Part shown: piece by piece, positions 1 to 64,000 of the stretch
How the letters are laid out: the number at the start of each line of letters is the position of its first letter
How positions within the stretch are numbered: position 1 is the stretch's first letter
Source of the DNA: a virus
DNA length: 64,000 bases
Reading direction: 5' to 3' (one strand)
IMG/VR virus record: IMGVR_UViG_3300002144_000620
Location: 62,001-126,000 of that record
Notes under the pieces: generated by a model
The model's input: only the letters and a program-made list of their open reading frames with translations
What the model was told of the DNA's origin: nothing
Databases searched by the model: none
Made by a program: the position numbers and the translations under genes

Positions 1-1
1 T

Positions 2-235
2 CCGAACGATACTACAGTAAGAAATCAATTCTTATCACTTGTTAACCCAATCTTAGACAACATAAGAAAAGAAAGAGGTTTAACTGACTTTAGAGTTACA
101 GTTGAGATGGATGTTGAGGATGCGGATAGAAATACCTTAAGAGGTAAGATATTCATTAAACCAACACCTACACTAGAATTCATTGAACTTGAGTTCACGG
201 TAACTCCACAAAACGTATCTTTCGATAATATCTAA
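2..235 (+). CDS. Tail sheath protein, C-terminal fragment
   Basis: An open frame runs in from the left edge and stops with TAA at 233-235, giving the last 77 residues of a protein. The segment IRKERGLTDF followed by GKIFIKPTPTLEFIELEF is the pattern seen at the C-terminus of contractile tail sheath proteins (gp18-like), where the last domain contacts the tube and the next sheath ring. Its place directly before the tail tube gene is the normal sheath-tube order. The start lies outside the window, so length and upstream domains cannot be judged. A strong terminator follows at once, so the sheath is probably the last gene of its transcript. Confidence 0.85.
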   Translation, partial: PNDTTVRNQFLSLVNPILDNIRKERGLTDFRVTVEMDVEDADRNTLRGKIFIKPTPTLEFIELEFTVTPQNVSFDNI

Positions 236-243
236 TTAAATTA

Positions 244-280
244 GGAAAGGGGTACTCTAAAAAGTATCCCTTTTTTTTTA
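244..280 (+). terminator. Rho-independent terminator after tail sheath
   Basis: An 11-bp stem (246-256 with 263-273, one G-U pair) with a 6-nt loop is followed by a run of T to 279. It lies 10 bp after the sheath stop codon. Confidence 0.85.
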
Positions 281-357
281 AAGAAAAGTTACAAAAGAAA
301 ATATATTATAGAGTACCTATATTAGTATTAATAATTAATTAAATTAATAATATATAT

Positions 358-453
358 TATATATAAGTACTATAGTATAGAGTACCTTGCTTAAGACCCT
401 TAACAAAAATAAACATTTGAAATGATAAAGTCAAGTTTTTATAAAAATAATTT
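358..453 (+). repeat. Direct repeat, copy 1
   Basis: The first 54 bp (358-411) match 524-577 with only two mismatches, including the invariant CCTTGCTTAAGACCCTTAAC. After a diverged ~15 bp, AAAGTCAAG and an A/T-rich tail match again. AAGTACT can pair with AGTA(C)CTT to form a small hairpin. Function unknown. Confidence 0.85.
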
Positions 454-523
454 TTATTTATGTTAAGAATTAAATAAAATAGTATAGAGTACTATTTATA
501 ATAAAATAATAATATTTAATATT

Positions 524-619
524 TATATATAAGTACTATAAGATAGAGTACCTTGCTTAAGACCCTTAACAAAAATACGGATTAGAATTTACAAAGTCAA
601 GTCCTGATAAAAAAAATTT
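524..619 (+). repeat. Direct repeat, copy 2
   Basis: This is the second copy of the block at 358-453, offset by 166 bp. It sits just ahead of the promoter-like TATTTATA (651) and the tail tube gene. It has a conserved 54-bp core with two mismatches and a less conserved remainder. Confidence 0.85.
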
Positions 620-650
620 AAAAAGGTGTGTACAAAGCGAAATGTGTAGA

Positions 651-658
651 TATTTATA
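651..658 (+). promoter_or_regulatory. TATTTATA motif, candidate late promoter of tail tube gene
   Basis: TATTTATA lies 34 nt before the tube ATG and is preceded by GA, as at 2746. It recurs ahead of several structural genes in this window. The promoter role is inferred. Confidence 0.5.
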
Positions 659-692
659 ATTAACAATAAAGAAAAAATTAAATATATAAAAT

Positions 693-1181
693 ATGGCTAA
701 CTTATTAATGAAAATGCCTGTTCCTTACGAACCAAAGAAAAAGAACAGATTTATTTTAAGATTTCCAAGTTCACTGGGTATTAACGAGTGGTTTGTGATC
801 TCTACATCTAGACCTAAGGTTACAATAAACGAAGTAGAGATACCTTTCTTAAATACATCAACATATGTTGCTGGTAGATTTAACTGGGAAAGTATTGATG
901 TTACGTTTAAAGACCCTATTGGGCCTTCAGCTTCTCAAGCTCTAATGGAGTGGGTTCGTTTACACGCTGAGTCGGTAACAGGACGTATGGGTTATGCCGC
1001 TGGTTATAAAAAAGATATTGAACTAGAAATGTTAGATCCAACAGGTGTTGTTGTCGAGAAATGGATTCTTCAAGGAACATTCTTAACAAACGTTGATTTC
1101 GGATCGTTAGAGTACAGTGATGATGAAATTGCAGACATATCAGCTACATTGAGAATGGACCGTTGTATTCTGGTTTACTAA
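693..1181 (+). CDS. Tail tube protein (gp19-like)
   Basis: This 162-residue protein has the size and pattern of T4 gp19-type tail tube subunits, which stack as hexameric rings inside the sheath. Visible family features are the N-terminal KKKNRFILRFP, the loop around WFVISTSRPK, a central FNWESIDVTFKDPIGPSASQALMEWVR, and the C-terminal YSDDEIADISATLRMDRC. The ATG follows an A/T-rich leader without Shine-Dalgarno. It is a single gene between the noncoding repeat region and a convergent endonuclease gene, bounded by a terminator shared with it. The candidate late motif at 651 would drive it. No truncation is seen. Confidence 0.92.
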   Translation: MANLLMKMPVPYEPKKKNRFILRFPSSLGINEWFVISTSRPKVTINEVEIPFLNTSTYVAGRFNWESIDVTFKDPIGPSASQALMEWVRLHAESVTGRMGYAAGYKKDIELEMLDPTGVVVEKWILQGTFLTNVDFGSLEYSDDEIADISATLRMDRCILVY

Positions 1182-1208
1182 TAGAAGCTACTATTATTGC
1201 AAATTATT

Positions 1209-1242
1209 TAAAAGGGGTTGTATTTTACAGTCCCTTTTTTTA
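1209..1242. terminator. Bidirectional terminator between tube gene and endonuclease gene
   Basis: An 11-bp stem with two G-U pairs (1212-1222 with 1226-1236, loop TTT) is flanked by A-runs on the left and T-runs on the right. It serves the + strand tube gene and can also serve the convergent minus-strand gene ending at 1245. Confidence 0.8.
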
Positions 1243-1244
1243 TT

Positions 1245-1646
1245 TTAATCATTTAGTAGTTTACTATGTTTATCTATAAATTTATTAACCTTCTCAACCA
1301 AAATATCACCTTCCTTCATTTCATGTTCCCATATAATCAATAAAGTATAGTTATGGTCAAACTTAACTAGTTTAACTTTATATTGGTCATTCTTTAAATT
1401 ATTTCTCTGAAAAGTGTACTTAGCTTCTGGGTTATGTGTTTTACAGCAATGGTAAAAACAACCATGTGTTTCAATTATAATACCGTGATCTGGTAATAAA
1501 AAATCAAATTCTCTCTTTTTAAAAACAAAATGTTGTTCATACTTAATACCCAATTCATTAAGTATACCAGCAAACGCAACCTCTAATTTAGACGTTCCGT
1601 TCATTTTTTTTCTAACAGTACGCATTTTTACTTTCTTTTTAGCCAA
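1245..1646 (-). CDS. Vsr-like PD-(D/E)XK endonuclease, probably free-standing homing endonuclease
   Basis: The 133-residue product has a Vsr/EDxHD-type nuclease core: E22 in LEVAFAGIL, D48 in EFDFLLP, E59 and H61 in IIIETHGCFYH, then NNLKNDQYK and a final LLIIWEHEM. Vsr enzymes nick at mismatches; phage EDxHD relatives act as homing endonucleases. It is the only minus-strand gene in the window and lies between two tail genes, typical of a mobile free-standing endonuclease. The longest frame starts at TTG (1646); an ATG at codon 8 (1625) gives 126 residues and may be the true start. The N-terminus is Lys/Arg-rich. Family call firm; homing role inferred. Confidence 0.8.
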   Translation of the reverse strand: MAKKKVKMRTVRKKMNGTSKLEVAFAGILNELGIKYEQHFVFKKREFDFLLPDHGIIIETHGCFYHCCKTHNPEAKYTFQRNNLKNDQYKVKLVKFDHNYTLLIIWEHEMKEGDILVEKVNKFIDKHSKLLND

Positions 1647-1760
1647 AATATTATTACTTTTAAGTAAATAGGTAATGTTATAACTAAAAAGAAAAAAATA
1701 ACCTTTACACTATTTAAGAATACACTATTATTAAAGAGATTATAATTAAATAAAAAAAAT

Positions 1761-2519
1761 ATGGACGATTCACAACAAATTTACTTTGAGCCAGCACATG
1801 ATGTTATCTCACTACCTTCGGGAGGTATGTTTTACAAGAACAAAAAAGATTCTGTTAAAGTTGCATACATGACAGCTTCAGATGAAAACATTTTAACTTC
1901 ACCAAACTTATTACAGAGTGGTAAAGTATTAGACGTACTACTAGAAAAGAAAATTCTAGATAAAGATATAAAAGCTGGTGACTTACTTCCAGGTGATAGA
2001 AACGCTATTATCTTCTTCTTAAGAGCCACTGGTTACGGTGAAATGTATCCAGTTGAGTTGACAGATCCTAAGACAGGCGATAGCTTTATCGAAGATATTG
2101 ATATTAGTCAGTTACCAACTAAAGAGGTTTCTTTAATTCCAGATGAAAACGGTGAGTGTTCATTTGTTTTACCTAAATCGGGTAAAACTGTAAAGTTTAA
2201 ATACTTAACTTCTTCAGAGGATGAAAAACTAATTAAGGATGATCAAATTAGAACTAAGAAATTAGGTTCGAACGCTATTAATCAGGTTATGACACTTAGG
2301 TTACAGAACCAAATTACTGAAGTTGATGGTATTAGGGATAAAACAGCTATTATGCAGTTCGTTGATTCTATGTCACCAATGGATTCATCAAAATTCAGGC
2401 AATACTTAACCGAAAACGAACCAGGTTTAGATTTAACCATTAACGTACAAGCTCCAAGTGGAGAGTTTTTTTTTGGTGAACTTCCGATTACAGCAAAATT
2501 TCTTTGGCCTTACGTCTGA
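1761..2519 (+). CDS. gp26-family baseplate/tail-assembly protein
   Basis: A 252-residue protein of the T4 gp26-type baseplate family. Diagnostic features are LPSGGMFY (residues 18-25), the acidic TASDENIL stretch, DVLLEKKI, and LPGDRNAIIFFLRATGYGEMYPVEL around 78-101. The C-terminus LPITAKFLWP resembles the end of T4-group relatives, so this frame looks complete. In T4 this family takes part in hub assembly. Here the gene lies between tube and tape-measure genes, the position of tail-assembly chaperones in other phages. Codons 236-238 are TTT-TTT-TTT (2466-2474), and a second frame overlaps from there, suggesting a G/GT-like frameshift pair. The chaperone role is inferred from context. Confidence 0.75.
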   Translation: MDDSQQIYFEPAHDVISLPSGGMFYKNKKDSVKVAYMTASDENILTSPNLLQSGKVLDVLLEKKILDKDIKAGDLLPGDRNAIIFFLRATGYGEMYPVELTDPKTGDSFIEDIDISQLPTKEVSLIPDENGECSFVLPKSGKTVKFKYLTSSEDEKLIKDDQIRTKKLGSNAINQVMTLRLQNQITEVDGIRDKTAIMQFVDSMSPMDSSKFRQYLTENEPGLDLTINVQAPSGEFFFGELPITAKFLWPYV

Positions 2520-2706
2520 TTATAGGTCACAAATGATGTACGAATCGTATATCCTTGTGAAACACGCTAACTTTACATACGCTGATGTAATTAGTATGCC
2601 AGTCTTTGAAAGAAGAAAGTTTATTGAGATACTAATGGAAGAGAATGAAAAAGTAAAAGAGGCGAGAGAAAGAGAAATGCAAAAATCTAGATCTAAAAGA
2701 AAATAA
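2458..2706 (+). CDS. Small helical ORF overlapping gp26-like gene; candidate frameshift extension (GT-like)
   Basis: This +1-frame ORF overlaps the end of the gp26-like gene and ends at 2706. Its first codon in the longest reading is GTG inside the upstream gene; tandem ATGs at 2533/2536 would give 57-58 residues, starting MMYESYILVKHANFTY. The body YADVISMPVFERRKFIEILMEE followed by a charged KSRSKRK tail resembles short proteins downstream of tail-assembly chaperones. It may be translated from 2533, or reached by a -2/+1 slip on the T9 run (2466-2474), yielding a ~314-residue fusion. A miscalled T-run length is also possible. Real coding is likely; the mode of expression is open. Confidence 0.6.
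   Translation: MESFFLVNFRLQQNFFGLTSDYRSQMMYESYILVKHANFTYADVISMPVFERRKFIEILMEENEKVKEAREREMQKSRSKRK
2466..2474 (+). promoter_or_regulatory. T9 run, possible slippery site
   Basis: Nine T occupy exactly three TTT codons of the gp26-like frame. A -2 slip (or +1) here enters the overlapping downstream frame. It could equally be a sequencing-length error: eight T would fuse the frames. Confidence 0.4.
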
Positions 2707-2708
2707 TA

Positions 2709-2736
2709 AAAACCCACTTTAACGGTGGGTTTTTTG
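2709..2736 (+). terminator. Rho-independent terminator after chaperone-like pair
   Basis: AACCCAC (2711-2717) pairs with GTGGGTT (2725-2731), extendable by two A-T pairs, with a 7-nt loop and a T-run to 2735. Confidence 0.9.
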
Positions 2737-2745
2737 TTTTGAAGA

Positions 2746-2753
2746 TATTTATA
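2746..2753 (+). promoter_or_regulatory. TATTTATA motif, candidate late promoter
   Basis: It lies directly after a terminator and 12 nt before the ATG at 2766, so it is well placed to restart transcription for the tape-measure operon. A T4-type TATAAATA overlaps at 2754-2761 but would be only 4 nt from the ATG. Confidence 0.55.
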
Positions 2754-2765
2754 TATAAATAAAAC

Positions 2766-3530
2766 ATGAGAAAGTATATTATAACGGAATCACAGTTAGG
2801 TTTAATAGTTAAAAACGCTAGCGACTCACAATTAAACGAAACTTCTGTTCAGAATAGTTCAACACCAATAAGTTTCGATGAATTTTTAAAAGCAACTGAA
2901 GTTGATAACATTAAAAATAACGTAAATGCGAAACCAAACAACCCAGATGACATTAAAGCATTTGTACAAGCGCAAATAGCTAGCGTTGGTTCAAACAAAG
3001 GTGCTGAAATGACAGATAAGGCTCTTAAAGATATTGCTGGGGAACACTATATGGATTACCATAGAGGTTATCGTATAGAACCATTTGACGAAGTAGATAA
3101 TCTATCAATAATAGTTTGTTCTATAGTTTACTTTTACTATAAAGAAGGTAAAATCGCATCATTCAACTTAAAAGATGTTTATAGTAGTTGGGATGCCAAC
3201 TATAGATATTTACAGAAAAATGGTATAGATAACGGTAAACTAAAACAATTACTAAGAACAAAATTTAAAGCAGATTTAAATGCGTTACCAACTATAGATA
3301 GCGATAAAGAAGTTACTTTAATATCTAAAGATGGGTCTATATCAGCACAAGTATTAAAATCAAATAAAGATATAACTAGAGTTAGTTTTAATTTTTTAGA
3401 TAAAAATGGTTTAGATTATTTTTACAGTACATTTTTAAGAAATGGTAATAACCTTAAAAATATAAGATTAGCTATTGGAAGAAACGTTACACCTAGTTTA
3501 GATAAAGGGTCTTTAATATTTAAATTTTAA
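2766..3530 (+). CDS. Hypothetical protein ahead of tape-measure genes
   Basis: I do not recognise the family of this 254-residue protein. The N-terminus reads MRKYIITESQLGLIV, followed by a Ser/Asn-rich stretch (about 15-35) and a globular-looking remainder with an aromatic cluster IIVCSIVYFYYKEGK near 115-130 and a short hydrophobic C-terminal LIFKF. No signal peptide or catalytic motif stands out. It starts 12 nt after a TATTTATA motif, and its stop is 5 bp before the first tape-measure-like gene, so the two are almost certainly co-transcribed. A structural or tail-assembly role is likely by position only. Confidence 0.75.
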   Translation: MRKYIITESQLGLIVKNASDSQLNETSVQNSSTPISFDEFLKATEVDNIKNNVNAKPNNPDDIKAFVQAQIASVGSNKGAEMTDKALKDIAGEHYMDYHRGYRIEPFDEVDNLSIIVCSIVYFYYKEGKIASFNLKDVYSSWDANYRYLQKNGIDNGKLKQLLRTKFKADLNALPTIDSDKEVTLISKDGSISAQVLKSNKDITRVSFNFLDKNGLDYFYSTFLRNGNNLKNIRLAIGRNVTPSLDKGSLIFKF

Positions 3531-3535
3531 TTAAA

Positions 3536-6184
3536 ATGGTACAAGGTAACTTTGCATCTAAATTTCAAAAAGCTATCGATACTTACGATTCGTTAGTTAA
3601 ATCTGGTCAAATTAGTAACCAGACTAAGATATATAGTTTACAAAGTTCAATTAATAGTGCTGCCGAATATGCTTTAAACAAAAAAGAATCTTATCAATTA
3701 GACCTAAAAAATGAAACTATAGGTCAGTGGAGTAGAAGGGTATTTAATGAAAAAGCGGAGGAGGATAAAGTTAAATCAAATTTTAAACGTGACCAAAAAA
3801 TATTAACTAAACAAATTAACGATTACAAGAAAAAAGAGTTAAAAGCTCAAAAGTCTAATAATAAGAGTCAAGAAAAATTAATAAAGGAAAGAAGGACCCA
3901 ATTAGAGACCACTAAAAAAATGAAAGAAGCTGAATCAGAGGCTTTCAGTGCAACATCTAAAATAGCTGGTAAGGGTGGTGGTAATCCTTACATTGCTGCT
4001 ATATTAGTTGTTAGTGGTGCTATATTAAGCGCAGCAAAAAGTATTTTAGGTACTGCTGTGGGTTTACTAAAAAAATTAATACCGAAAAACTTTGATTTTT
4101 TGGCACCGTACAAATGGTTTTTAAAATTTCAAACCTTATCGGGTGATATATCGGTTAACGCTGGTTTAATAGCATCAGAATCAGCTAATTTTTTAGACAA
4201 CCTACCTATGATGATGCAGGATGTACTAGACGTTGGTGGTACATTAGAAGATATTAATAAAGTATTTAAAAAATTTAGTGAAGTAACTAATAAAAACAGG
4301 TTATTCACAAGTAAGGAGTATAAAGGTATATTAAATTTAGGTTTAGGTACATCACTTGGAGCTGAAGGTGCTGCTGATTTCGTTGGTAACTTTGAGAATA
4401 TGGGTTATTCAGTTGATAAAACATTAGAATTCACTGAATATGTTAGAGGTAAAGCAATGAGTATAAACCTTAACCAATCTAACATACTTAATAAGATTAA
4501 CCAATTAACCCTATCCTTAACAGGTTTTGGTATATCTATGGGTCTTAAAGGTATGGCTAAACTAGTAACAAAATCCGTTAAATTAAGATTTGATGTTGTT
4601 GGTTCGGTAAAAGCTTTTCAAGATGCATTTAAAGATCCAGAAGTAGCTGTTGAGGTTGCAGCCAAAGCTAAACTACTTGGTGGTAAATTCGCTTTTTATT
4701 TTGGTGACCCTTTTACTTTAATGGGTAAAAGTATATTAGAACCAGAAGAACTAACCGCTGATTTAATTGAAGCTTTAAAAGATAAAGCCTTTAAAGGTAA
4801 AAACGGTTTTGAAATCGCACCAGCTGATCGTGAAATGATTAGAGAGTTATCTAAAGCATTGGGTCAAGACCCTGAAAACATAATCACATTAGCTATCGAA
4901 CAAGGTAAGGATTTGGATAAAGTTAACGCACTTAGAAAACGAGGTATATTCGAGACTAATATGGATGAAGATAAAGCTGAGTTATTAAAAAATCTAATGA
5001 CATTAAACGAAGACGGTTCTTACAGTATACGATTATCAAATGGTGTTACACAAAGATTATCTGAGATACCTAGTAATGTAACTATATTTAAAACGTTACA
5101 ACAAGAGAGAAAAAATAACGAATCTGCACTATTAAGAAAATCGTTAGCTGAAAGAATAGGTATTGTTATCGATAGGTTTATGATTGGGTTTTCACAGGTA
5201 TTTGTTGAATTAAATAAATATTTCAGAGATTTTGATACCATAACAAATCTAGATAACACCGTTAAATCCATAAGCGATGGTATGGGTAAATTTTTAACAG
5301 ATAAATTTGATAGCGATTGGGGTGATATACTAAAAAATGGTTTAAAAACAGCTAACTTAATGATAGATAACCTATTATTAGTTTGGAACGACCCCAATAA
5401 AGGACTACCAGTTATTTTAGCCGATTCAATGGATATTATAAAAGATGCTTTAATGAAATATATGATCAAACCGTTAGAATTTTATAGCGGTAAACTAGTG
5501 TACGGAATAGGTAAAGGGCTTGATAAAAAAACTTTTGGTCTTTTCGGTAAAAGCATAATGCAATCTGGTTTAAATATGCAAAAAAGCGGTTTAGAGGGTT
5601 CTAGTACTACTTTTTATGAAAATAATGAAAATGGGTTAAGAACTCGTATCGACAATTACAACAAAAATTATGCTAATAATGATATATCATCAAACCTAAC
5701 AACTACGATAAGTAAACGAATACTTAAAAAAATACCTTTTATTGGGGCGGTTATAGGTACCGTGGAGGCGCTTGGTTACGTACTAGAAGGTAATTACGGT
5801 CAAGCTGGAATGGCGTTTGGGTCAGGTGTCTTAAGTACCGTACCAGGTCTTGGTACAGCCGCAAGTATTGGTCTTGACGCTATTAATATGGGTATTGATT
5901 CCCAAAAAGATTATAAGGTTCAGAATATCGAGAAAGCTAATGATTTAATTTACCATAGTAGCGGTTCGATAGAAAAAGGTGCCAAAGGGGACGCTAAATC
6001 ATATATAGATGAACTTGCTGGGGGTAAATCAAATAGTTACAGTAAAGCAAATAGTTTTAATCTGGTATTATCTGGTAAGATTATTAATAAATATAGAGAA
6101 GGTTTTTATGATAAAAACACTCATAATACTACCATAACTTCTTCTAAAATGGTATTAAAACAAATGATAGCTAATTTAGCTTAA
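3536..6184 (+). CDS. Tape-measure-like tail protein A
   Basis: An 882-residue protein starting MVQGNF. It has a charged helical N-terminal part (about 60-140, Lys/Glu-rich, coiled-coil-like), a hydrophobic segment NPYIAAILVVSGAILSAA near 150-170 followed by VGLLKKLIP, then a long mixed helical body. It is a divergent paralogue of the gene at 8276: both share M(V/A)QG(N/D)F, LK(N/S)ETIG, KNRLF, FGDPF, DRFxIG and a C-terminal GSIEKGAKGDAKSYIDE / KGSKGDAIAFIDE block. Position after tube and chaperone-like genes, size and membrane-like segments support a tape-measure role: setting tail length and perhaps entering the membrane on ejection. Family not certain. Its last ~95 codons are duplicated at 7925-8212. 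Confidence 0.7.
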   Translation: MVQGNFASKFQKAIDTYDSLVKSGQISNQTKIYSLQSSINSAAEYALNKKESYQLDLKNETIGQWSRRVFNEKAEEDKVKSNFKRDQKILTKQINDYKKKELKAQKSNNKSQEKLIKERRTQLETTKKMKEAESEAFSATSKIAGKGGGNPYIAAILVVSGAILSAAKSILGTAVGLLKKLIPKNFDFLAPYKWFLKFQTLSGDISVNAGLIASESANFLDNLPMMMQDVLDVGGTLEDINKVFKKFSEVTNKNRLFTSKEYKGILNLGLGTSLGAEGAADFVGNFENMGYSVDKTLEFTEYVRGKAMSINLNQSNILNKINQLTLSLTGFGISMGLKGMAKLVTKSVKLRFDVVGSVKAFQDAFKDPEVAVEVAAKAKLLGGKFAFYFGDPFTLMGKSILEPEELTADLIEALKDKAFKGKNGFEIAPADREMIRELSKALGQDPENIITLAIEQGKDLDKVNALRKRGIFETNMDEDKAELLKNLMTLNEDGSYSIRLSNGVTQRLSEIPSNVTIFKTLQQERKNNESALLRKSLAERIGIVIDRFMIGFSQVFVELNKYFRDFDTITNLDNTVKSISDGMGKFLTDKFDSDWGDILKNGLKTANLMIDNLLLVWNDPNKGLPVILADSMDIIKDALMKYMIKPLEFYSGKLVYGIGKGLDKKTFGLFGKSIMQSGLNMQKSGLEGSSTTFYENNENGLRTRIDNYNKNYANNDISSNLTTTISKRILKKIPFIGAVIGTVEALGYVLEGNYGQAGMAFGSGVLSTVPGLGTAASIGLDAINMGIDSQKDYKVQNIEKANDLIYHSSGSIEKGAKGDAKSYIDELAGGKSNSYSKANSFNLVLSGKIINKYREGFYDKNTHNTTITSSKMVLKQMIANLA

Positions 6185-7922
6185 TAATGAATATAAAAAC
6201 AATTTCTTTTGTATTTATAGTTAAGGAATATATAGTAAATTTAATATATGGCACAAGGTGATTTTTTTAGTGATTTAAGTAATGCGGCTGATAAGTTAAA
6301 TCAAGCTGCTAAAGACGGTGTGATCAATAACTCAACCCAAGAGCAACAGATGGAACGTATGTTAGAAATGTACGAAGCTATAAACGCTAAAAAAGCCGCT
6401 GGATTCAAATGGGATTTAAAATCAGAAACAATTGGTGCTAACATCAGACGCTGGGGTAAAGGAATGGTTGATGACGCCAACAAGCTAAAAAAAGCTAAAA
6501 AGGGTTTAGTGATACAACAAAAAAGTATTAATAAACTTAATGATCTTGAGCTTAAATTAATAAAAGAGGGTAAAAAAGAAACTGCTGAGTTAGTAAAAAA
6601 GAAGAAAGAACAAGCTGTATTAGAAAAAGAAATATCTCAAGTTAATCTTAATGTTGCCAAAAGTGCTAGTAGTAAACTAGGTAGCGTTATGGCTGGCTTT
6701 AGTAACTTCGGTAAAAGCGCTATGAACCTTTTTAGTCCACTAAGTGGTATTTTTAGTTTTATATTAGGTACGGTTTTCTCAATAGGTAAATCACTATTCA
6801 ACATATTATTACCAATAGAAAAAGCATGGAAAATGTTTCTCGAAATGCAGAAAGCTGTTGGAGGCCTATCTGCTGATATTGGTTTAACCAATAAAGAGTA
6901 CATGGGTCTATTAAGTAGAATGCCTATGTTATATAGCGATATTGCTGGATATGGTGGTAAAATAGAAGATATAGCAACTATTATCGGTACTTTTAGTAAA
7001 AATACTGGTAAAAACCGATTATTCTCAAACGAAGAAATTGAAGGTATTGTTAAATTAGGTTATAGTACTGGACTAGGCGTTGATGGTGTAACCGAAATGG
7101 TTGGTGAATTTGATAACTTAGGTTATTCATTAGAACAAACAATGAAAACAGCTGACAAGGGTAGAAAACTTGCCGCTAAATTCAGTATTAATCAAACTAA
7201 GTTACTCAAAACAACAACAGATGTTGTTAAAAATTTAACAGGAACAGCCTTTGGTAGAAGTGTTGAAGATTTAACTAAATTATCAGCTAAAGCACAATCA
7301 TTAAGGTTTAATTTAGCTGAGTCAATTAAATCTTTTAAAGATTCGTTCTTTAGCCCAGAAAAAGCTATTGAGGCGGCAGCTAAAATACAGGTACTAGGTG
7401 GTGAAATGGCGCAACAATTTGGGGACCCTTTCTCATTAATGTATGATTCAATGAATAACGCTGATGGCATGGCCGAGAAATTGATTAATAGTGCTAAAAA
7501 TTTGGCTACAAAAAATAAAAACAATGAATTTATAATACCACCAGCACAAAGACAAATATTAAGAGAACAAGCTGAAGCCTTAGGTCAAAATTATGATGAG
7601 ATTGTTAATGCTGGTATAGAGCAAGCTAGAACAGCCGATAAGTTAATATCGTTAAGTAAAGCATCTGGTTCATTAACCAATTTTAATGATGATGACCAAC
7701 AAGCGTTAGCTAATCTAATGACATTAGGTAAAAACGGTTACGAGATTAAAATGCCTAACGGTATTAGTAAATTAGTTAGTACCATAACCAGCGAAGATCA
7801 ATTAAAAAACATATTATCAGCTAGACAAGCTAATGAAAATGCAGCGCAAGAAAGACTAAACTTATCTGAAAGATTCAGTATTGTATTGGATAGATTCGCA
7901 ATAGGTTTAACACCCTTATTCG
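5895..7922 (+). repeat. Tandem duplication, copy 1 (2,028 bp)
   Basis: It spans the last ~96 codons of tape-measure A, the 63-bp gap with its TATTTATA motif, and the first ~558 codons of the tape-measure C reading frame. It is followed head-to-tail by copy 2 at a constant 2,028-bp offset. I saw nine differences, eight of them in the first 250 bp. Confidence 0.95.
6212..6219 (+). promoter_or_regulatory. TATTTATA motif before chimeric tape-measure gene
   Basis: It lies in the 63-bp gap after tape-measure A, 28 nt before the ATG, and is part of the duplicated segment. Confidence 0.5.
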
Positions 7923-8212
7923 TTGATTCCCAAAAAGATTATAAAGTTCAGAATATCGAGAAAGCTAATGATTTAATTTACCATAGTAGCGGTTCTATAG
8001 AAAAAGGCGCTAAAGGGGACGCTAAATCATATATAGATGAACTTGCTGGGGGTAAATCAAATAGTTACAGTAAAGCAAATAGTTTTAATCTAGTATTATC
8101 TGGTAAGATTATTAATAAATATAGAGAAGGTTTTTATGATAAAAACACTCACAATACCACCATAACTTCGTCTAAAATGGTATTAAAACAAATGATAGCT
8201 AATTTAGCTTAA
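6248..8212 (+). CDS. Chimeric tape-measure-like protein B (N-part of C fused to C-terminus of A)
   Basis: A 654-residue intact frame. Residues 1-559 equal the N-terminus of the protein at 8276, including the charged coiled-coil-like region, the hydrophobic segment (about 150-190) and the body up to DRFAIGLTPLFV. Residues 560-654 equal the last 95 residues of the protein at 3536. It therefore lacks the C-specific part (residues 560-933 of C). It arose at the junction of a 2,028-bp tandem duplication. The frame is open and has its own TATTTATA and leader, so it may be expressed as a shorter variant. A transient duplication or an assembly artefact from mixed strains remains possible. Confidence 0.75.
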   Translation: MAQGDFFSDLSNAADKLNQAAKDGVINNSTQEQQMERMLEMYEAINAKKAAGFKWDLKSETIGANIRRWGKGMVDDANKLKKAKKGLVIQQKSINKLNDLELKLIKEGKKETAELVKKKKEQAVLEKEISQVNLNVAKSASSKLGSVMAGFSNFGKSAMNLFSPLSGIFSFILGTVFSIGKSLFNILLPIEKAWKMFLEMQKAVGGLSADIGLTNKEYMGLLSRMPMLYSDIAGYGGKIEDIATIIGTFSKNTGKNRLFSNEEIEGIVKLGYSTGLGVDGVTEMVGEFDNLGYSLEQTMKTADKGRKLAAKFSINQTKLLKTTTDVVKNLTGTAFGRSVEDLTKLSAKAQSLRFNLAESIKSFKDSFFSPEKAIEAAAKIQVLGGEMAQQFGDPFSLMYDSMNNADGMAEKLINSAKNLATKNKNNEFIIPPAQRQILREQAEALGQNYDEIVNAGIEQARTADKLISLSKASGSLTNFNDDDQQALANLMTLGKNGYEIKMPNGISKLVSTITSEDQLKNILSARQANENAAQERLNLSERFSIVLDRFAIGLTPLFVDSQKDYKVQNIEKANDLIYHSSGSIEKGAKGDAKSYIDELAGGKSNSYSKANSFNLVLSGKIINKYREGFYDKNTHNTTITSSKMVLKQMIANLA

Positions 8213-9950
8213 TAATGAATATAAAAACAATTTCTTTTGTATTTATAGTTAAGGAATATATAGTAAATTTAATATATGGCACAAGGTGATTTTTTTAGTG
8301 ATTTAAGTAATGCGGCTGATAAGTTAAATCAAGCTGCTAAAGACGGTGTGATCAATAACTCAACCCAAGAGCAACAGATGGAACGTATGTTAGAAATGTA
8401 CGAAGCTATAAACGCTAAAAAAGCCGCTGGATTCAAATGGGATTTAAAATCAGAAACAATTGGTGCTAACATCAGACGCTGGGGTAAAGGAATGGTTGAT
8501 GACGCCAACAAGCTAAAAAAAGCTAAAAAGGGTTTAGTGATACAACAAAAAAGTATTAATAAACTTAATGATCTTGAGCTTAAATTAATAAAAGAGGGTA
8601 AAAAAGAAACTGCTGAGTTAGTAAAAAAGAAGAAAGAACAAGCTGTATTAGAAAAAGAAATATCTCAAGTTAATCTTAATGTTGCCAAAAGTGCTAGTAG
8701 TAAACTAGGTAGCGTTATGGCTGGCTTTAGTAACTTCGGTAAAAGCGCTATGAACCTTTTTAGTCCACTAAGTGGTATTTTTAGTTTTATATTAGGTACG
8801 GTTTTCTCAATAGGTAAATCACTATTCAACATATTATTACCAATAGAAAAAGCATGGAAAATGTTTCTCGAAATGCAGAAAGCTGTTGGAGGCCTATCTG
8901 CTGATATTGGTTTAACCAATAAAGAGTACATGGGTCTATTAAGTAGAATGCCTATGTTATATAGCGATATTGCTGGATATGGTGGTAAAATAGAAGATAT
9001 AGCAACTATTATCGGTACTTTTAGTAAAAATACTGGTAAAAACCGATTATTCTCAAACGAAGAAATTGAAGGTATTGTTAAATTAGGTTATAGTACTGGA
9101 CTAGGTGTTGATGGTGTAACCGAAATGGTTGGTGAATTTGATAACTTAGGTTATTCATTAGAACAAACAATGAAAACAGCTGACAAGGGTAGAAAACTTG
9201 CCGCTAAATTCAGTATTAATCAAACTAAGTTACTCAAAACAACAACAGATGTTGTTAAAAATTTAACAGGAACAGCCTTTGGTAGAAGTGTTGAAGATTT
9301 AACTAAATTATCAGCTAAAGCACAATCATTAAGGTTTAATTTAGCTGAGTCAATTAAATCTTTTAAAGATTCGTTCTTTAGCCCAGAAAAAGCTATTGAG
9401 GCGGCAGCTAAAATACAGGTACTAGGTGGTGAAATGGCGCAACAATTTGGGGACCCTTTCTCATTAATGTATGATTCAATGAATAACGCTGATGGCATGG
9501 CCGAGAAATTGATTAATAGTGCTAAAAATTTGGCTACAAAAAATAAAAACAATGAATTTATAATACCACCAGCACAAAGACAAATATTAAGAGAACAAGC
9601 TGAAGCCTTAGGTCAAAATTATGATGAGATTGTTAATGCTGGTATAGAGCAAGCTAGAACAGCCGATAAGTTAATATCGTTAAGTAAAGCATCTGGTTCA
9701 TTAACCAATTTTAATGATGATGACCAACAAGCGTTAGCTAATCTAATGACATTAGGTAAAAACGGTTACGAGATTAAAATGCCTAACGGTATTAGTAAAT
9801 TAGTTAGTACCATAACCAGCGAAGATCAATTAAAAAACATATTATCAGCTAGACAAGCTAATGAAAATGCAGCGCAAGAAAGACTAAACTTATCTGAAAG
9901 ATTCAGTATTGTATTGGATAGATTCGCAATAGGTTTAACACCCTTATTCG
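7923..9950 (+). repeat. Tandem duplication, copy 2 (2,028 bp)
   Basis: Second copy. The boundary with copy 1 shows 2-bp microhomology (TT at 5895-5896, 7923-7924 and 9951-9952). Its length is divisible by three, so the junction is in frame and makes a chimeric gene. Confidence 0.95.
8240..8247 (+). promoter_or_regulatory. TATTTATA motif before tape-measure C
   Basis: Duplicate of the site at 6212, again 28 nt before the ATG. Confidence 0.5.
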
Positions 9951-11077
9951 TTAAATTAAATGAGTTTTTAGCTGATACAGGTACCCTACAAAAAATAGAG
10001 GATTTAGGTAGAGCAATATCAACACAAATGATACCATTTATTGAAGGTATTTTTACACCAGGAGGTACTGTTGATACGGGTTTAAGGTTTTTCTTAAACG
10101 ATTTTGATAAATTTTTAGTTGATGCTAAAAAAATGATGGATGGTAAGGGTGACTTCTTTACTAAAATAAAAGGTGTGTTTACAACAATGGTTAAATTTGT
10201 AGTGGACACAATATTACCATACGTACAGTATATATTTGGTAATATACTGACAGCAATGAAAGATATACCAGGTATTGGAGATGCTATGAATGTCGCTGGT
10301 CAACAACTTATAGCCAAATCATTCCAAGTTGGAAAAGATGCTGAAGGGAAACCAACTTACAATAAAGGTACTGTCGGAATGGCTGGAGGATCTACAGAAG
10401 CTAACAAACTAATAGATGTGGCTAAAAAAAATCTAACCGAATCAGAGAGTAGTAATAATTTTTTTACCAGAGCTGGTAGTTCAATTTTAAATTTACTTGA
10501 AGGTACAGCTAACAGTATAGTGGCTGGAGGTGGTGAGTATATGAATGCCGTTTACGGAACAGCCTTCGATACTGAAGGTGCTCAAAGCGCAGCTAGAATA
10601 GCATTGGAATTATCTGGAGCTCAAATTGTCGATGCTTTTGGTGGTGTTTTTTCTAAAGGTTTGGATAAAAATTCATTTGAGATGGACGCCAGAGATAGGA
10701 TGAGAGTTGACGAAGGGTATAATGCGTCAGCAGATGACCACCTTAAACACATAGGTGTTCAAGATGCTATGCTTTATTCCGATGGTAGATTAATTAAAGG
10801 TAGTAAAGGTGATGCTATTGCTTTTATAGACGAAATGGCTTACGGTAAAGCACATAGTCAATCTTCTAACAATAATTCATCAACAATGACTGTTAACGTA
10901 TCTGGTACTATCGAACACGATACACCTAATGGCACAAAAACTATAACAGCTAAACAATTATACGATTCAGATCCACAAATGTTTGGTGAGTTTATCTCAT
11001 CAACAATAGCTAAACGTGATTATGGTAGTGGTAATTATATCGTTGATTTTGGTGTAACACCTGTCAATGATATATGA
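8276..11077 (+). CDS. Tape-measure-like tail protein C
   Basis: A 933-residue protein starting MAQGDF, paralogous to the gene at 3536. Lys/Glu-rich helical N-terminal region (about 60-145); hydrophobic, glycine-spaced segment with FSFILGTVFSIGKSLF near 165-190; a long helical body; further weakly hydrophobic helices (about 640-680 and 735-760); then a Ser/Asn-rich linker and a beta-like end TVNVSGTIEHD. A shared KGSKGDAIAFIDE block lies near 840-855. Tape-measure function is inferred from position and architecture; no lytic motif was noticed. It is followed by 31 bp and the giant baseplate gene, which has its own TATTTATA. Its first ~558 codons are repeated almost perfectly at 6248. Confidence 0.75.
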   Translation: MAQGDFFSDLSNAADKLNQAAKDGVINNSTQEQQMERMLEMYEAINAKKAAGFKWDLKSETIGANIRRWGKGMVDDANKLKKAKKGLVIQQKSINKLNDLELKLIKEGKKETAELVKKKKEQAVLEKEISQVNLNVAKSASSKLGSVMAGFSNFGKSAMNLFSPLSGIFSFILGTVFSIGKSLFNILLPIEKAWKMFLEMQKAVGGLSADIGLTNKEYMGLLSRMPMLYSDIAGYGGKIEDIATIIGTFSKNTGKNRLFSNEEIEGIVKLGYSTGLGVDGVTEMVGEFDNLGYSLEQTMKTADKGRKLAAKFSINQTKLLKTTTDVVKNLTGTAFGRSVEDLTKLSAKAQSLRFNLAESIKSFKDSFFSPEKAIEAAAKIQVLGGEMAQQFGDPFSLMYDSMNNADGMAEKLINSAKNLATKNKNNEFIIPPAQRQILREQAEALGQNYDEIVNAGIEQARTADKLISLSKASGSLTNFNDDDQQALANLMTLGKNGYEIKMPNGISKLVSTITSEDQLKNILSARQANENAAQERLNLSERFSIVLDRFAIGLTPLFVKLNEFLADTGTLQKIEDLGRAISTQMIPFIEGIFTPGGTVDTGLRFFLNDFDKFLVDAKKMMDGKGDFFTKIKGVFTTMVKFVVDTILPYVQYIFGNILTAMKDIPGIGDAMNVAGQQLIAKSFQVGKDAEGKPTYNKGTVGMAGGSTEANKLIDVAKKNLTESESSNNFFTRAGSSILNLLEGTANSIVAGGGEYMNAVYGTAFDTEGAQSAARIALELSGAQIVDAFGGVFSKGLDKNSFEMDARDRMRVDEGYNASADDHLKHIGVQDAMLYSDGRLIKGSKGDAIAFIDEMAYGKAHSQSSNNNSSTMTVNVSGTIEHDTPNGTKTITAKQLYDSDPQMFGEFISSTIAKRDYGSGNYIVDFGVTPVNDI

Positions 11078-11096
11078 TAAAAAAATTAATTAAAAG

Positions 11097-11104
11097 TATT
11101 TATA
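11097..11104 (+). promoter_or_regulatory. TATTTATA motif at the start of the 2,923-residue gene
   Basis: It ends only 4 nt before the ATG at 11109. If it is a promoter, the transcript would be leaderless or the real start lies further in; it may be a chance AT match. Confidence 0.3.
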
Positions 11105-11108
11105 AAAT

Positions 11109-14100
11109 ATGAGTCTTAATAGTATTTCAGAAGAATTCAGAAATGAAATTCTAAATTTAAACTTACAGTCACCACCTGACATTGTAACTGGTTTAGTTAA
11201 CTTAACTAATTCGGTAACAATTAATGCATACCTAAGTTCTTTAGGTCAATACGCTGTTATACACGATTATAAAGTACTTAATCCAGGTGATGTTGATACT
11301 GATGGTATACCAACAAGAAACGCTAATTTCAGTAGAACATTAAACACGCCAACTGATATATCAAATGGTTTAAGTGATTTAACCTCTAACCAGCAATATG
11401 TTGCTAATATAGTTAATAGTAAGGGTCAATTAACTGTTATAAATGATTACGCAAACACTAATCCTAGTGATGTTTTAACAGAAGCTGTAACACCTAGAAC
11501 AACCGATATATTAAAAAACTTAAATACACCAATAGATATTACAACAGGTCTAAATGACTTATCACCAAATGCCGCTATAGCGTCACAGTATTTATCTGGT
11601 AGAGGTTCGTTTAGTATTATAAACGATTTTAACGTAATTAATCCTGGTGACGTATTAACAGACGCTATAGCACCAAGAAATTTAGATATAGCAAAAAACT
11701 TAAACACACCAATAGATATCACAACAGGTATAAATGATTTATCACCAAATGGCACTATAGCATCACAATATTTATCAGGTAGAGGCTCATTTAGTATTAT
11801 AAACGATTTTAACGTAATTAATCCTGGTGATGTATTAACAGACGCTATAGCACCAAGAACATTAGATTTCTCTAGAAACCTAAATACACCAACAGACATA
11901 ACAGCTGGTGTAAACGATTTAACACCAAACACATTACTAGCGGCCCAATATTTATCAGGCAGAGGTTCATTTAGTGTTATAAACGATTTTATTGTTAATA
12001 ACCCTGGAGATGTATTAACAGACGCTGTAACACCAAGAACTTTAAACTTCTTACAAACACTTAATACACCTACCGATATAACAACAGGTGTAAATACACT
12101 AAGCGGTGCTTATGCCGCCCAATACTTATCTGGAAAAGGAGCGTTCACTGCTATAAACACATTTCCAAATGTTAATCCTGGTGATGTATTAACAGATGCA
12201 GTAACACCAAGAAATTTAAACTTTTCTCACGGACTAAATACACCAACCGACATCACAACAGGTATAAACACCTTAAGTGGTGCGTTTGCAGCACAATACT
12301 TATCTGGACGAGGAGCGTTTACAGTTATTAACGATTACATTAATACTAATCCAGGTGACGTTGTTAACGCAGCCACAGCACCTAGAGCATTAAACTTTTC
12401 ACATACTTTAAACACACCTTTAGATATAACAGTAGGTGTAAATACCTTAAGTGGTTCATTTGCAGCCCAATACTTATCAGGTAAAGGTTTAGGTACAGTA
12501 ATTAACGATTTCATTAATGTAAACCCTGGTGATACCGTAACGGACGCATTAGTACCCAGAACATTAAATTTAAATAAAAACCTTAATACACCTCTAGATA
12601 TCACAACAGGGTTACTTAACTTAAGTGGTTCATTTGCAGCACAATATTTAGCTGGTAGAGGTTTTGATACGATAGTAAATGATTTTAACGTAATTAATCC
12701 AGGTGATGTTGAAACAGAAGCCCTATTACCAAGAACGTTAAATTTAAGTATGACTCTAACAACACCTTTAGATATTACAACAGGTATAGGTACTTTAACA
12801 GCTAACGGTACTTTAACAGCACAATATTTAGCTGGTAGAGGTACACCAACAGTAATAAACGTTTTACCGAATGTAAATCCTGGTGATGTTCAAACTAATG
12901 CTGGACCATTGAGAATAAGTTTATTTTCTTTAAATCTGGTACCAGACCCTAATGACGCAACAGATTCATACACTTTAGCGAATCCAGGTACAGTAGCAAT
13001 CGGATCTGATACGATAATAAATAATTTTACTGTAAATAACCAAGAGGAATTAACACCTTTACAATTACAGTACTTAAATGCTAATTCTAAAAATCTATAC
13101 CAGCCAGAAAATCCAGTTGTTTACGATATATTAGCTGATTTAATATTAAATCAATCACCCAATACACAGCAAAATCCTTATGTAACTGAAGATATGTTAA
13201 AAAACGCTGACCCAACTCAATTGGTTTTAGCTGATTTCCTTAACTTACCAACAGCTTCAACACCTCTAAGCGTTTTACTCGGTACCGATTTAAATTTAGC
13301 TAATTTATTAACCGAACCTGGTATAAAAAATGATACTCTATTAGCTCAAATAGGTGCTTTAGAGCTCAAGTTTCATTTAGAAGCTAGGCTTGCCGCTAAA
13401 TTAGCTTCGGAGACCTTAGGTTGGACTACAATCGATGATATGTTAACTAACCCATTAAAGATAGCAGAAGCGCTTAAAAACCCATCTTCTGTCCTTGAAA
13501 GAGGTAATGCTGATATAACAACATTTAAAGGTGGTTTAGGTAAGTTAGCTAGTTTTATTTCTGACGTTAGCGGTTTAGGTGGTTTATCTTCCGCATTCTT
13601 TAAAGACGATTCAGTTTTATTAAAACCAACTGGAGTCGAAGATTATGATTCAGACCAAAAGTTAAGGAATAGAGATATCGATAGATTGGAAGAAACTGGT
13701 AAAGGTCAAAGATTCATGGCTTTTTCTAATTTAACGTTAAATAAATATATACCAGACTATGTCAGCCAATTAACAAACATTAGTGGTAGTAGAACATACA
13801 AAAGATTAAGAAAAGGACAAGGTGAAAACCATGAAGAAGACAAATCGTATTTAGGTAATGCCACCCAAAGAATATTCGACCTACTTACAGATGGGTCTGG
13901 TAATCAGGTTAAACCAACCGCTGAGATAACTAAACTTTTAATAGAAAATAACAAATATTCAGAACCTGGTGTTGAAAATGTATCATCATACGGATCGTTA
14001 CAAACATCTTTTATATGGCGAGGCACTACAGAAGAAAGATACTGGAACCCTTTAACAGGTGGATATACAAAAGATAACAAAAATGACGATAGAGCTACTT

Positions 14101-17100
14101 TTAAATGGAATAAAAACTTAGAACAAAGTAATCTATCAGTATCGAAAACATTCCGTGATAATTCAATAATGGGTAAAACACAAGAATTATTGAATTCTAG
14201 TGAAAACAATGTTATGTTAAGGTCAATCGATCAAACAAAAACAAAATTTAGTGATGGGTATAATTTTGCGTCAAAAGGTAGTGGTGTTATATCACCATTT
14301 AAAAAATCTAGATTAAATACAAATAACGAAGTTATTGGTTATGATTATTTAGTACCAGGGTTAGACATATCTGGTAAAAGAGATGAACAAAGAATGTACG
14401 ATGAAGTTGAACTTTGTAGAACATGGACAAAAGCTAAACCATTCTCAAAAGTAACTGATTTAATTAGATGGAAAGAATTAAATAGAAAAGAAAGAAATTC
14501 GGTATTAGATAGATATGGTAATCTAAACATACACCCATCAGCACTAAACGTAAATGAAGGTTACGGTAGACTAGGTGATGGGTTAGGCGATGCTGTTGTT
14601 GAAGGCTTCGGTGAGAAAAGAGCTAGAAAATATATGTTTTCATTAGAGAATTTAGCCTGGAGAGACGCAACACTATTTAAAGACTTACCACCATGTGAAA
14701 AAGGTTCAAATGGCGGTAGAGTTATGTGGTTCCCACCATACAACATGAGATTTACCGATGACACCAATACTAATTGGACTACACATCAATTTTTAGGTAG
14801 ACCAGAACCAATATATACTTACAATAACACCGAAAGAAGCGGCACTTTATCTTGGGATATAGTTGTCGATCACCCATCGGTATTGAATTTATTGGTATCT
14901 AAAGAATTCGCATCAATAACGGATGGAGAGGTTGATGAATTATTAGCCGCTTTCTGGTCAGGTTGTTTAGAATATGATATATTTGAATTAGCTAGAATAT
15001 GGGGTGTATTTACCGATTCAGACATCGAATACTTTAAAAAAGTTATAGCTGACCTAGATATTAGATTACCTAACGAAAAAGTTAGGAATGCAGTTAAGAG
15101 CAGCGGTTCGTTTAAAAGTAAAACTGTTCAAATAGAATCAAACGAAACTATTCAACCGTTTATACCAGATTTTAACCTTTTCTTTGAAAACGATACACCT
15201 CTACCAAAGAGTGGTTATAAAACTACCGATGATTTTAAGGTAGAACCTTTTAACACTTATTTCGAAACATATAGAAAGTTAGCTAGTATGGAAGATGAAA
15301 ATGCCCCTATAGCAAAAGAAAATCATAGATACAAAAGAGCTGAAGCGAGAGGTGAATCTGTTCCTGTAGAAGCTAAATGGATTAGATATGATCAAACTAT
15401 AGGTACTAAGAGTAATACGGATCAACATTATTTCTTCGAAAAAGATAGAGAAAAGTTTATTTCAAAAGCATTTGGTTATGATGAACAATACGAAAAGATT
15501 CAAACTGATATATCAAATCTAACAGCATCAACATACGCTGCTGTTAAAGACTATAATCTTTCGGTAATCATGGAGGCTCACGCATCCCCAACAGCACCAG
15601 GACCAACAACAACAGCGATTCAAGAGTACAATGATAAACTAGCCTCTAGAAGATTCGTATCTGTTGTAAAATGGTTGGTTTTAAATGTTTTATCTAACAA
15701 TTCTAACAGTACAATTAAATGCTATAACATAACTGATGGTGCTGAAATAACAGAATCAAATATTAATAAGTTATTTAATGATGACCTAGAATTATCAAGT
15801 AACGTTGAGATACAAAGAGGTGATATCAACGAACCTAGTGTTAGACAAAAAATAACATTTACAGTAACAGCTGCCTCAGGTCTAACAACAGATGATGTAT
15901 TTGGATCAGATGAGTTTATAAATCTTTTTGGTACACCTAGTGTGGATAACGTGACAGGTGTTCAATATTACAAAGTATCTTATGGTAACGACACGTATTA
16001 CGCTGTTGCAACAAAAGACGAATTCGATAAAATAAAAGACAATTTTAAACCAAATGGTACTTTAATTGATAAGAAATTCATTGGTACATTTCTATCTGTT
16101 AGATCCAAAACGGGTGGTGGTGTAACAGGGGTTAAATTGACACAAGCTGATATTATATGTGGTAATTTATCACCACAAGCATCATATTCTAGACGTGTTT
16201 CTTTTATTACAGAGTTAGATGAAAAAGAACTTAAAATTGAAAGAACACCACCTAAAAACGAGCAACCACCTTTAATACTTGAAAGTAAAAATGTACAGAC
16301 TAACGTAACTAAAAGAGAGATAGCACAAAGAATTCTAGGTAAATTACTTACGGAATGTGATTATTTTGAATTCTTATCAGAAGAGGCACCGATTGTATAT
16401 GACAGTTTAAAACAAAAATTAAAATATTTTACACCAGCATTTCACTCAATGACACCAGAGGGTTTAAACGCTAGATTAACATTTTTACAACAATGTATGA
16501 GACCTGGTGAAACCATAACAAAAAGTAATGGTACTAGTTGTGATGCTAAAAATAGTAGTTTTGGTAGACCACCAGTTTGTGTATTAAGGATAGGTGACTT
16601 CTACCACACTAAAATTATTATTAATAACCTTAACATTAGTTACGACCCATTATTATTCGATTTAAATCCAGAAGGTATAGGTGTACAACCTATGTTAGCT
16701 AAAGTTAGTATTAATTTTAAATATATAGGTGGTCAAGGTCTTAGAAGATATGTCGATGAATTACAGACAGCTTTGTCATTTAACTATTATGCAAATACTG
16801 ACGTATACGATGAAAGAACATTTGCCAATACAGATGCTAGAGAAAGAGATTTAATAAATCTAGAACAAGATTTCTTTGCACAAAATAGTTTAGATTTAAT
16901 ACCTATTGTAAACCAAGCTGAACTCATAACACCAAGTACAGAAAACTTAGAAATACCAGTTGGTACAATAGGTGTTATAAGTACCAGACTCTTACCTAAA
17001 TTAGCTGGGGGTACTTATTATAATGATTTGGTTGGTGCAACACCATTTAGTTCTAACGTATCTTCATATAATCCAGAATCTTGTGTTACATGGCAAGGAC

Positions 17101-19880
17101 AATATTACGTTAGAAACACAACTAAAATAGTTACCGAAGGACTTAAACCAGAACCTACTGATACTAAATATTGGACAGCAATTGACCATTCAAATTTTGG
17201 TGAATTAGCATTTAGAGAAGAATATGGTAGAAACTACATACAAAGATATGAGATAAAATATGATGGTTTATTTACAGAAATGTATAAAACTTTTGGTGAA
17301 TATACTAATTTATTAGTTTACGGATCAACCAATGGTTTAGGTATAGACCCAACTGGTTTTGTCGTAACAAAATCTGATACAAAATCAGGAACAAGTATTG
17401 GTGAAAGATATAGAATAGTATCTGATATACTAAAAAATAAAAATTACAATACACTAATAACGGGTGATACAATTTCCTCTTTAATAACCAGTATAAGTGG
17501 TAATACGAATAGTACGTATGAGTCTAGCAGTATAACTGGCTTAACATATGCACAAATATTTAAGGGTGTTGCAACAACAAAGAGATATGATGAACTTGGT
17601 GAAATATTTAAAGAAAACCCATTTTTTATCGGAACAACCAAAACTAGTTTTGATCAATTCGAGGCGTTAAAACTAAATTTACACCCCCAAGAATACATGT
17701 TTAAAGTTGGTGATGGACTAGGTTTACCGTACAATTTCCAGCAAAAAAATAGTAGTTCATTGGGTGATAACGGTATGAGTACTAAATTCTTTCCAGGTAA
17801 TTTAACAAACGGATATTCGAATAATAGAGCAGATGCTTATTCTGAAACTGGTGGGGTATTCCTAAAAGGAATTAATAAATCTAGTAGAATATACCAAGGA
17901 ATAATAGATAATTTTGCTGATGAATTTAAAACAAAAATAGCGTTAAATACTTTAGCCATATGGAGTGATACATTAGAACCAACGTTAACAACATTTAATA
18001 ACTTCCATACCGATTTGGATGACGCTCATAGAATAATGTTTAAAACATACTTAAACGAAAAATTCTCTAGCTACTATTCAATGTTAACTAATTATAACAC
18101 TGAATCTAACAATGATCTTAATGATAAGATTGCTAAAATAAGTGTTATATTAGCTGGCTTATCATTACCAGCTTACGGTTATGACGCAAAATACACTGAA
18201 GATGGTAAGGCTCAGCTATACGAAATAATACCCAATGGTAAAAAGTTAACAACAGATGTTGTCAGTGGTAATATGTTTGGTTACGATCCGTATAAACAAT
18301 ACAAAAAATTAGGGTACACAGGTGGTGAGTTATTAACATTTAAAGATGTTGACAATATTTTCAAAAAATCATCATTTGGATCATGGGCATGGGGCGGCAC
18401 ACCTATGGTGGATTCCATATCTATAGAAGATTACATGTCTCTAGGTAATGGTTTGTATTTCTTTAAACAACAAACAAACACATACACAAAAGGTGATCTA
18501 GAAACAACGAATACTAACCTAGAGTATGATAGAAACATGGAATACATATCAAAAGAATTTGGTTATGAAAATATATCTGATCTACCATTCCAATATGATT
18601 TTGATAATACTTTACCTAAATCCATTCATTTATCCGTAGATAGTTCAATAACAGGGTTAACTAAAAATTACTTCTTTGACACACCATTTTCATTTAACCC
18701 AGGTGAATACGGTACAGAGACTTCATTAGAAACCAAAGCTAATAATTTAGTTATGAGATCACCACAAGGTACTATAATCAATGAAGCTGCAAATGTTTTT
18801 AATACTAATGATTATAAAATGACATATGTATGGGAAAAATTAAATTATGAAATTTTAGACTTTAGTAATAAAACTTTAGATCTAATGTTATCTGATAATT
18901 TAGAAACAGAACTAAACGATCTTGATTTTACTTATACACCGTTATATGAATTTGATACACAACTAGATGAGTTAATTATTAGTGGTTCAATAAGTGGTAC
19001 AACAACAGGTACAACAACAGGTACAACAACAGGTACAACAACAAATATTGGTAATACATTATTTTACTATGGTGACAATAAAAAACCTAACGATAATATA
19101 AAAACATTAAATTATTATTTATTTAACGAAAGCAACCCTAACATTACTGGTACCGATTTAGTAATTACATTATCAAACCTAAATAACGCTTTAGCTTATA
19201 ATTACACAATAAACGATTCGTTTATATCAGCATTACCGACAAGTAATAAAAATAAAATATATTTAGATATCGTTGGCTCAGTTAACCCTAGTTTAATTAA
19301 AATGTCAGGTATGTGTGAATTAATATTTTTAGAATTTTTACATGAATTAAGTCAAAATAAATCACTACATATTGAATCTTTAGATAAAATCTTTAGTGAA
19401 TCAATAGCTGTACCAGCTAATATAAAAAGTGACGATAAGAAAAACAAAGCCTATAGAGATAAAAAGAAAAAGAAAATTAAAAAAGTATTGGTTGATACGT
19501 TTAATTTAATTGATAAACTCATTAACTCATATAGTTCAGATGTATTAGATTTGTACATCTATAATAATGATGTTAAAGACAATACGGCTAAAAATATTAA
19601 TAAAAATGTTTTTGGTAACGAATCTACCACACTATTATCTACAAAAGAGATACAGGATAATTTAATTAAGGGTAGTGTTGACGACTACACATTAGTTATG
19701 AGAGAAACTAGTAAATTAGATGATACAATAATTAAAAACCTAAAAATCTTTACAAAGTATAAAAATAACCCTATTATTAATATAGGGACAGCATTAGAAC
19801 CTATAACTGAGCCTAAACCAACGACAACAAAGTTGGCACAACAATACAAAGAGGTTTATGGTTTAGAACCAAATAAATAA
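11109..19880 (+). CDS. Giant baseplate/central tail protein with N-terminal repeats, tube-initiator-like and OmpA-like segments
   Basis: 2,923 residues. (i) Ten tandem ~59-residue repeats (21-612), each with TPxDITxG, AAQYLSGRG and NPGDVLTDA. (ii) Around 1180-1270 WFPPYNMRF, LGRPEPIYTY and LSWDIVVDHPSVLNLL, and around 1734-1877 RPPVCVLRIGDFYHTKIIINNL plus VSINFKYIGG, both like tube-fold proteins that start or cap contractile tails. (iii) Around 1478-1530 an OmpA-like stretch: IMEAHASP, then YNDKLASRRFVSVVKWL. (iv) A carbohydrate-binding-like segment near 1986-2022. (v) A (GTTT)4 linker near 2630. (vi) A Lys-rich patch near 2775-2795. It heads the hub cluster and is followed 8 bp later by a LysM protein. 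Hub/tube-initiator role is inferred; other parts unrecognised. Confidence 0.65.
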   Translation: MSLNSISEEFRNEILNLNLQSPPDIVTGLVNLTNSVTINAYLSSLGQYAVIHDYKVLNPGDVDTDGIPTRNANFSRTLNTPTDISNGLSDLTSNQQYVANIVNSKGQLTVINDYANTNPSDVLTEAVTPRTTDILKNLNTPIDITTGLNDLSPNAAIASQYLSGRGSFSIINDFNVINPGDVLTDAIAPRNLDIAKNLNTPIDITTGINDLSPNGTIASQYLSGRGSFSIINDFNVINPGDVLTDAIAPRTLDFSRNLNTPTDITAGVNDLTPNTLLAAQYLSGRGSFSVINDFIVNNPGDVLTDAVTPRTLNFLQTLNTPTDITTGVNTLSGAYAAQYLSGKGAFTAINTFPNVNPGDVLTDAVTPRNLNFSHGLNTPTDITTGINTLSGAFAAQYLSGRGAFTVINDYINTNPGDVVNAATAPRALNFSHTLNTPLDITVGVNTLSGSFAAQYLSGKGLGTVINDFINVNPGDTVTDALVPRTLNLNKNLNTPLDITTGLLNLSGSFAAQYLAGRGFDTIVNDFNVINPGDVETEALLPRTLNLSMTLTTPLDITTGIGTLTANGTLTAQYLAGRGTPTVINVLPNVNPGDVQTNAGPLRISLFSLNLVPDPNDATDSYTLANPGTVAIGSDTIINNFTVNNQEELTPLQLQYLNANSKNLYQPENPVVYDILADLILNQSPNTQQNPYVTEDMLKNADPTQLVLADFLNLPTASTPLSVLLGTDLNLANLLTEPGIKNDTLLAQIGALELKFHLEARLAAKLASETLGWTTIDDMLTNPLKIAEALKNPSSVLERGNADITTFKGGLGKLASFISDVSGLGGLSSAFFKDDSVLLKPTGVEDYDSDQKLRNRDIDRLEETGKGQRFMAFSNLTLNKYIPDYVSQLTNISGSRTYKRLRKGQGENHEEDKSYLGNATQRIFDLLTDGSGNQVKPTAEITKLLIENNKYSEPGVENVSSYGSLQTSFIWRGTTEERYWNPLTGGYTKDNKNDDRATFKWNKNLEQSNLSVSKTFRDNSIMGKTQELLNSSENNVMLRSIDQTKTKFSDGYNFASKGSGVISPFKKSRLNTNNEVIGYDYLVPGLDISGKRDEQRMYDEVELCRTWTKAKPFSKVTDLIRWKELNRKERNSVLDRYGNLNIHPSALNVNEGYGRLGDGLGDAVVEGFGEKRARKYMFSLENLAWRDATLFKDLPPCEKGSNGGRVMWFPPYNMRFTDDTNTNWTTHQFLGRPEPIYTYNNTERSGTLSWDIVVDHPSVLNLLVSKEFASITDGEVDELLAAFWSGCLEYDIFELARIWGVFTDSDIEYFKKVIADLDIRLPNEKVRNAVKSSGSFKSKTVQIESNETIQPFIPDFNLFFENDTPLPKSGYKTTDDFKVEPFNTYFETYRKLASMEDENAPIAKENHRYKRAEARGESVPVEAKWIRYDQTIGTKSNTDQHYFFEKDREKFISKAFGYDEQYEKIQTDISNLTASTYAAVKDYNLSVIMEAHASPTAPGPTTTAIQEYNDKLASRRFVSVVKWLVLNVLSNNSNSTIKCYNITDGAEITESNINKLFNDDLELSSNVEIQRGDINEPSVRQKITFTVTAASGLTTDDVFGSDEFINLFGTPSVDNVTGVQYYKVSYGNDTYYAVATKDEFDKIKDNFKPNGTLIDKKFIGTFLSVRSKTGGGVTGVKLTQADIICGNLSPQASYSRRVSFITELDEKELKIERTPPKNEQPPLILESKNVQTNVTKREIAQRILGKLLTECDYFEFLSEEAPIVYDSLKQKLKYFTPAFHSMTPEGLNARLTFLQQCMRPGETITKSNGTSCDAKNSSFGRPPVCVLRIGDFYHTKIIINNLNISYDPLLFDLNPEGIGVQPMLAKVSINFKYIGGQGLRRYVDELQTALSFNYYANTDVYDERTFANTDARERDLINLEQDFFAQNSLDLIPIVNQAELITPSTENLEIPVGTIGVISTRLLPKLAGGTYYNDLVGATPFSSNVSSYNPESCVTWQGQYYVRNTTKIVTEGLKPEPTDTKYWTAIDHSNFGELAFREEYGRNYIQRYEIKYDGLFTEMYKTFGEYTNLLVYGSTNGLGIDPTGFVVTKSDTKSGTSIGERYRIVSDILKNKNYNTLITGDTISSLITSISGNTNSTYESSSITGLTYAQIFKGVATTKRYDELGEIFKENPFFIGTTKTSFDQFEALKLNLHPQEYMFKVGDGLGLPYNFQQKNSSSLGDNGMSTKFFPGNLTNGYSNNRADAYSETGGVFLKGINKSSRIYQGIIDNFADEFKTKIALNTLAIWSDTLEPTLTTFNNFHTDLDDAHRIMFKTYLNEKFSSYYSMLTNYNTESNNDLNDKIAKISVILAGLSLPAYGYDAKYTEDGKAQLYEIIPNGKKLTTDVVSGNMFGYDPYKQYKKLGYTGGELLTFKDVDNIFKKSSFGSWAWGGTPMVDSISIEDYMSLGNGLYFFKQQTNTYTKGDLETTNTNLEYDRNMEYISKEFGYENISDLPFQYDFDNTLPKSIHLSVDSSITGLTKNYFFDTPFSFNPGEYGTETSLETKANNLVMRSPQGTIINEAANVFNTNDYKMTYVWEKLNYEILDFSNKTLDLMLSDNLETELNDLDFTYTPLYEFDTQLDELIISGSISGTTTGTTTGTTTGTTTNIGNTLFYYGDNKKPNDNIKTLNYYLFNESNPNITGTDLVITLSNLNNALAYNYTINDSFISALPTSNKNKIYLDIVGSVNPSLIKMSGMCELIFLEFLHELSQNKSLHIESLDKIFSESIAVPANIKSDDKKNKAYRDKKKKKIKKVLVDTFNLIDKLINSYSSDVLDLYIYNNDVKDNTAKNINKNVFGNESTTLLSTKEIQDNLIKGSVDDYTLVMRETSKLDDTIIKNLKIFTKYKNNPIINIGTALEPITEPKPTTTKLAQQYKEVYGLEPNK
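11169..12945 (+). repeat. Ten tandem ~180-bp coding repeats
   Basis: Ten units of 58-60 codons. Units 3 and 4 (about 11526-11885) are almost identical in protein and very similar in DNA; the outer units are more diverged. Consensus words are TPTDITTG, QYLSGRG, INDF and NPGDVLTDA. Confidence 0.9.
18996..19043 (+). repeat. 12-bp minisatellite, four units
   Basis: GGTACAACAACA occurs four times without mismatch and encodes a Gly-Thr-Thr-Thr linker. Copy number can change in frame. Confidence 0.9.
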
Positions 19881-19888
19881 AAATATAT

Positions 19889-20212
19889 ATGCCTTTAAAT
19901 TATTTTAACAGATACAGAACATTAGATACTGAGGAAAAACATTCGTCAGCACCTTTTGTAAAATTAACGGAAAAATCATCTGATCAATTCACTGTATATA
20001 CAATAGGCAAATCTAGATTAGATAAAATAAGTCAACAATATTACTCAGCACCATATTATGGGTGGTTAATTTTAATGGCCAATCCAGATATCGCACCATC
20101 AGAATGGGAGATACCTGATAATACAACGATAAGAATACCTTTTCCTTTATCTGAAACATTAGGTGAGTACGAAACGAAATTACAAAATAGGGTAGATTAT
20201 TATGGCAATTAA
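19889..20212 (+). CDS. LysM-like baseplate protein (gp53-like)
   Basis: A 107-residue protein. The core RLDKISQQYYSAPYYGWLILMANP, then WEIPDNTTIRIPFP, is a LysM-type fold as found in T4 gp53 and phage tail X-like proteins: a helix with a conserved YY/W pair, the Asn before Pro, and a final IRIP strand. These proteins sit in the baseplate and help the wedge and hub assemble; some LysM domains contact peptidoglycan. The gene starts 8 bp after the giant hub protein and overlaps the next ATG by 11 bp, so translation is probably coupled. Family call good; exact T4 counterpart inferred. Confidence 0.75.
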   Translation: MPLNYFNRYRTLDTEEKHSSAPFVKLTEKSSDQFTVYTIGKSRLDKISQQYYSAPYYGWLILMANPDIAPSEWEIPDNTTIRIPFPLSETLGEYETKLQNRVDYYGN

Positions 20213-23033
20213 TTACGATGAAAGAATCTTATCAGTATTTGGTAAAAGAAGTGAAAAATCAGTTGACCCGAACATAGGGGACAAATTGACAAATGGTTTA
20301 TTTGTTGTCGATCCAAATAAAGTTGTAACTGAAGACGACACTATTAAACCAAGGTATATTAAGCAGGAAGATCTGGTTATGTACGCTAACATTACAGCTA
20401 GATTAAACCCAGATAGTGGTATAATAAACAATGGTTCTGATAGTACCGTAATTACAATTGGTCAAGTGGGTGTTAATTTTCTAAACCCATTAAAAACTGG
20501 TACTGTAAATCCAGAAACTGGGAATGTTGATTTTAATGGGCATACAGATAAGTTTACAACTGGTTGGTCTGATTACTTTACCTCAGATAATGAAGAGGGT
20601 AATTTTTATGACCCCGAAACTTTCGGTATATCAAATATAGATATAACCCACAATGCTAGTCTAACACCAATTATTAAAATTGATTTTATTGACGTACAAG
20701 GTAGAACACTATTAGAAAGAGGTGATGAAGAGACTAACCCATACAACATATTCTATAGATTCCCTTACCCACTATTCACTTTAACTATTAAAGGTTATTT
20801 TGGTAAAGCTATAGAGTATCCTTTGTCGATGACAAAGACCTCAACAACCTTTGATTCAACCAGTGGTAACTACATAATTAGAGCCGAATTTTTATCCAGA
20901 ACATTTTCAGTATACAATAATTTCTTAATGAGTTACGCAGCTGTAGCTCCATATATGTACCCAATAACTGGTACGGATAATGATTATTTAGGTAAAAGAA
21001 TACTAAAAGGCTTATACCAAAAACAGAATGAACATTTTAAAAAAATTTACGGTGCAGAAAGTAATGAATACAAAAAACATGAGTTCACTAAGTACCCAAC
21101 AATACAAGACTTAAGTAGAGGTAGTAAGACTTTAAATTACGGTAATTTATCTATAATAGATGACCAAAAAGAGATTAATAAAAAAAAGGAAACCGCTAAC
21201 TATCATCGCACTTCAATTGAGATAGCGTATACCGAAGCATTGGCTAGTTTAAAAGAACTTGATTCTTTTGTTAATGAAAGAAAGGATAATTACTACTTAA
21301 CAGAATCGGTTATTAATGACATAATTAATGATACTTATAAAAACATATCCGAAGTACCATTTATAGAATATGTAATTGGTAATTATAAATCCACTTTAAA
21401 GCTTTTACAAGAAGAATCTGAATTATCTGATTTAAGGGATGAAATATACAGCTCGGTAATCAACTCAAACCAATTTACTAGTGGGTATATTAACAAAATT
21501 ATTAAAACAGATTTTAGTTCAGAGCTTTTAAACGATGAACTATTCATAGTAAATAACACATCATCTAAGGATAAGAATGAGTTAAATAAAGTTTACTACA
21601 CATTTAAGTACTTCAAAAGTTTACATAAAATAATCACCAAAGTATTAGGTGAATTTTATCAAAAAGAGGAAAATACGGTAATTGATAATTTTACTTTCAA
21701 GATAAAAGATAATATTGGTTACGTACCTAATATGGCAAATGTTGTGCGTATCTTAATGAATAACATGCAGGTATTTATATCTATGTTAAATTTAGTTGGT
21801 TTAAACGCAGCTAATCAATTAACGAATAATGTTGATAGACAGAAAAATCAAAAAAGATTTGGTGAGGTTATAAACGATAAATGGTACCCATTTCCAAATT
21901 ACTATAGACAGAGGTATGATGAAATTATAGACGATTCCGTTTTAGAAAAACAATATCCTGGTAGTTATGAAACATCTGGGTGGTTTGAAGTACAATTTGT
22001 GGAAGAAATATTTAGAGGGTTAACTAGATTAGGTGAAATAGGTGACAATAATTTAGATAGTGAAAGTGAGACAACTTACGAATACAAAGACCTAAATAAA
22101 CAATCAAACAACCTCAACCTCAATCTAATCTCAGATAAAAAATTTGGTCTACTATCAACGTTATTAGTTGAAAATAATTTAGATTATTACAATATACAGC
22201 AAACTGCTACTGAAACATTCGAAGAATTTATAACCAAAATTTTAATGTTCGGCACTTTAGGTTTCATAAACGCATCTGGCACATTAAATAATATTACTGG
22301 GTTAGCTGAAATAATGACCGAACATGAATACGATTTAATAACTAGACGAATAGCTAATGTTGAAAAAATACCTAAACATACTTATCTAACCGAATTATAT
22401 AATACCTATCAGGGTGGACAAGATGAAAATAATTATGCTGGTTATTGTTCTGTACGTGTAACCGCAAATTTTATAAACGGTAATTATGAAGCTGTTATAA
22501 ACAACTTAGTTAACCCAATAAACGAATTACGGGACCTAATTGAAACAAATTACACTGATACACAATTTAAGTCCGCTTACAGTAAAATAGACGGTGTTAT
22601 TGGCGAAGCTGTTGATATTAATGATTTTAAAAGATTATACAACTATAAACCACTAGAATATAAAAACAAAAAGAATACAAATGGTTTAATTGGAATAAAG
22701 TCTTTATTTTTTAAAGGATTAGACTATCATGATGAGTACGAAGGATATTCACCATCATTGGGTAAATTTAACGAAAAATTTTTAATTTATCAGGAAGAAT
22801 TTACACCTAGCTATACGTCTGGTTATTATAATACACCTGATGTGTATCAGAACTATAAGCTATATCCTCGTTGGTATGATACTTATTTTAAATACGATAT
22901 AAACAATAAAGTCTCAGCGAATACACAAAACTCAAACGCTTTAGCTTTATCAATAAAAGATACTGGTTTAGCCGCTTTAAATCCTGATAAAAAAAATAAA
23001 AACAATACTAGATATAGTAAAATAAATCTATAA
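20202..23033 (+). CDS. Large baseplate hub-like structural protein
   Basis: 943 residues. The best-conserved-looking part is about 140-250: IIKIDFIDVQGRTLLERGDE, YRFPYPLFTLTIKGYFGKAIEYPLSM, then FDSTSGNYIIRAEFLSRTFSVYN. This reads like a beta-rich tube/hub domain shared by large T4-like phages of Bacteroidota, but I cannot assign a T4 number. The middle is Lys/Asn-rich and helical. No enzyme motif or membrane segment stands out. The ATG lies inside the LysM gene, and its TAA shares one base with the next ATG (TAATG at 23031), showing tight translational coupling in a hub operon. Baseplate location is inferred from neighbours. Confidence 0.6.
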   Translation: MAINYDERILSVFGKRSEKSVDPNIGDKLTNGLFVVDPNKVVTEDDTIKPRYIKQEDLVMYANITARLNPDSGIINNGSDSTVITIGQVGVNFLNPLKTGTVNPETGNVDFNGHTDKFTTGWSDYFTSDNEEGNFYDPETFGISNIDITHNASLTPIIKIDFIDVQGRTLLERGDEETNPYNIFYRFPYPLFTLTIKGYFGKAIEYPLSMTKTSTTFDSTSGNYIIRAEFLSRTFSVYNNFLMSYAAVAPYMYPITGTDNDYLGKRILKGLYQKQNEHFKKIYGAESNEYKKHEFTKYPTIQDLSRGSKTLNYGNLSIIDDQKEINKKKETANYHRTSIEIAYTEALASLKELDSFVNERKDNYYLTESVINDIINDTYKNISEVPFIEYVIGNYKSTLKLLQEESELSDLRDEIYSSVINSNQFTSGYINKIIKTDFSSELLNDELFIVNNTSSKDKNELNKVYYTFKYFKSLHKIITKVLGEFYQKEENTVIDNFTFKIKDNIGYVPNMANVVRILMNNMQVFISMLNLVGLNAANQLTNNVDRQKNQKRFGEVINDKWYPFPNYYRQRYDEIIDDSVLEKQYPGSYETSGWFEVQFVEEIFRGLTRLGEIGDNNLDSESETTYEYKDLNKQSNNLNLNLISDKKFGLLSTLLVENNLDYYNIQQTATETFEEFITKILMFGTLGFINASGTLNNITGLAEIMTEHEYDLITRRIANVEKIPKHTYLTELYNTYQGGQDENNYAGYCSVRVTANFINGNYEAVINNLVNPINELRDLIETNYTDTQFKSAYSKIDGVIGEAVDINDFKRLYNYKPLEYKNKKNTNGLIGIKSLFFKGLDYHDEYEGYSPSLGKFNEKFLIYQEEFTPSYTSGYYNTPDVYQNYKLYPRWYDTYFKYDINNKVSANTQNSNALALSIKDTGLAALNPDKKNKNNTRYSKINL

Positions 23034-26000
23034 TGAGTACAAATTTACAAGCGTATTTAACACAAAGGTATTTAAATTTAAGTCACAACAATATTGGTGA
23101 CTTGATGGAGACTAGTTACACCGAAAACGAATCTGGTATATTACAAAATACGTTTAATGACAACAGAGATGGTTTTAATAGTGAATCACTAACAAAAGAA
23201 ATACACGGGGTTGATTTTTGGGATGCAGTGAATGGAGATGTTGGAACACCAATTAACCACGCAATATTTGCACAAAATATTATAGATGAAGTTAGTTCAG
23301 GAAATTTCGATAAAAGTGCTAATTTATTAATATCTAGTATAAGATCGGAATCTAACAGTAACTATATATTTTACGAAGAATTATTATCATTATTTAGAAA
23401 AACCCAGGGGTTAGTTGAAGTACCTATAAGTTTAGTATTACAGATAGGTGCTAAGTATGACGCTTATTATTACGGTTCAAAAGATGAATCAATAAACTTT
23501 AGCAAAATTAATGGGTTATTTGGTGTTAATAACCTAGATATATTTGACAATGATGATGTATCATTTAGACATTACGGGTCATACGGGTATAACCAAAAAA
23601 ACTTATCTGTAGCTACAATACCTTTCTTAAGACCGATTACCCCTAAATCTATTGAAGATAAAATGGTTTTTGGTTTTGAAAACTACACAACAACAAATAC
23701 TGTTAAAAATTACCGTGAATCTTTTTATAATTTTGAAACCAAAAGAAATGAGAGTATAAGTAATAATATATCATCACACATACCAGTATCTGGTTACGGT
23801 GTTTTAAATAATTATCTTAACGCAATGTCAAAATTATATTTTGGTATTGGTTTAGATGGTGGTGATGTTAACGAAACAGCTAACGACAATAGTGTTCCTT
23901 ACCATATAATTGGGAATTATAACGGTAGGTTAAAAACTATAAAAACATATAATGACCAGAATATTAATTTCATGGCATCATACAATAGTTACAACCCAAA
24001 TATAAAACACGATTTAAGTAACATAGTTGATGATTTTAACACGTTATCATCATCAATTACATTTGACGATGATTTCATATTCACGAATAAATATAGTGTT
24101 AAGAAAATAGAGTTTTTCCTAATTCTATCAAAAATAAAAGTAAACTTCTTAGGTGGTCACATTACATCATCAGGTGTATATAATAGTATAATAAATTTAT
24201 GTGGTGTTAATAATTTAGGTGCTAAAGAGTTAGATAGTTTTGATTTACCTGACTTTGTAGCATTATTACTATATTCAATGTACCCACCAGACGGTGCCGA
24301 ACCAGACGAAGGGTTAAACAGATTAAATAAAAATACAAAGGTATTGTCAAAATACTATGTTGACCCTAACTCATTTATAGGTATATCAACAGAAACCCCT
24401 AGTATAAATAACGATGGATTTTCATTACAAAAAGAAATTATAAGATTAAACGGTGAATATACTAACCTACCTAATATTGTTAGTGAGTTATTAATCGATA
24501 TATGGTCTAAAGAATTTAAAACTGATTCAAGTCAAAAACTAAGTAAACTTGATAAAAAAGGTACTTTTATGTTATACCCTAGCTCTGGTGGTGGAATTGA
24601 GATTAATAATCTACTAACAAATAGTAATAAGGTAACTGATGATAGAAGCTTATACCAGAATAGCCCTCAAATTAATTATAAATACAGTAAAACTAACATA
24701 GTTAGTACCGAAATAACACCTAACGACTTATCTACATCAACCTACTTAAACTCTTTAAAATACGATGATAACAATTTCACCAACTATAGTAGGGTTGTAT
24801 TAAACGATATTTTATTAAATAAAGATATTTCTGATTTCTATAGTAAATATGAAAACGCCTATAATTTAATAACAACACTAACCACTGTAGATAAAACAAT
24901 TGATAAATTTTCTGGTACGAAAACTATACCAGTAAATATTACAGAAAACGATACTGCGTTATTATATAAATTTAACCCAGTTTATTTCAAACCTCAATCG
25001 TACCTAACCGATACGAAATCAATAAATTATTTCGATAGATATGATGATGTACATATTATCGCAAACACAACAAACCCAGATGGTGTACATAAACTAAAGT
25101 TCGATAACAGAACATTAATATTAAATACTAGTAGATTATTCTGGTTCGACACACCAAAAGAAGATATAATAACAGTACCAGAGTATATCACATACAATAC
25201 CAAAAAGAGTAATGGTGGGTATCAATATAATTTAAATGTTGATGTTTTTGAATTTACACACTATATCTATGATGTAAATATTTACCCAAACGTATTTAAA
25301 GATGATATTAAAAAAGGTTTCATCAATCATCACGGCCGTGAGTTAATATACAACGAATTTACACCTGGGAAAAGTTTATACGTTGAAAATGGGCTTGAAG
25401 ATCCTAAGGAAGATTATACCGATTATGTACAACGATATGATAATACCGTAAAACCACTGATAGATATATTTGATGTAGATAAATTAGAAGACTTTAGGTC
25501 TTTATATAAACAGTTTAGTGGTGCCAGTACAGGTAGTTATTTTTCTGATACGTTTAATACCTTTAATTTTAAAAATTTAATCAAACATTTAAATATCGTT
25601 GGCTATAAAGACTTACCTAACAACTTATCTATTGACGGTAGAAACTTTAGTAAGGATGAGATTGCAACTTTACTAAACGGTTACACTGGTCATTTCATAG
25701 AATTTGCTTCCATAACGGGTTTAAATAGACTTATTAATACAGCACTAACAATTGGTCAACAAAACAAAGCTACTTTAGTTATTGATGAATTTTTAAACGA
25801 TAAAATAACTGTAAATAATTATTCAATAGCTGGACCTCTAGATGTACAAAACACTAGAAATAACCCAACAGGTATTAAAATAAATACATTTCCGTTCAAC
25901 CCTATAATAGCTTACGCTTCTCAAAATAAGTCATACGAAGATATTGTTGGTCCAGTTGGTGACATATTACTATTTAGAACTATACTATTTGGTGACCAAA

Positions 26001-27877
26001 TGATTAAACCATACAACCCAATAATAACAGATCCGTTAGGTATTGATGGTTTAATTAATAAGTATGTGTATTCAAAAGATTTAGAGGGTTACGTTAACAA
26101 CCCTTTAATCAGTACTAAAGAAATAGTCACCGAATTAACTAGGTACTTTTTTAGTAGATTAAATATAGAATTAAATTTAGGTAATTTGAAATTATTAGTA
26201 TCATATCTTAGGAGTTATTTAATGAAAACACTGGTTGATAATGGTATGATTACAGAAGATACACCTAATTACGGTTTTCATAGAAATAGGAATCTCGCTA
26301 GCGATAGAGGTTACGAGGGTGATAGGGATACTATTTTAGACGGTAAATCAGGAATATATGGTACTACATCTATAATAGCTGAAATAGTAAATGGTGTATA
26401 CACACCAACAGGTTATGAACCTACATACACCATAAATAAATTTGAGGATTTAAATATGGGTGATAATTTCGATACCTGGATAAAAGGTTTCAATAAAGAT
26501 ACTGTAGATAAAACCCTAAAATTAATTGACTCTTCGATAGAGCATTTCGATAAATTAAATTTAGACGCTGTTAATGAGATAACTGGTTCAAATACACCAA
26601 CAACAAATAACAATAATGATTCATTTGAGCCAGGTGACGTAGACCAAAAAGGTGGTACATATTATAGGATTAAGTCGTTATATGATAAAAACGTATCTTT
26701 TAAAAATATTGATCTAACAAAAACACACTTATTAAAAGGGTCTAGTGAAGAGTTAGGTAGTGTTGATGTTAATGAGATATTAAACACACCTTTATTCTAC
26801 AACTTTAACGTACAAGAATCCGATTTCTGTGAAGATTCAGATACATTTACCGAAGACAAAGTTGATGGTAGGTTAAAAGATCTATATGATTACGCTAGTA
26901 TATTAGATAGAGGTAATAACGATTACGGTACTAAAGTAATTGTTGATATAGCTAGTTTAGGTCAAATGATTGGTGAAGATATCAATAAATTGGTAGATGT
27001 CGATAAGTATACGTCTAAATCTATGTGGACTGTATTATCTAAATTAGCCTCAGATCACGAATTCCTACTACATCCATTAACATCGTATATAAATCTAAAC
27101 GGTACCACTAAAAATGATCAATCACCATACGAACTAGCGCACGACATGTTTGGTGTATTTAAAGATTTAGTGATGTGGGACTCGAACCCAGCGTTTATAT
27201 TTCAACTAGGTTCCCTAACATCTGATATAGACAGAAAAGGCGCTAAAAAGAAAGGTTTTAACCAGTCTTTTGACCCTAGCAGTACATTCTGTTTAGATGT
27301 CGCTACTAATCAGTTAGGTATTGATGGTGAAGGTCGATTATTAGATGAAAACGTACCAGCTGATATTAAAAACTCAAAAGTAACATCTTTTGTTGTTGAC
27401 TTTGCTAACCCAAACCAAAATATGTTTCAAAACATACAGATATCAACAGATGAGTTTGTGAATACCGAAGAGAGTATTAAAACAGCCGTTAGTTTAACTG
27501 ATAGTAGTCAACGTGCGGTACTCTCTACAGGTAAATTATTTAGTGCTATGGAAAGTAGATCTTACTCATGTACCGTAACCAGTCTAGGCAACGCAACTAT
27601 ACAACCATTATCTTATTTTTATCTAAGAAACGTACCGTTATTTTATGGTACTTATTGGATTACAAATGTTAGTCATAAAATAACGGCAAACAATATGGTA
27701 ACCACATTTAAAGGTGTTAGACAACCTATTGCTAGAAAACCAACAGCTAACGGAACAGTTATAAAAAATTTAATACGAACTGCTCTAGCACAAGCGGCAG
27801 AAAGTGGTTTTCTTGATAGAGAAGATCTAACACCAGCTAGAACTCAGGGTGAAATATATTCAGATAGAGGAAATTAA
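23033..27877 (+). CDS. Very large structural protein, baseplate hub-like C-terminus
   Basis: 1,614 residues, start coupled to the previous stop (TAATG). Most of the length is Asn/Tyr/Ser-rich and unrecognised. The C-terminal ~200 residues contain VVDFANPNQNMFQNIQIS, a helix with TGKLFSAMESRSYSCTVTSLGN, and ATIQPLSYFYLRNVPLFYGTYWITNVSHKI, a pattern reminiscent of hub proteins whose last domain forms a beta-barrel that receives the spike (gp27/gpD-like end: result, interface, then 'V.H.I' strand). The next gene encodes a cell-wall hydrolase, as gp5 follows hub genes in T4-like tails. Hub assignment is inference of moderate strength. Confidence 0.55.
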   Translation: MSTNLQAYLTQRYLNLSHNNIGDLMETSYTENESGILQNTFNDNRDGFNSESLTKEIHGVDFWDAVNGDVGTPINHAIFAQNIIDEVSSGNFDKSANLLISSIRSESNSNYIFYEELLSLFRKTQGLVEVPISLVLQIGAKYDAYYYGSKDESINFSKINGLFGVNNLDIFDNDDVSFRHYGSYGYNQKNLSVATIPFLRPITPKSIEDKMVFGFENYTTTNTVKNYRESFYNFETKRNESISNNISSHIPVSGYGVLNNYLNAMSKLYFGIGLDGGDVNETANDNSVPYHIIGNYNGRLKTIKTYNDQNINFMASYNSYNPNIKHDLSNIVDDFNTLSSSITFDDDFIFTNKYSVKKIEFFLILSKIKVNFLGGHITSSGVYNSIINLCGVNNLGAKELDSFDLPDFVALLLYSMYPPDGAEPDEGLNRLNKNTKVLSKYYVDPNSFIGISTETPSINNDGFSLQKEIIRLNGEYTNLPNIVSELLIDIWSKEFKTDSSQKLSKLDKKGTFMLYPSSGGGIEINNLLTNSNKVTDDRSLYQNSPQINYKYSKTNIVSTEITPNDLSTSTYLNSLKYDDNNFTNYSRVVLNDILLNKDISDFYSKYENAYNLITTLTTVDKTIDKFSGTKTIPVNITENDTALLYKFNPVYFKPQSYLTDTKSINYFDRYDDVHIIANTTNPDGVHKLKFDNRTLILNTSRLFWFDTPKEDIITVPEYITYNTKKSNGGYQYNLNVDVFEFTHYIYDVNIYPNVFKDDIKKGFINHHGRELIYNEFTPGKSLYVENGLEDPKEDYTDYVQRYDNTVKPLIDIFDVDKLEDFRSLYKQFSGASTGSYFSDTFNTFNFKNLIKHLNIVGYKDLPNNLSIDGRNFSKDEIATLLNGYTGHFIEFASITGLNRLINTALTIGQQNKATLVIDEFLNDKITVNNYSIAGPLDVQNTRNNPTGIKINTFPFNPIIAYASQNKSYEDIVGPVGDILLFRTILFGDQMIKPYNPIITDPLGIDGLINKYVYSKDLEGYVNNPLISTKEIVTELTRYFFSRLNIELNLGNLKLLVSYLRSYLMKTLVDNGMITEDTPNYGFHRNRNLASDRGYEGDRDTILDGKSGIYGTTSIIAEIVNGVYTPTGYEPTYTINKFEDLNMGDNFDTWIKGFNKDTVDKTLKLIDSSIEHFDKLNLDAVNEITGSNTPTTNNNNDSFEPGDVDQKGGTYYRIKSLYDKNVSFKNIDLTKTHLLKGSSEELGSVDVNEILNTPLFYNFNVQESDFCEDSDTFTEDKVDGRLKDLYDYASILDRGNNDYGTKVIVDIASLGQMIGEDINKLVDVDKYTSKSMWTVLSKLASDHEFLLHPLTSYINLNGTTKNDQSPYELAHDMFGVFKDLVMWDSNPAFIFQLGSLTSDIDRKGAKKKGFNQSFDPSSTFCLDVATNQLGIDGEGRLLDENVPADIKNSKVTSFVVDFANPNQNMFQNIQISTDEFVNTEESIKTAVSLTDSSQRAVLSTGKLFSAMESRSYSCTVTSLGNATIQPLSYFYLRNVPLFYGTYWITNVSHKITANNMVTTFKGVRQPIARKPTANGTVIKNLIRTALAQAAESGFLDREDLTPARTQGEIYSDRGN

Positions 27878-27913
27878 TAAATTAATTAAAATAAGTAAAA
27901 TAAGTAAAACAAA

Positions 27914-30412
27914 ATGGCAAATAAAGACCCGTTAGGTACCATATACCAAGGTGTTGACATTAATCAACACCCAGAATCAGAGGGTAAATTCGTTTCATAT
28001 GGTGGTAGTTGGATAGCAGTATCATACATCAACATGATGATTGATAATGACGACACTGACACCATGAAAATTAAAACATTAATATCATACTTACATAATA
28101 ACGCATGTGAGTTAGGTCAAATTAGTGGTTGGAACCTAAAAGAATCTATGGTATATTTTATCGATGTGATAACAATGGATTTATATAAGAAATTGGGTTA
28201 CGACTCTTTAGAAACTTTATCATTAAGTGAAATAATAGATACCTATTATAGAGCTGGTTGTGTAGCTGAAACAATGTTACTTAAAGCAATAGATTTAGGT
28301 GACAACCCTAGTGAACTACTTACTTATTTGTCAATAACAGAAGAAGAATTTTATAAACCAAAAACAACTACGTTTACTGATGCGAGTGGTACTAAATTAC
28401 CTGGACAAGACTCAACAACACCTAAAATAACATTTACCGATGATATAAACGCTACTTTCGAGTTGTACAAAACAACATCAACTAAAACTAATATGTGGGT
28501 TAGTGACAAAACGCCTAATAACCAACTTTCTGGTCAAGGTGTAACAACATACGGTTTAACAAATTTATGGTTTAAACCTACTGTTGGCAACAGTAGGTTT
28601 ATTGATAACCCGAGTTTACTAAATAGTACTGGCGCAATAAATTGGGCTATAGAAGAAGATAAATACGAAGCAATAACTGAAAGTCAGTATAATACTGAAG
28701 AACTTAAACCACGTAAAAATAACGGAAGTATACTTAATGATAAAATCAACGAAGATTATACTACAATTAAATCTTTTATCACTAGTGATAGAAAGTTTAT
28801 ATACGTTCGATGGATAACTCTTTATAATAACACAACACTGACTCAAGCGAATGCGCCAAATATAAAAGTAGCACCAAATTGGTTTAAAATACCAACAGAA
28901 GAGGTTATTAAAACCCGCTATGCAGCTACTTATGTTGAGGGTGAGTATGATGACTATATAAACTATGGTATTGCTACACCAGGAACAACAATAGGTCACC
29001 CTAAAGGCGCACAATTTGATTGGAAAAAAGCTAACAGTACTATTAGGAAACCATACACGTACCCAGCCGAACCATCAGGTACAACTAAAGACGACCACTA
29101 CATAGTATCATATGGTGGTATTGGTAAAACTAAAAAACACGCATTTTATAAAATTATAAAAACTAGTGAAGCTACCCCTAGTGATGCTTTAAAAATTAAT
29201 AACCACAGTTTTATCAGTGGATACGGTTACGGTAAAGATACTGGTGATCCTGATAAGGATATACTTCACGATTTTACGGTTAGAAATTCAACAACTGGTC
29301 AAACTAGTGGTGTTGATATTTTACTACAATCTACATCAAACGCTGGGTCCGTTATAGATGGATGGGTCTCACCATTACCTGGCGTACCGACATCAGTAAG
29401 CAAATTTGGTTTAAGAAATGGTAAAGAGCATGAAGGTATAGACTTACGAGCCGTACAAGGCACCGAAGTATACAGCTCTTATGACGGTATTATTGTAGCC
29501 GCTGGACTATTAAATTCAAATGGTTACGGTAATGTGGTTGTAATACAACACCAGGATGTTAATTTAACAACAATATACGGACATTTAAGTGAATTTAATT
29601 TCACTGAAAGTGGTACACAAATAAGCAAACCTGTTAAAGCTGGTGAGCTAATAGGTAAAAGTGGTGGTACTAAGGGTACTCCTGGTGCTGGTAACAGTAA
29701 GGACCCCCATTTACATTATGAGATAAGAAAAGGTTTAGCCACCAATTACTCATCATCTTTTAGTTTAACGTCTACTGATCCAGAACCATATATTATAGGG
29801 GATAACACAACAACAAACAGTAATGTAGCAACACCTGGGTCAATCCAAACTGGTAATACCGCTGATTTTTGGTCGCTATTAGCTATATGCGCACTTGAAG
29901 ATGGTTATCCACAAGGCAGAGCTGATGTCGCACAATCAATATACAATAGAGTTGGTTCACCAATGTATCAACCCACAATTGCCGAAGTAATCAAATATAA
30001 AGCAGGTTACCAACCAGCATTCGCTAATGCAAAAGGTGATATTTCACAAAATTTTGCTAATATTAAAGATAAAACTACCGCTATAAAAGCGTTAGCTGAT
30101 AAACAATACAAAAAATCTTCAGACCCAACAGCTGCCGCAACTAAGGCACTTAAAGAAACATGGGAAGCGCTTAAAGACCCTAATAACCAAAATAACGCTA
30201 AACAATTAATTCAAGGTAGAACCGATTTCAAGGCAGAACGTGAAGGTAGTGTTACCTCTAGAAATGCTAATTTAAAATCAGATGGACGAGGTATCTTTGT
30301 TCAGAGAAAACAAAAGGACAACGTATATGGGTGGTCATATAATTATATAACAAATACAACTTATGGACCACCAGCACAAACATTTTGGGATTTAGGTAGT
30401 AATAGTTTTTAA
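27914..30412 (+). CDS. Tail-associated cell-wall hydrolase: M23 endopeptidase plus SleB-like domain
   Basis: 832 residues. An M23 metallopeptidase domain lies at about 479-612, with zinc ligands H506 and D510 (EHEGIDL) and the HLH motif H599/H601 (PHLHYEIR); such enzymes cut peptidoglycan cross-bridges. Following at about 650-720 is a SleB/hydrolase-2-like segment (AICALEDG, GRADVAQSIYNRV, TIAEVIKY, then QPAF), a family of wall-lytic glycosidases. The N-terminal ~450 residues are unrecognised and may be the structural anchor. There is no signal peptide. Position after hub genes suggests a gp5-like spike lysin acting at injection rather than an endolysin; no holin lies nearby. Both catalytic domains look intact. 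Confidence 0.8.
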   Translation: MANKDPLGTIYQGVDINQHPESEGKFVSYGGSWIAVSYINMMIDNDDTDTMKIKTLISYLHNNACELGQISGWNLKESMVYFIDVITMDLYKKLGYDSLETLSLSEIIDTYYRAGCVAETMLLKAIDLGDNPSELLTYLSITEEEFYKPKTTTFTDASGTKLPGQDSTTPKITFTDDINATFELYKTTSTKTNMWVSDKTPNNQLSGQGVTTYGLTNLWFKPTVGNSRFIDNPSLLNSTGAINWAIEEDKYEAITESQYNTEELKPRKNNGSILNDKINEDYTTIKSFITSDRKFIYVRWITLYNNTTLTQANAPNIKVAPNWFKIPTEEVIKTRYAATYVEGEYDDYINYGIATPGTTIGHPKGAQFDWKKANSTIRKPYTYPAEPSGTTKDDHYIVSYGGIGKTKKHAFYKIIKTSEATPSDALKINNHSFISGYGYGKDTGDPDKDILHDFTVRNSTTGQTSGVDILLQSTSNAGSVIDGWVSPLPGVPTSVSKFGLRNGKEHEGIDLRAVQGTEVYSSYDGIIVAAGLLNSNGYGNVVVIQHQDVNLTTIYGHLSEFNFTESGTQISKPVKAGELIGKSGGTKGTPGAGNSKDPHLHYEIRKGLATNYSSSFSLTSTDPEPYIIGDNTTTNSNVATPGSIQTGNTADFWSLLAICALEDGYPQGRADVAQSIYNRVGSPMYQPTIAEVIKYKAGYQPAFANAKGDISQNFANIKDKTTAIKALADKQYKKSSDPTAAATKALKETWEALKDPNNQNNAKQLIQGRTDFKAEREGSVTSRNANLKSDGRGIFVQRKQKDNVYGWSYNYITNTTYGPPAQTFWDLGSNSF

Positions 30413-30450
30413 TATTAAGTTACTATACAACACTTTAATAAAATTCGTTA

Positions 30451-30458
30451 TATTTATA
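30451..30458 (+). promoter_or_regulatory. TATTTATA motif, candidate late promoter
   Basis: It lies in the 59-bp gap after the lysin gene, 13 nt before the ATG at 30472, with the same TTATATTTATA context as at 62703. Confidence 0.55.
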
Positions 30459-30471
30459 AGAAATAACAATT

Positions 30472-30693
30472 ATGAATAATATTGGAAATAAATTAGATAA
30501 TTTTCTGGGTAATCAAAATAACCCACAGATAGGTGAAGAGGTTTGTGATTTAAATGGTGTTTGCTATATTAAAACTAAAGATGGTTTAATAGAAAAAACA
30601 TTAATTGAAAAAAAATTAGTACTAGAAGATGGTAGGGAATTACTAAGAGAAGAAAGACCAATAAGCAACTCAAGTAAAAGATTTTTAAGATGA
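30472..30693 (+). CDS. Small hypothetical protein
   Basis: 73 residues, family not recognised. It has a polar N-terminus, a short segment EEVCDLNGVCYIKTKDGLIEK with two cysteines six residues apart, and a charged, Arg-rich end. It begins 13 nt after a TATTTATA motif. Its stop overlaps the next start (ATGA at 30690), the classic arrangement for coupled translation. That coupling, the clean gap and the A/T-rich leader support real coding despite the small size. A minor virion or assembly role is possible by position only. Confidence 0.65.
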   Translation: MNNIGNKLDNFLGNQNNPQIGEEVCDLNGVCYIKTKDGLIEKTLIEKKLVLEDGRELLREERPISNSSKRFLR

Positions 30694-31400
30694 ATAAAAA
30701 ATTAGACACTATATTATCTGAAGAGATATCGAGATTTAACGATATACTATCTTACACCTTAACCGAAGGTCATCACTATAAATTTTATGAAGCTGAAGAG
30801 GAAGTTGGTACTGAAGATGTTATTGATGAACCAGGTGAAATACCTGTTGATGATACTGAAGAGGTTATTGACGACACCGATTTAGAAACTGGTGATGAGG
30901 TTTCTGACGAAACTAGTATTGATACAACAGAAATGGAACCTGAAGTAGAACCTGAAGGTGATATAGAAGTTGATGTAACGGATTTAGTTAATTCAACAAA
31001 AGAAATGAACACTAAAGCTGACGATATTGTACAAAAGATTCTTGGAACAACAACAAAAATAGAGGATATGATTAATAAAGTTGATGGTGTTGAAAAAAGT
31101 TTACAAAAGATGGACTCTTTGGTACAACAAATGCAAAGCCTAACTAAACAAGTTGAGTTAATGAGACCACCAACTGAGGGGGAAAGAAGAAAAGCTTTGG
31201 CGAAAGATTCTTACCCATTCAACGTAACACAAGACGATTACGCTGAAGGTACTGGACCAAAAACACAAACTGACTTAGAAGGTAGACCAGATAAATTATC
31301 TATGATGGATAATTTAGTAAACGATTACAATGAGACTGATATTAAACACAGTTTTTATAATGTCGAAGATAAAGAAGAGAAAAAAATAAGTAACTACTAA
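30690..31400 (+). CDS. Acidic coiled-coil protein, unknown
   Basis: 236 residues. After a helical N-terminus (KLDTILSEEISRFNDILSYT) comes a strongly acidic stretch at about 32-95, rich in Glu, Asp, Thr and Val. Then a predicted coiled coil, about 105-160, with heptad-like spacing (IVQKILGTTTKIEDMINKV, then LQKMDSLVQQMQSL), and a polar tail. No enzyme motif is visible. Acidic, helical small proteins in virion clusters can be scaffolds or assembly factors, but I cannot assign one. Its ATG overlaps the previous stop, and the next gene starts 1 bp after its TAA, making a three-gene unit that ends at a terminator. Confidence 0.7.
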   Translation: MNKKLDTILSEEISRFNDILSYTLTEGHHYKFYEAEEEVGTEDVIDEPGEIPVDDTEEVIDDTDLETGDEVSDETSIDTTEMEPEVEPEGDIEVDVTDLVNSTKEMNTKADDIVQKILGTTTKIEDMINKVDGVEKSLQKMDSLVQQMQSLTKQVELMRPPTEGERRKALAKDSYPFNVTQDDYAEGTGPKTQTDLEGRPDKLSMMDNLVNDYNETDIKHSFYNVEDKEEKKISNY

Positions 31401-31401
31401 T

Positions 31402-31707
31402 ATGAGAAACCCAGGATTACAACAAGAGATCGTAACAACATATATAACGGTTGGTGATGGTGCGTTAGTACCAGTCGATACAAACGATTATACAATTAAT
31501 TACTATTCAATACTAACATGTGGTAATACATCTGATACTATTACAGTAACATTAAACGGTGTACCAAATGTTGTGTTATCTATGATTGGTTTAGTTGAAA
31601 TGTCTATACAGTCTATAGAAGTAACATCAGTACAAAACACTAGTGGTGCTGGTGTAACTAAAGGTTTGATTGTTTACGGTTTAAAAGCGTATAAAACAAT
31701 GTGGTAA
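31402..31707 (+). CDS. Small beta-rich hypothetical protein
   Basis: 101 residues, unrecognised. The sequence alternates polar and hydrophobic residues (TYITVGDGALVPV, YYSILTCGNTSDTITVTLNGVPNVVL, KGLIVYGLKAYKTMW), suggesting a compact beta-sandwich such as a head- or tail-decorating or fibre-associated protein. There is no signal peptide or charge cluster. It starts 1 bp after the acidic protein gene and is followed by a strong terminator, ending the structural block before the replication island. Role inferred only loosely. Confidence 0.65.
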   Translation: MRNPGLQQEIVTTYITVGDGALVPVDTNDYTINYYSILTCGNTSDTITVTLNGVPNVVLSMIGLVEMSIQSIEVTSVQNTSGAGVTKGLIVYGLKAYKTMW

Positions 31708-31731
31708 ACACAGATTAAAATTAATATTACG

Positions 31732-31759
31732 AGACCTCTATTTATAGGGGTCTTTTTTA
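31732..31759 (+). terminator. Terminator closing the left structural block
   Basis: AGACCTCTA (31732-31740) pairs with TAGGGGTCT (31745-31753) with one wobble, loop TTTA, then a T-run to 31758. Confidence 0.9.
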
Positions 31760-31784
31760 TTTATTGAAGTTTTTTAACTACAAA

Positions 31785-31816
31785 CTTGTTTTTTAGCTAA
31801 TTTGTTCTTAGTTTTG
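31785..31816 (+). promoter_or_regulatory. Bacteroidota-type host promoter candidate for the SSB gene
   Basis: TAGTTTTG (31809-31816) matches the TAnnTTTG -7 element. CTTG at 31785-31788, 20 bp upstream, approximates the TTTG -33 element. The ATG is 26 nt downstream, and a terminator lies just upstream. Early or middle transcription by the host RNA polymerase is inferred. Confidence 0.55.
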
Positions 31817-31842
31817 TACCATAACATATAAAAATATAAATT

Positions 31843-32796
31843 ATGATTGATTACAAAAAAATTGATTGGGGCAAGGCCGCTACAGACACTCTGGCTGATT
31901 ACGAACAAGAAAAAGCGAAATCAGCTAACAATTCAACACAAAGAACTAGCGTTGATTTAACCAAGTACTTCAACATCATGTTGGACAAAAGTGAGAATCA
32001 AGGTGAGAAATCCATTAGGGTTCTTCCTAACCAAGACGACCCAACTAAATGGTACAAAATTGGTTACTTCCACAACATTAAAATTGGTTCAAAGTACACT
32101 AAACTTTACGATCCAGCACAAGACAATGAACATTCACCACTTAACGACACCTATAATTTTTATATGGGTACTGGTGATAAAGATGACAGACGAATGGCTA
32201 ATAACTACAAGTCTAGACAATTCTTTATTATTAGATGTATTGAGCGTGGTAAAGAGCATGAAGGTGTTAAATTCTGGAGATTCCCAGTTGTTCAAGATGG
32301 TTCAGGTATTATGGACAAAATCGCACCACTAGTTAAGAAGTATGGTGCATTCTGGAACCCTTTTGAGGGTTACGACCTAACAATCTCTATCATCAGAGAT
32401 AATAAAAACGGAGCACCAGGTGGTGGGTATTGTAAAGCGTCTTCTATTATTCCAGATAGAGAATCTAAATTATCTGATGATGAAACCCAAACAACCACAT
32501 GGTTAAGTGATGAAATGGTTTGGACCGATATCTTTAGAAAAAAATCTAATGATTACCTACTTATTGTTGCTTCTGGTGACGAACCAATGTGGGATGCTGA
32601 AGCAAAGAAATTTGTAACTAAAGTTGAGGATGGTATAACAAACTACCAAAGTAACGATACACCAACTGAGAAAGTTGTGTACGAAACCCCAACTAGCACT
32701 AGCACTAACACCAACGGAACAGACGTTGTTAATGAAACACCTACTGAGCCAACGAATAATGCACCTCAGTTACAAATTGATGATTTACCGTTCTAA
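31843..32796 (+). CDS. Single-stranded DNA-binding protein, gp32-like, with SSB-type DDLPF tip
   Basis: 317 residues with the layout of T4 gp32. The N-terminus includes DYEQEK; the core contains KSIRVLPNQDDPTKWYKIGYFHNI, SPLNDTYNFYMGTGDKDDRR and KFWRFPVVQDGSGIMDKI, the OB-fold region that coats single-stranded DNA in replication and recombination. The zinc-binding Cys/His cluster of T4 gp32 is not apparent: only two well-separated cysteines are seen in the core. After a Thr/Asn-rich linker the protein ends QLQIDDLPF, like the interaction tip of bacterial SSB. It is the first gene of the DNA-metabolism island, behind a host-type promoter, and is followed by a long hairpin terminator. Confidence 0.85.
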   Translation: MIDYKKIDWGKAATDTLADYEQEKAKSANNSTQRTSVDLTKYFNIMLDKSENQGEKSIRVLPNQDDPTKWYKIGYFHNIKIGSKYTKLYDPAQDNEHSPLNDTYNFYMGTGDKDDRRMANNYKSRQFFIIRCIERGKEHEGVKFWRFPVVQDGSGIMDKIAPLVKKYGAFWNPFEGYDLTISIIRDNKNGAPGGGYCKASSIIPDRESKLSDDETQTTTWLSDEMVWTDIFRKKSNDYLLIVASGDEPMWDAEAKKFVTKVEDGITNYQSNDTPTEKVVYETPTSTSTNTNGTDVVNETPTEPTNNAPQLQIDDLPF

Positions 32797-32809
32797 AAAC
32801 TAAAATCAT

Positions 32810-32868
32810 AATGCACGAACATTTGGGTTGGTATATAGGTATCAACTCATGTTCGTGCATTTTTTTTA
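32810..32868 (+). terminator. Long hairpin terminator between SSB and UvsX genes
   Basis: A perfect 13-bp stem (32810-32822 with 32849-32861) continues, after a 2-nt bulge, as a 10-bp wobble-containing inner stem (32825-32834 with 32839-32848) closed by an ATAG loop. A T-run follows to 32867. It is much longer than the other terminators here. Confidence 0.85.
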
Positions 32869-32889
32869 ACAACATAACAAATAAATAAA

Positions 32890-33891
32890 ATGGCAGTAAA
32901 GAAAAAAGAATTCTCATTCGATGACATGAGAAATAAATATAGTTCATCAACAACATACAAACCAGACGAATTCTTAAACTGCGGTAATGCGTTTTTAGAA
33001 ATGACTGGCGTACAAGGACCAGCAACTGGCCACATTAACATGTTCTTAGGTCACTCTGACACGGGTAAAACAACTGCGCTAATTTTAGCGGCTATTGCTG
33101 CACAAAAGAGAGGTGCCGTACCAGTATTCTTAGTCACTGAAAAGAAATGGGATTTCAGTCACGCTAAACTAATGGGTTTAGATTGTGAACAAGATCCATC
33201 AACAGGTGAATGGGTAGGTCGATTTTTTTATCGTGACGATTTCTTCTATATTGAACAAATTACAGACTATATCAATAAATTACTAGATGATCAAGCTAAA
33301 GGTGATATTCCATTTGATTTAGTATTCTTCTGGGATTCTGTTGGTTCAGTACCATGTAAAATGACTTTTGATGGTAAAGGTGGTAAACAACATACAGCTG
33401 GTGTATTAGCAGAAAAAATTGGTATGGGTATTAACCAAAGAATTAATAGCACCAGAAAAGACACGTCAGAGTATACAAATACTATGGTAGTAATTAACCA
33501 ACCTTGGGTTGAATTACCAGACAACCCGTTTGGACAACCTAGAATTAAAGCTAAAGGTGGTGACGCATTTTGGTTAAACTCAACAATGATATTCTTATTT
33601 GGTAATCAGAAAAACGCTGGTACTGGTAAAATAGATGCAACTAAAAATGGTCGTAAGGTTAAGTTTGCAACAAGAACCAAAATTAGTGTAATGAAAAACC
33701 ACGTAAACGGTTTAGGTTATGGTGATGGTAAGATAATAGCAACACCACATGGTTTCATATTAGACACTAAAGAAGCTATAGACCAATATAAAAAGGATTA
33801 TTCTGACTACTGGGTTGATACTTTAGGAGCTACGGATTTTGATTTAGATGAAGAAGAAACAAAATCTGGTGTAGACTATGAAGATCAATAA
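32890..33891 (+). CDS. uvsX: UvsX-like RecA-family recombinase
   Basis: 333 residues. Walker A is GHSDTGKT (54-61), Walker B is in DLVFFWDSVGS (about 142-152), and a conserved NQPW follows in VVINQPWVELP, with the loop region FGQPRIKAKGGDAFWLNS. This is the phage UvsX group of RecA/Rad51 ATPases, which form filaments on single-stranded DNA and drive strand exchange and recombination-dependent replication; gp32-like SSB next door is its partner. The C-terminus is acidic (DLDEEETKSG). The gene overlaps the next by 14 bp. No separate promoter is visible after the hairpin upstream, so it may rely on read-through. Confidence 0.9.
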   Translation: MAVKKKEFSFDDMRNKYSSSTTYKPDEFLNCGNAFLEMTGVQGPATGHINMFLGHSDTGKTTALILAAIAAQKRGAVPVFLVTEKKWDFSHAKLMGLDCEQDPSTGEWVGRFFYRDDFFYIEQITDYINKLLDDQAKGDIPFDLVFFWDSVGSVPCKMTFDGKGGKQHTAGVLAEKIGMGINQRINSTRKDTSEYTNTMVVINQPWVELPDNPFGQPRIKAKGGDAFWLNSTMIFLFGNQKNAGTGKIDATKNGRKVKFATRTKISVMKNHVNGLGYGDGKIIATPHGFILDTKEAIDQYKKDYSDYWVDTLGATDFDLDEEETKSGVDYEDQ

Positions 33892-34933
33892 ACCGATTAG
33901 AAATAAGGTAACATCACTAAACTCACTATTAATTGATGGTGAGTATTTATTAAAACAAGGGTTTCATGGCGCTAAACACACTCAAGGTAAACATGGGAGT
34001 GTTGGCACCATATACCACTTTGTAAACACAATTAAGCGGTTCTATCAGGATTATGCGGTAACTAAAGTTGTAGTTTTTTGGGAAGGCGAGGGTTCTAAAG
34101 AGTATAGAAAAGGTTATTACCCTTATTATAAGATGAATCGCAATGATAAGTACGATGATGGTGAACGATTTGATTTAGATAGACAAAGGATAAGGATAAA
34201 ACAGTATCTTGAAGAACTATCGATAAGACAAGTTGAGATTCACGGTTGTGAGGCTGACGATAGTATCGCTTATTACACTATGAACTCTCCTAACGAGAAC
34301 AAGGTTGTGTACACTAACGATAGAGATTTACTACAACTATTATCTGACGATACTAAAGTTCAATTAACCATCAATAAAGCTAGAGTTATGATAAATAAAG
34401 ATAACTTTAAATCTTATTTTGATTACCACTACGATAATGTTGGTATCATTAAAATGATTGCTGGTGATACTAGTGATAATATATCTGGGTTAAAAAATAT
34501 TGGTGAACAAACGGTCTTAAAATATTTCCCAGAAATAAAAAATAGACCTGTTAATCACGAGTGGATTATGAATCGTACTAGAGAATTGTTAGAAGAGAAA
34601 CCTAACGATAAAACTTTAAATACCATAATTAATGGTGACACGAAATGGGGGACATATGGTAATGATTACTTTTCAGTTATGAACAAGATAATAAACCTAA
34701 GGGAACCCAATATTACTGAAGAACTTAAATCATCCGTTAATGAAATGGTTAACGAGGTTTTATCACCAGAAGGTAGGGGTGGTATAAAAAAAGTTATGGA
34801 AATGATGAAAGAAGATGAATTATTGAATTTTTTACCTAGGAATGATGACAACTTCTTTGTTTTCTGGTCAAGTTTTATTACTATTATAAAAAAAGAAGAA
34901 AATGCTTATAACACAACAAAAAAAAGGGACTGA
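33878..34933 (+). CDS. 5'-3' exonuclease / RNase H of the FEN family
   Basis: 351 residues, slightly longer than T4 RNase H. Family motifs: D20 in LLIDGEYLL; RKGYYPYYK; E125-A-D127-D128; D148 and D150 in TNDRDLLQLL; and the helix-hairpin-helix region with D197 and D200 in AGDTSDNISGLKNIGEQT. These acidic residues bind the two metal ions that cut 5' flaps and RNA primers. The usual Phe-Asp after strand 3 reads VVVFWEGEGSK, a Trp-Glu change. Start overlaps uvsX by 14 bp; the stop is 1 bp before the likely next ATG. Acts in lagging-strand maturation beside helicase and SSB. Confidence 0.85.
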   Translation: MKINKPIRNKVTSLNSLLIDGEYLLKQGFHGAKHTQGKHGSVGTIYHFVNTIKRFYQDYAVTKVVVFWEGEGSKEYRKGYYPYYKMNRNDKYDDGERFDLDRQRIRIKQYLEELSIRQVEIHGCEADDSIAYYTMNSPNENKVVYTNDRDLLQLLSDDTKVQLTINKARVMINKDNFKSYFDYHYDNVGIIKMIAGDTSDNISGLKNIGEQTVLKYFPEIKNRPVNHEWIMNRTRELLEEKPNDKTLNTIINGDTKWGTYGNDYFSVMNKIINLREPNITEELKSSVNEMVNEVLSPEGRGGIKKVMEMMKEDELLNFLPRNDDNFFVFWSSFITIIKKEENAYNTTKKRD

Positions 34934-34934
34934 A

Positions 34935-35396
34935 ATGGAACAAAAAAAAGAACAACGTAAATTTGAGTTTACACTCTACTTAAATGAAAATATCATAGTA
35001 CAGAGGTACTTTAATATCATAGGTTTTAATCAAAGAGCGGTTAATTCAATTAATTTTAAAGAATCTGTTGACGAAAACATGGAGATAATCAAGGATGCAC
35101 TTAAAATTAAAACTTTAGACTTTTTGAATGAGAACTCACGTAATTTTTACGAGATACCTAATTTCGAAAAAAATATATCCAATGATATGATAAAAATCAC
35201 TGTGAAACATGATGGTGAAGTTATTGCATACAGAGAATGGGATGCTACTATATACCCAGTTAAAGTTAGATACACAGTTGATGTACGTCAGCATATCTAT
35301 GAGTTAATCACAAAAATCCAAAAGTGTTTATGTACACCTAACAAATTCTTGGAGACAGAGTACATGGGTTACGACCTACAAGTTCAAGCACAATAA
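34935..35396 (+). CDS. Hypothetical protein in the replication island
   Basis: 153 residues if it starts at ATG 34935, one base after the exonuclease stop; a longer frame begins at 34902 inside that gene (164 residues, MLITQQKKG). I prefer 34935 for its junction spacing. The protein is unrecognised: a charged N-terminus, mixed alpha/beta content with FEFTLYLNENIIVQRYFNI and VIAYREWDATIYPVKVRYTVDVRQHIYELI, and two cysteines in IQKCLCTPNKF. There is no nucleotide-binding motif. Its position between exonuclease and helicase suggests an accessory replication role such as a loader, but it shows no resemblance to gp59 that I can see. Confidence 0.7.
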   Translation: MEQKKEQRKFEFTLYLNENIIVQRYFNIIGFNQRAVNSINFKESVDENMEIIKDALKIKTLDFLNENSRNFYEIPNFEKNISNDMIKITVKHDGEVIAYREWDATIYPVKVRYTVDVRQHIYELITKIQKCLCTPNKFLETEYMGYDLQVQAQ

Positions 35397-35410
35397 AATA
35401 AAAATAATAA

Positions 35411-36835
35411 ATGAGTCATAAAATAAACAGCTTTGAGGATCTAGGTAAAGACTTCCAATTACAATTATTAAATGAAATAGTAACAGACCACAAATTCGGA
35501 AAATCTATAATTGATATAATTGAACCACAATTTTTTCCTTCTGAATCTTTTCAGAAAATAGCACATTCGGTAAAAAAATATCACAAAGAACATGAGGTAT
35601 TACCTAATTTTAAATCGTTAGGTACGGAAATCAAGGGTGACGTACCAGTTGAACATGAAGCTTTAAGGGCTCAACTATTTGACACACTAAGTGAGATCGA
35701 GTTATGTAAAATAGGTAACTTAAATGTACAAAAAAACGCTATTAGATTCTGTAGATTACAATCGATTCGTGGTGCTGTAAATGATATTAAAACAAAGTTA
35801 GATCGTGGGATTATATCCGACTACGATGAGATAGAAAAAAAGATTAAAGACGCTATAACATTTAAAGATGGTCATGATCCCATATTATTATTTGATAATA
35901 TGGAAAAAGTTTTATCTGAAGACTACAGAAACCCAATTCCAACAGGTATAAAAGGTATTGATGATATTACAAAAGGTGGGTTATCTAAAGGTGAGGTAGC
36001 TATGGTTATAGCACCTCTAGGTGTCGGTAAGACAACTTTTTTAACTAAGGTGGCTAGTAGTGCATTTTTAGCTGGCAAAACCGTATTACAAGTATTTTTT
36101 GAAGATAAAGAAGAATCGGTACAAAGAAAACATTTTTCGGCCTTAACTGGTATACCTTTAAGTGAACTTCATTTAAATAAAGAGGTTATTACAAATAAAG
36201 TTACAGCGATTAAACAAAAATATGATAATCATTTGTACTTACAAAAACTACCTTCAGATGGTGTAACAATCGTTAAAATCAAGAACGTAATTAAAAAGAT
36301 AAATTCAACTGGTGTTAAGGTTGATGTGTTGGTCTTAGATTACATAGACTGTTTATCAATGGAGAAAGAAAGTTCTAGTGGTGAAGAATGGTCAAATGAG
36401 GGTAAGATTATGCGTCAGTTTGAAACTATGGTTGATGAGATGAACGTGGTTGGATGGACAGCCACCCAAGGTAACCGAAGTTCCACTAGTGTTGAGGTTG
36501 TTAAAACAGAAAATATGGGTGGGAATTTAAAGAAAGCTCAGATAGCACATTTTATTATGAGTATCGGTAAAACACTTGAACAAAAAGAACAAAAAGTTGC
36601 GACAATTTCAATATTAAAAAACAGGATGGGTGAGGATGGTATGATATTTAAGGATTGTGTTTTTGATAATGGAAGAATAATTATCGATACCGATGATTTA
36701 TTAACAGAAAAGGGGTTTGAATCACAAAAAGCTGCGAAAAATAAAGAAGCGCTTAGAGCACACTTAAATTCTCAGATAAGAGGTAACATCAACGATGTTG
36801 ATAAAGATTCTTTAGAAATTAAAGAGATTATATGA
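35411..36835 (+). CDS. Replicative DNA helicase, gp41/DnaB-like
   Basis: 474 residues, almost the length of T4 gp41. Domains: helical N-terminal part (about 1-150), then a RecA-like motor with GLSKGEVAMVIAPLGVGKTT (Walker A at 201-209), the EDKEESVQRK helix, Walker B in VDVLVLDYIDC (about 304-314), the sensor-like TATQGNR, and ISILKNRMGEDG near the end with an arginine finger candidate. It forms a hexamer that unwinds the parental duplex ahead of the polymerase. It begins 14 bp after the unknown gene and is followed by a promoter-like gap before nrdB. No primase or polymerase lies in this window, so those must be elsewhere. Confidence 0.9.
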   Translation: MSHKINSFEDLGKDFQLQLLNEIVTDHKFGKSIIDIIEPQFFPSESFQKIAHSVKKYHKEHEVLPNFKSLGTEIKGDVPVEHEALRAQLFDTLSEIELCKIGNLNVQKNAIRFCRLQSIRGAVNDIKTKLDRGIISDYDEIEKKIKDAITFKDGHDPILLFDNMEKVLSEDYRNPIPTGIKGIDDITKGGLSKGEVAMVIAPLGVGKTTFLTKVASSAFLAGKTVLQVFFEDKEESVQRKHFSALTGIPLSELHLNKEVITNKVTAIKQKYDNHLYLQKLPSDGVTIVKIKNVIKKINSTGVKVDVLVLDYIDCLSMEKESSSGEEWSNEGKIMRQFETMVDEMNVVGWTATQGNRSSTSVEVVKTENMGGNLKKAQIAHFIMSIGKTLEQKEQKVATISILKNRMGEDGMIFKDCVFDNGRIIIDTDDLLTEKGFESQKAAKNKEALRAHLNSQIRGNINDVDKDSLEIKEII

Positions 36836-36844
36836 TAATCTTAC

Positions 36845-36864
36845 TATCTTTGACCATATTTATT
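36845..36864 (+). promoter_or_regulatory. Promoter-like element before nrdB
   Basis: TATCTTTG (36845-36852) fits the Bacteroidota TAnnTTTG -7 box, but no good -33 TTTG is seen 19-21 bp upstream. A TATTTATT variant follows at 36857-36864, 22 nt before the ATG. One or both may drive the nrd pair. Confidence 0.4.
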
Positions 36865-36886
36865 AAAACAACAAAAATTTAAATTT

Positions 36887-37837
36887 ATGAAAGAACCAAT
36901 TTTAGAAGAAAACCCTGGTAGATTCGTCATTTTTCCAATACAGTATGACGACATATGGGAATATTATAAACAACACCAAGCAGCCTTCTGGACAGCCGAA
37001 GAGGTTGACTTATCTAACGATATAAGAGACTGGGAAAGTTTAACAGATAATGAAAGGTATTTTATTAAAAATATACTATCATTTTTCGCATCATCAGACG
37101 GTATTGTAAATGAAAACTTAGCTGAGAATTTTTTAAAAGAAGTTCAGTATCCAGAAGCTAAATTCTTTTACGGTATACAAATAGCGATGGAAAACATTCA
37201 TAGTTTAATGTATTCTTTATTGATCGATACGTACATATCAAACCATCAAGAAAAGATGGATAGCTTTAATGCTTTAGAAAACTTACCAGCTGTACAAAAG
37301 AAAGCTAAATGGGCTTTAGACTGGATAGATAACGCATCTTTCCAAGAAAGATTAGTGGCTTTTGCTGCCGTTGAAGGTATTTTCTTTTCAGGTTCTTTCG
37401 CTTCAATTTTTTGGTTAAAATCTAGAGGTTTAATGCAGGGTTTATGTAACGCCAACACATTAATATTTAAAGACGAGAACCTACATTGCGACTTTGCTAT
37501 CCATTTGAGCAATAACCACGTTGTTAATAAATTATCTGAATCTAGAATTAAAGAGATATTATTATCCGCTTTAGAGATTGAGAAAGAATTTATCACAGAA
37601 TCATTACCAGTATCTTTAATAGGTATGAACTCTAATATGATGAAACAGTATCTTGAGTTTGTAACCGATGGTTTATTAGCTAAATTCGGTTGTAAAAAAG
37701 AATTTAATGTGGATCAACCGTTTAAGTTTATGGAACAAATTGCTGTGGAAACCAAGGGGAATTTCTTTGAATCAAGAACCGTTGAGTATCAAAAAGCTAA
37801 ATTAAATGAAAAACTTAGTTTTACCGATGATTTTTAA
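36887..37837 (+). CDS. nrdB: Ribonucleotide reductase class Ia small subunit
   Basis: 316 residues. Diiron ligands are visible: D71 (SSDGIVNEN), E102 and H105 (MENIHSLMY), E163 ([12 protein letters not shown]), E197 and H200 (KDENLHCDF). The radical tyrosine is Y109, four residues after H105. The sequence resembles the eukaryote/Bacteroidota-type R2 ([28 protein letters not shown]). It makes the tyrosyl radical used by NrdA to reduce ribonucleotides, supplying dNTPs for phage replication. All key residues are present, so it should be active. It is followed 27 bp later by nrdA, with which it is co-transcribed; the B-before-A order is the reverse of E. coli. Confidence 0.95.
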
Positions 37838-37864
37838 TTAACCGTTAATAAATAAAAAATAAAA

Positions 37865-40273
37865 ATGATTATACAAAAACGTAACGGGGATCAAGTACCA
37901 TTTAACCCCACAAAAATATTAGCTAGAATTAAAAAATCGGCTAAAGGTTTAAAAGTCAGTTCTGACGAGATATTTATTAAAGGCATCACCTCATTACCAA
38001 ATGAAGGTACGGTAACAACAAAAGAAATTGATAAACTTTTAGCTGAAATATGTGCTTCTTATACTGGTAGTCATTATGACTATAGTAAAATGGCCGCCAA
38101 TATAGCTATTTCTTCATACCACAAAGAAACAAACCCAAGTTTTTCTGAAACTATGAAGATATTAGCTGAAGATAAAGTTATAAACCATAGTATTATTGAA
38201 ACTATCAATGAATACGGTTGTGATAAAATTGATTCTATCATAGATCACGAAATGGATTTTAAATTCGATTATTTCGCATGGAGATCATTGAATGAGATGT
38301 ACTTAACAAAAACATCTAAAGGTGTTCAAATTGAAAGACCACAACATATGTACATGCGTGTAGCTATATGGGTAACAGAATCTTTCGATGAAGCTATAGA
38401 GTACTACAAATCATTATCCAATCAATTAATATCAAAAGCTACACCAATAATGATTAACTCGGGTACCAAAATACCTCAGTTAGCATCATGTGTATTACAT
38501 TACAATAACGATGACTCTAGAAACGGACTATTAGATAGTTTAAGAGACATATCTGTTTACTCAGCTGATGCAGCTGGTATTGGTTTATGTATGTCCAACA
38601 TAAGAAGTAAAGAAAGTCGTATTAAGACATCAGGTGGTTATGCGGGTGGTTTATTAAAATACCTTAAGATTGTTAACGAATCACTAAGATTCTTTAATCA
38701 ACAAGGACGTAGACCAGGTAGTGCGGCTATTTATATCGAACCTTGGCATAAAGATATTATTGATTTATTAGAAATCAAAAAAAATACTGGTGCCGAAGAA
38801 TTACGTGCTAGAGATTTATTTACAGCACTATGGATACCAGATAACTTTATGAGAGCAGTTGAGAATGATATAGACTGGTACCTATTCTGTCCAAATGACA
38901 TCGTAAAAGCGGGTTTAACGCCATTACAAGAGTGTTATGGTACTGAGTATGAGGAAAACTATAATAAAGCCGTAGAGATGGGCTTAGGCAAGAAAGTTAA
39001 GGCTCAAGATATCTGGAATAAGGTTATCGAATCTCAAGTTGAGACAGGTGTACCATACCTGTGTTCAAAAGATAGTGCTAACAATAAAACAAATCATCAA
39101 AACATGGGTGTGATAAAACAATCCAATCTATGTAATGAGATATATCAGTTTACCGATGAAGAAACGACAGCTATTTGCACTTTATCTTCATTAGTTATCA
39201 AAAACTTTGTTAAAAATAGCGCATTTGATTTTGAATTATTATCTAACGAAACTAGAAAAATAGTAAGAACACTTAATAAAGTAATAAATATAAACGTTTA
39301 TTCAACCGAAAAAGGTAGAAAAGGTGGTTTAGAACAAAGAGCTATTGCTATTGGTGTACAAGGCCTTGCTGACGTATTCTTTTTAATGGATTATATTTTC
39401 ACATCAGATGAGGCAAAAGAATTAAATAAAAGAATATTTGAAACAATTTATTTTGCCGCAATTACTGAAAGTAATGAGTTATGTAAATCTGGTAAATACA
39501 AACCGTATAAAAAATTTAAAGGTTCACCAATGTCAAAAGGTGTTTTTCAATTTGATATGTGGGGTATTGATCAAACTGATTTAATGTGGGATTGGAGTAG
39601 TTTAAAAGAATCTGTTAGAGAGTTCGGTATATGTAATAGTTTATTTACAGCACAAATGCCAGTAGCGTCATCAGCTAAAATAACAGGGTCATATGAAATG
39701 ACTGAAGTTATAGGCTCTAACTTATTTAATAGACGTGTTGTTGGTGGTGAATTTTTAATCGCTAATAGATACTTAATTGAGGATTTTGAGGATTTAGGTA
39801 TCTGGTCAGAAGAGTTCAAAAATGAGATCATAATGAACGAAGGTTCTATACAAGGTATAAATTTCAATAAATTCTTAGATCCTAAAAATAAAAACTACGA
39901 TAAAAAAGTTAGTAGAATCGAACATTTAATGTTGAAATATAAAACTATTTGGGAAGTTTCACAAAAAGAACTAATAAATATGGCGGCTGACAGAGCACCA
40001 TTTATCGATCAATCACAATCGATGAATATTTATTTCCAAAACCCAACTATACAAAAATTATCATCTAGTCATTTCCATGCCTGGAAAATGGGACTTAAGT
40101 CTTTATGTTACTATGTTAGAACAAAAGCTATATCAACAGGTGCAAAACACTTAGCGATTAGTATAAACAATGAACCAGCTAAAGCGACACAAATACTAAT
40201 TGAACCAAACATTACAGAAATTTTAAGTAAGCCAGAAGATAGCCAATTTGATTGTTTTGGATGTAGTTCATAA
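37865..40273 (+). CDS. nrdA: Ribonucleotide reductase class Ia large subunit
   Basis: 802 residues. The N-terminal ATP-cone begins KRNGDQVPFNPTKI (about 4-90), so overall activity control by ATP/dATP is probably retained. Active site: C209 (LASCVLHYN), N421-L-C423-N-E425, and C438 (AICTLSS). The radical-transfer tyrosine pair is Y749-Y750, and the C-terminal redox pair C797/C800 (CFGCSS) accepts electrons from thioredoxin or glutaredoxin. All catalytic positions are intact. It works with the NrdB encoded just upstream. The gene ends the replication island and is followed by a strong terminator. No intron or split is seen, although phage nrd genes are common targets for them. Confidence 0.95.
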   Translation: MIIQKRNGDQVPFNPTKILARIKKSAKGLKVSSDEIFIKGITSLPNEGTVTTKEIDKLLAEICASYTGSHYDYSKMAANIAISSYHKETNPSFSETMKILAEDKVINHSIIETINEYGCDKIDSIIDHEMDFKFDYFAWRSLNEMYLTKTSKGVQIERPQHMYMRVAIWVTESFDEAIEYYKSLSNQLISKATPIMINSGTKIPQLASCVLHYNNDDSRNGLLDSLRDISVYSADAAGIGLCMSNIRSKESRIKTSGGYAGGLLKYLKIVNESLRFFNQQGRRPGSAAIYIEPWHKDIIDLLEIKKNTGAEELRARDLFTALWIPDNFMRAVENDIDWYLFCPNDIVKAGLTPLQECYGTEYEENYNKAVEMGLGKKVKAQDIWNKVIESQVETGVPYLCSKDSANNKTNHQNMGVIKQSNLCNEIYQFTDEETTAICTLSSLVIKNFVKNSAFDFELLSNETRKIVRTLNKVININVYSTEKGRKGGLEQRAIAIGVQGLADVFFLMDYIFTSDEAKELNKRIFETIYFAAITESNELCKSGKYKPYKKFKGSPMSKGVFQFDMWGIDQTDLMWDWSSLKESVREFGICNSLFTAQMPVASSAKITGSYEMTEVIGSNLFNRRVVGGEFLIANRYLIEDFEDLGIWSEEFKNEIIMNEGSIQGINFNKFLDPKNKNYDKKVSRIEHLMLKYKTIWEVSQKELINMAADRAPFIDQSQSMNIYFQNPTIQKLSSSHFHAWKMGLKSLCYYVRTKAISTGAKHLAISINNEPAKATQILIEPNITEILSKPEDSQFDCFGCSS

Positions 40274-40294
40274 CAACTATTTAACTTTAAACAC

Positions 40295-40336
40295 AAAATC
40301 CCGTCACTATCTAGTTATAATGACGGGATTTTTATT
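40295..40336 (+). terminator. Terminator closing the DNA-metabolism island
   Basis: A perfect 12-bp stem, AAAATCCCGTCA (40295-40306) with TGACGGGATTTT (40321-40332), 14-nt loop, T-rich tail. Confidence 0.95.
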
Positions 40337-40358
40337 TACAAAAAATAATTTATTACGA

Positions 40359-40366
40359 TATTTATT
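40359..40366 (+). promoter_or_regulatory. TATTTATT variant motif before gp25-like gene
   Basis: It differs from TATTTATA in the last base, is preceded by GA as at 651 and 2746, lies 10 nt before the ATG and directly after a terminator. Confidence 0.45.
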
Positions 40367-40376
40367 ATAAAAGATT

Positions 40377-40793
40377 ATGGCCATAAAAAAACAAACATTT
40401 GGTATGGAGTTCCCATTTGTATTTTCGGATTCAGGTGATTACGTTGGATTAACATCAGTACCTGAATCTGAGGTAAAAGCAATGTTGATTCATTTACTAT
40501 TAACAAAGAAAGGTGCGAGATACTTTTTACCTGATTTTGGTACAAATATATACCAATACATATTTGAACCACTTGATGACATAACTTTGGGTAAGATTGA
40601 AGGTGAAATAACCGATGCTATTGAAAAGTACATTCCAAATCTAAAATTAAACAAGGTAAACATAACCAAGGTTGGTGATGAACCAAATTTTTTAAATGAT
40701 ACTGAAAAAGAACATCAGATTAGAATAAACTTAGATTATACAATAACAACTAAAACGTTCCAATCAAACGGTACATTAGCATTAACATTATAA
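40377..40793 (+). CDS. Baseplate wedge protein, gp25-like
   Basis: 138 residues with the GPW/gp25 pattern: FPFVFSDSGDYVGLTSVPESEVKAMLIHLLLTKKGARYFLPDFGTNIYQYIF, where the helix before GxRxxxPxFG and the following YxyiFEP are family hallmarks, then DAIEKYIPNLKL. Despite a lysozyme-like Pfam name, gp25 is structural: it connects the wedge to the sheath and starts sheath polymerisation. It is the first gene of the right structural block, after a terminator and a promoter-like motif, and sits 2 bp before the gp6-like gene, the conserved gp25-gp6 neighbourhood of contractile tails. Confidence 0.92.
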   Translation: MAIKKQTFGMEFPFVFSDSGDYVGLTSVPESEVKAMLIHLLLTKKGARYFLPDFGTNIYQYIFEPLDDITLGKIEGEITDAIEKYIPNLKLNKVNITKVGDEPNFLNDTEKEHQIRINLDYTITTKTFQSNGTLALTL

Positions 40794-40795
40794 AA

Positions 40796-42607
40796 ATGGC
40801 AAGACAAATAAATTATAGCAAAAGAGATTTCGCTTCATTAAAAACGGAGCAAATAAATTATATCAAACAGTATTACCCAGAGGTTGTACAAAATTTTAAT
40901 GACGCATCTATATTATCCGTATTTTTGGACTTAAATGCGGCAATCGCAGATAACTTAAACTTTCAAATAGATCGTGCATTACAAGAAACCGTTCTAGATT
41001 ATGCACAAGAAAGGCAATCACTATATAATATAGCTAAAACATACGGTTTAAAATTACCAACAAAATCTTCAGCTGTAGGTGTTGTTGAGTTTACCGCTCA
41101 AGTACCAGCATATGGTGACCAAGAAGATACTAGATATTTACCGATAATTAAATCAGGTACACAAGTAACTAATGGTAATAATACATATGAAGTTCTATAT
41201 GATATCGATTTTAACTCAGCCACTAATAGTTCGGGTAACTCAGATAGAACAAAAGTACCTATATTCATTAATGGTAAGTTAAATGGTTATACAATCAGAA
41301 AAACTGGTATCATAGTAGCGGGTACGACTAAAACTTTTACACAAGCAATTGCCAGTAGTAAAGCTTTCCAACAAATAGTATTACCTGAAAATAATGTATT
41401 ATCAATCGAATCGATTATACATAAAACTGGTACAAACTACACAACAATACCAACACTAAATGAATTTAAAACTAGTTTGAATAAATGGTATGAAGTACCA
41501 TCACTAGCGGAAGACAATATATTTATAGAAGATCCTAATTCACCTAGAGTCGATGGTATAGCTAAAGGTGTCTATGAAAAAATAGATCAAAGATATATTG
41601 TTGAGTACACACCCAATGGTTTTTGTCAACTAACATTCGGTGCTCAGACAGATTTATCTAGAGATATATTAGATGATTTCATGGACGCAGGTAGTTTCGA
41701 TCTTAAAAGTTTTTTAAGAAACGGTAGTCTTGGATCAGCACCAATAGCTAATACAACCATGTATATAAGATATAGAATTGGTGGTGGTGTTGATTCAAAT
41801 GCGGGGGTTGGTACAATCACTGAGGTTGCACGACTAATAACCGATATATCAGGACCAGACCCAACAGTTGCATCTAATGTAAGAGCAACAATATCAGTTA
41901 TAAATACAACACCAGCACTTGGTGGTTCAGATGAACCTAGTATAGAAGAATTAAGACAATATATTGCATATAACTTTTCAGCTCAAAGTAGAGCAGTTAC
42001 ACTTAACGATTACAAAGCTCTTATTATGTCTATGCCAAGTACCTTTGGTACCCCAGCTAAAACCAGTATAACACAAAAATCAAATAAAATAGAGATAGGT
42101 GTATTAAGTTACGATAATAATGGTGAGTTATCGAATACGGTTACATCTTTATTGATGGAAAATGTAGCAAATTACCTTTCTAAATATAGGATGATAAACG
42201 ACTATGTAATTGTTAAACCAGCCGAAATAATTAATTTAGGTTTTGAAGTTGGTGTTATATCCGAAGATGGTCAACAAACACAGGTATCGGCTAGAATATC
42301 AGATGTAATTAAAAATGAATTTACAAACGATAAAGCTAATTTAGGTAAAAACTATAGTGTGGGTACCATGATTGCTAAGATAACACAAGTTGATGGAGTA
42401 ATAAACGTAAACTATGTAAAAGCTTTCAATAAAACAGGTATTGGTTACTCTAGTAACACAACTAATCAATCTGTTTATGATACGGCTACTGGTGAGATCG
42501 ATATTTCAGGTAACTATATTTTAGTTGAGGATTATCAGATTTTAAGTATTAAAAACCCTGATGTTGATATCAAGGTTATACCAGTTACAACCAGTATAAC
42601 TAACTAA
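40796..42607 (+). CDS. Baseplate wedge protein, gp6 / baseplate J-like
   Basis: 603 residues. The N-terminus INYSKRDFASLKTEQINYIKQYYPE followed by FNDASILSVFLDLNAAIADNLNFQIDRALQE is the signature of T4 gp6-type proteins, and APALGGSDEPSIEELRQYI-like text (PALGGSDEPSIEELRQ near 375-390) marks the baseplate J core. The C-terminal part holds the beta repeats seen in the family (VGTMIAKITQVDGVINVNYV). gp6 dimers form the inner ring that links wedges around the hub and triggers contraction. It lies 2 bp after gp25-like and 2 bp before the next gene, clearly one transcript. No gaps in the family core are apparent. Confidence 0.88.
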   Translation: MARQINYSKRDFASLKTEQINYIKQYYPEVVQNFNDASILSVFLDLNAAIADNLNFQIDRALQETVLDYAQERQSLYNIAKTYGLKLPTKSSAVGVVEFTAQVPAYGDQEDTRYLPIIKSGTQVTNGNNTYEVLYDIDFNSATNSSGNSDRTKVPIFINGKLNGYTIRKTGIIVAGTTKTFTQAIASSKAFQQIVLPENNVLSIESIIHKTGTNYTTIPTLNEFKTSLNKWYEVPSLAEDNIFIEDPNSPRVDGIAKGVYEKIDQRYIVEYTPNGFCQLTFGAQTDLSRDILDDFMDAGSFDLKSFLRNGSLGSAPIANTTMYIRYRIGGGVDSNAGVGTITEVARLITDISGPDPTVASNVRATISVINTTPALGGSDEPSIEELRQYIAYNFSAQSRAVTLNDYKALIMSMPSTFGTPAKTSITQKSNKIEIGVLSYDNNGELSNTVTSLLMENVANYLSKYRMINDYVIVKPAEIINLGFEVGVISEDGQQTQVSARISDVIKNEFTNDKANLGKNYSVGTMIAKITQVDGVINVNYVKAFNKTGIGYSSNTTNQSVYDTATGEIDISGNYILVEDYQILSIKNPDVDIKVIPVTTSITN

Positions 42608-42609
42608 TA

Positions 42610-44829
42610 ATGGAGAAAAATATTAAAATAGTTTTACAAGATAGTCAAGTAAATGACAGGATACTAATAAATTTAGAGGATGATTTTGATAATTTAGAAA
42701 TATTAAGTCTTAAAATTAGTAGTACCGACATTTACAATAAAAACTCATCAGACTTTGGTACGATTGTCGGTAGGGTACAAACTTCTAATGGGTATGGTTT
42801 ACAAAACGCTAAAGTATCTATATTTGTACCAATAACTGTTGAAGATAAAGAAAGACCTGAAATAGCCGAACTATATCCATTTGAAACTATTAATGATCAA
42901 TTCCCTAATGGTGTTAGATACAATTTATTACCTAGGGTTAGAAATCAAAACCCAAGCCACAGAGCAGTAGGTAACTTACCACTAATTAACGATTTAACCC
43001 ATTATCCACAATATTTGGAAATAATGGAAAAGTACTATAAATACACTGTTATAACTAACGATTCTGGTGATTACATGATATTTGGTGTACCAGTAGGTTC
43101 ACACAACATCATTATGGATTTCGATCTATTTGATACAAAAAGTATAGAAGTTACAGCCAATGATATGGTTGAAAATTCTTCCGAATATAAAAATATTAAA
43201 AGTGTTGCTGATGCGACAAATACAGCCGATAATAACGATCCTAATAAAGTACCCAATTTCATTTACCGTGGACTTGATACATTTGATGTTAAGGTTAAGA
43301 CAAACCTTAACGAAATGCCGAATATATTTAATGAAATTAAACAGGTAAACGTATCACCATTTTGGGGTGATGACGAAGAACATGATGTTGGTATAACTAG
43401 ATGCGATTTTAAGATAAAGTACAACTACACACCAACAGCTATATTTTTTGGGTGGTTAGGTTCACCATCGTCAGCATTTGGTGTTAAACATGACTATACG
43501 TGGAGGACAATAAATCAATTAGAGTTGGAATTACCAGGGTTTGATAAATCTTTAGGTAAAAATACTGGTCAAGTTTGGCCACTACAAGAACCTATTGTCG
43601 TGATATACAGGTTAGATGATAAACTAACACCTGGTAGCAGAGTTAGAGTAGGTGCTTTTAAAGGTGAAAAAGGTACGGGTATCTTCAGAATATCACTACC
43701 AATGTACATGGATTATTTTAAAATAAATCAATTTGGTGACTTAGTACCAACTGAAGATACTGAAAATAGTATACCGACAAAAGCATATTACGCTTTTGAG
43801 ATGTACGAGTCTTCAGAAGCGTGGCAAACCAGAGTACCTTGGGGTTCATGGCACAGTTACTCAACACCTGGAATCAGAGTACCATCATCGGTAAATGGTG
43901 AGGTATTAACAGGTGGGTGGGAGGGTACAAACACTGGGTTATTCGAATATGATATCATAAATAGAAAAAGAAAATTTTATACAATTAAAACAAAATACAA
44001 TCCCCATAATAGTGATTCTATGGCTACACCAGGAACCACACTAAATTATTTTCCACAAGAAAACATTAATAAAGATATTGCTTGGAATTTTCCGATTAAC
44101 AGAAATGACGTTAATAAAATAACAACAAATATTGAAGTTATAGGCTCTGTACTTATACCCAGATATGAATTTGATTTAGCGTCTCCACTTAATTACAACC
44201 GTTTATCGGATGCAGACTACAATCCAAATGTAAGATACCCAAATAACATAATTAACTTAATCAACATACCTAAAAACATATCTTATGGTGATACAGTTAA
44301 AGACTACGAATACCATAAAGGTATTGGTGTTGGTTTAGATGGGAAAAATAGTGGCGATGCTTTTGCTGAATTATTCGCACCAGACCAATTTTTCACATTT
44401 GATGGAGATAGTCACTACGGTGAAAACAATACTTATAATTACGGTGACAATGGTCCGATAAACCCATCACTATTTGCATTAGATTTAGCAAAAAAACAAG
44501 ACTCAACTGACTATAACGGTATACACAAAAGGTTCACACAAGCTTACAATAATAAATACTCATTAGGACCATTCCTATCCTCACACAATTATCAGAACAA
44601 ATTTCCTGTTATGGAAATTAGTATAGAGGATGTAACTGATGATTTAAGTGGTTTAATAGGTAATAAAATATATACATCTTACGGTATATATACTGGCAGT
44701 GTAGCGCCAACAGAATTTGATCCAGAAATATCAAATAGATATAGAAGTAAATTCTATTATTTTGGTTTATGGGAAAATATGAACGCTTTAAAATCAATAG
44801 AAAAAAATTATTTTACAGGGCATGAGTAA
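42610..44829 (+). CDS. Large baseplate protein with carboxypeptidase-regulatory-like (Ig-type) domain
   Basis: 739 residues. Near 47-190 is a split carboxypeptidase-regulatory/CnaB-like fold: GTIVGRVQTSNGYGLQNAKVSIFVP at the start and YTVITNDSGDYMIFGVPVGSHNIIMDFDLFD at the end, with a ~90-residue insertion between. Such domains are common in Bacteroidota surface proteins and are beta-sandwich adhesive modules. The rest is Asn/Tyr/Pro-rich and unrecognised. It follows gp6-like by 2 bp and overlaps the next ATG by 8 bp, so a wedge or peripheral baseplate location is likely. A host-derived or glycan-facing role for the domain is inferred. Confidence 0.65.
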   Translation: MEKNIKIVLQDSQVNDRILINLEDDFDNLEILSLKISSTDIYNKNSSDFGTIVGRVQTSNGYGLQNAKVSIFVPITVEDKERPEIAELYPFETINDQFPNGVRYNLLPRVRNQNPSHRAVGNLPLINDLTHYPQYLEIMEKYYKYTVITNDSGDYMIFGVPVGSHNIIMDFDLFDTKSIEVTANDMVENSSEYKNIKSVADATNTADNNDPNKVPNFIYRGLDTFDVKVKTNLNEMPNIFNEIKQVNVSPFWGDDEEHDVGITRCDFKIKYNYTPTAIFFGWLGSPSSAFGVKHDYTWRTINQLELELPGFDKSLGKNTGQVWPLQEPIVVIYRLDDKLTPGSRVRVGAFKGEKGTGIFRISLPMYMDYFKINQFGDLVPTEDTENSIPTKAYYAFEMYESSEAWQTRVPWGSWHSYSTPGIRVPSSVNGEVLTGGWEGTNTGLFEYDIINRKRKFYTIKTKYNPHNSDSMATPGTTLNYFPQENINKDIAWNFPINRNDVNKITTNIEVIGSVLIPRYEFDLASPLNYNRLSDADYNPNVRYPNNIINLINIPKNISYGDTVKDYEYHKGIGVGLDGKNSGDAFAELFAPDQFFTFDGDSHYGENNTYNYGDNGPINPSLFALDLAKKQDSTDYNGIHKRFTQAYNNKYSLGPFLSSHNYQNKFPVMEISIEDVTDDLSGLIGNKIYTSYGIYTGSVAPTEFDPEISNRYRSKFYYFGLWENMNALKSIEKNYFTGHE

Positions 44830-46519
44830 TATTACAGAAATTTTAGGGTCTAAGAAATTTGCTGGTGGTGAAAATAAAACACTGAAAACCAGAGTAATTC
44901 TAGAACAACCTAGTAAAGTTAACAATGAGTATAATTTATTTACTAACGTATCTGAAGATGATCAATTCACTAAAGAAAAACAAGAAAATAACTTATATAA
45001 AATATACGGTACGATAGTACCATCAGTTATGAAAGAAGCTTATTTTTTTAGAAATAAGTTAAATATAGACACTAACGTACCAGAATTTAATAAAGATAAC
45101 TGGTCGTTAGTAATGTGTAAACCCGTTAAATATCTAGGTACTGACAAAGGTAGAAAGCTTTTTGATATAACATATTTAGATTACGTAAGTAAAAGCGACA
45201 AAGTGTTTAGTCTTGACCTAAATGAAGGGTTACCAGCATCACTATCAACATTATCACCATTTCAATTACGTAACGTAATTAAATCAGATGTAAATATAGA
45301 TCTATATATGAATTTAGGTCATAATTTAAATATAGGTGACCAGATATACATAAAATCAAACGAAAAAAGAGTACCAACTGGGCTGTGTTTTATCATAAAT
45401 GTAAAAGGTAATATAGTTACAACTGATTTAAAAATAAAATCAACTGAATTAATAGCACCCGAACAACAAGTATCTTTGACAAGAAATACGCTTTCAGGTA
45501 CGAAAAGTTTTGCGGAATCACCCAGTAGCACCAACTCTAAAAACGCAAACACTGGTGCTGTTAGAGGTATACAAACAACTAACGACAATAGTGCAATCAT
45601 CGCAGCTTTAAAAGCCGAAAGACCAACACCATACGGGATATTAAACCCTAAACTTAGTGTATCTAAAGTAATAAATAATGAAGTTTTAGAATATTATGTA
45701 AAACAAGTTGAGGTTATCGAGGTATTAGAAACTTTTGATAATTGCGGGTTTTCTAAAAATTTATTTGATAATCAGTTGGTTAACTTTTACTTCAATAAAA
45801 ACTTTGATATAAATGGTTTATTAGATCACAAAGACGAACCTTTAACAGAGTGTCATATCGGTATAATAAAAAACGGGTCAACTGATTCAAAAATATTTAG
45901 TGATGTTGAATCTAATTTTAAATCTTTGATTGATTACACGAATGAAGGTGAGGGTATTAAAACAATATCTAAAAAATCAAACTCATTAGTTAGTAGTAAA
46001 CCAACTATTGGTGAAAATTATGATATTGGTATCTACGAATATTCTAGTGAAAATCTAACAGAAGAGTTAATAGAACCAGTACAACATAATTTTATTTTAG
46101 ACTTCGTATTATTTAAATACACCCCATTCACAACATTAACACTAAAAAACAGATCTAGTTATATCGAAGATTCTGTATCAAACCAATTTATACCACCATA
46201 TGCTAAATACAGTAGAAAATCAGAAAAATACATATGGCGAGACTTATTAGATATAGGTATATCTGATGAAAACGGTGAGATATTAGACTTCCCATTTTTA
46301 AATGGTTGTAGGTATTTTTATAGTAGGTTACCGTTTAACGTTTTAATTGAAAAAAATAAAACAAAAAAATATAAACTGAATAGTAATGATATATCTAACA
46401 TAGATTTAGTCAATAATGTCGATGATTACATAAGTAGTATCACTAAAGATTTATTTGGTAATGATAATAATGGTAATCAAGACGAACCGTTTAAAAAATA
46501 CACTAACGAAGAATGTTAA
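44822..46519 (+). CDS. Hypothetical baseplate-region protein
   Basis: 565 residues, unrecognised. Its N-terminus reads MSNITEILGSKKFAGGENKTLKTRVILEQPSK. Beta-rich segments include HNLNIGDQIYIKSNEKRVPTGLCFIINVKGNIVTTDL (about 160-200). A Ser/Thr/Asn-rich low-complexity linker lies near 220-255. The C-terminal half has FDNQLVNFYFNKNFDINGLLDHKDEPLTECHIGIIK and SSYIEDSVSNQFIPPYAKYSRKSEKYIWRDLLDIG, a motif-like YxxRxxEKYIWRD. The gene overlaps both neighbours (8 bp and 7 bp), typical of coupled virion genes. A structural role follows from location; no enzyme motif is visible. Confidence 0.65.
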   Translation: MSNITEILGSKKFAGGENKTLKTRVILEQPSKVNNEYNLFTNVSEDDQFTKEKQENNLYKIYGTIVPSVMKEAYFFRNKLNIDTNVPEFNKDNWSLVMCKPVKYLGTDKGRKLFDITYLDYVSKSDKVFSLDLNEGLPASLSTLSPFQLRNVIKSDVNIDLYMNLGHNLNIGDQIYIKSNEKRVPTGLCFIINVKGNIVTTDLKIKSTELIAPEQQVSLTRNTLSGTKSFAESPSSTNSKNANTGAVRGIQTTNDNSAIIAALKAERPTPYGILNPKLSVSKVINNEVLEYYVKQVEVIEVLETFDNCGFSKNLFDNQLVNFYFNKNFDINGLLDHKDEPLTECHIGIIKNGSTDSKIFSDVESNFKSLIDYTNEGEGIKTISKKSNSLVSSKPTIGENYDIGIYEYSSENLTEELIEPVQHNFILDFVLFKYTPFTTLTLKNRSSYIEDSVSNQFIPPYAKYSRKSEKYIWRDLLDIGISDENGEILDFPFLNGCRYFYSRLPFNVLIEKNKTKKYKLNSNDISNIDLVNNVDDYISSITKDLFGNDNNGNQDEPFKKYTNEEC

Positions 46520-48675
46520 AAAATAGATTAATAGAGAACACGACTTTATCAACAAGTATATTCCTAAATAATGAGGACCATACATCAGATAGGGATTTTG
46601 TTTTTCAAGACAGGTTAAACTTTGAAACTTTAGCTAACATAAATGGAATAGTTGACCTTGAAAGTGTTGAGTACAAACCAACAACCGAAAAAATTGAAGT
46701 AGATTTATTTTTCTTAAGATACTTAGATAAACCAGATATCCCTGAAATATCTAAGTATATTGAACCCGAATTTTTAACATACAGCATACCATACTTTAAC
46801 CCCATTGCTGGTATAAAAGCAGGGTTTAGTTTAAGAGAACAACCAACCAGCGAATTACTAGAAATAAATGATTCTAATGGTTTAATATCACCCATAACAA
46901 ACAATGAAGCTAACTTATCAGTATTTGATATAAATACGTTAAAACCACAGAAATTAATCGATCCAATAGCCGAACTTATAAAAAAATATCCAGCTAAATC
47001 AGGGTACCCTCATTTTTATAATACGTTTACTTTTCCCTTATGGGATAACAAAGACGCTTGGGTGGACACTAAATTTGGTTTTAATAATAAAATATTTACA
47101 TACAACTCATTCGTATTAATAGAGCTTTATGATAATTTTAATGTTGAAACACAAAAAAAGATAACAACAATACCCATCTATATTTCGGATAGATATATGT
47201 TTAATGAGAAAACCACATTAAACGATACGAATAAACAAAAAAGACCTGTGTTTAATTTAACAGAAGGTGTTGATGGGTTTTCCTTATTCTTTTTAGATAA
47301 TTACAACACAAACGAATTTTACGCTAAATTCTATTTTTGGGACGCTTTAAACGGTACTAAAATACAGTTTATTCCATCAGCAAAAACTAATCTAGACAAA
47401 AAATGGTTACAAACAACAAATGATTTTGACCAAAAGATTCTATATGTAAAGTACGAACTAAACTACACAGATAAAACGTATAAAATATATGACCTAAATA
47501 AAAAATCTGGTAGATTTGATTTAGAGGCAACGGAACATTTAGATTTATATGAATTTGGTTATGACGATTATTGGACCCAATATCCTATAATTAATAAACA
47601 ACCAACAGATGTTATGGTACCAGTACCACCAAGACAATACGGTGAATTAATGTTATCATCAACGTATATTAATAGGGAAGTAATCTATGATGATACCAAC
47701 ATGGTATCTAAAGATTTATTAACTGGTATACGAAATCTAGAGGGTTACGAGAACGTTGAAATAACATTTTCATATAGTTATGACAATTATTATGAGGAGG
47801 TATTCGTTGATTCTACTTATTATTTCAATGTTTATGGTTCAAGTTTAGGTTATTTAACCCGATTAGGTAATAACACACTAACAAATAAGGTATTAGGTTT
47901 ATTAAAAACAACTAATAATATTTGTGTAAATACTGAGATTAATTCACATGAAATAAGTGCTGGTTCGGTACTGATTGATAATATAAGTAGTACAAATACA
48001 TATGTTATTGAAGACATATACCTAACAAATTTATTGGTAAATTCAGATCAATCTGATACTAATTTAACAACAAAAGGTTCACTAACACATAAGATTAAAA
48101 AAAATGTTAACTCTGATCCATCAATGTTTCATGAAGTAACTATAGTACCAAAAAGTATCGCCAATAAAGTTAATGATAAAGATATATTGAACCAGAATCT
48201 AACAGAAGCTTGGAATACCTACAAAACTAATAATGAAGAACAAACTGTTACATCGTCATATAGTTCTAATGGATACCCACCCCCCACTCAGGGTAACCCA
48301 GTATTAGATGCTACTGTTGTCGCCACACAAACACAATTAGCACTTAAATTAATTAAAAATGAAAACATAAATATGTATTTTAATTTCGATGTTAATGAAG
48401 AAAATATAGTTAGTTTACTTAAAACGGATCCAAAATTAGTTAAAGAAAGGGGTATAACTATAGTAATAGAATCTTTAGATAGTGTTATAAACTCTGATGA
48501 AGAGATAATATTAACGGTTAAACTATTTTTAGGTAGTGATTTCCTATATAATTTCGGTCTAATTAAAAATTTAAAAATAACTGGTGATTTAAATTTAACT
48601 ACTTATAAACTTTCAGAAGGACAGGATTCACAAAAAAGTACAATAAAAATACCATTAAATATAACACTAAAATAA
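46513..48675 (+). CDS. Hypothetical large structural protein
   Basis: 720 residues, family not recognised. The N-terminus RLIENTTLSTSIFLNNEDHTSDRDFVFQD leads into a beta-rich protein with aromatic-rich strands (GYPHFYNTFTFPLWDNKDAWVDTKFGFNNKIFTYNSFVLIELYD near 155-200) and a C-terminal GDLNLTTYKLSEGQDS. There are few cysteines, no signal peptide and no membrane segment. It overlaps the upstream gene by 7 bp and shares one base with the next (TAATG at 48673). It probably forms part of the baseplate periphery or a fibre-attachment protein, on position alone. Confidence 0.65.
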   Translation: MLKNRLIENTTLSTSIFLNNEDHTSDRDFVFQDRLNFETLANINGIVDLESVEYKPTTEKIEVDLFFLRYLDKPDIPEISKYIEPEFLTYSIPYFNPIAGIKAGFSLREQPTSELLEINDSNGLISPITNNEANLSVFDINTLKPQKLIDPIAELIKKYPAKSGYPHFYNTFTFPLWDNKDAWVDTKFGFNNKIFTYNSFVLIELYDNFNVETQKKITTIPIYISDRYMFNEKTTLNDTNKQKRPVFNLTEGVDGFSLFFLDNYNTNEFYAKFYFWDALNGTKIQFIPSAKTNLDKKWLQTTNDFDQKILYVKYELNYTDKTYKIYDLNKKSGRFDLEATEHLDLYEFGYDDYWTQYPIINKQPTDVMVPVPPRQYGELMLSSTYINREVIYDDTNMVSKDLLTGIRNLEGYENVEITFSYSYDNYYEEVFVDSTYYFNVYGSSLGYLTRLGNNTLTNKVLGLLKTTNNICVNTEINSHEISAGSVLIDNISSTNTYVIEDIYLTNLLVNSDQSDTNLTTKGSLTHKIKKNVNSDPSMFHEVTIVPKSIANKVNDKDILNQNLTEAWNTYKTNNEEQTVTSSYSSNGYPPPTQGNPVLDATVVATQTQLALKLIKNENINMYFNFDVNEENIVSLLKTDPKLVKERGITIVIESLDSVINSDEEIILTVKLFLGSDFLYNFGLIKNLKITGDLNLTTYKLSEGQDSQKSTIKIPLNITLK

Positions 48676-49559
48676 TGTACACTATTAACATAGATAATAA
48701 CATTGAAAAATATAGGGTTACGCTAAATCTAGAATCTCACATAGACGCTAACGGTACGGTAATACTACCATACTATAATGACCCTATGATACAACAAATT
48801 GAATCTACCATTGAAGAGGTATACCCATATAATGAAATGTTTAAACCAGCCGAAAAGTACATTACAAATGATGTAATTATATCAACTGAAGATGAAGTTA
48901 TTAAACACTTTAAGGAATCATCTGAAAAATATTTTATAGTTGGTTCAACAGATAGTAAATTTTCTTTATTAGACCTATCATTTACCATGGAAAGAGCTAT
49001 GAATTTGGATATAGAGAATAGAGGGCAATTAAGTAAAACCTTAGTTAGAAACCCAAGAATAGATGAATTAGTTGATATTATTTCGAGAACAAATGGTGTT
49101 GAAAATGATAGTGCTAGACTTGAATTACAAGATATTGAAGAAACAATATCTGTTAACCCAGTAACACCAACCGCAGAAATTAGATATGGTAAAAGAATTG
49201 AAGTTAGTGGTACTAACGTAATTGGTATGATATTACTAGACACCGATATAAGAAAGGAGTATGTACTTTATTTAGATACACAAAATCCTATATTTTATGT
49301 TGATAATCCTGATAATAACACTAGATTTAAATATATGCGAAATAATATAGATGAAAAGGTTACACCTACATTAAATTATTATTCTGATACAATAGATGAA
49401 CCAAAAGTTTTATCCGAAGTATTTATTGATAGAGGTGTTAATAACGCTTTTGAACCAATTAAAAAACTTAAAAATGTTAAAGACCTTAACGAGTTAACAA
49501 AAACTGGTTTTGGTTATTATAAAATAAATACGAGAGGATATAATTTTAAAGATAAATAA
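48675..49559 (+). CDS. Hypothetical structural protein
   Basis: 294 residues, unrecognised. It has an N-terminal beta-like part (MYTINIDNNIEKYRVTLNLESHIDANGTVILPYYNDPM), an acidic helical middle near 60-165 (EVIKHFKESSEKYFIVGSTDS, LVDIISRTNGVENDSARLELQDIEETIS), and a C-terminal half with GMILLDTDIRKEYVLYLDTQNPIFYVDNPDNNTRFKYM. Translation is coupled to the preceding gene through TAATG, and the next gene follows after 6 bp. A small wedge or connector protein is plausible, but no T4 counterpart can be named from sequence. Confidence 0.65.
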   Translation: MYTINIDNNIEKYRVTLNLESHIDANGTVILPYYNDPMIQQIESTIEEVYPYNEMFKPAEKYITNDVIISTEDEVIKHFKESSEKYFIVGSTDSKFSLLDLSFTMERAMNLDIENRGQLSKTLVRNPRIDELVDIISRTNGVENDSARLELQDIEETISVNPVTPTAEIRYGKRIEVSGTNVIGMILLDTDIRKEYVLYLDTQNPIFYVDNPDNNTRFKYMRNNIDEKVTPTLNYYSDTIDEPKVLSEVFIDRGVNNAFEPIKKLKNVKDLNELTKTGFGYYKINTRGYNFKDK

Positions 49560-49565
49560 ATAAAT

Positions 49566-50462
49566 ATGGCAATAGGTGTATACGGTGTTAAAAGACCAGC
49601 AGATGTCGACCCTTCAGATATAGAGGTAATTGTTTTATATAGTAAAAACAGGAACGCTACTGAAGCACAAAGAGTTACAAAATTAAGTGGTACTGATGTT
49701 ATTCAACCAGTATTAGACCCAACAAATACATTAGAGGTACTTGGTGGTATGTATAACATGGAATTACCTAGATCAGTATTTAGCTCTAAAGGGTTTTATA
49801 CGGTTTACATAAGACCAGCCCAAATTAGGTTAAATATTGAAGATTGTGGTGAATTAGCTACATTCACCGACATTAAAGGGTTAGTTTTTAATACAGCAAA
49901 TGTACCAGACGCTTTTAGAAGTAAATTTACTAATAACGGTTTGGATGGTTATAGAATTGAATATCTTAATGAAAATGGTAGTAAGATACCAAATCTTTAT
50001 AGAATTACAACATCTTCTTTTATAGTCGAACCAGTACAGGTCGATACACCAAATAGTTCAGTAAAAACAATTAAATATACGTATAATAATATTGGTACGT
50101 TATTGTTCTGTACTGTAACACCAAATGCAGCACCTAGTTTTAAACCAACAGCAACACCATTTATTGGTTTTAAAGGACAAAGCGTAATTATAACAAATAC
50201 TAATTTTACGCCACAAATACTTGAGGTTGAATTAGTTAATTATGACGTTGAAAGTTTAGCCATAGCACTATATTCCGACCAAACAAAATCAATGGAAGAT
50301 GGTATATATACGCTTTATGATTTTGATGGCAACATCTACGCACAGCACGATCTTTACGAGATAAAAGATGCTGTTGATAATAAATTATATGAAGTAAGGA
50401 CTAGAAGAACAACAATCGATACAACTAAAACATTAAATAATATAATAGGAAACAATGGCTAA
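49566..50462 (+). CDS. Hypothetical structural protein
   Basis: 298 residues, start MAIGVYGVKRPADVDPSDIEVIVLY. It is beta-rich throughout: LEVLGGMYNMELPRSVFSSKGFYTVYIRPAQIRLNIEDCGEL (about 55-100), TSSFIVEPVQVDTPNSSVKTIKYTYNNIGTLLFCTVTPNAAPSFKPTATPFIGFKGQSVIITN (about 150-215), and a Tyr/Asp-rich end with GIYTLYDFDGNIYAQHDLYEI. No enzyme motif is seen. It overlaps the following giant gene by 8 bp (ATGGCTAA). Because it immediately precedes the gp7-like giant, it may be a wedge partner or adaptor; this is inference. Confidence 0.65.
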   Translation: MAIGVYGVKRPADVDPSDIEVIVLYSKNRNATEAQRVTKLSGTDVIQPVLDPTNTLEVLGGMYNMELPRSVFSSKGFYTVYIRPAQIRLNIEDCGELATFTDIKGLVFNTANVPDAFRSKFTNNGLDGYRIEYLNENGSKIPNLYRITTSSFIVEPVQVDTPNSSVKTIKYTYNNIGTLLFCTVTPNAAPSFKPTATPFIGFKGQSVIITNTNFTPQILEVELVNYDVESLAIALYSDQTKSMEDGIYTLYDFDGNIYAQHDLYEIKDAVDNKLYEVRTRRTTIDTTKTLNNIIGNNG

Positions 50463-53400
50463 CCTTAGTTACACAAACACACCTTTAATAGCTCATCTGT
50501 ACGACACCAGTGACGCAGCGTTAGAATCAGCCATCCAATTAGGTTGTTCTGGTTACAGAACATACAATATTAATGGAGAGAGTAAATACGTACCTTGTTC
50601 ATCATTTTTGGCTTATGAAAATGCATTAAAGTTATATAAAATTCAAGGTGTTAATAACGCAGTTTCTGGCTTAGGTAGTTTGGGGGATAAAGCCGTTGGT
50701 CTACAATTTGCTAATTCTAAAGACGAGATATCTGGAGATCCTTATTTTACATTAGGTAACTTTTCTATTAACAAATCCGTAAGTGTAAAAAAAAATATAG
50801 GTAAAGAAGTAACTTATATTGGTGGTGATGTTAGCTATACAGCTGAAAGTATTAACGAAAGTAATCCTGGTAAAACAACCAATACAAGTGCTGTTGAGCA
50901 GGTAAATAAAAAAATTAATGATAATGTAACGGTAAGTGTATTATTTGATCGAAAGAAATTACAAAACTACGTCTTATACGCAGCTCTTAAAGAAACTATA
51001 AAAAATACTGTTATTGAAATAACACAAAAATTTCCAGCTGGTTTAAGACTAAATGTGGTGGGTTTACAATCACCAACAGTAGAAGAATACAATTATTCAC
51101 AAGGAACAGATACAGCTGAGTTTAAAGTAAACCTAAGTAATATATCTAACCCATTTCAAATAGAATACACGAGTACTGGTAAAACAATTAACGATCCAGT
51201 TGATATAGCACCGATAAGAAATTTCTCTAAAAACTACAGTGATTACGTAATTTACTATCAAGACATTGAATATAAAATACTTAACGCAACATTACCAAAA
51301 TCATATGAAGATTACGAAAATGGTATATATCTAACAATCGAAGGTGACCCATTTTCACTTGACGCTAATCCAAATTTAACTGTAAATAGAACATTCTGGA
51401 TCAAACCGAAATATCAAAAACATGACGAGTTTCAGAGTAACTTATCAGATATGGGTAAATTTTTATTAAATTATGATTTTGATAAAAAAAATTATGTTAG
51501 TGTAATAAGATATGTAAAGGTAACCGATAATGGTGTCGATATAAACGTAAACGAAACATTAACATTCCCGCAAATAGATAAAGTTAATATTGATCTATTT
51601 GGTGATAAATTTGATAAGTATCTAACTAAATTAAATACTATATCAGATGATTTTGATTCAACTAAAACTAATTTAATAACTAGATTCTTAACAACAGATT
51701 CATTAAAAGAATTTGATACGGATGATAGAAGAATTAATATAATGTTGGGTTTAATGGGTAAGAATTTTGACACCATCAGAAAATATATTGATGGTATAAC
51801 GTATATGACAAATTTATCATATGATAAAATTGAAAATATACCAGATTTATTAACCAAAAATTATGGTAACATGCTTGGTTTCGAGACATTTAATGTCGAA
51901 GATGAGAGTACTATAATGGAATCAATATTTAATTTAGAGGATTTAAATATTGAACCAGGAATAACACCAGTTGAAATTGATATTGAACTTTGGAGGAGGA
52001 TTTTTATAAACTCATTTTACTTATGGAAATCAAAGGGTACTAGAAAATCTATTGAATTTATTTTAAATTTAGTTGGGTTACCAGATACAATATTTGAGGT
52101 TAATGAACACGTTTATGTCGCTAGACAAAATGTTGATTTTTACCAAAAAGCTTATGAAATATACGGTGCTCAGTATAGTGACGAGACATTATTAACACTG
52201 GTACCTATAGATAAAGATGGATACCCAACAGTACCTGGTAAAGTTAAATACCAAGAAAGTGGTTTTAATATATCTATAGATAGTAAAAATTACGGTCCTT
52301 ATGATTTTGGTAAAGAGTATATAAACGCTTACCAGTACGATGGTAACACACCGATTTTTAAATTAGATAGGGTTACAGATAATGTTAAATCATGGGTATA
52401 TTCAGAAGATAGGGTATTAAGATTATCCGAGGATACAGTTGGCTATACAGAGTATTACGAAGACGACTCACGATTAGTTGTTAACTCTAAAGAGTTAGAG
52501 GTATACCTATCATCAAATAAAATATTTGATTTTACAATGTATAGGTATCTATACCGAAACAATATAACGGTAAATGAAGATTTGATGTTTAATCCCGAAA
52601 AGATCGTTAAAGCTGGTGTATTATCGTTTAACCAGTTTGTACAAAATTCTTTAGACGAGTTTATTAAACCAGATAACCGAAAAACAATAAGAACTTATCC
52701 TACATTAAGTAAAATTTATTATGATTATACTAAATTAACCGATACACGTGTTACAAATACTAAAAGTTTAGATTTCTTAAATAAATTTGATGGTTCATGG
52801 GTTAAATTAGTGCAACAATTTACACCAGCAACGTCAATACTAAATGCTGGTAAAAAAATACAGAATAGTAAATTTATCGATAATAAATTTATTTACAAAC
52901 ACGGTTTAAACGATAGTTTAGGTTGGTTAGGGACCGATGGTTCTGAGTTCCAATACAAAGCTAACTTACCAGTTAATTTAGGTACAACAAATCCTTTCCA
53001 AACAAAAGGGTTTGCTAAAGATGCGTTTGTTGGTGAAACATCGACATTTACTGTAGAAGGTAAAAAGGGTTTAAATTACGTTGGTTATGACCCAACTATA
53101 AACGAATACTTTGGGTTTTATTATGGTATACAAGATGCTTGCAACACAATTGCCAGTGTATACTTATGGGATGGTGAAGAAAATTATGGTGATGACACGA
53201 CTTATAACGGTAACATAAATATTACTGGTGATACAAATGGTGTTTTTGTAAAATACGAGAATACTCTATACAGATTAAATACCAATAGAATGTTTACTGG
53301 TATTTTACCAACAATTAACACCAAAACGATTTACAAAGACAGTTACGTTGTGTTAGATAACACAAATAGTACCGAAACAATAACACTAAGCAGTGGTTCA

Positions 53401-56400
53401 GGTGAATACTTAATAGAATTCACACACAAAGGTCTGGATGATTTAGAGATATATGATGGTACGACATCTGGTACTTTATTGGAAACAATTTATGGTGCTA
53501 CAAATGATGGTAATGACACAGCGTATCACAGCACATTTATATTTAGTACAAATACTTTAACAATAAAACGAACAACTAATATAGATGGAAATAAAAAGTT
53601 AAAAAACTTAAAAGTAATATTAAAATATGGTACTCCAGATAGTTTTACGATAAACAACCAGTTAGTTTACGAATCTATTGGATTTGGTACTGATAGTAGT
53701 ACCGTATTATTTAATGACTCGTCATCTGTAAACATAAACGAAAGAAACTACTATATAGATGCTATCGGTATTGGACATGCTTACATAGCAAATGATATTG
53801 AATACGTATGTCCAGTACCAAAACCACACGTTTGTTATTTTGACTATAGCGGGTTAACTATAAATATGGGTTCATTGGGTTACACAACTAGTACTTCTGG
53901 TACATATTATGATGAAACAGGTACAGAACTATCCATAAAACAATCTTTACACTACGGTTATTCTAAAGATACGTCAGCAACAGAACCTACTGACGCTATT
54001 AAAGGTGTTTCGGGTGATTGGATAGTACCTTACAGAAAAAGTAATACTTGGACTAACGGAGTTACTTATTACAAAAATGATATAGTAACTTATTCTAATA
54101 CTAATTATATTGTCGATAACATAAACGTAACTGGCACAAGCACAACACCAACAGGGTGTACAATAACAACAATAGTACCAGGTAATTACGAAAACTTTTT
54201 AAGTCGAGCCAAAACTAGTCCATATATGCATATAGACTCAGCGAATATTAAAAAAGTTACTATTGACAAATCTAAAGATGTGGTATCATTTAACCTAACC
54301 AAAGACATATACTTATATCAAGTATTTAGTGGGGCTACGGAAAATGAGACTTATAAAGTTATTGATAATATATTGAATGATGAGTTATATATTAGCGATT
54401 CAACTACATTATCTTTTGACGGATTTTATTCCATAGATCAGGATAAAGTTGGTCCATTTTATACACCAAATACCGAAGAAATATTAACACAAACATTAGA
54501 TGATACACTATACCTAAATCCAGATAAAGTTAATTTTATTACAATTCAGTCACTTAACACTAGTTTTAATACCGATAACGATAAAATTGGTTTAGCTGAT
54601 GGTTTTTATTTAGTTAGAAGTAACTCATTCCTTAAAATCGATGCTGATTTATATTTTGAATCAACACAAACAAATACCCAAAATACGATTATTAGGTTAC
54701 AAGATCAGTTTGATAATATTATATATGAACAGATATTTAGTTTCAGTGGTTCGGATAACCCACAAGACAGGGTAGCTAGTATTAGTCACGAATCTTTATT
54801 CACTGTCGATACTAGAGTATACTTAACAGTATATCCAGAAACATTCGGTTGTACACTATCTAGATACGAAAAAATAGATATAGATTACATTAACCCAACA
54901 ACATATTCGGCTATTGACGACCCTAGATTTAGAATTAATTTTAATGCTGGTAGAACAATACTTAACGGTCATTATGTTGATGATGTATTATCAATTGAAC
55001 CACTAGGTGATACCAATAATTACGATGTTGATCACTATATGTTTAAAACAGATAGTGATACAGATACATATAAATTTAGACCTAAGTTAAATATAAATCA
55101 GTCATATGATGAAATTAATAATTTCGGTTTAATATTCGGTAAATATTATGAAAAATATAAAACAACCAGCTCTATAGGTGATGTTAGTATATATGAGAAA
55201 AAATACAATAATGATAGGTTTAGTTTCGAAGTAAAGGTTAACACAAAAGAAGTATCGTTATTATCGTCAAATAGTGCGTCACAATCTGGTGTAAATGTAA
55301 CACATACTATAACTTCAACCAATAATTACCTAGGTAACACCCCACAAGAAATTGAAAACACTGGTTTATCTAAAAGTATTATTTTTGGTAAATCACCTAA
55401 ACCTAGAACGAATAAACTTAAAAAGTTAAATTTCCCATTTCTAAAATCATATAAAAATAACACACTCCTAAGTGACGTTAAATCAACAATTGATTTTATT
55501 GGACACGATGAAGGTTTAGTTGATTACGATTTATTAGATTACAATAGCGATTTAAAAACTAATTTTATCAGTAAAACTAGATACTCAACAACAACAGGGT
55601 ACTGGAAAAAAGAAAATGCTATATACTCAACAGAATTATACCAAGATATATTAAGTGTTGTACCTGAATTTTCTGAAAATATAAATAACTATCAAATAAA
55701 CGACATCGTAAAATTAATTTTAACGAATACGGATATTGTTGTTGAAAACGAAGATGGTACTACCACAATAGAAAATAAAAATGTTGAGAGGTTATATGTT
55801 TGTATTGAAGATATAACAAGTAACCACCTAAGAAAAGAATCTGGTGCAATTGTTACTGGTGTAACTACTGGCCTAAATATACACCCTATATACCAACCAA
55901 ATGGTGCTAGAGCTTGTTTTATACCGATAGAGAGATATGATTTAAAATCGTTTACACCCATAGGTTATGATAAACATCAAAGAAGTAATTCTATTAGAAC
56001 AAACCATAAACCTTACACATACGAACCTAGTAAAATATTGACGGGACTACCAACAGATCAATTAGATATGGGTGATATAGTTAAAGTAATTGGTACGGGT
56101 ACAACTTATAACTTATACCAATACGTTTACAATAAACCGTTACTTTACAATCTAAATAATATATATAAAGTAGGTAGTTTTGTCTATCATAGCGACACCC
56201 CTACTAGCACAAATTATAGTTTTTGGTTAAAGATAGACGAATCATTTAATACTGAACCAGGTACCGAGACATCAGCAATTTCTTGGATGAAACTAGATTC
56301 AACCATACCTAGTGGTTACACATATCAATATAACTATGATTGGATAAGTGGTGATACTATAAATCTTTATCTAAACACAACATCTGCGACATACAATTGG

Positions 56401-57891
56401 GACCCTAATAAAATGAGTGAGTGGGATGGGTTAGAGATATCAAACTCATCACTACGAATACCTAATTTACTTCCAACTGAAGCTGGTGTTGTGGGATACG
56501 GTTATTACGGACATCTAGTACCTTATACTGGTACCCAAAAAATAGCTTCCGACATGGTACCAAATTATATCAACCAAAATATATTAACTAATAATCAGCT
56601 AGATGGTGTTGATAATATTGGACAAATAACACTAGCAGGTAATTTATCTTGGGTATACACTGGTACAACTGGATCAATATATACTGGGTACACGTTAAAT
56701 ACTAATCTAATACAAAATGATTATTCGGATTTAATGTCAAACAACGTTAATAATTTAAGTCTAAATCTAGACAAAGCTAGCAGAAACATATCACCTTTAT
56801 TCGAACTAATATGTTCGAACACAACAGATAATAGTATATATGATTACTCTAGTACAACAACATACGATTCAACATCAGAATACAACTACAAAAAATATGC
56901 TGTTGACAGAAATGTACTTTATCACGCTACAAGTATCAATACATTAGGTACACCACATACTAATACAACTCAGTGGGAAGAAAGAGACTTCATGTTGGTT
57001 AGTAAATATACCTTATACAAAGATAGAACTAGTATAAAAATTTATGATGGTATAATAGAATCATTAAATGAAAATACTAAAAATAATTTATATTTCTTCG
57101 ATAGCGATCTAGTCCTAAAAACATCTTTTACGGAAAATTATTTTAGTGGTACAACACAAGATAATAAATTAGTTAATGGTTTAAACAAATTATTTGACGC
57201 TAAAAACGAGAACTTGAGAGATGTATATAGTTATGGTTTAACTGGTTTCAGAAAATCTGGTTCTGACATTATTATGGACTATTATTACGAAAGAGATGAT
57301 AATAGTTTACCAAAAACAGGTGAGTTTATCGGTGGGCTAACAATTACTAACCCATGTGGGCATAACGCTAAAGTTATCTTTGGTACATTATTTAATTTTA
57401 ATGAATCTCTAGTTTCAATATCGGACGGTAGGTTACAACCAGCACCACCTTTAGCCGAACTAGCAGCATCTTTAGTCTCACCTAAAGCTAGGTTACTGAT
57501 AAACCAAAACGGTGCATCGAATATGACCTTAACTATAAACGGAACAAATATAATAACATCAAATAGAACTGTTTTAAGTAAATCAATGGTCGATGATACA
57601 ATCGTTATGGAAAACGGTGGGTATATAACAATTACAGTTACTTACGATACATTCAAAAACAAAACTATATACAAAGATGGGGTTGTTGATGAATACGTTT
57701 TATTTAACACTACTGACAATGGTATAGATAACGCATTTGTAACAGCAAATAAATCATTACAAGGTAAAATAGAAACTAGAACCATTACTTTAAAAGATGT
57801 ATACGAGGATAGAGTTATTAAACTTGATTTTGAGGGTGCTAATTTCATAGAACTTGGTACTGTTGACCCTAAAGACTACATAGTATTATAA
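50455..57891 (+). CDS. Giant baseplate wedge / fibre-like protein (gp7-like) with sugar-binding-like modules
   Basis: 2,478 residues. Around 425-545 lie helical motifs INIMLGLMGKNFDTIRKYIDG, IPDLLTKNYGNMLGF and LWRRIFINSFYLWKSKGTRKSIEFILNLVGLP. The 'LWKSKGTRKSIE' helix resembles T4 gp7/tail-protein-I type proteins that form the wedge core. Near 975-1055 is a CUB/P-domain-like beta segment (SGSGEYLIEF, DDLEIYDGT). Three stretches (about 1197-1232, 1899-1930, 2139-2180) have the Y..G..V.Y....Y......P......W look of CBM5/12-type modules. The far C-terminus is beta-rich. It is the longest gene of the right block and likely reaches from wedge to periphery, perhaps touching surface glycans. Module calls are tentative. 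Confidence 0.6.
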   Translation: MANLSYTNTPLIAHLYDTSDAALESAIQLGCSGYRTYNINGESKYVPCSSFLAYENALKLYKIQGVNNAVSGLGSLGDKAVGLQFANSKDEISGDPYFTLGNFSINKSVSVKKNIGKEVTYIGGDVSYTAESINESNPGKTTNTSAVEQVNKKINDNVTVSVLFDRKKLQNYVLYAALKETIKNTVIEITQKFPAGLRLNVVGLQSPTVEEYNYSQGTDTAEFKVNLSNISNPFQIEYTSTGKTINDPVDIAPIRNFSKNYSDYVIYYQDIEYKILNATLPKSYEDYENGIYLTIEGDPFSLDANPNLTVNRTFWIKPKYQKHDEFQSNLSDMGKFLLNYDFDKKNYVSVIRYVKVTDNGVDINVNETLTFPQIDKVNIDLFGDKFDKYLTKLNTISDDFDSTKTNLITRFLTTDSLKEFDTDDRRINIMLGLMGKNFDTIRKYIDGITYMTNLSYDKIENIPDLLTKNYGNMLGFETFNVEDESTIMESIFNLEDLNIEPGITPVEIDIELWRRIFINSFYLWKSKGTRKSIEFILNLVGLPDTIFEVNEHVYVARQNVDFYQKAYEIYGAQYSDETLLTLVPIDKDGYPTVPGKVKYQESGFNISIDSKNYGPYDFGKEYINAYQYDGNTPIFKLDRVTDNVKSWVYSEDRVLRLSEDTVGYTEYYEDDSRLVVNSKELEVYLSSNKIFDFTMYRYLYRNNITVNEDLMFNPEKIVKAGVLSFNQFVQNSLDEFIKPDNRKTIRTYPTLSKIYYDYTKLTDTRVTNTKSLDFLNKFDGSWVKLVQQFTPATSILNAGKKIQNSKFIDNKFIYKHGLNDSLGWLGTDGSEFQYKANLPVNLGTTNPFQTKGFAKDAFVGETSTFTVEGKKGLNYVGYDPTINEYFGFYYGIQDACNTIASVYLWDGEENYGDDTTYNGNINITGDTNGVFVKYENTLYRLNTNRMFTGILPTINTKTIYKDSYVVLDNTNSTETITLSSGSGEYLIEFTHKGLDDLEIYDGTTSGTLLETIYGATNDGNDTAYHSTFIFSTNTLTIKRTTNIDGNKKLKNLKVILKYGTPDSFTINNQLVYESIGFGTDSSTVLFNDSSSVNINERNYYIDAIGIGHAYIANDIEYVCPVPKPHVCYFDYSGLTINMGSLGYTTSTSGTYYDETGTELSIKQSLHYGYSKDTSATEPTDAIKGVSGDWIVPYRKSNTWTNGVTYYKNDIVTYSNTNYIVDNINVTGTSTTPTGCTITTIVPGNYENFLSRAKTSPYMHIDSANIKKVTIDKSKDVVSFNLTKDIYLYQVFSGATENETYKVIDNILNDELYISDSTTLSFDGFYSIDQDKVGPFYTPNTEEILTQTLDDTLYLNPDKVNFITIQSLNTSFNTDNDKIGLADGFYLVRSNSFLKIDADLYFESTQTNTQNTIIRLQDQFDNIIYEQIFSFSGSDNPQDRVASISHESLFTVDTRVYLTVYPETFGCTLSRYEKIDIDYINPTTYSAIDDPRFRINFNAGRTILNGHYVDDVLSIEPLGDTNNYDVDHYMFKTDSDTDTYKFRPKLNINQSYDEINNFGLIFGKYYEKYKTTSSIGDVSIYEKKYNNDRFSFEVKVNTKEVSLLSSNSASQSGVNVTHTITSTNNYLGNTPQEIENTGLSKSIIFGKSPKPRTNKLKKLNFPFLKSYKNNTLLSDVKSTIDFIGHDEGLVDYDLLDYNSDLKTNFISKTRYSTTTGYWKKENAIYSTELYQDILSVVPEFSENINNYQINDIVKLILTNTDIVVENEDGTTTIENKNVERLYVCIEDITSNHLRKESGAIVTGVTTGLNIHPIYQPNGARACFIPIERYDLKSFTPIGYDKHQRSNSIRTNHKPYTYEPSKILTGLPTDQLDMGDIVKVIGTGTTYNLYQYVYNKPLLYNLNNIYKVGSFVYHSDTPTSTNYSFWLKIDESFNTEPGTETSAISWMKLDSTIPSGYTYQYNYDWISGDTINLYLNTTSATYNWDPNKMSEWDGLEISNSSLRIPNLLPTEAGVVGYGYYGHLVPYTGTQKIASDMVPNYINQNILTNNQLDGVDNIGQITLAGNLSWVYTGTTGSIYTGYTLNTNLIQNDYSDLMSNNVNNLSLNLDKASRNISPLFELICSNTTDNSIYDYSSTTTYDSTSEYNYKKYAVDRNVLYHATSINTLGTPHTNTTQWEERDFMLVSKYTLYKDRTSIKIYDGIIESLNENTKNNLYFFDSDLVLKTSFTENYFSGTTQDNKLVNGLNKLFDAKNENLRDVYSYGLTGFRKSGSDIIMDYYYERDDNSLPKTGEFIGGLTITNPCGHNAKVIFGTLFNFNESLVSISDGRLQPAPPLAELAASLVSPKARLLINQNGASNMTLTINGTNIITSNRTVLSKSMVDDTIVMENGGYITITVTYDTFKNKTIYKDGVVDEYVLFNTTDNGIDNAFVTANKSLQGKIETRTITLKDVYEDRVIKLDFEGANFIELGTVDPKDYIVL

Positions 57892-57900
57892 AAATTACTA

Positions 57901-57908
57901 TATTTATA
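57901..57908 (+). promoter_or_regulatory. TATTTATA motif, candidate late promoter
   Basis: It lies in the 29-bp gap after the giant gene, 12 nt before the ATG at 57921, the same spacing as at 2746. Confidence 0.55.
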
Positions 57909-57920
57909 TAAAAACAAAAA

Positions 57921-60644
57921 ATGAGCTATATAATTAAAAAAAATGATGCGTTGGTTAACGTAAAATTGACAACACAGGGCAGAAGAAATTTAGCGGCTGG
58001 TAATTTAACATTTACAAATTTTATCTTAGGTGATAGTGAAATGGATTACTCGAGTGACGATAAACCTGGTGTTAATATATTAAGACCATCGGATAATCAA
58101 ATAGGGTTAAGCTACCCAATAGGTGCTACGAGTAACTTAGATATAATAAGACCCATAACTATAGTAAACTCAATACCAAATGAGGTTTATGCGAAAGCTA
58201 AAGAACGAGGTTTTTTTAACTACACAGGTACAACAAAACCAGAACAAACATTATGTAGTTTATATAATATAACTGGTACAACAAACGGTACTACAGACAC
58301 AATATCTTTTAACTACACAAGTAATAGTCAAAAAAATGAAACGTATATTGATTTAAAACCAGGGGATTTTGTTTTTGTTAAATACGAAAAATATGATTAC
58401 ACAACTGGTACCACCTATACACAATCAGAAGAAATTACGACAAAAGCAACACAGTATTTATGGTATATAGTTGAAACTATATCAACAGCTGATTCTGGTG
58501 ATAACCAAACATTAACGGGTGTAACTAATGGTTCTACAATAACAATTACCTTAGATAGAGAATTACCTATCGGATCAGCAAATTTAACAGCTTTTATTTA
58601 TCCTGGTAAAGATACTATAAAAAATTATTATGACGAAGAGACACCAGTAGCTTACTGGCAAGGTGGTTTATTAGATTTTTCTAATAATAATACCCAATCT
58701 AACCTAGACGTACCTGTATGGAACATGAATATAATTCATATTGAAGATGTTATAGGTCTTGATTCTGTCGATGATAAATCAAAATACGATACCATATCAA
58801 ACACATATTTAGGTGCTAGTATAAATTACGGAAATTATGATACTAACTCTAAAATAGGTATAATACACTACACAAACAATACCGTATCAAATTTCTACGG
58901 AGAAGGTTTCAAACAATCAACAATGAAACTTAAGATACCGTATTTAATGTGGCATAAAAAACAATATACGGGCACAACTTTTAATGAGATTGGTTATACT
59001 TTTGTTACCGATACAGAACTTAAAACATTAACTTCATCCTCCTCTACAACGCAAGGGACTTTTCAGTATTACGATTTAGTTGATGAAGAAACTAACAAAA
59101 ATGTTGTTGGTAAAGTTTTTATTGACGAGAAAGTTATTTTAATCGAGGATCCAGAATTATTAACTGTACTTTCATACAAAGCTAATAGGAATTGGACTTT
59201 ACCAAAACCTAAACTAACCTTAACCGAACCAGGTATATGCGGAAATACTAGTACAATGGGTGTACTACAACCAGGTGAATATCTTTATGTATCTTATTTA
59301 CTAGGTGATACCAATGGTATAACTGGTATGCATTGTGAGGACTACACTGTAATTACTAATTCAACTAACACACCTAAAGACGTATTATTTGAATTTAACA
59401 AAAAAACAGGAGACCCTAACTATAGTGAGTTTTCATACTTAACAGATTATGATGATACAACTGGTTTGGGTTATAAAGTGAATCAACTACTATTATTATG
59501 GCAAAAGTCGGAAACAGTTATAAAACCAGATTCAGCCAATTGGTCTTATACTGATATGAGCAATTACCTGGGTACGAATGGGTGCGTTACAGGTGTAATG
59601 AATATTGATGGAACCAATTTTGAGCTACATGCTGACATATTTGACTATGCCACAGATTTAATACCAACACATAGTGTTATAAACACCACTTTATTTGATG
59701 TGTTTGAGTTAGGTGATAAACCAGTTGGTGAGATAATAGTTATATATGATGGTGAGATACAAAAAGAAGCCACAGACGATACGTTATCAGATGGTACCTA
59801 CTATCACCACCCCGAAGCATACGCTACTGGACCAAACGGTAAAAGTGTTATAGTATTTAGTCAAGGGTATGGTACTAATAACGACTTATTACAAATATAT
59901 TATTTAATAGGTAAAAGCAATACTGCTAAAACAGTTAAACAAGTTATTAACGTACCATCCCAATCGGTTATAAATTCAAACACCAATTCTGACTCAATAT
60001 ACAAATCAACGATAGCACCAAATAGGGTGTCACTAAAACTAAATAAACAACCCAATAACTCTACCGTATGGTTATTTTATAAAGGTATGTTATTATCATC
60101 TAACACTTACGGTGTTTTTGTTACTAATGAAACCATTGACGATAGACGAGTAGAGTTAAATTTTACACCAACACAAGGTAGTGAAATAACGATAATTTAT
60201 CTAGATAATTCAGGATTAGGTCAAACCGTTTCAACAAACGTATTAACTAAAGATGTTATTTCAGCTCTAAGGGTTAATATTGACCAAAATATACTTGACA
60301 ATAGTGAATTAGATACCTATATTTTATCAGATTACATAAATATACCAACGGTAACAGAAACTAGTAAACACACATTCGGTGATGAAGTATTTTTTTACGG
60401 AAACATAGAGACTGACATAAAAGCAACTATATACAAAACGCAGTTAACATGTAACGTGTTACCTAATCATTATATAACAACAACAAACCCCACATTTAAT
60501 GTGGACCAAGATAAAGTTGCTTTCACTGAAATAGCTATCACTAGCGAAGATCAAACAATAGTGGCTATTGGTAAATTTTCAGAACCAATAACCAGAAAAT
60601 ATAATTCTGATATGTTAGTACTACAAGTAACAATAGATTTTTAA
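57921..60644 (+). CDS. Structural protein with N-terminal LTxxGR motif (fibre/baseplate periphery)
   Basis: 907 residues. N-terminal block: IIKKNDALVNVKLTTQGRRNLAAGNLTFTNFILGDSEMDY, a motif shared with the genes at 60644 and 62773 and known from other phage virion proteins as a probable attachment region. The rest is Thr/Asn/Gly-rich and beta-like, with YTGTT and ITGTTNGTT repeats (about 105-135), a tryptophan-rich VAYWQGGLLDFSNNNTQSNLDVPVWNMNI, and GLGYKVNQLLLLWQKSE. No catalytic motif is seen. It is preceded by a TATTTATA motif and coupled to the next gene by TAATG (60642). Tail-fibre or baseplate-periphery role inferred. Confidence 0.65.
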   Translation: MSYIIKKNDALVNVKLTTQGRRNLAAGNLTFTNFILGDSEMDYSSDDKPGVNILRPSDNQIGLSYPIGATSNLDIIRPITIVNSIPNEVYAKAKERGFFNYTGTTKPEQTLCSLYNITGTTNGTTDTISFNYTSNSQKNETYIDLKPGDFVFVKYEKYDYTTGTTYTQSEEITTKATQYLWYIVETISTADSGDNQTLTGVTNGSTITITLDRELPIGSANLTAFIYPGKDTIKNYYDEETPVAYWQGGLLDFSNNNTQSNLDVPVWNMNIIHIEDVIGLDSVDDKSKYDTISNTYLGASINYGNYDTNSKIGIIHYTNNTVSNFYGEGFKQSTMKLKIPYLMWHKKQYTGTTFNEIGYTFVTDTELKTLTSSSSTTQGTFQYYDLVDEETNKNVVGKVFIDEKVILIEDPELLTVLSYKANRNWTLPKPKLTLTEPGICGNTSTMGVLQPGEYLYVSYLLGDTNGITGMHCEDYTVITNSTNTPKDVLFEFNKKTGDPNYSEFSYLTDYDDTTGLGYKVNQLLLLWQKSETVIKPDSANWSYTDMSNYLGTNGCVTGVMNIDGTNFELHADIFDYATDLIPTHSVINTTLFDVFELGDKPVGEIIVIYDGEIQKEATDDTLSDGTYYHHPEAYATGPNGKSVIVFSQGYGTNNDLLQIYYLIGKSNTAKTVKQVINVPSQSVINSNTNSDSIYKSTIAPNRVSLKLNKQPNNSTVWLFYKGMLLSSNTYGVFVTNETIDDRRVELNFTPTQGSEITIIYLDNSGLGQTVSTNVLTKDVISALRVNIDQNILDNSELDTYILSDYINIPTVTETSKHTFGDEVFFYGNIETDIKATIYKTQLTCNVLPNHYITTTNPTFNVDQDKVAFTEIAITSEDQTIVAIGKFSEPITRKYNSDMLVLQVTIDF

Positions 60645-61024
60645 TGGGCTTCTTTAAAAGAAATAAATATAGTTTTGAAATATACCTTACAGATAAGGGT
60701 AGAGAAGCTTTTGTTAATAATGGTCTTAAGAACGATGTAAAATTTTTCTCTTTAATAGACAATACGAATTACCAACAACTAGATTTATTCGACCCAACAA
60801 TCATTACGGAACAAACAGTACCAACAATAAAATACTTTGGTACTGTTGAGGTTAATAATAGTGACGAAGTTTACACACAAAACTCTAATAGAGGATCTGT
60901 GGATAACGACATTGTGTTTAAAAACGGTTTTCTAGGTGTAAGACAGGTAGCTGAAAATAATTATATTGTTTACGAACCAGACTTGCAAGCTGATACGATA
61001 AAAATAACAACATTTAAAGACTAA
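60644..61024 (+). CDS. Small LTxxGR-motif virion protein
   Basis: 126 residues. YSFEIYLTDKGREAFVNNGLKNDVKFFSLIDNTNYQQL is the same N-terminal block as in the 907- and 81-residue proteins: a strand, L-T-x-x-G-R, a helix ending in a glycine, then a strand and D-x-x-Y. The remainder contains VPTIKYFGTVEVNNSDE and a basic/polar end. It is probably a short member of a family whose shared block docks to a common partner, with the variable remainder exposed. Both start (TAATG at 60642) and stop (TAATG at 61022) are coupled to neighbours. Confidence 0.7.
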   Translation: MGFFKRNKYSFEIYLTDKGREAFVNNGLKNDVKFFSLIDNTNYQQLDLFDPTIITEQTVPTIKYFGTVEVNNSDEVYTQNSNRGSVDNDIVFKNGFLGVRQVAENNYIVYEPDLQADTIKITTFKD

Positions 61025-62067
61025 TGGCTAAACAATACAACCTTAAAGATATTAATGGGTTACACCTTAAGTCACCTTATGATTATAATTCATATAACAC
61101 TAATGGTGTTGACGCTCTAATAGAGAATTTTGATTTTTACCCGTTAAAAACTAGTGATATTAGTAACTTTATTTTTATTAACGGATCGTACAGAAATGTT
61201 TTGGAAACATCAGAATACCATAATAAAATTATGGGTAACTCTTTTATTGGTGACAATTCTTATACAAACAAAACACACGATTTAACGTACACACAAATTA
61301 AAAAAACTAAAGAGTTAGTTAAAGGTGAAAAGTATTACGTTAAATTCGATTTTTATTTCAATTTTGATGGTGACGCTTACGGGTTCGATATAGGGTCAAC
61401 TGGGTATACAATAAACACAGATTTATATGTTGTATTAGGTAATACCAAAAGAAAACTTAAGCTATCAAATCTATACATATATGATTTTGACAACCCAACG
61501 TATTCAAACACAACAGACAACCCAATAGATGAGGGTTATAAAGACATTGAGTCTGGCAACAACATATACTCAAGTAACGTTAATATCACGAGTGACACTA
61601 TAAATATGTCTTATGTACCAGATAATAAAACGTATTCCGTGTATTATAAAGGTGTTGGTACAGGGTTAAATCCTGTTGTAACATCAAATGTTTCGTATAT
61701 TGAAGCTAATAGTTATTCAGCCAACTACGGAACCCAAGTTTATATGAGCGTATCTTCTGATCTAGCTTATGCGTTAACATCGTTCAACGTACCAACCTTT
61801 ACTTCATCCGCAAACGGTATGGTTATAGAGCTATTGGAAAATCAAGGATACGGTAGCCCATTTAACGTTATGGACGGTGGTTACTTATTTAAAGTTACTG
61901 CTGAATTAGATACAACATCGATGGCCGAGTTTGACGCTAACATATGTAAGGGTAATAAAGATTTTAAAATAATTGTTGATTATAACGGCACTTTCTCACA
62001 AACAATAATAACTTATGAGGACATAGCTTACAGTGTAATAGTAGGTAATGAAAATCAACAAGCTTAA
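61024..62067 (+). CDS. Hypothetical structural protein, beta-rich
   Basis: 347 residues, unrecognised. N-terminus YNLKDINGLHLKSPYDYNSYNTNG; then Tyr/Asn/Ser-rich beta segments (KYYVKFDFYFNFDGDAYGFDIGSTGYTINTDLYVVLGN near 100-140), and a possible Ig-like middle: KTYSVYYKGVGTGLNPVVTSNVSYIEANSYSANYGTQVYMSVSSDLAYALTSFNVP. The C-terminal VKTAELDTTS-like part (FKVTAELDTTSMAEFDANI) ends in a further strand pair. No motif for catalysis. It shares its first base with the previous stop. Likely part of a fibre or peripheral baseplate set together with its LTxxGR neighbours. Confidence 0.65.
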   Translation: MAKQYNLKDINGLHLKSPYDYNSYNTNGVDALIENFDFYPLKTSDISNFIFINGSYRNVLETSEYHNKIMGNSFIGDNSYTNKTHDLTYTQIKKTKELVKGEKYYVKFDFYFNFDGDAYGFDIGSTGYTINTDLYVVLGNTKRKLKLSNLYIYDFDNPTYSNTTDNPIDEGYKDIESGNNIYSSNVNITSDTINMSYVPDNKTYSVYYKGVGTGLNPVVTSNVSYIEANSYSANYGTQVYMSVSSDLAYALTSFNVPTFTSSANGMVIELLENQGYGSPFNVMDGGYLFKVTAELDTTSMAEFDANICKGNKDFKIIVDYNGTFSQTIITYEDIAYSVIVGNENQQA

Positions 62068-62079
62068 TAAAACATAGAT

Positions 62080-62685
62080 ATGCCAACAATAGTAAGTGCT
62101 AAAACTAAAGTAGTAAAAGTTATGCCGAAATTTAGTTTCGCTATACCTAAGATTAATTACTACATGAATACACCATCAGTCAGTGTTACCAGCGAAACCG
62201 ATAAGTTTCAAACACTAGAAAAGGATGGTAAATTTAATATATTAAACACAAATGCTACGGCTATATACTTTAACGATATCGTATTTAAAAGTGCCCGTAT
62301 AAGGGATTCGAACTCTATATTATCAGTGTTAAAAGTAAAAACAAACTTATCTAGAACATACGAGAATGAAAATAAATTTTACCAAGAACACACTGTTATG
62401 ATTAACGGTTTTACAACTGGGTTATTAACAATTGTAAGTGAATTGGGTGTGATCGGTTCTAAAAAGATTATAATACCATTAACCAAATTAGAGTTTTCAG
62501 CTTTTTACGAGGTTAAAAATCTAGGTGTGTTAAACCAACATTACTACGGTAAAACAAGTAATGCACCAAATAAAAGAGTTGGTATTATTGATTTTACTTT
62601 TAGTTTAAAGGCTTACTCTAACATAAGTAACAATACTGAGATAGAAGAGGATATTGTTATAACAACAATTTTAGTTAATACGTAA
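62080..62685 (+). CDS. Hypothetical structural protein
   Basis: 201 residues, unrecognised. It has a basic N-terminus (SAKTKVVKVMPKFSFAIPKINYYM), beta-like segments (AIYFNDIVFKSARIRDSNSILSVLKVKTNLSRTYENENKFYQEHTVMINGF), a hydrophobic GLLTIVSELGVIGSKKIIIPLTKLEFSAFYEV, and a short strand-rich C-terminus ending ITTILVNT. No catalytic or membrane motif. It begins 12 bp after the previous stop and closes a run of coupled genes; an 87-bp gap with a TATTTATA motif follows. Virion role inferred from context. Confidence 0.65.
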   Translation: MPTIVSAKTKVVKVMPKFSFAIPKINYYMNTPSVSVTSETDKFQTLEKDGKFNILNTNATAIYFNDIVFKSARIRDSNSILSVLKVKTNLSRTYENENKFYQEHTVMINGFTTGLLTIVSELGVIGSKKIIIPLTKLEFSAFYEVKNLGVLNQHYYGKTSNAPNKRVGIIDFTFSLKAYSNISNNTEIEEDIVITTILVNT

Positions 62686-62704
62686 AAAATTTTAATGATG
62701 GTTA

Positions 62705-62712
62705 TATTTATA
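62705..62712 (+). promoter_or_regulatory. TATTTATA motif, candidate late promoter
   Basis: It lies in the 87-bp gap before the gene at 62773, 60 nt upstream of its ATG, with context GGTTATATTTATA similar to 30451. Confidence 0.5.
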
Positions 62713-62772
62713 TAATAAGTGATAATAACTTGACTTACAGAATAAAATTAATATTTTTAAATAAAGAATAAT

Positions 62773-63018
62773 ATGGGATTTATACCACAAAACGGGAATA
62801 CCGATGAAATTAAAGTTTACTTAACTGAGTTAGGTAGAAGAAGACTTTTAGAGCAGGGTTTTATACCAGCATCATTCTCAGTCTCAGACGAGGATGGTAA
62901 TTATAATGCGTTATCAACTGTTGATCAGATTGTTACAGACATTACTGGTGATTATAACGATAATGTTTACGCAATATCAAAAAACATTATAATAAAAGGT
63001 CAAATCTTAATAAAATAA
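62773..63018 (+). CDS. Very small LTxxGR-motif protein
   Basis: 81 residues. Nearly the whole protein is the shared block: DEIKVYLTELGRRRLLEQGFIPASFSVSDEDGNYNAL, then TVDQIVTDITGDYNDNVYAISKNIIIKGQILIK. It thus looks like the minimal form of the N-terminal region of the 907-residue protein at 57921, with only a short beta tail. It could be a docking or adaptor subunit. Preceded by a candidate late promoter and followed after 6 bp by another virion gene. Confidence 0.7.
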   Translation: MGFIPQNGNTDEIKVYLTELGRRRLLEQGFIPASFSVSDEDGNYNALSTVDQIVTDITGDYNDNVYAISKNIIIKGQILIK

Positions 63019-63024
63019 CATAAA

Positions 63025-64000
63025 ATGAGTGCAATATTAAAAATTAGATTACCATACTACGCTAGAACAGTGTCGACAGGTACAAATGGTATAGCTGAGT
63101 TTTTCTTTTTAGAAAAACCAAAATACGTACCAGCTTTAAACCAATCAATTGTGATTACACACACTGAGGTTTCAACAAATTCAGGTTTAAACACAAAACT
63201 AACCAATATATCAACAAACACTGTTATAGGTAAATTCCAGGCGGCACCAGACTTAACGAATCAATCAGCGTCTACCATTGCAGCTAACGGTGGATATTCT
63301 TTTTTGTTTTCAATAGCTTATAATGATGCTGAATTTTCTCAAGCACAATACGGTGGAACTTGTCGTGGTTATTTAGAGTACGATTACAATCCAGCTAACT
63401 ACAACATACTTAAACCAGTTGAAAGTGTTGTTGTGGTTAACGAAACAATACCATTTGATTTAAGTAATGGTTTTCAGAGTCTTACACATAAATACGATTC
63501 AGGTGCTTTAACAATATCTGATGTTTTACCAGGATTTTTTGTTGGTAGACAAGATAATAACACTATTTTCGCCAATTTACTAAAGTCATTAAACCTACCT
63601 ATAACAGAGGAAGAATATAAAAAATATAGTAGATCAGCATATGGTGTATTATCAGTAGCGTCAGCAACAGATACAGTAGCGGTAATAAAAAACGGTATTA
63701 ACTACAAGTGGACCGAAATTACATCATCGTATACTGGTACAACAGATGCTTTAATTACACATCCAACTACAGGATATACAGGTGAGCATTATGCTACAGT
63801 TATGCAAACTATTGGATCAACCGAATTTGAAACAGACAAACCGTGGAACTTACCAGTACCTAATGATATGTTTCTAATTTTTGAGGTTCCAAACAATAAG
63901 TACGGTGAGATCATTGATGGTAAAACCATTAAATTAACATTACCTTATTATTCTGGTACCGATTCTATTGATCCAGACGAAAAACGTTTAGGTATTATGA
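63025..64000 (+). CDS. Structural protein, 3' end outside window
   Basis: The frame opens at ATG 63025 (leader TAACATAAA) and stays open for 325 codons to the window edge. The start reads MSAILKIRLPYYARTVSTGTNGIAEFFFLEKP. Beta-rich, with Thr/Asn/Ser-rich text typical of tail fibres and peripheral baseplate proteins: TVIGKFQAAPDLTNQSASTIAANGGYSFLFSIAYND and KYSRSAYGVLSVASATDTVAVIKNG-like stretches. No enzyme motif in the visible part. It follows the 81-residue LTxxGR protein by 6 bp, so the two probably share a transcript. Family not recognised; total length unknown. Confidence 0.75.
   Translation, partial: MSAILKIRLPYYARTVSTGTNGIAEFFFLEKPKYVPALNQSIVITHTEVSTNSGLNTKLTNISTNTVIGKFQAAPDLTNQSASTIAANGGYSFLFSIAYNDAEFSQAQYGGTCRGYLEYDYNPANYNILKPVESVVVVNETIPFDLSNGFQSLTHKYDSGALTISDVLPGFFVGRQDNNTIFANLLKSLNLPITEEEYKKYSRSAYGVLSVASATDTVAVIKNGINYKWTEITSSYTGTTDALITHPTTGYTGEHYATVMQTIGSTEFETDKPWNLPVPNDMFLIFEVPNNKYGEIIDGKTIKLTLPYYSGTDSIDPDEKRLGIM

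Follow-up and report, generated by a model that had tools for sequence, protein, structure and literature searches.

The tail locus and its relatives

The window analysed here is a stretch of 64,000 nt, taken from 62001-126000 of the viral record of an uncultured phage, 153,961 bases long in all, and all the coordinates given below refer to it unless a contig is named (Table 1). Three tape-measure-like genes, named here A, B and C, follow the tail tube and baseplate hub genes and precede a gene coding for a protein of 2923 aa, named D (11109-19880), and a baseplate wedge gene. The same phage encodes a UvsX-like recombinase, as well as a head protein, a DNA polymerase and an SbcC-like subunit that are all T4-like; it is a T4-like phage and, in the explanation that we prefer, contractile-tailed.

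Table 1. Coordinates of the features of the tail locus and of the repeat within the window
Feature	Position	Strand	Details
Tail tube gene	693-1181		upstream of A
Baseplate hub gene	1761-2519		upstream of A
Gene A, tape-measure-like paralogue, 882 aa	3536-6184	+	ORF; its C-terminal module (788-882) is the donor to B
Repeat copy 1	5895-7922	+	A end (5895-6184), then the 63-base spacer and bases 1-1675 of the B/C frame
Eight synonymous differences between copies	5917-6142	+	5917, 5968, 5980, 5983, 6064, 6124, 6130, 6142
Spacer/leader before B	6185-6247	+	identical to the pre-C spacer 8213-8275; AAGGA upstream of ATG
Gene B, chimera, 654 aa	6248-8212	+	C residues 1-559 and A residues 788-882; ORF, alignment
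Joint	7913-7932	+	...TTATTCG/TTGATTCCC..., 2-base TT overlap; protein LTPLFV-DSQKD
Repeat copy 2	7923-9950	+	A end, here closing B (7923-8212), then the 63-base spacer and bases 1-1675 of C
Gene C, tape-measure-like paralogue, 933 aa	8276-11077	+	ORF; Foldseek matches to tape-measure proteins
Baseplate wedge gene	19889-20212		downstream of C
UvsX-like recombinase gene	32890-33891

The 3' end of the record lies inside an exact 27-base tandem repeat and, since the record ends in such a short exact repeat, we suspected a short-read assembly; the record as a whole suggests a short-read assembly of a circular map. Both its ends (L018:1-1730 and L023:7260-8961) run off within open, plus-strand ORFs with collagen-like (Gly-X-Y) repeats, and these two ORFs are probably one tail-fibre-like gene that was cut when a circular map was assembled. 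Other features of the neighbourhood were observed in passing. A small minus-strand ORF (1245-1646) between the tail tube and hub genes looks, by eye, like an endonuclease of the very short patch repair type (Vsr-like) or of the homing type. The N-terminal part of protein D (residues about 70-550) consists of approximately 8 tandem repeats of 58-60 residues each, and the alignments of D to some relatives start at residue 70, which suggests one repeat unit fewer there. Gene D is in two ORFs in L026:11185-19149 and in L036:11184-18990 and intact in L025 and L027; these four are apparently the same virus, and the splits, at different places, would be due to sequencing error or strain variation.

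The earlier note on this DNA had regarded these genes as tape measures, and this assignment proved reasonable. The best named Foldseek matches are tape-measure proteins (E 3e-14 for C and 1e-12 for B), obtained from models of low confidence (pLDDT 56-58) and with low TM-scores. Tape-measure PHROGs are matched by a few members of the family, with E-values from 2e-5 to 4e-5; in the outgroup L048, the single homologous gene has a match to PHROG 167, annotated as 'tail length tape measure protein' (E 2.6e-6). The position of the locus also agrees with the assignment, directly behind the tail tube and hub genes and ahead of the baseplate wedge gene, in an order that the relatives share. Searches of the window proteins against PHROG, Pfam and NCBIfam gave no match to a tape-measure family, and a sequence search of solved structures gave none with tape-measure similarity. 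By homology, A, B and C are likely to belong to the tape-measure proteins.

A and C can be aligned from end to end; their core is conserved and their C-terminal modules are related. Among the relatives, 19 contigs cover the locus (several of them near-copies of one another), and in all 19 A and C are directly adjacent and B is absent; 17 have complete A and C genes and two have A followed by the start of C. The order of genes in the relatives is always tail tube, hub, X, A, C and D. The C orthologues are 50-69% identical, and all the A and C orthologues of the clade are 851-948 aa in length. A single gene separates hub and D in six more distant loci (L041, L042, L043, L044, L046 and L048). In a maximum-likelihood tree rooted at its midpoint, A, C and the single gene of the distant phages form one group each in 98-100% of the bootstrap trees (100/100 for the A clade). 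If the single-gene state is taken as ancestral, the A/C pair would be an old duplication at this same locus. The duplication that made B is derived, since the relatives all have A and C without B. A whole uncultured T4-like clade (L003-L040) carries two adjacent tape-measure-like paralogues and its distant relatives (L041-L049) carry one; within one phage A and C are of similar length, and a two-component ruler is possible in the A/C clade.

When protein A alone was used as a query no relatives were found, and its orthologues were obtained from the positions beside C. No match to C was given by tblastn against the phage collection; for A, the same search gave short matches limited to a glycine-rich hydrophobic stretch. 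In the genome contigs searched there was no relative. The glycine-rich hydrophobic segment of A (residues 724-783, about 5705-5884) ends shortly before the duplicated piece. It has matches to phage proteins that are otherwise unrelated and carry the annotation endolysin or peptidase, as well as to hypothetical proteins of phages X1, ACP17 and S-WAM2, and is possibly a membrane-inserting element.

The repeat, its joint and the chimeric gene B

The earlier note had described a tandem duplication of 2,028 bases with a TT-only microhomology at its joint and an in-frame fusion giving an intact 654-residue chimera with its own leader. All of this was confirmed. Base-by-base comparison at an offset of 2028 shows two head-to-tail, ungapped copies with 9 mismatches in 2028 bases, and blastn aligns them over 2030 columns with 99.557% identity and 0 gaps; hence, there are indeed two copies, with the correction that they are not identical. 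Outside the borders of the repeat, matching is at chance level apart from the TT. Among the compared pieces of the record this is the sole near-identical long repeat.

The sequence at 7922/7923 is ...CCCTTATTCG followed by TTGATTCCC..., in which the A-side and the C-side have TT alone in common, and there are no Ns at the joint. In T4-type short-homology duplications the copies stand head to tail and the short homology is present once at the joint, which is also the arrangement here; in T4, tandem duplications form at homologies of 2-10 bp (PMC9391042), so that the 2-base overlap is at the low end of the reported range, and an overlap of this size is also common by chance. The length of the repeat is a multiple of three (3 x 676), for which the chance is 1 in 3. 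An exact search found the joint sequence in no other viral contig, and neither the normal C context nor the normal A context had exact matches in viral contigs; therefore the viral contigs searched, which may lack near records, revealed no record of this virus independent of the present one.

The ORF of B is open throughout and is preceded by the same leader as C, so that B would be translatable. It has no amino-acid differences from C over residues 1-559. The joint within B is non-homologous, as C residue 559 aligns with A at about 553 and yet is followed in B by A 788; for this reason we discarded homologous recombination of A with C as the origin of the joint. B retains both conserved end modules, namely the N-terminal part with a hydrophobic stretch (159-190) and the C-terminal module, and is without the middle and without the second hydrophobic segment of A. 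Judged from its sequence, it is laid out like a tape measure that has been shortened; taking 0.15 nm for each residue, the predicted tail would be about 98 nm for B versus 132-140 nm for A and C.

Differences between the two copies

The 9 differences are unevenly distributed. Precisely, 8 fall in the 3' end of A, and the remaining approximately 1.78 kb has one, at 7078, which leaves exact identical runs of 935 and 846 bases; in the stretch 7079-7922 the copies are identical right up to the joint. Under an even spread, the probability of at least 8 of 9 differences within 290 of the 2028 bases is 1.4e-6, and the excess in the A end is also found per synonymous site (Fisher P = 8e-7). All 9 are at third codon positions, and the 8 of the A end, when checked, were all synonymous. 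We tried to polarise these 8 sites with the relatives, and the comparison was uninformative, the amino acid being shared at few sites.

This pattern is not that of a plain duplication followed by mutation, because mutation would scatter the differences. Two A-end alleles of co-circulating strains appear to have met in the record, through either phage recombination or strain mixing in assembly. Both alleles seem to come from functional lineages, since the changes are all at third positions and leave the protein unaltered.

Origin of the joint

We consider it fairly probable that a real tandem duplication lies behind the joint at 7922/7923, and that at least a fraction of the sampled phage population carries it. 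By illegitimate recombination, codon 559 of C on one genome copy would have been joined to codon 788 in the end of A on another, at 2 shared bases, and the crossover would have duplicated 2,028 bases and created B, which has from C the leader and the N-terminal 60% and from A the C-terminal module. In favour of a real duplication we counted the repeat itself with its joint and its open frame, the UvsX-like recombinase and the T4-like genes, the precedent of T4 and the relatives having A and C without B; against it we counted the end of the record in a 27-base repeat and the absence of the joint from other viral contigs.

The main competing explanation, to which we give a smaller but appreciable weight, is a product of assembly, in which the A-end alleles of two strains were threaded into one contig, the stretch shared by them was written twice and no phage carries B; the joint would then come from a chimeric read, from an artefact of amplification or from a false path in the graph. 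Differences confined to the A end, with a single one in the remainder, are what a shared path collapsed and then written twice would give, the ends of the contig in short repeats suggest short reads, and B is in no other contig. If the assembly was indeed from short reads, pairs of ordinary insert size could not have placed the identical stretches of 935 and 846 bases, and the assembler would have chosen the path. However, neither overlap merging nor scaffolding explains a joint with a 2-base overlap and no Ns: its junction k-mers would derive from real molecules or from chimeric reads, and not from strain mixing alone. Moreover, the difference at 7078 argues against a single collapsed path written twice, being unexpected unless both sides of a bubble were used, the joint is in frame, and no second duplication of this type is present among the compared pieces of the record. 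Strain mixing, which the earlier note had proposed as the main alternative, is thus a live contributor in view of the allele pattern, but alone it cannot make the joint.

A selected function of B is improbable in our judgement. According to this explanation, B is a short tape measure that gives tails of two lengths or takes part in a hetero-oligomeric ruler; a third, shortened gene, derived from the fusion of two paralogous rulers, would then be a step in a repeated duplication of the ruler, from one gene in the distant relatives to A and C and then to A, B and C. B does keep the hydrophobic stretch within its N-terminal region, and also the C-terminal module that is homologous in A and C. In TP901-1, the tape measure needs for infection no more than its first 154 and last 60 residues together with the first hydrophobic region, and tail length follows the length of the protein (PMC5099701). 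The synonymous-only differences also mean that the end of B is unbroken, but two A alleles explain them equally well. Furthermore, the second hydrophobic segment of A is missing, the C part of B is without any sign of independent evolution, and in the clade, where the A and C orthologues all lie within 851-948 aa, no relative has B. A second tail length deriving from B is therefore unlikely. The explanation that we find hardest to credit is an old duplication whose copies were kept alike by gene conversion, with the A ends escaping from it: the phage does have a recombinase and one end of the repeat did diverge, but the identity of the other end up to the joint argues against a general escape of the repeat ends, and B was retained in no relative.

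Returning to a real and recent duplication, B is probably a young and transient by-product, because tandem copies get lost by recombination and no relative has B. The earlier interpretation as a whole is partly supported: the reading as a duplication caught early needs a qualification, because the A ends differ at 8 synonymous sites whereas the remainder of the copies is almost the same. Provided that the joint is real, the locus is a natural snapshot of a tail-ruler gene duplicating and fusing, at the very place where the whole clade has two genes fixed from an earlier duplication; it would allow one to test whether a single tail can be shared by two different rulers, and how the length of tails evolves. 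Should the joint be a product of assembly, it is a warning about recent gene duplications called from metagenomic contigs.

Comparison with known systems

For a T4-like phage, tandem duplications at short homologies are events of a known kind, and in the literature searched we found no description of two paralogous tape measures fused in frame next to both of their parents. The segmental amplifications of T4 (dmd-tifA, genes 16-18/Hp17 and rII) are likewise head-to-tail, at very short homologies and in a phage with a UvsX-type recombinase (PMC9391042). In contrast to them, there are here two copies, in an environmental contig, involving a tail gene and with no known selection, and the joint creates an in-frame fusion gene between copies that differ in their alleles. 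The engineered length variants of TP901-1 resemble B in the internal loss with both end modules kept, and they assemble shorter tails (PMC5099701), whereas B, a putative ruler, is a natural fusion of paralogues beside intact A and C, in a phage with a contractile T4-like tail. Finally, tape-measure genes naturally gain and lose internal repeat units (PMC3271669) and are, as here, tape-measure genes changing by duplication; in that case short units change within one gene, whereas in our case the duplication covers 2 kb across two genes.

Follow-up and report, generated by a model that had tools for sequence, protein, structure and literature searches.

A stretch of 64,000 nucleotides from an uncultured virus (IMG/VR record IMGVR_UViG_3300002144_000620, positions 62,001 to 126,000; hereafter, the window) carries a repeat that, as read from its sequence, is a tandem duplication within the tail operon of a T4-like phage. 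Genes A and B remain whole, and a fused gene, B′, is added. The two copies of the repeat differ at nine positions, nearly all of them in the part derived from the end of gene A (the A tail). With slightly better than even confidence, we read this as a young duplication in which each A tail is the allele of a different strain.

Genes A, B, and B′ in the Tail Region

The genes concerned are as follows.

3536–6184, + strand: gene A, 882 aa, in tape-measure position; its last 95 codons are the A tail, which opens repeat copy 1 (open reading frame, synteny)
6248–8212, + strand: fused gene B′, 654 aa, made of B residues 1–559 followed by the A tail (open reading frame)
8276–11077, + strand: gene B, 933 aa, an intact paralogue of A (open reading frame, BLASTP)

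A and B share 30% identity over 887 aligned positions (BLASTP). In the Flavobacterium phage immuto (NC_055915), the genes for sheath, tube, and baseplate hub are followed by an annotated tail tape measure protein, and since this order matches that of the window, A and B occupy the expected tape-measure position. The comparison with the immuto tape measure protein was made with B and gave no homology (BLASTP E 0.004 over 37 residues, hhalign probability 7.6), so that the placement of A is one of synteny. Neither A nor B matched a tape measure family in PHROG or Pfam. The neighboring genes encode a T4-like tail tube protein (PHROG, 1.3e-27) and a T4-type baseplate protein (PF12322; Pfam, 4.5e-9), and further T4-type families, Portal_T4 (2.5e-75) and Terminase_6N (2.8e-11), are found elsewhere in the contig. 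The AlphaFold2 model of B has a mean pLDDT of 49. No relatives of B were found in annotated phages or in bacterial genomes, and a search with A alone returned no relative.

Other repeats occur in the same contig. A 97-nt direct repeat (window 357–453 and 523–619, 87% identical) lies in the gap before the tube gene, and a 2,923-aa open reading frame opens with about ten tandem units of 174–180 bp (window 11279–12915). Outside the window, the contig ends (contig positions 1–1728 and 149325–153961; L019, L024) both fall within genes containing short repeats, collagen-like or otherwise. Assembly therefore probably stopped within repeats, and in the assembly graph the genome may form a circle.

The Repeat and Its Joint

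Base-by-base comparison shows that positions 5895–7924 recur at 7923–9952 as a head-to-tail direct repeat of 2,030 bp, with a shift of 2028, no indel, and 99.557% identity between the copies. The repeat runs from codon 787–788 of A through codon 559 of B.

5895–7924, + strand: repeat copy 1, consisting of the A tail, the A/B spacer, and B codons 1–559 (base-by-base comparison)
7923–9952, + strand: repeat copy 2; bases 7923–7924 are common to both copies (base-by-base comparison)
7923–7924, + strand: novel joint with the 2-bp microhomology TT, connecting B codon 559 in frame to the A tail (base-by-base comparison)
6185–6247, + strand: A/B spacer, copy 1, carrying TATTTATAGTTAA 24–36 bases upstream of the B′ start (comparison with the spacers of relatives)
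8213–8275, + strand: A/B spacer, copy 2, identical to copy 1 (spacer comparison)

The A/B spacer is largely conserved in the six relatives compared, though their proteins have diverged considerably. The motif TATTTATA-N-TTAA has three sites on the + strand of the window (651, 6212, and 8240), each 24 to 42 bases upstream of an ATG (those of the tube gene, B′, and B), and two more matches on the – strand within genes. This motif could be a promoter.

The joint is internal to the contig, and N bases are absent from both the window and the remaining contig. No other long near-identical repeat was found in the 153,961-bp contig, and a 31-mer spanning the joint was absent from viral_contigs. Microhomology of at least 2 bases is expected at 19.8% of random A–B joins, so the 2 bp at the joint, though compatible with joining at short homology, do not exceed chance.

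It was also considered whether a linear genome with terminal repeats had been joined at its ends to give the repeat. This is unlikely given the T4-type terminase and portal and the relatives that are continuous through the region. Phages with such families are expected to package their DNA by the headful mechanism, with no fixed genome ends.

Distribution of the Differences between the Copies

A preliminary description of the window had reported nine differences, all synonymous and mostly clustered at the start of the repeat. The alignment bears this out in every detail: the copies differ at 5917, 5968, 5980, 5983, 6064, 6124, 6130, 6142, and 7078 (each with its partner at +2028), and all nine are silent third-codon changes, affecting K794, S811, G815, A816, L843, H863, T865, and S869 of A and G277 of B.

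5917–6142, + strand: eight silent differences, dS 0.16 (copy-to-copy comparison)
7078, + strand: ninth difference, GGC/GGT, in G277 of B′ and B (partner 9106)
6142–6209, + strand: likelihood support interval for the drop in divergence (two-rate model)

Eight of the nine fall within the first 248 bp of the repeat. The probability of finding at least eight of nine in the 290-bp A tail is 1.4e-6, and that of all nine being silent under random change is about 6e-7 to 7e-6. Between the copies, the A tail has a dS of 0.16 and a dN of 0, compared with 0.003 and 0 for the B part (NG86), where a single difference occurs in 1,782 bp (6143–7924), flanked by 935 bp of uninterrupted identity before 7078 and 846 bp after it. 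The preliminary description had suggested testing for a recombination breakpoint near 6150; a two-rate likelihood model places the best change point at 6142 (support 6142–6209), at the A/B gene boundary, and none of 2,000 permutations with uniform scatter matched the observed likelihood. The support interval takes in the final 14 codons of A, counting the stop codon, together with the start of the A/B spacer. Thus, dS drops more than 50-fold beside a spacer that is conserved among relatives.

Two artifacts can be set aside. Random sequencing errors are strongly contradicted by the fact that all nine differences are silent and in third-codon positions. Collapse of the B part by bubble popping in a short-read assembler was rejected by reasoning on the density of differences: at that of the A tail, about one difference per 31 bp, the B copies would have stayed on separate paths throughout, so the B part must have diverged little in reality. 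As to which A tail is the ancestral one, relatives mostly carry codons for other amino acids at the eight sites and do not decide the matter, and codon rarity at these sites gave no direction.

A tract that looks homogenized adjoins a diverged one at 6142–6209, and exchange between strains yields the same pattern. The preliminary description had offered both possibilities, namely, homogenization of the C-part by recombination or an A tail derived from a related strain. In the first case, an old duplication would have undergone partial gene conversion, by which the B part was homogenized and the A tail, at the edge, escaped. We regard this as improbable. The sharp change point, with its diverged edge and identical core, is what such conversion would leave behind, and recombination does occur in phages of this group. 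However, the duplication would have to predate a dS of 0.16, and, as described below, the relatives carry no trace of it. Conversion would also demand strong constraint on an A tail that evolves fast elsewhere. Moreover, direct repeats of 2 kb are expected to be lost under headful packaging, an expectation that we derive from the part of PMC9391042 available to us.

The Region in Related Contigs

Scanning viral_contigs twice, with B and its alignment as queries, yielded 20 distinct contigs of relatives. They include near-identical copies and represent about eleven lineages by alignment count. In all 19 that show both genes, A is followed directly by B, both in single copy, and in none of these 19 does B′ lie between them; the twentieth (L010) begins at the end of A and shows B only. 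Among the 12 records in which B′ was sought, it was present only in the window's own record. A further feature of the region, a 133-aa open reading frame on the opposite strand between the tube and hub genes (window 1245–1646, – strand), is kept in 19 of the 20 contigs at 67–82% identity and resembles a Vsr mismatch endonuclease, with a Pfam score (4.8e-5) below the curated cut-off.

The single-copy arrangement in 19 of 19 relatives weighs against the old duplication required by gene conversion, and it is equally what would be expected if the repeat had been made by the assembly. Contigs of two co-existing strains overlapping by 2,030 bp could have been placed end to end, or a chimeric molecule could have been assembled. 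We hold such a join to be a real but clearly less probable explanation than a true duplication with strain alleles. The differences between the copies are of the kind expected between two strains, the source of the contig is a virus collection record, and in one relative, strain-specific clusters of differences are found at contig ends (L028). In addition, assemblers are known to confuse tandem with haplotypic duplications at contig ends, as described for diploid genomes in the part of PMC10462168 available to us. The position of the joint speaks against this explanation, as it sits inside the contig. It is also free of N, and its overlap is limited to 2 bases, for which an overlap or k-mer assembler would presumably need spanning reads. 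Furthermore, it is in frame, which a random join would be in one case out of three, and the contig contains no second long near-identical repeat.

Variation among Strains and Sister Lineages

One relative is represented by four near-identical contigs (L026, L027, L028, and L037), which allow strain-level variation to be compared with that between the repeat copies. Each pair differs at 7 or 8 sites across A and B. The variable codons comprise 13 silent changes and 1 replacement, a ratio indistinguishable from the 9:0 between the copies (Fisher p 1.0). Over 12.2 kb, the differences are clumped (p < 0.05) in five of the six pairs, which are not independent; in three of the five, the clumping includes a cluster located where contig L028 ends. 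The last 150 bases of L028 show twelve differences from its sister contigs, as if running into the allele of another strain. Judging from these contigs, silent and patchy differences are what strains of this phage group ordinarily show. As strain variants in a relative are nearly all silent and mostly clumped, an origin of the two A tails from different strains is the better supported of the two possibilities first raised, while homogenization of the C-part loses ground, for the 19 relatives show no trace of an old duplication.

Mosaics between sister lineages point the same way. L007 and L016 share a near-identical block from about A421 to about A780, flanked by sequence with a pS of about 0.5, and their A tails are diverged again. 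The block is a recombination mosaic and shows that sequence is exchanged within gene A, with one boundary close to the A tail. As between the repeat copies, synonymous divergence changes abruptly near a gene boundary; the mosaic involves two genomes, whereas in the window the contrast is between two copies in one contig.

One comparison counts against the strain-allele reading. Between the A tails of L007 and L011 and of L007 and L016, at a dS near 0.25, the ratios of replacements to silent changes are 15:11 and 13.5:10.5, against 0:8 between the repeat copies (Fisher p 0.0045 to 0.01), which is unusual for plain divergence between lineages. Constraint on the A tail may be stronger here than in the sister lineages, or the divergence of the two strains may resemble the 13:1 pattern of closer strains.

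The same comparison is an argument for B′ being a maintained third member of the A/B family, combining the N-terminal part of B with the A tail, in which selection has held the tail protein identical as its DNA drifted. The tail has 8 silent changes and no replacement, though it gains replacements readily between sister lineages; B′ also has an intact frame and its own spacer and motif. Nonetheless, we consider this very unlikely. A tandem duplication running from inside A to inside B keeps A and B intact and, when in frame, yields B′ for free, no B′ was found in the 19 relatives, and variants at the strain level are silent anyway (13:1). The preliminary description had taken the silence of all nine differences as a sign that both copies have been selected as protein. 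This conclusion does not follow, even with the 0:8 ratio in its favor: if the differences already existed in the normal A genes of two strains when the copies came together, their silence is uninformative about B′.

A Proposed Young Duplication Carrying Strain Alleles

In the reading that we favor, a recent head-to-tail duplication of 2,028 bp would have arisen in a T4-like phage by joining at 2 bp of microhomology, so that codon 559 of B became fused to the 95-codon A tail. All eight differences of the cluster would predate the duplication, being synonymous variants by which the A genes of two strains already differed. Two routes could have brought them together. Genomes of two strains sharing a cell may have undergone unequal exchange, one strain supplying the left copy and the other the right copy. 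Alternatively, the duplication may have occurred within one genome, and an ordinary crossover at or close to the conserved A/B spacer may later have replaced the 3′ end of the copy-1 gene A with the allele of another strain. By either route, the single difference in the B part would reflect how long ago the duplication, or the last exchange, truly took place, which would be very recently. We infer that virions carry the joint and that the donor genomes belonged to strains of this same phage. No second contig of the phage, in which the two strain alleles might be seen apart, was found by the search with A or by that with the joint 31-mer. An old duplication followed by homogenization is unneeded to explain the pattern.

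Known systems offer partial parallels. Tandem amplifications in T4 arise at homologies of 2–10 bp, according to the part of PMC9391042 available to us. The dmd-tifA and earlier T4 amplifications described there share with the window a head-to-tail repeat, a joint of a few bases, and a single-copy parent. Unlike them, as far as that text goes, the window has one extra copy, involves tail genes, carries two sets of silent alleles, has no known selection behind it, and is known from sequence alone. The haplotypic false duplications of PMC10462168, again in the portion at hand, likewise consist of near-identical tandem copies whose differences resemble strain alleles; by contrast, the joint in the window lies inside a long contig, is gapless and in frame, and has a 2-base overlap. 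Literature on duplicated or double tape measure proteins, on chimeric phage contigs, on conversion in phage duplicates, and on recombination in viral populations contributed nothing to this reading.

Conclusion

Clustered and wholly silent differences between duplicates can follow from recombination between strains or from the mixing of strains in an assembly. Such a pattern needs no clock, no conversion, and no selection on the duplicate, and a duplication carrying strain alleles would be a mostly ordinary event. If the joint is real, the window would present a young case in which tandem duplication has given an uncultured phage a fused tail gene.
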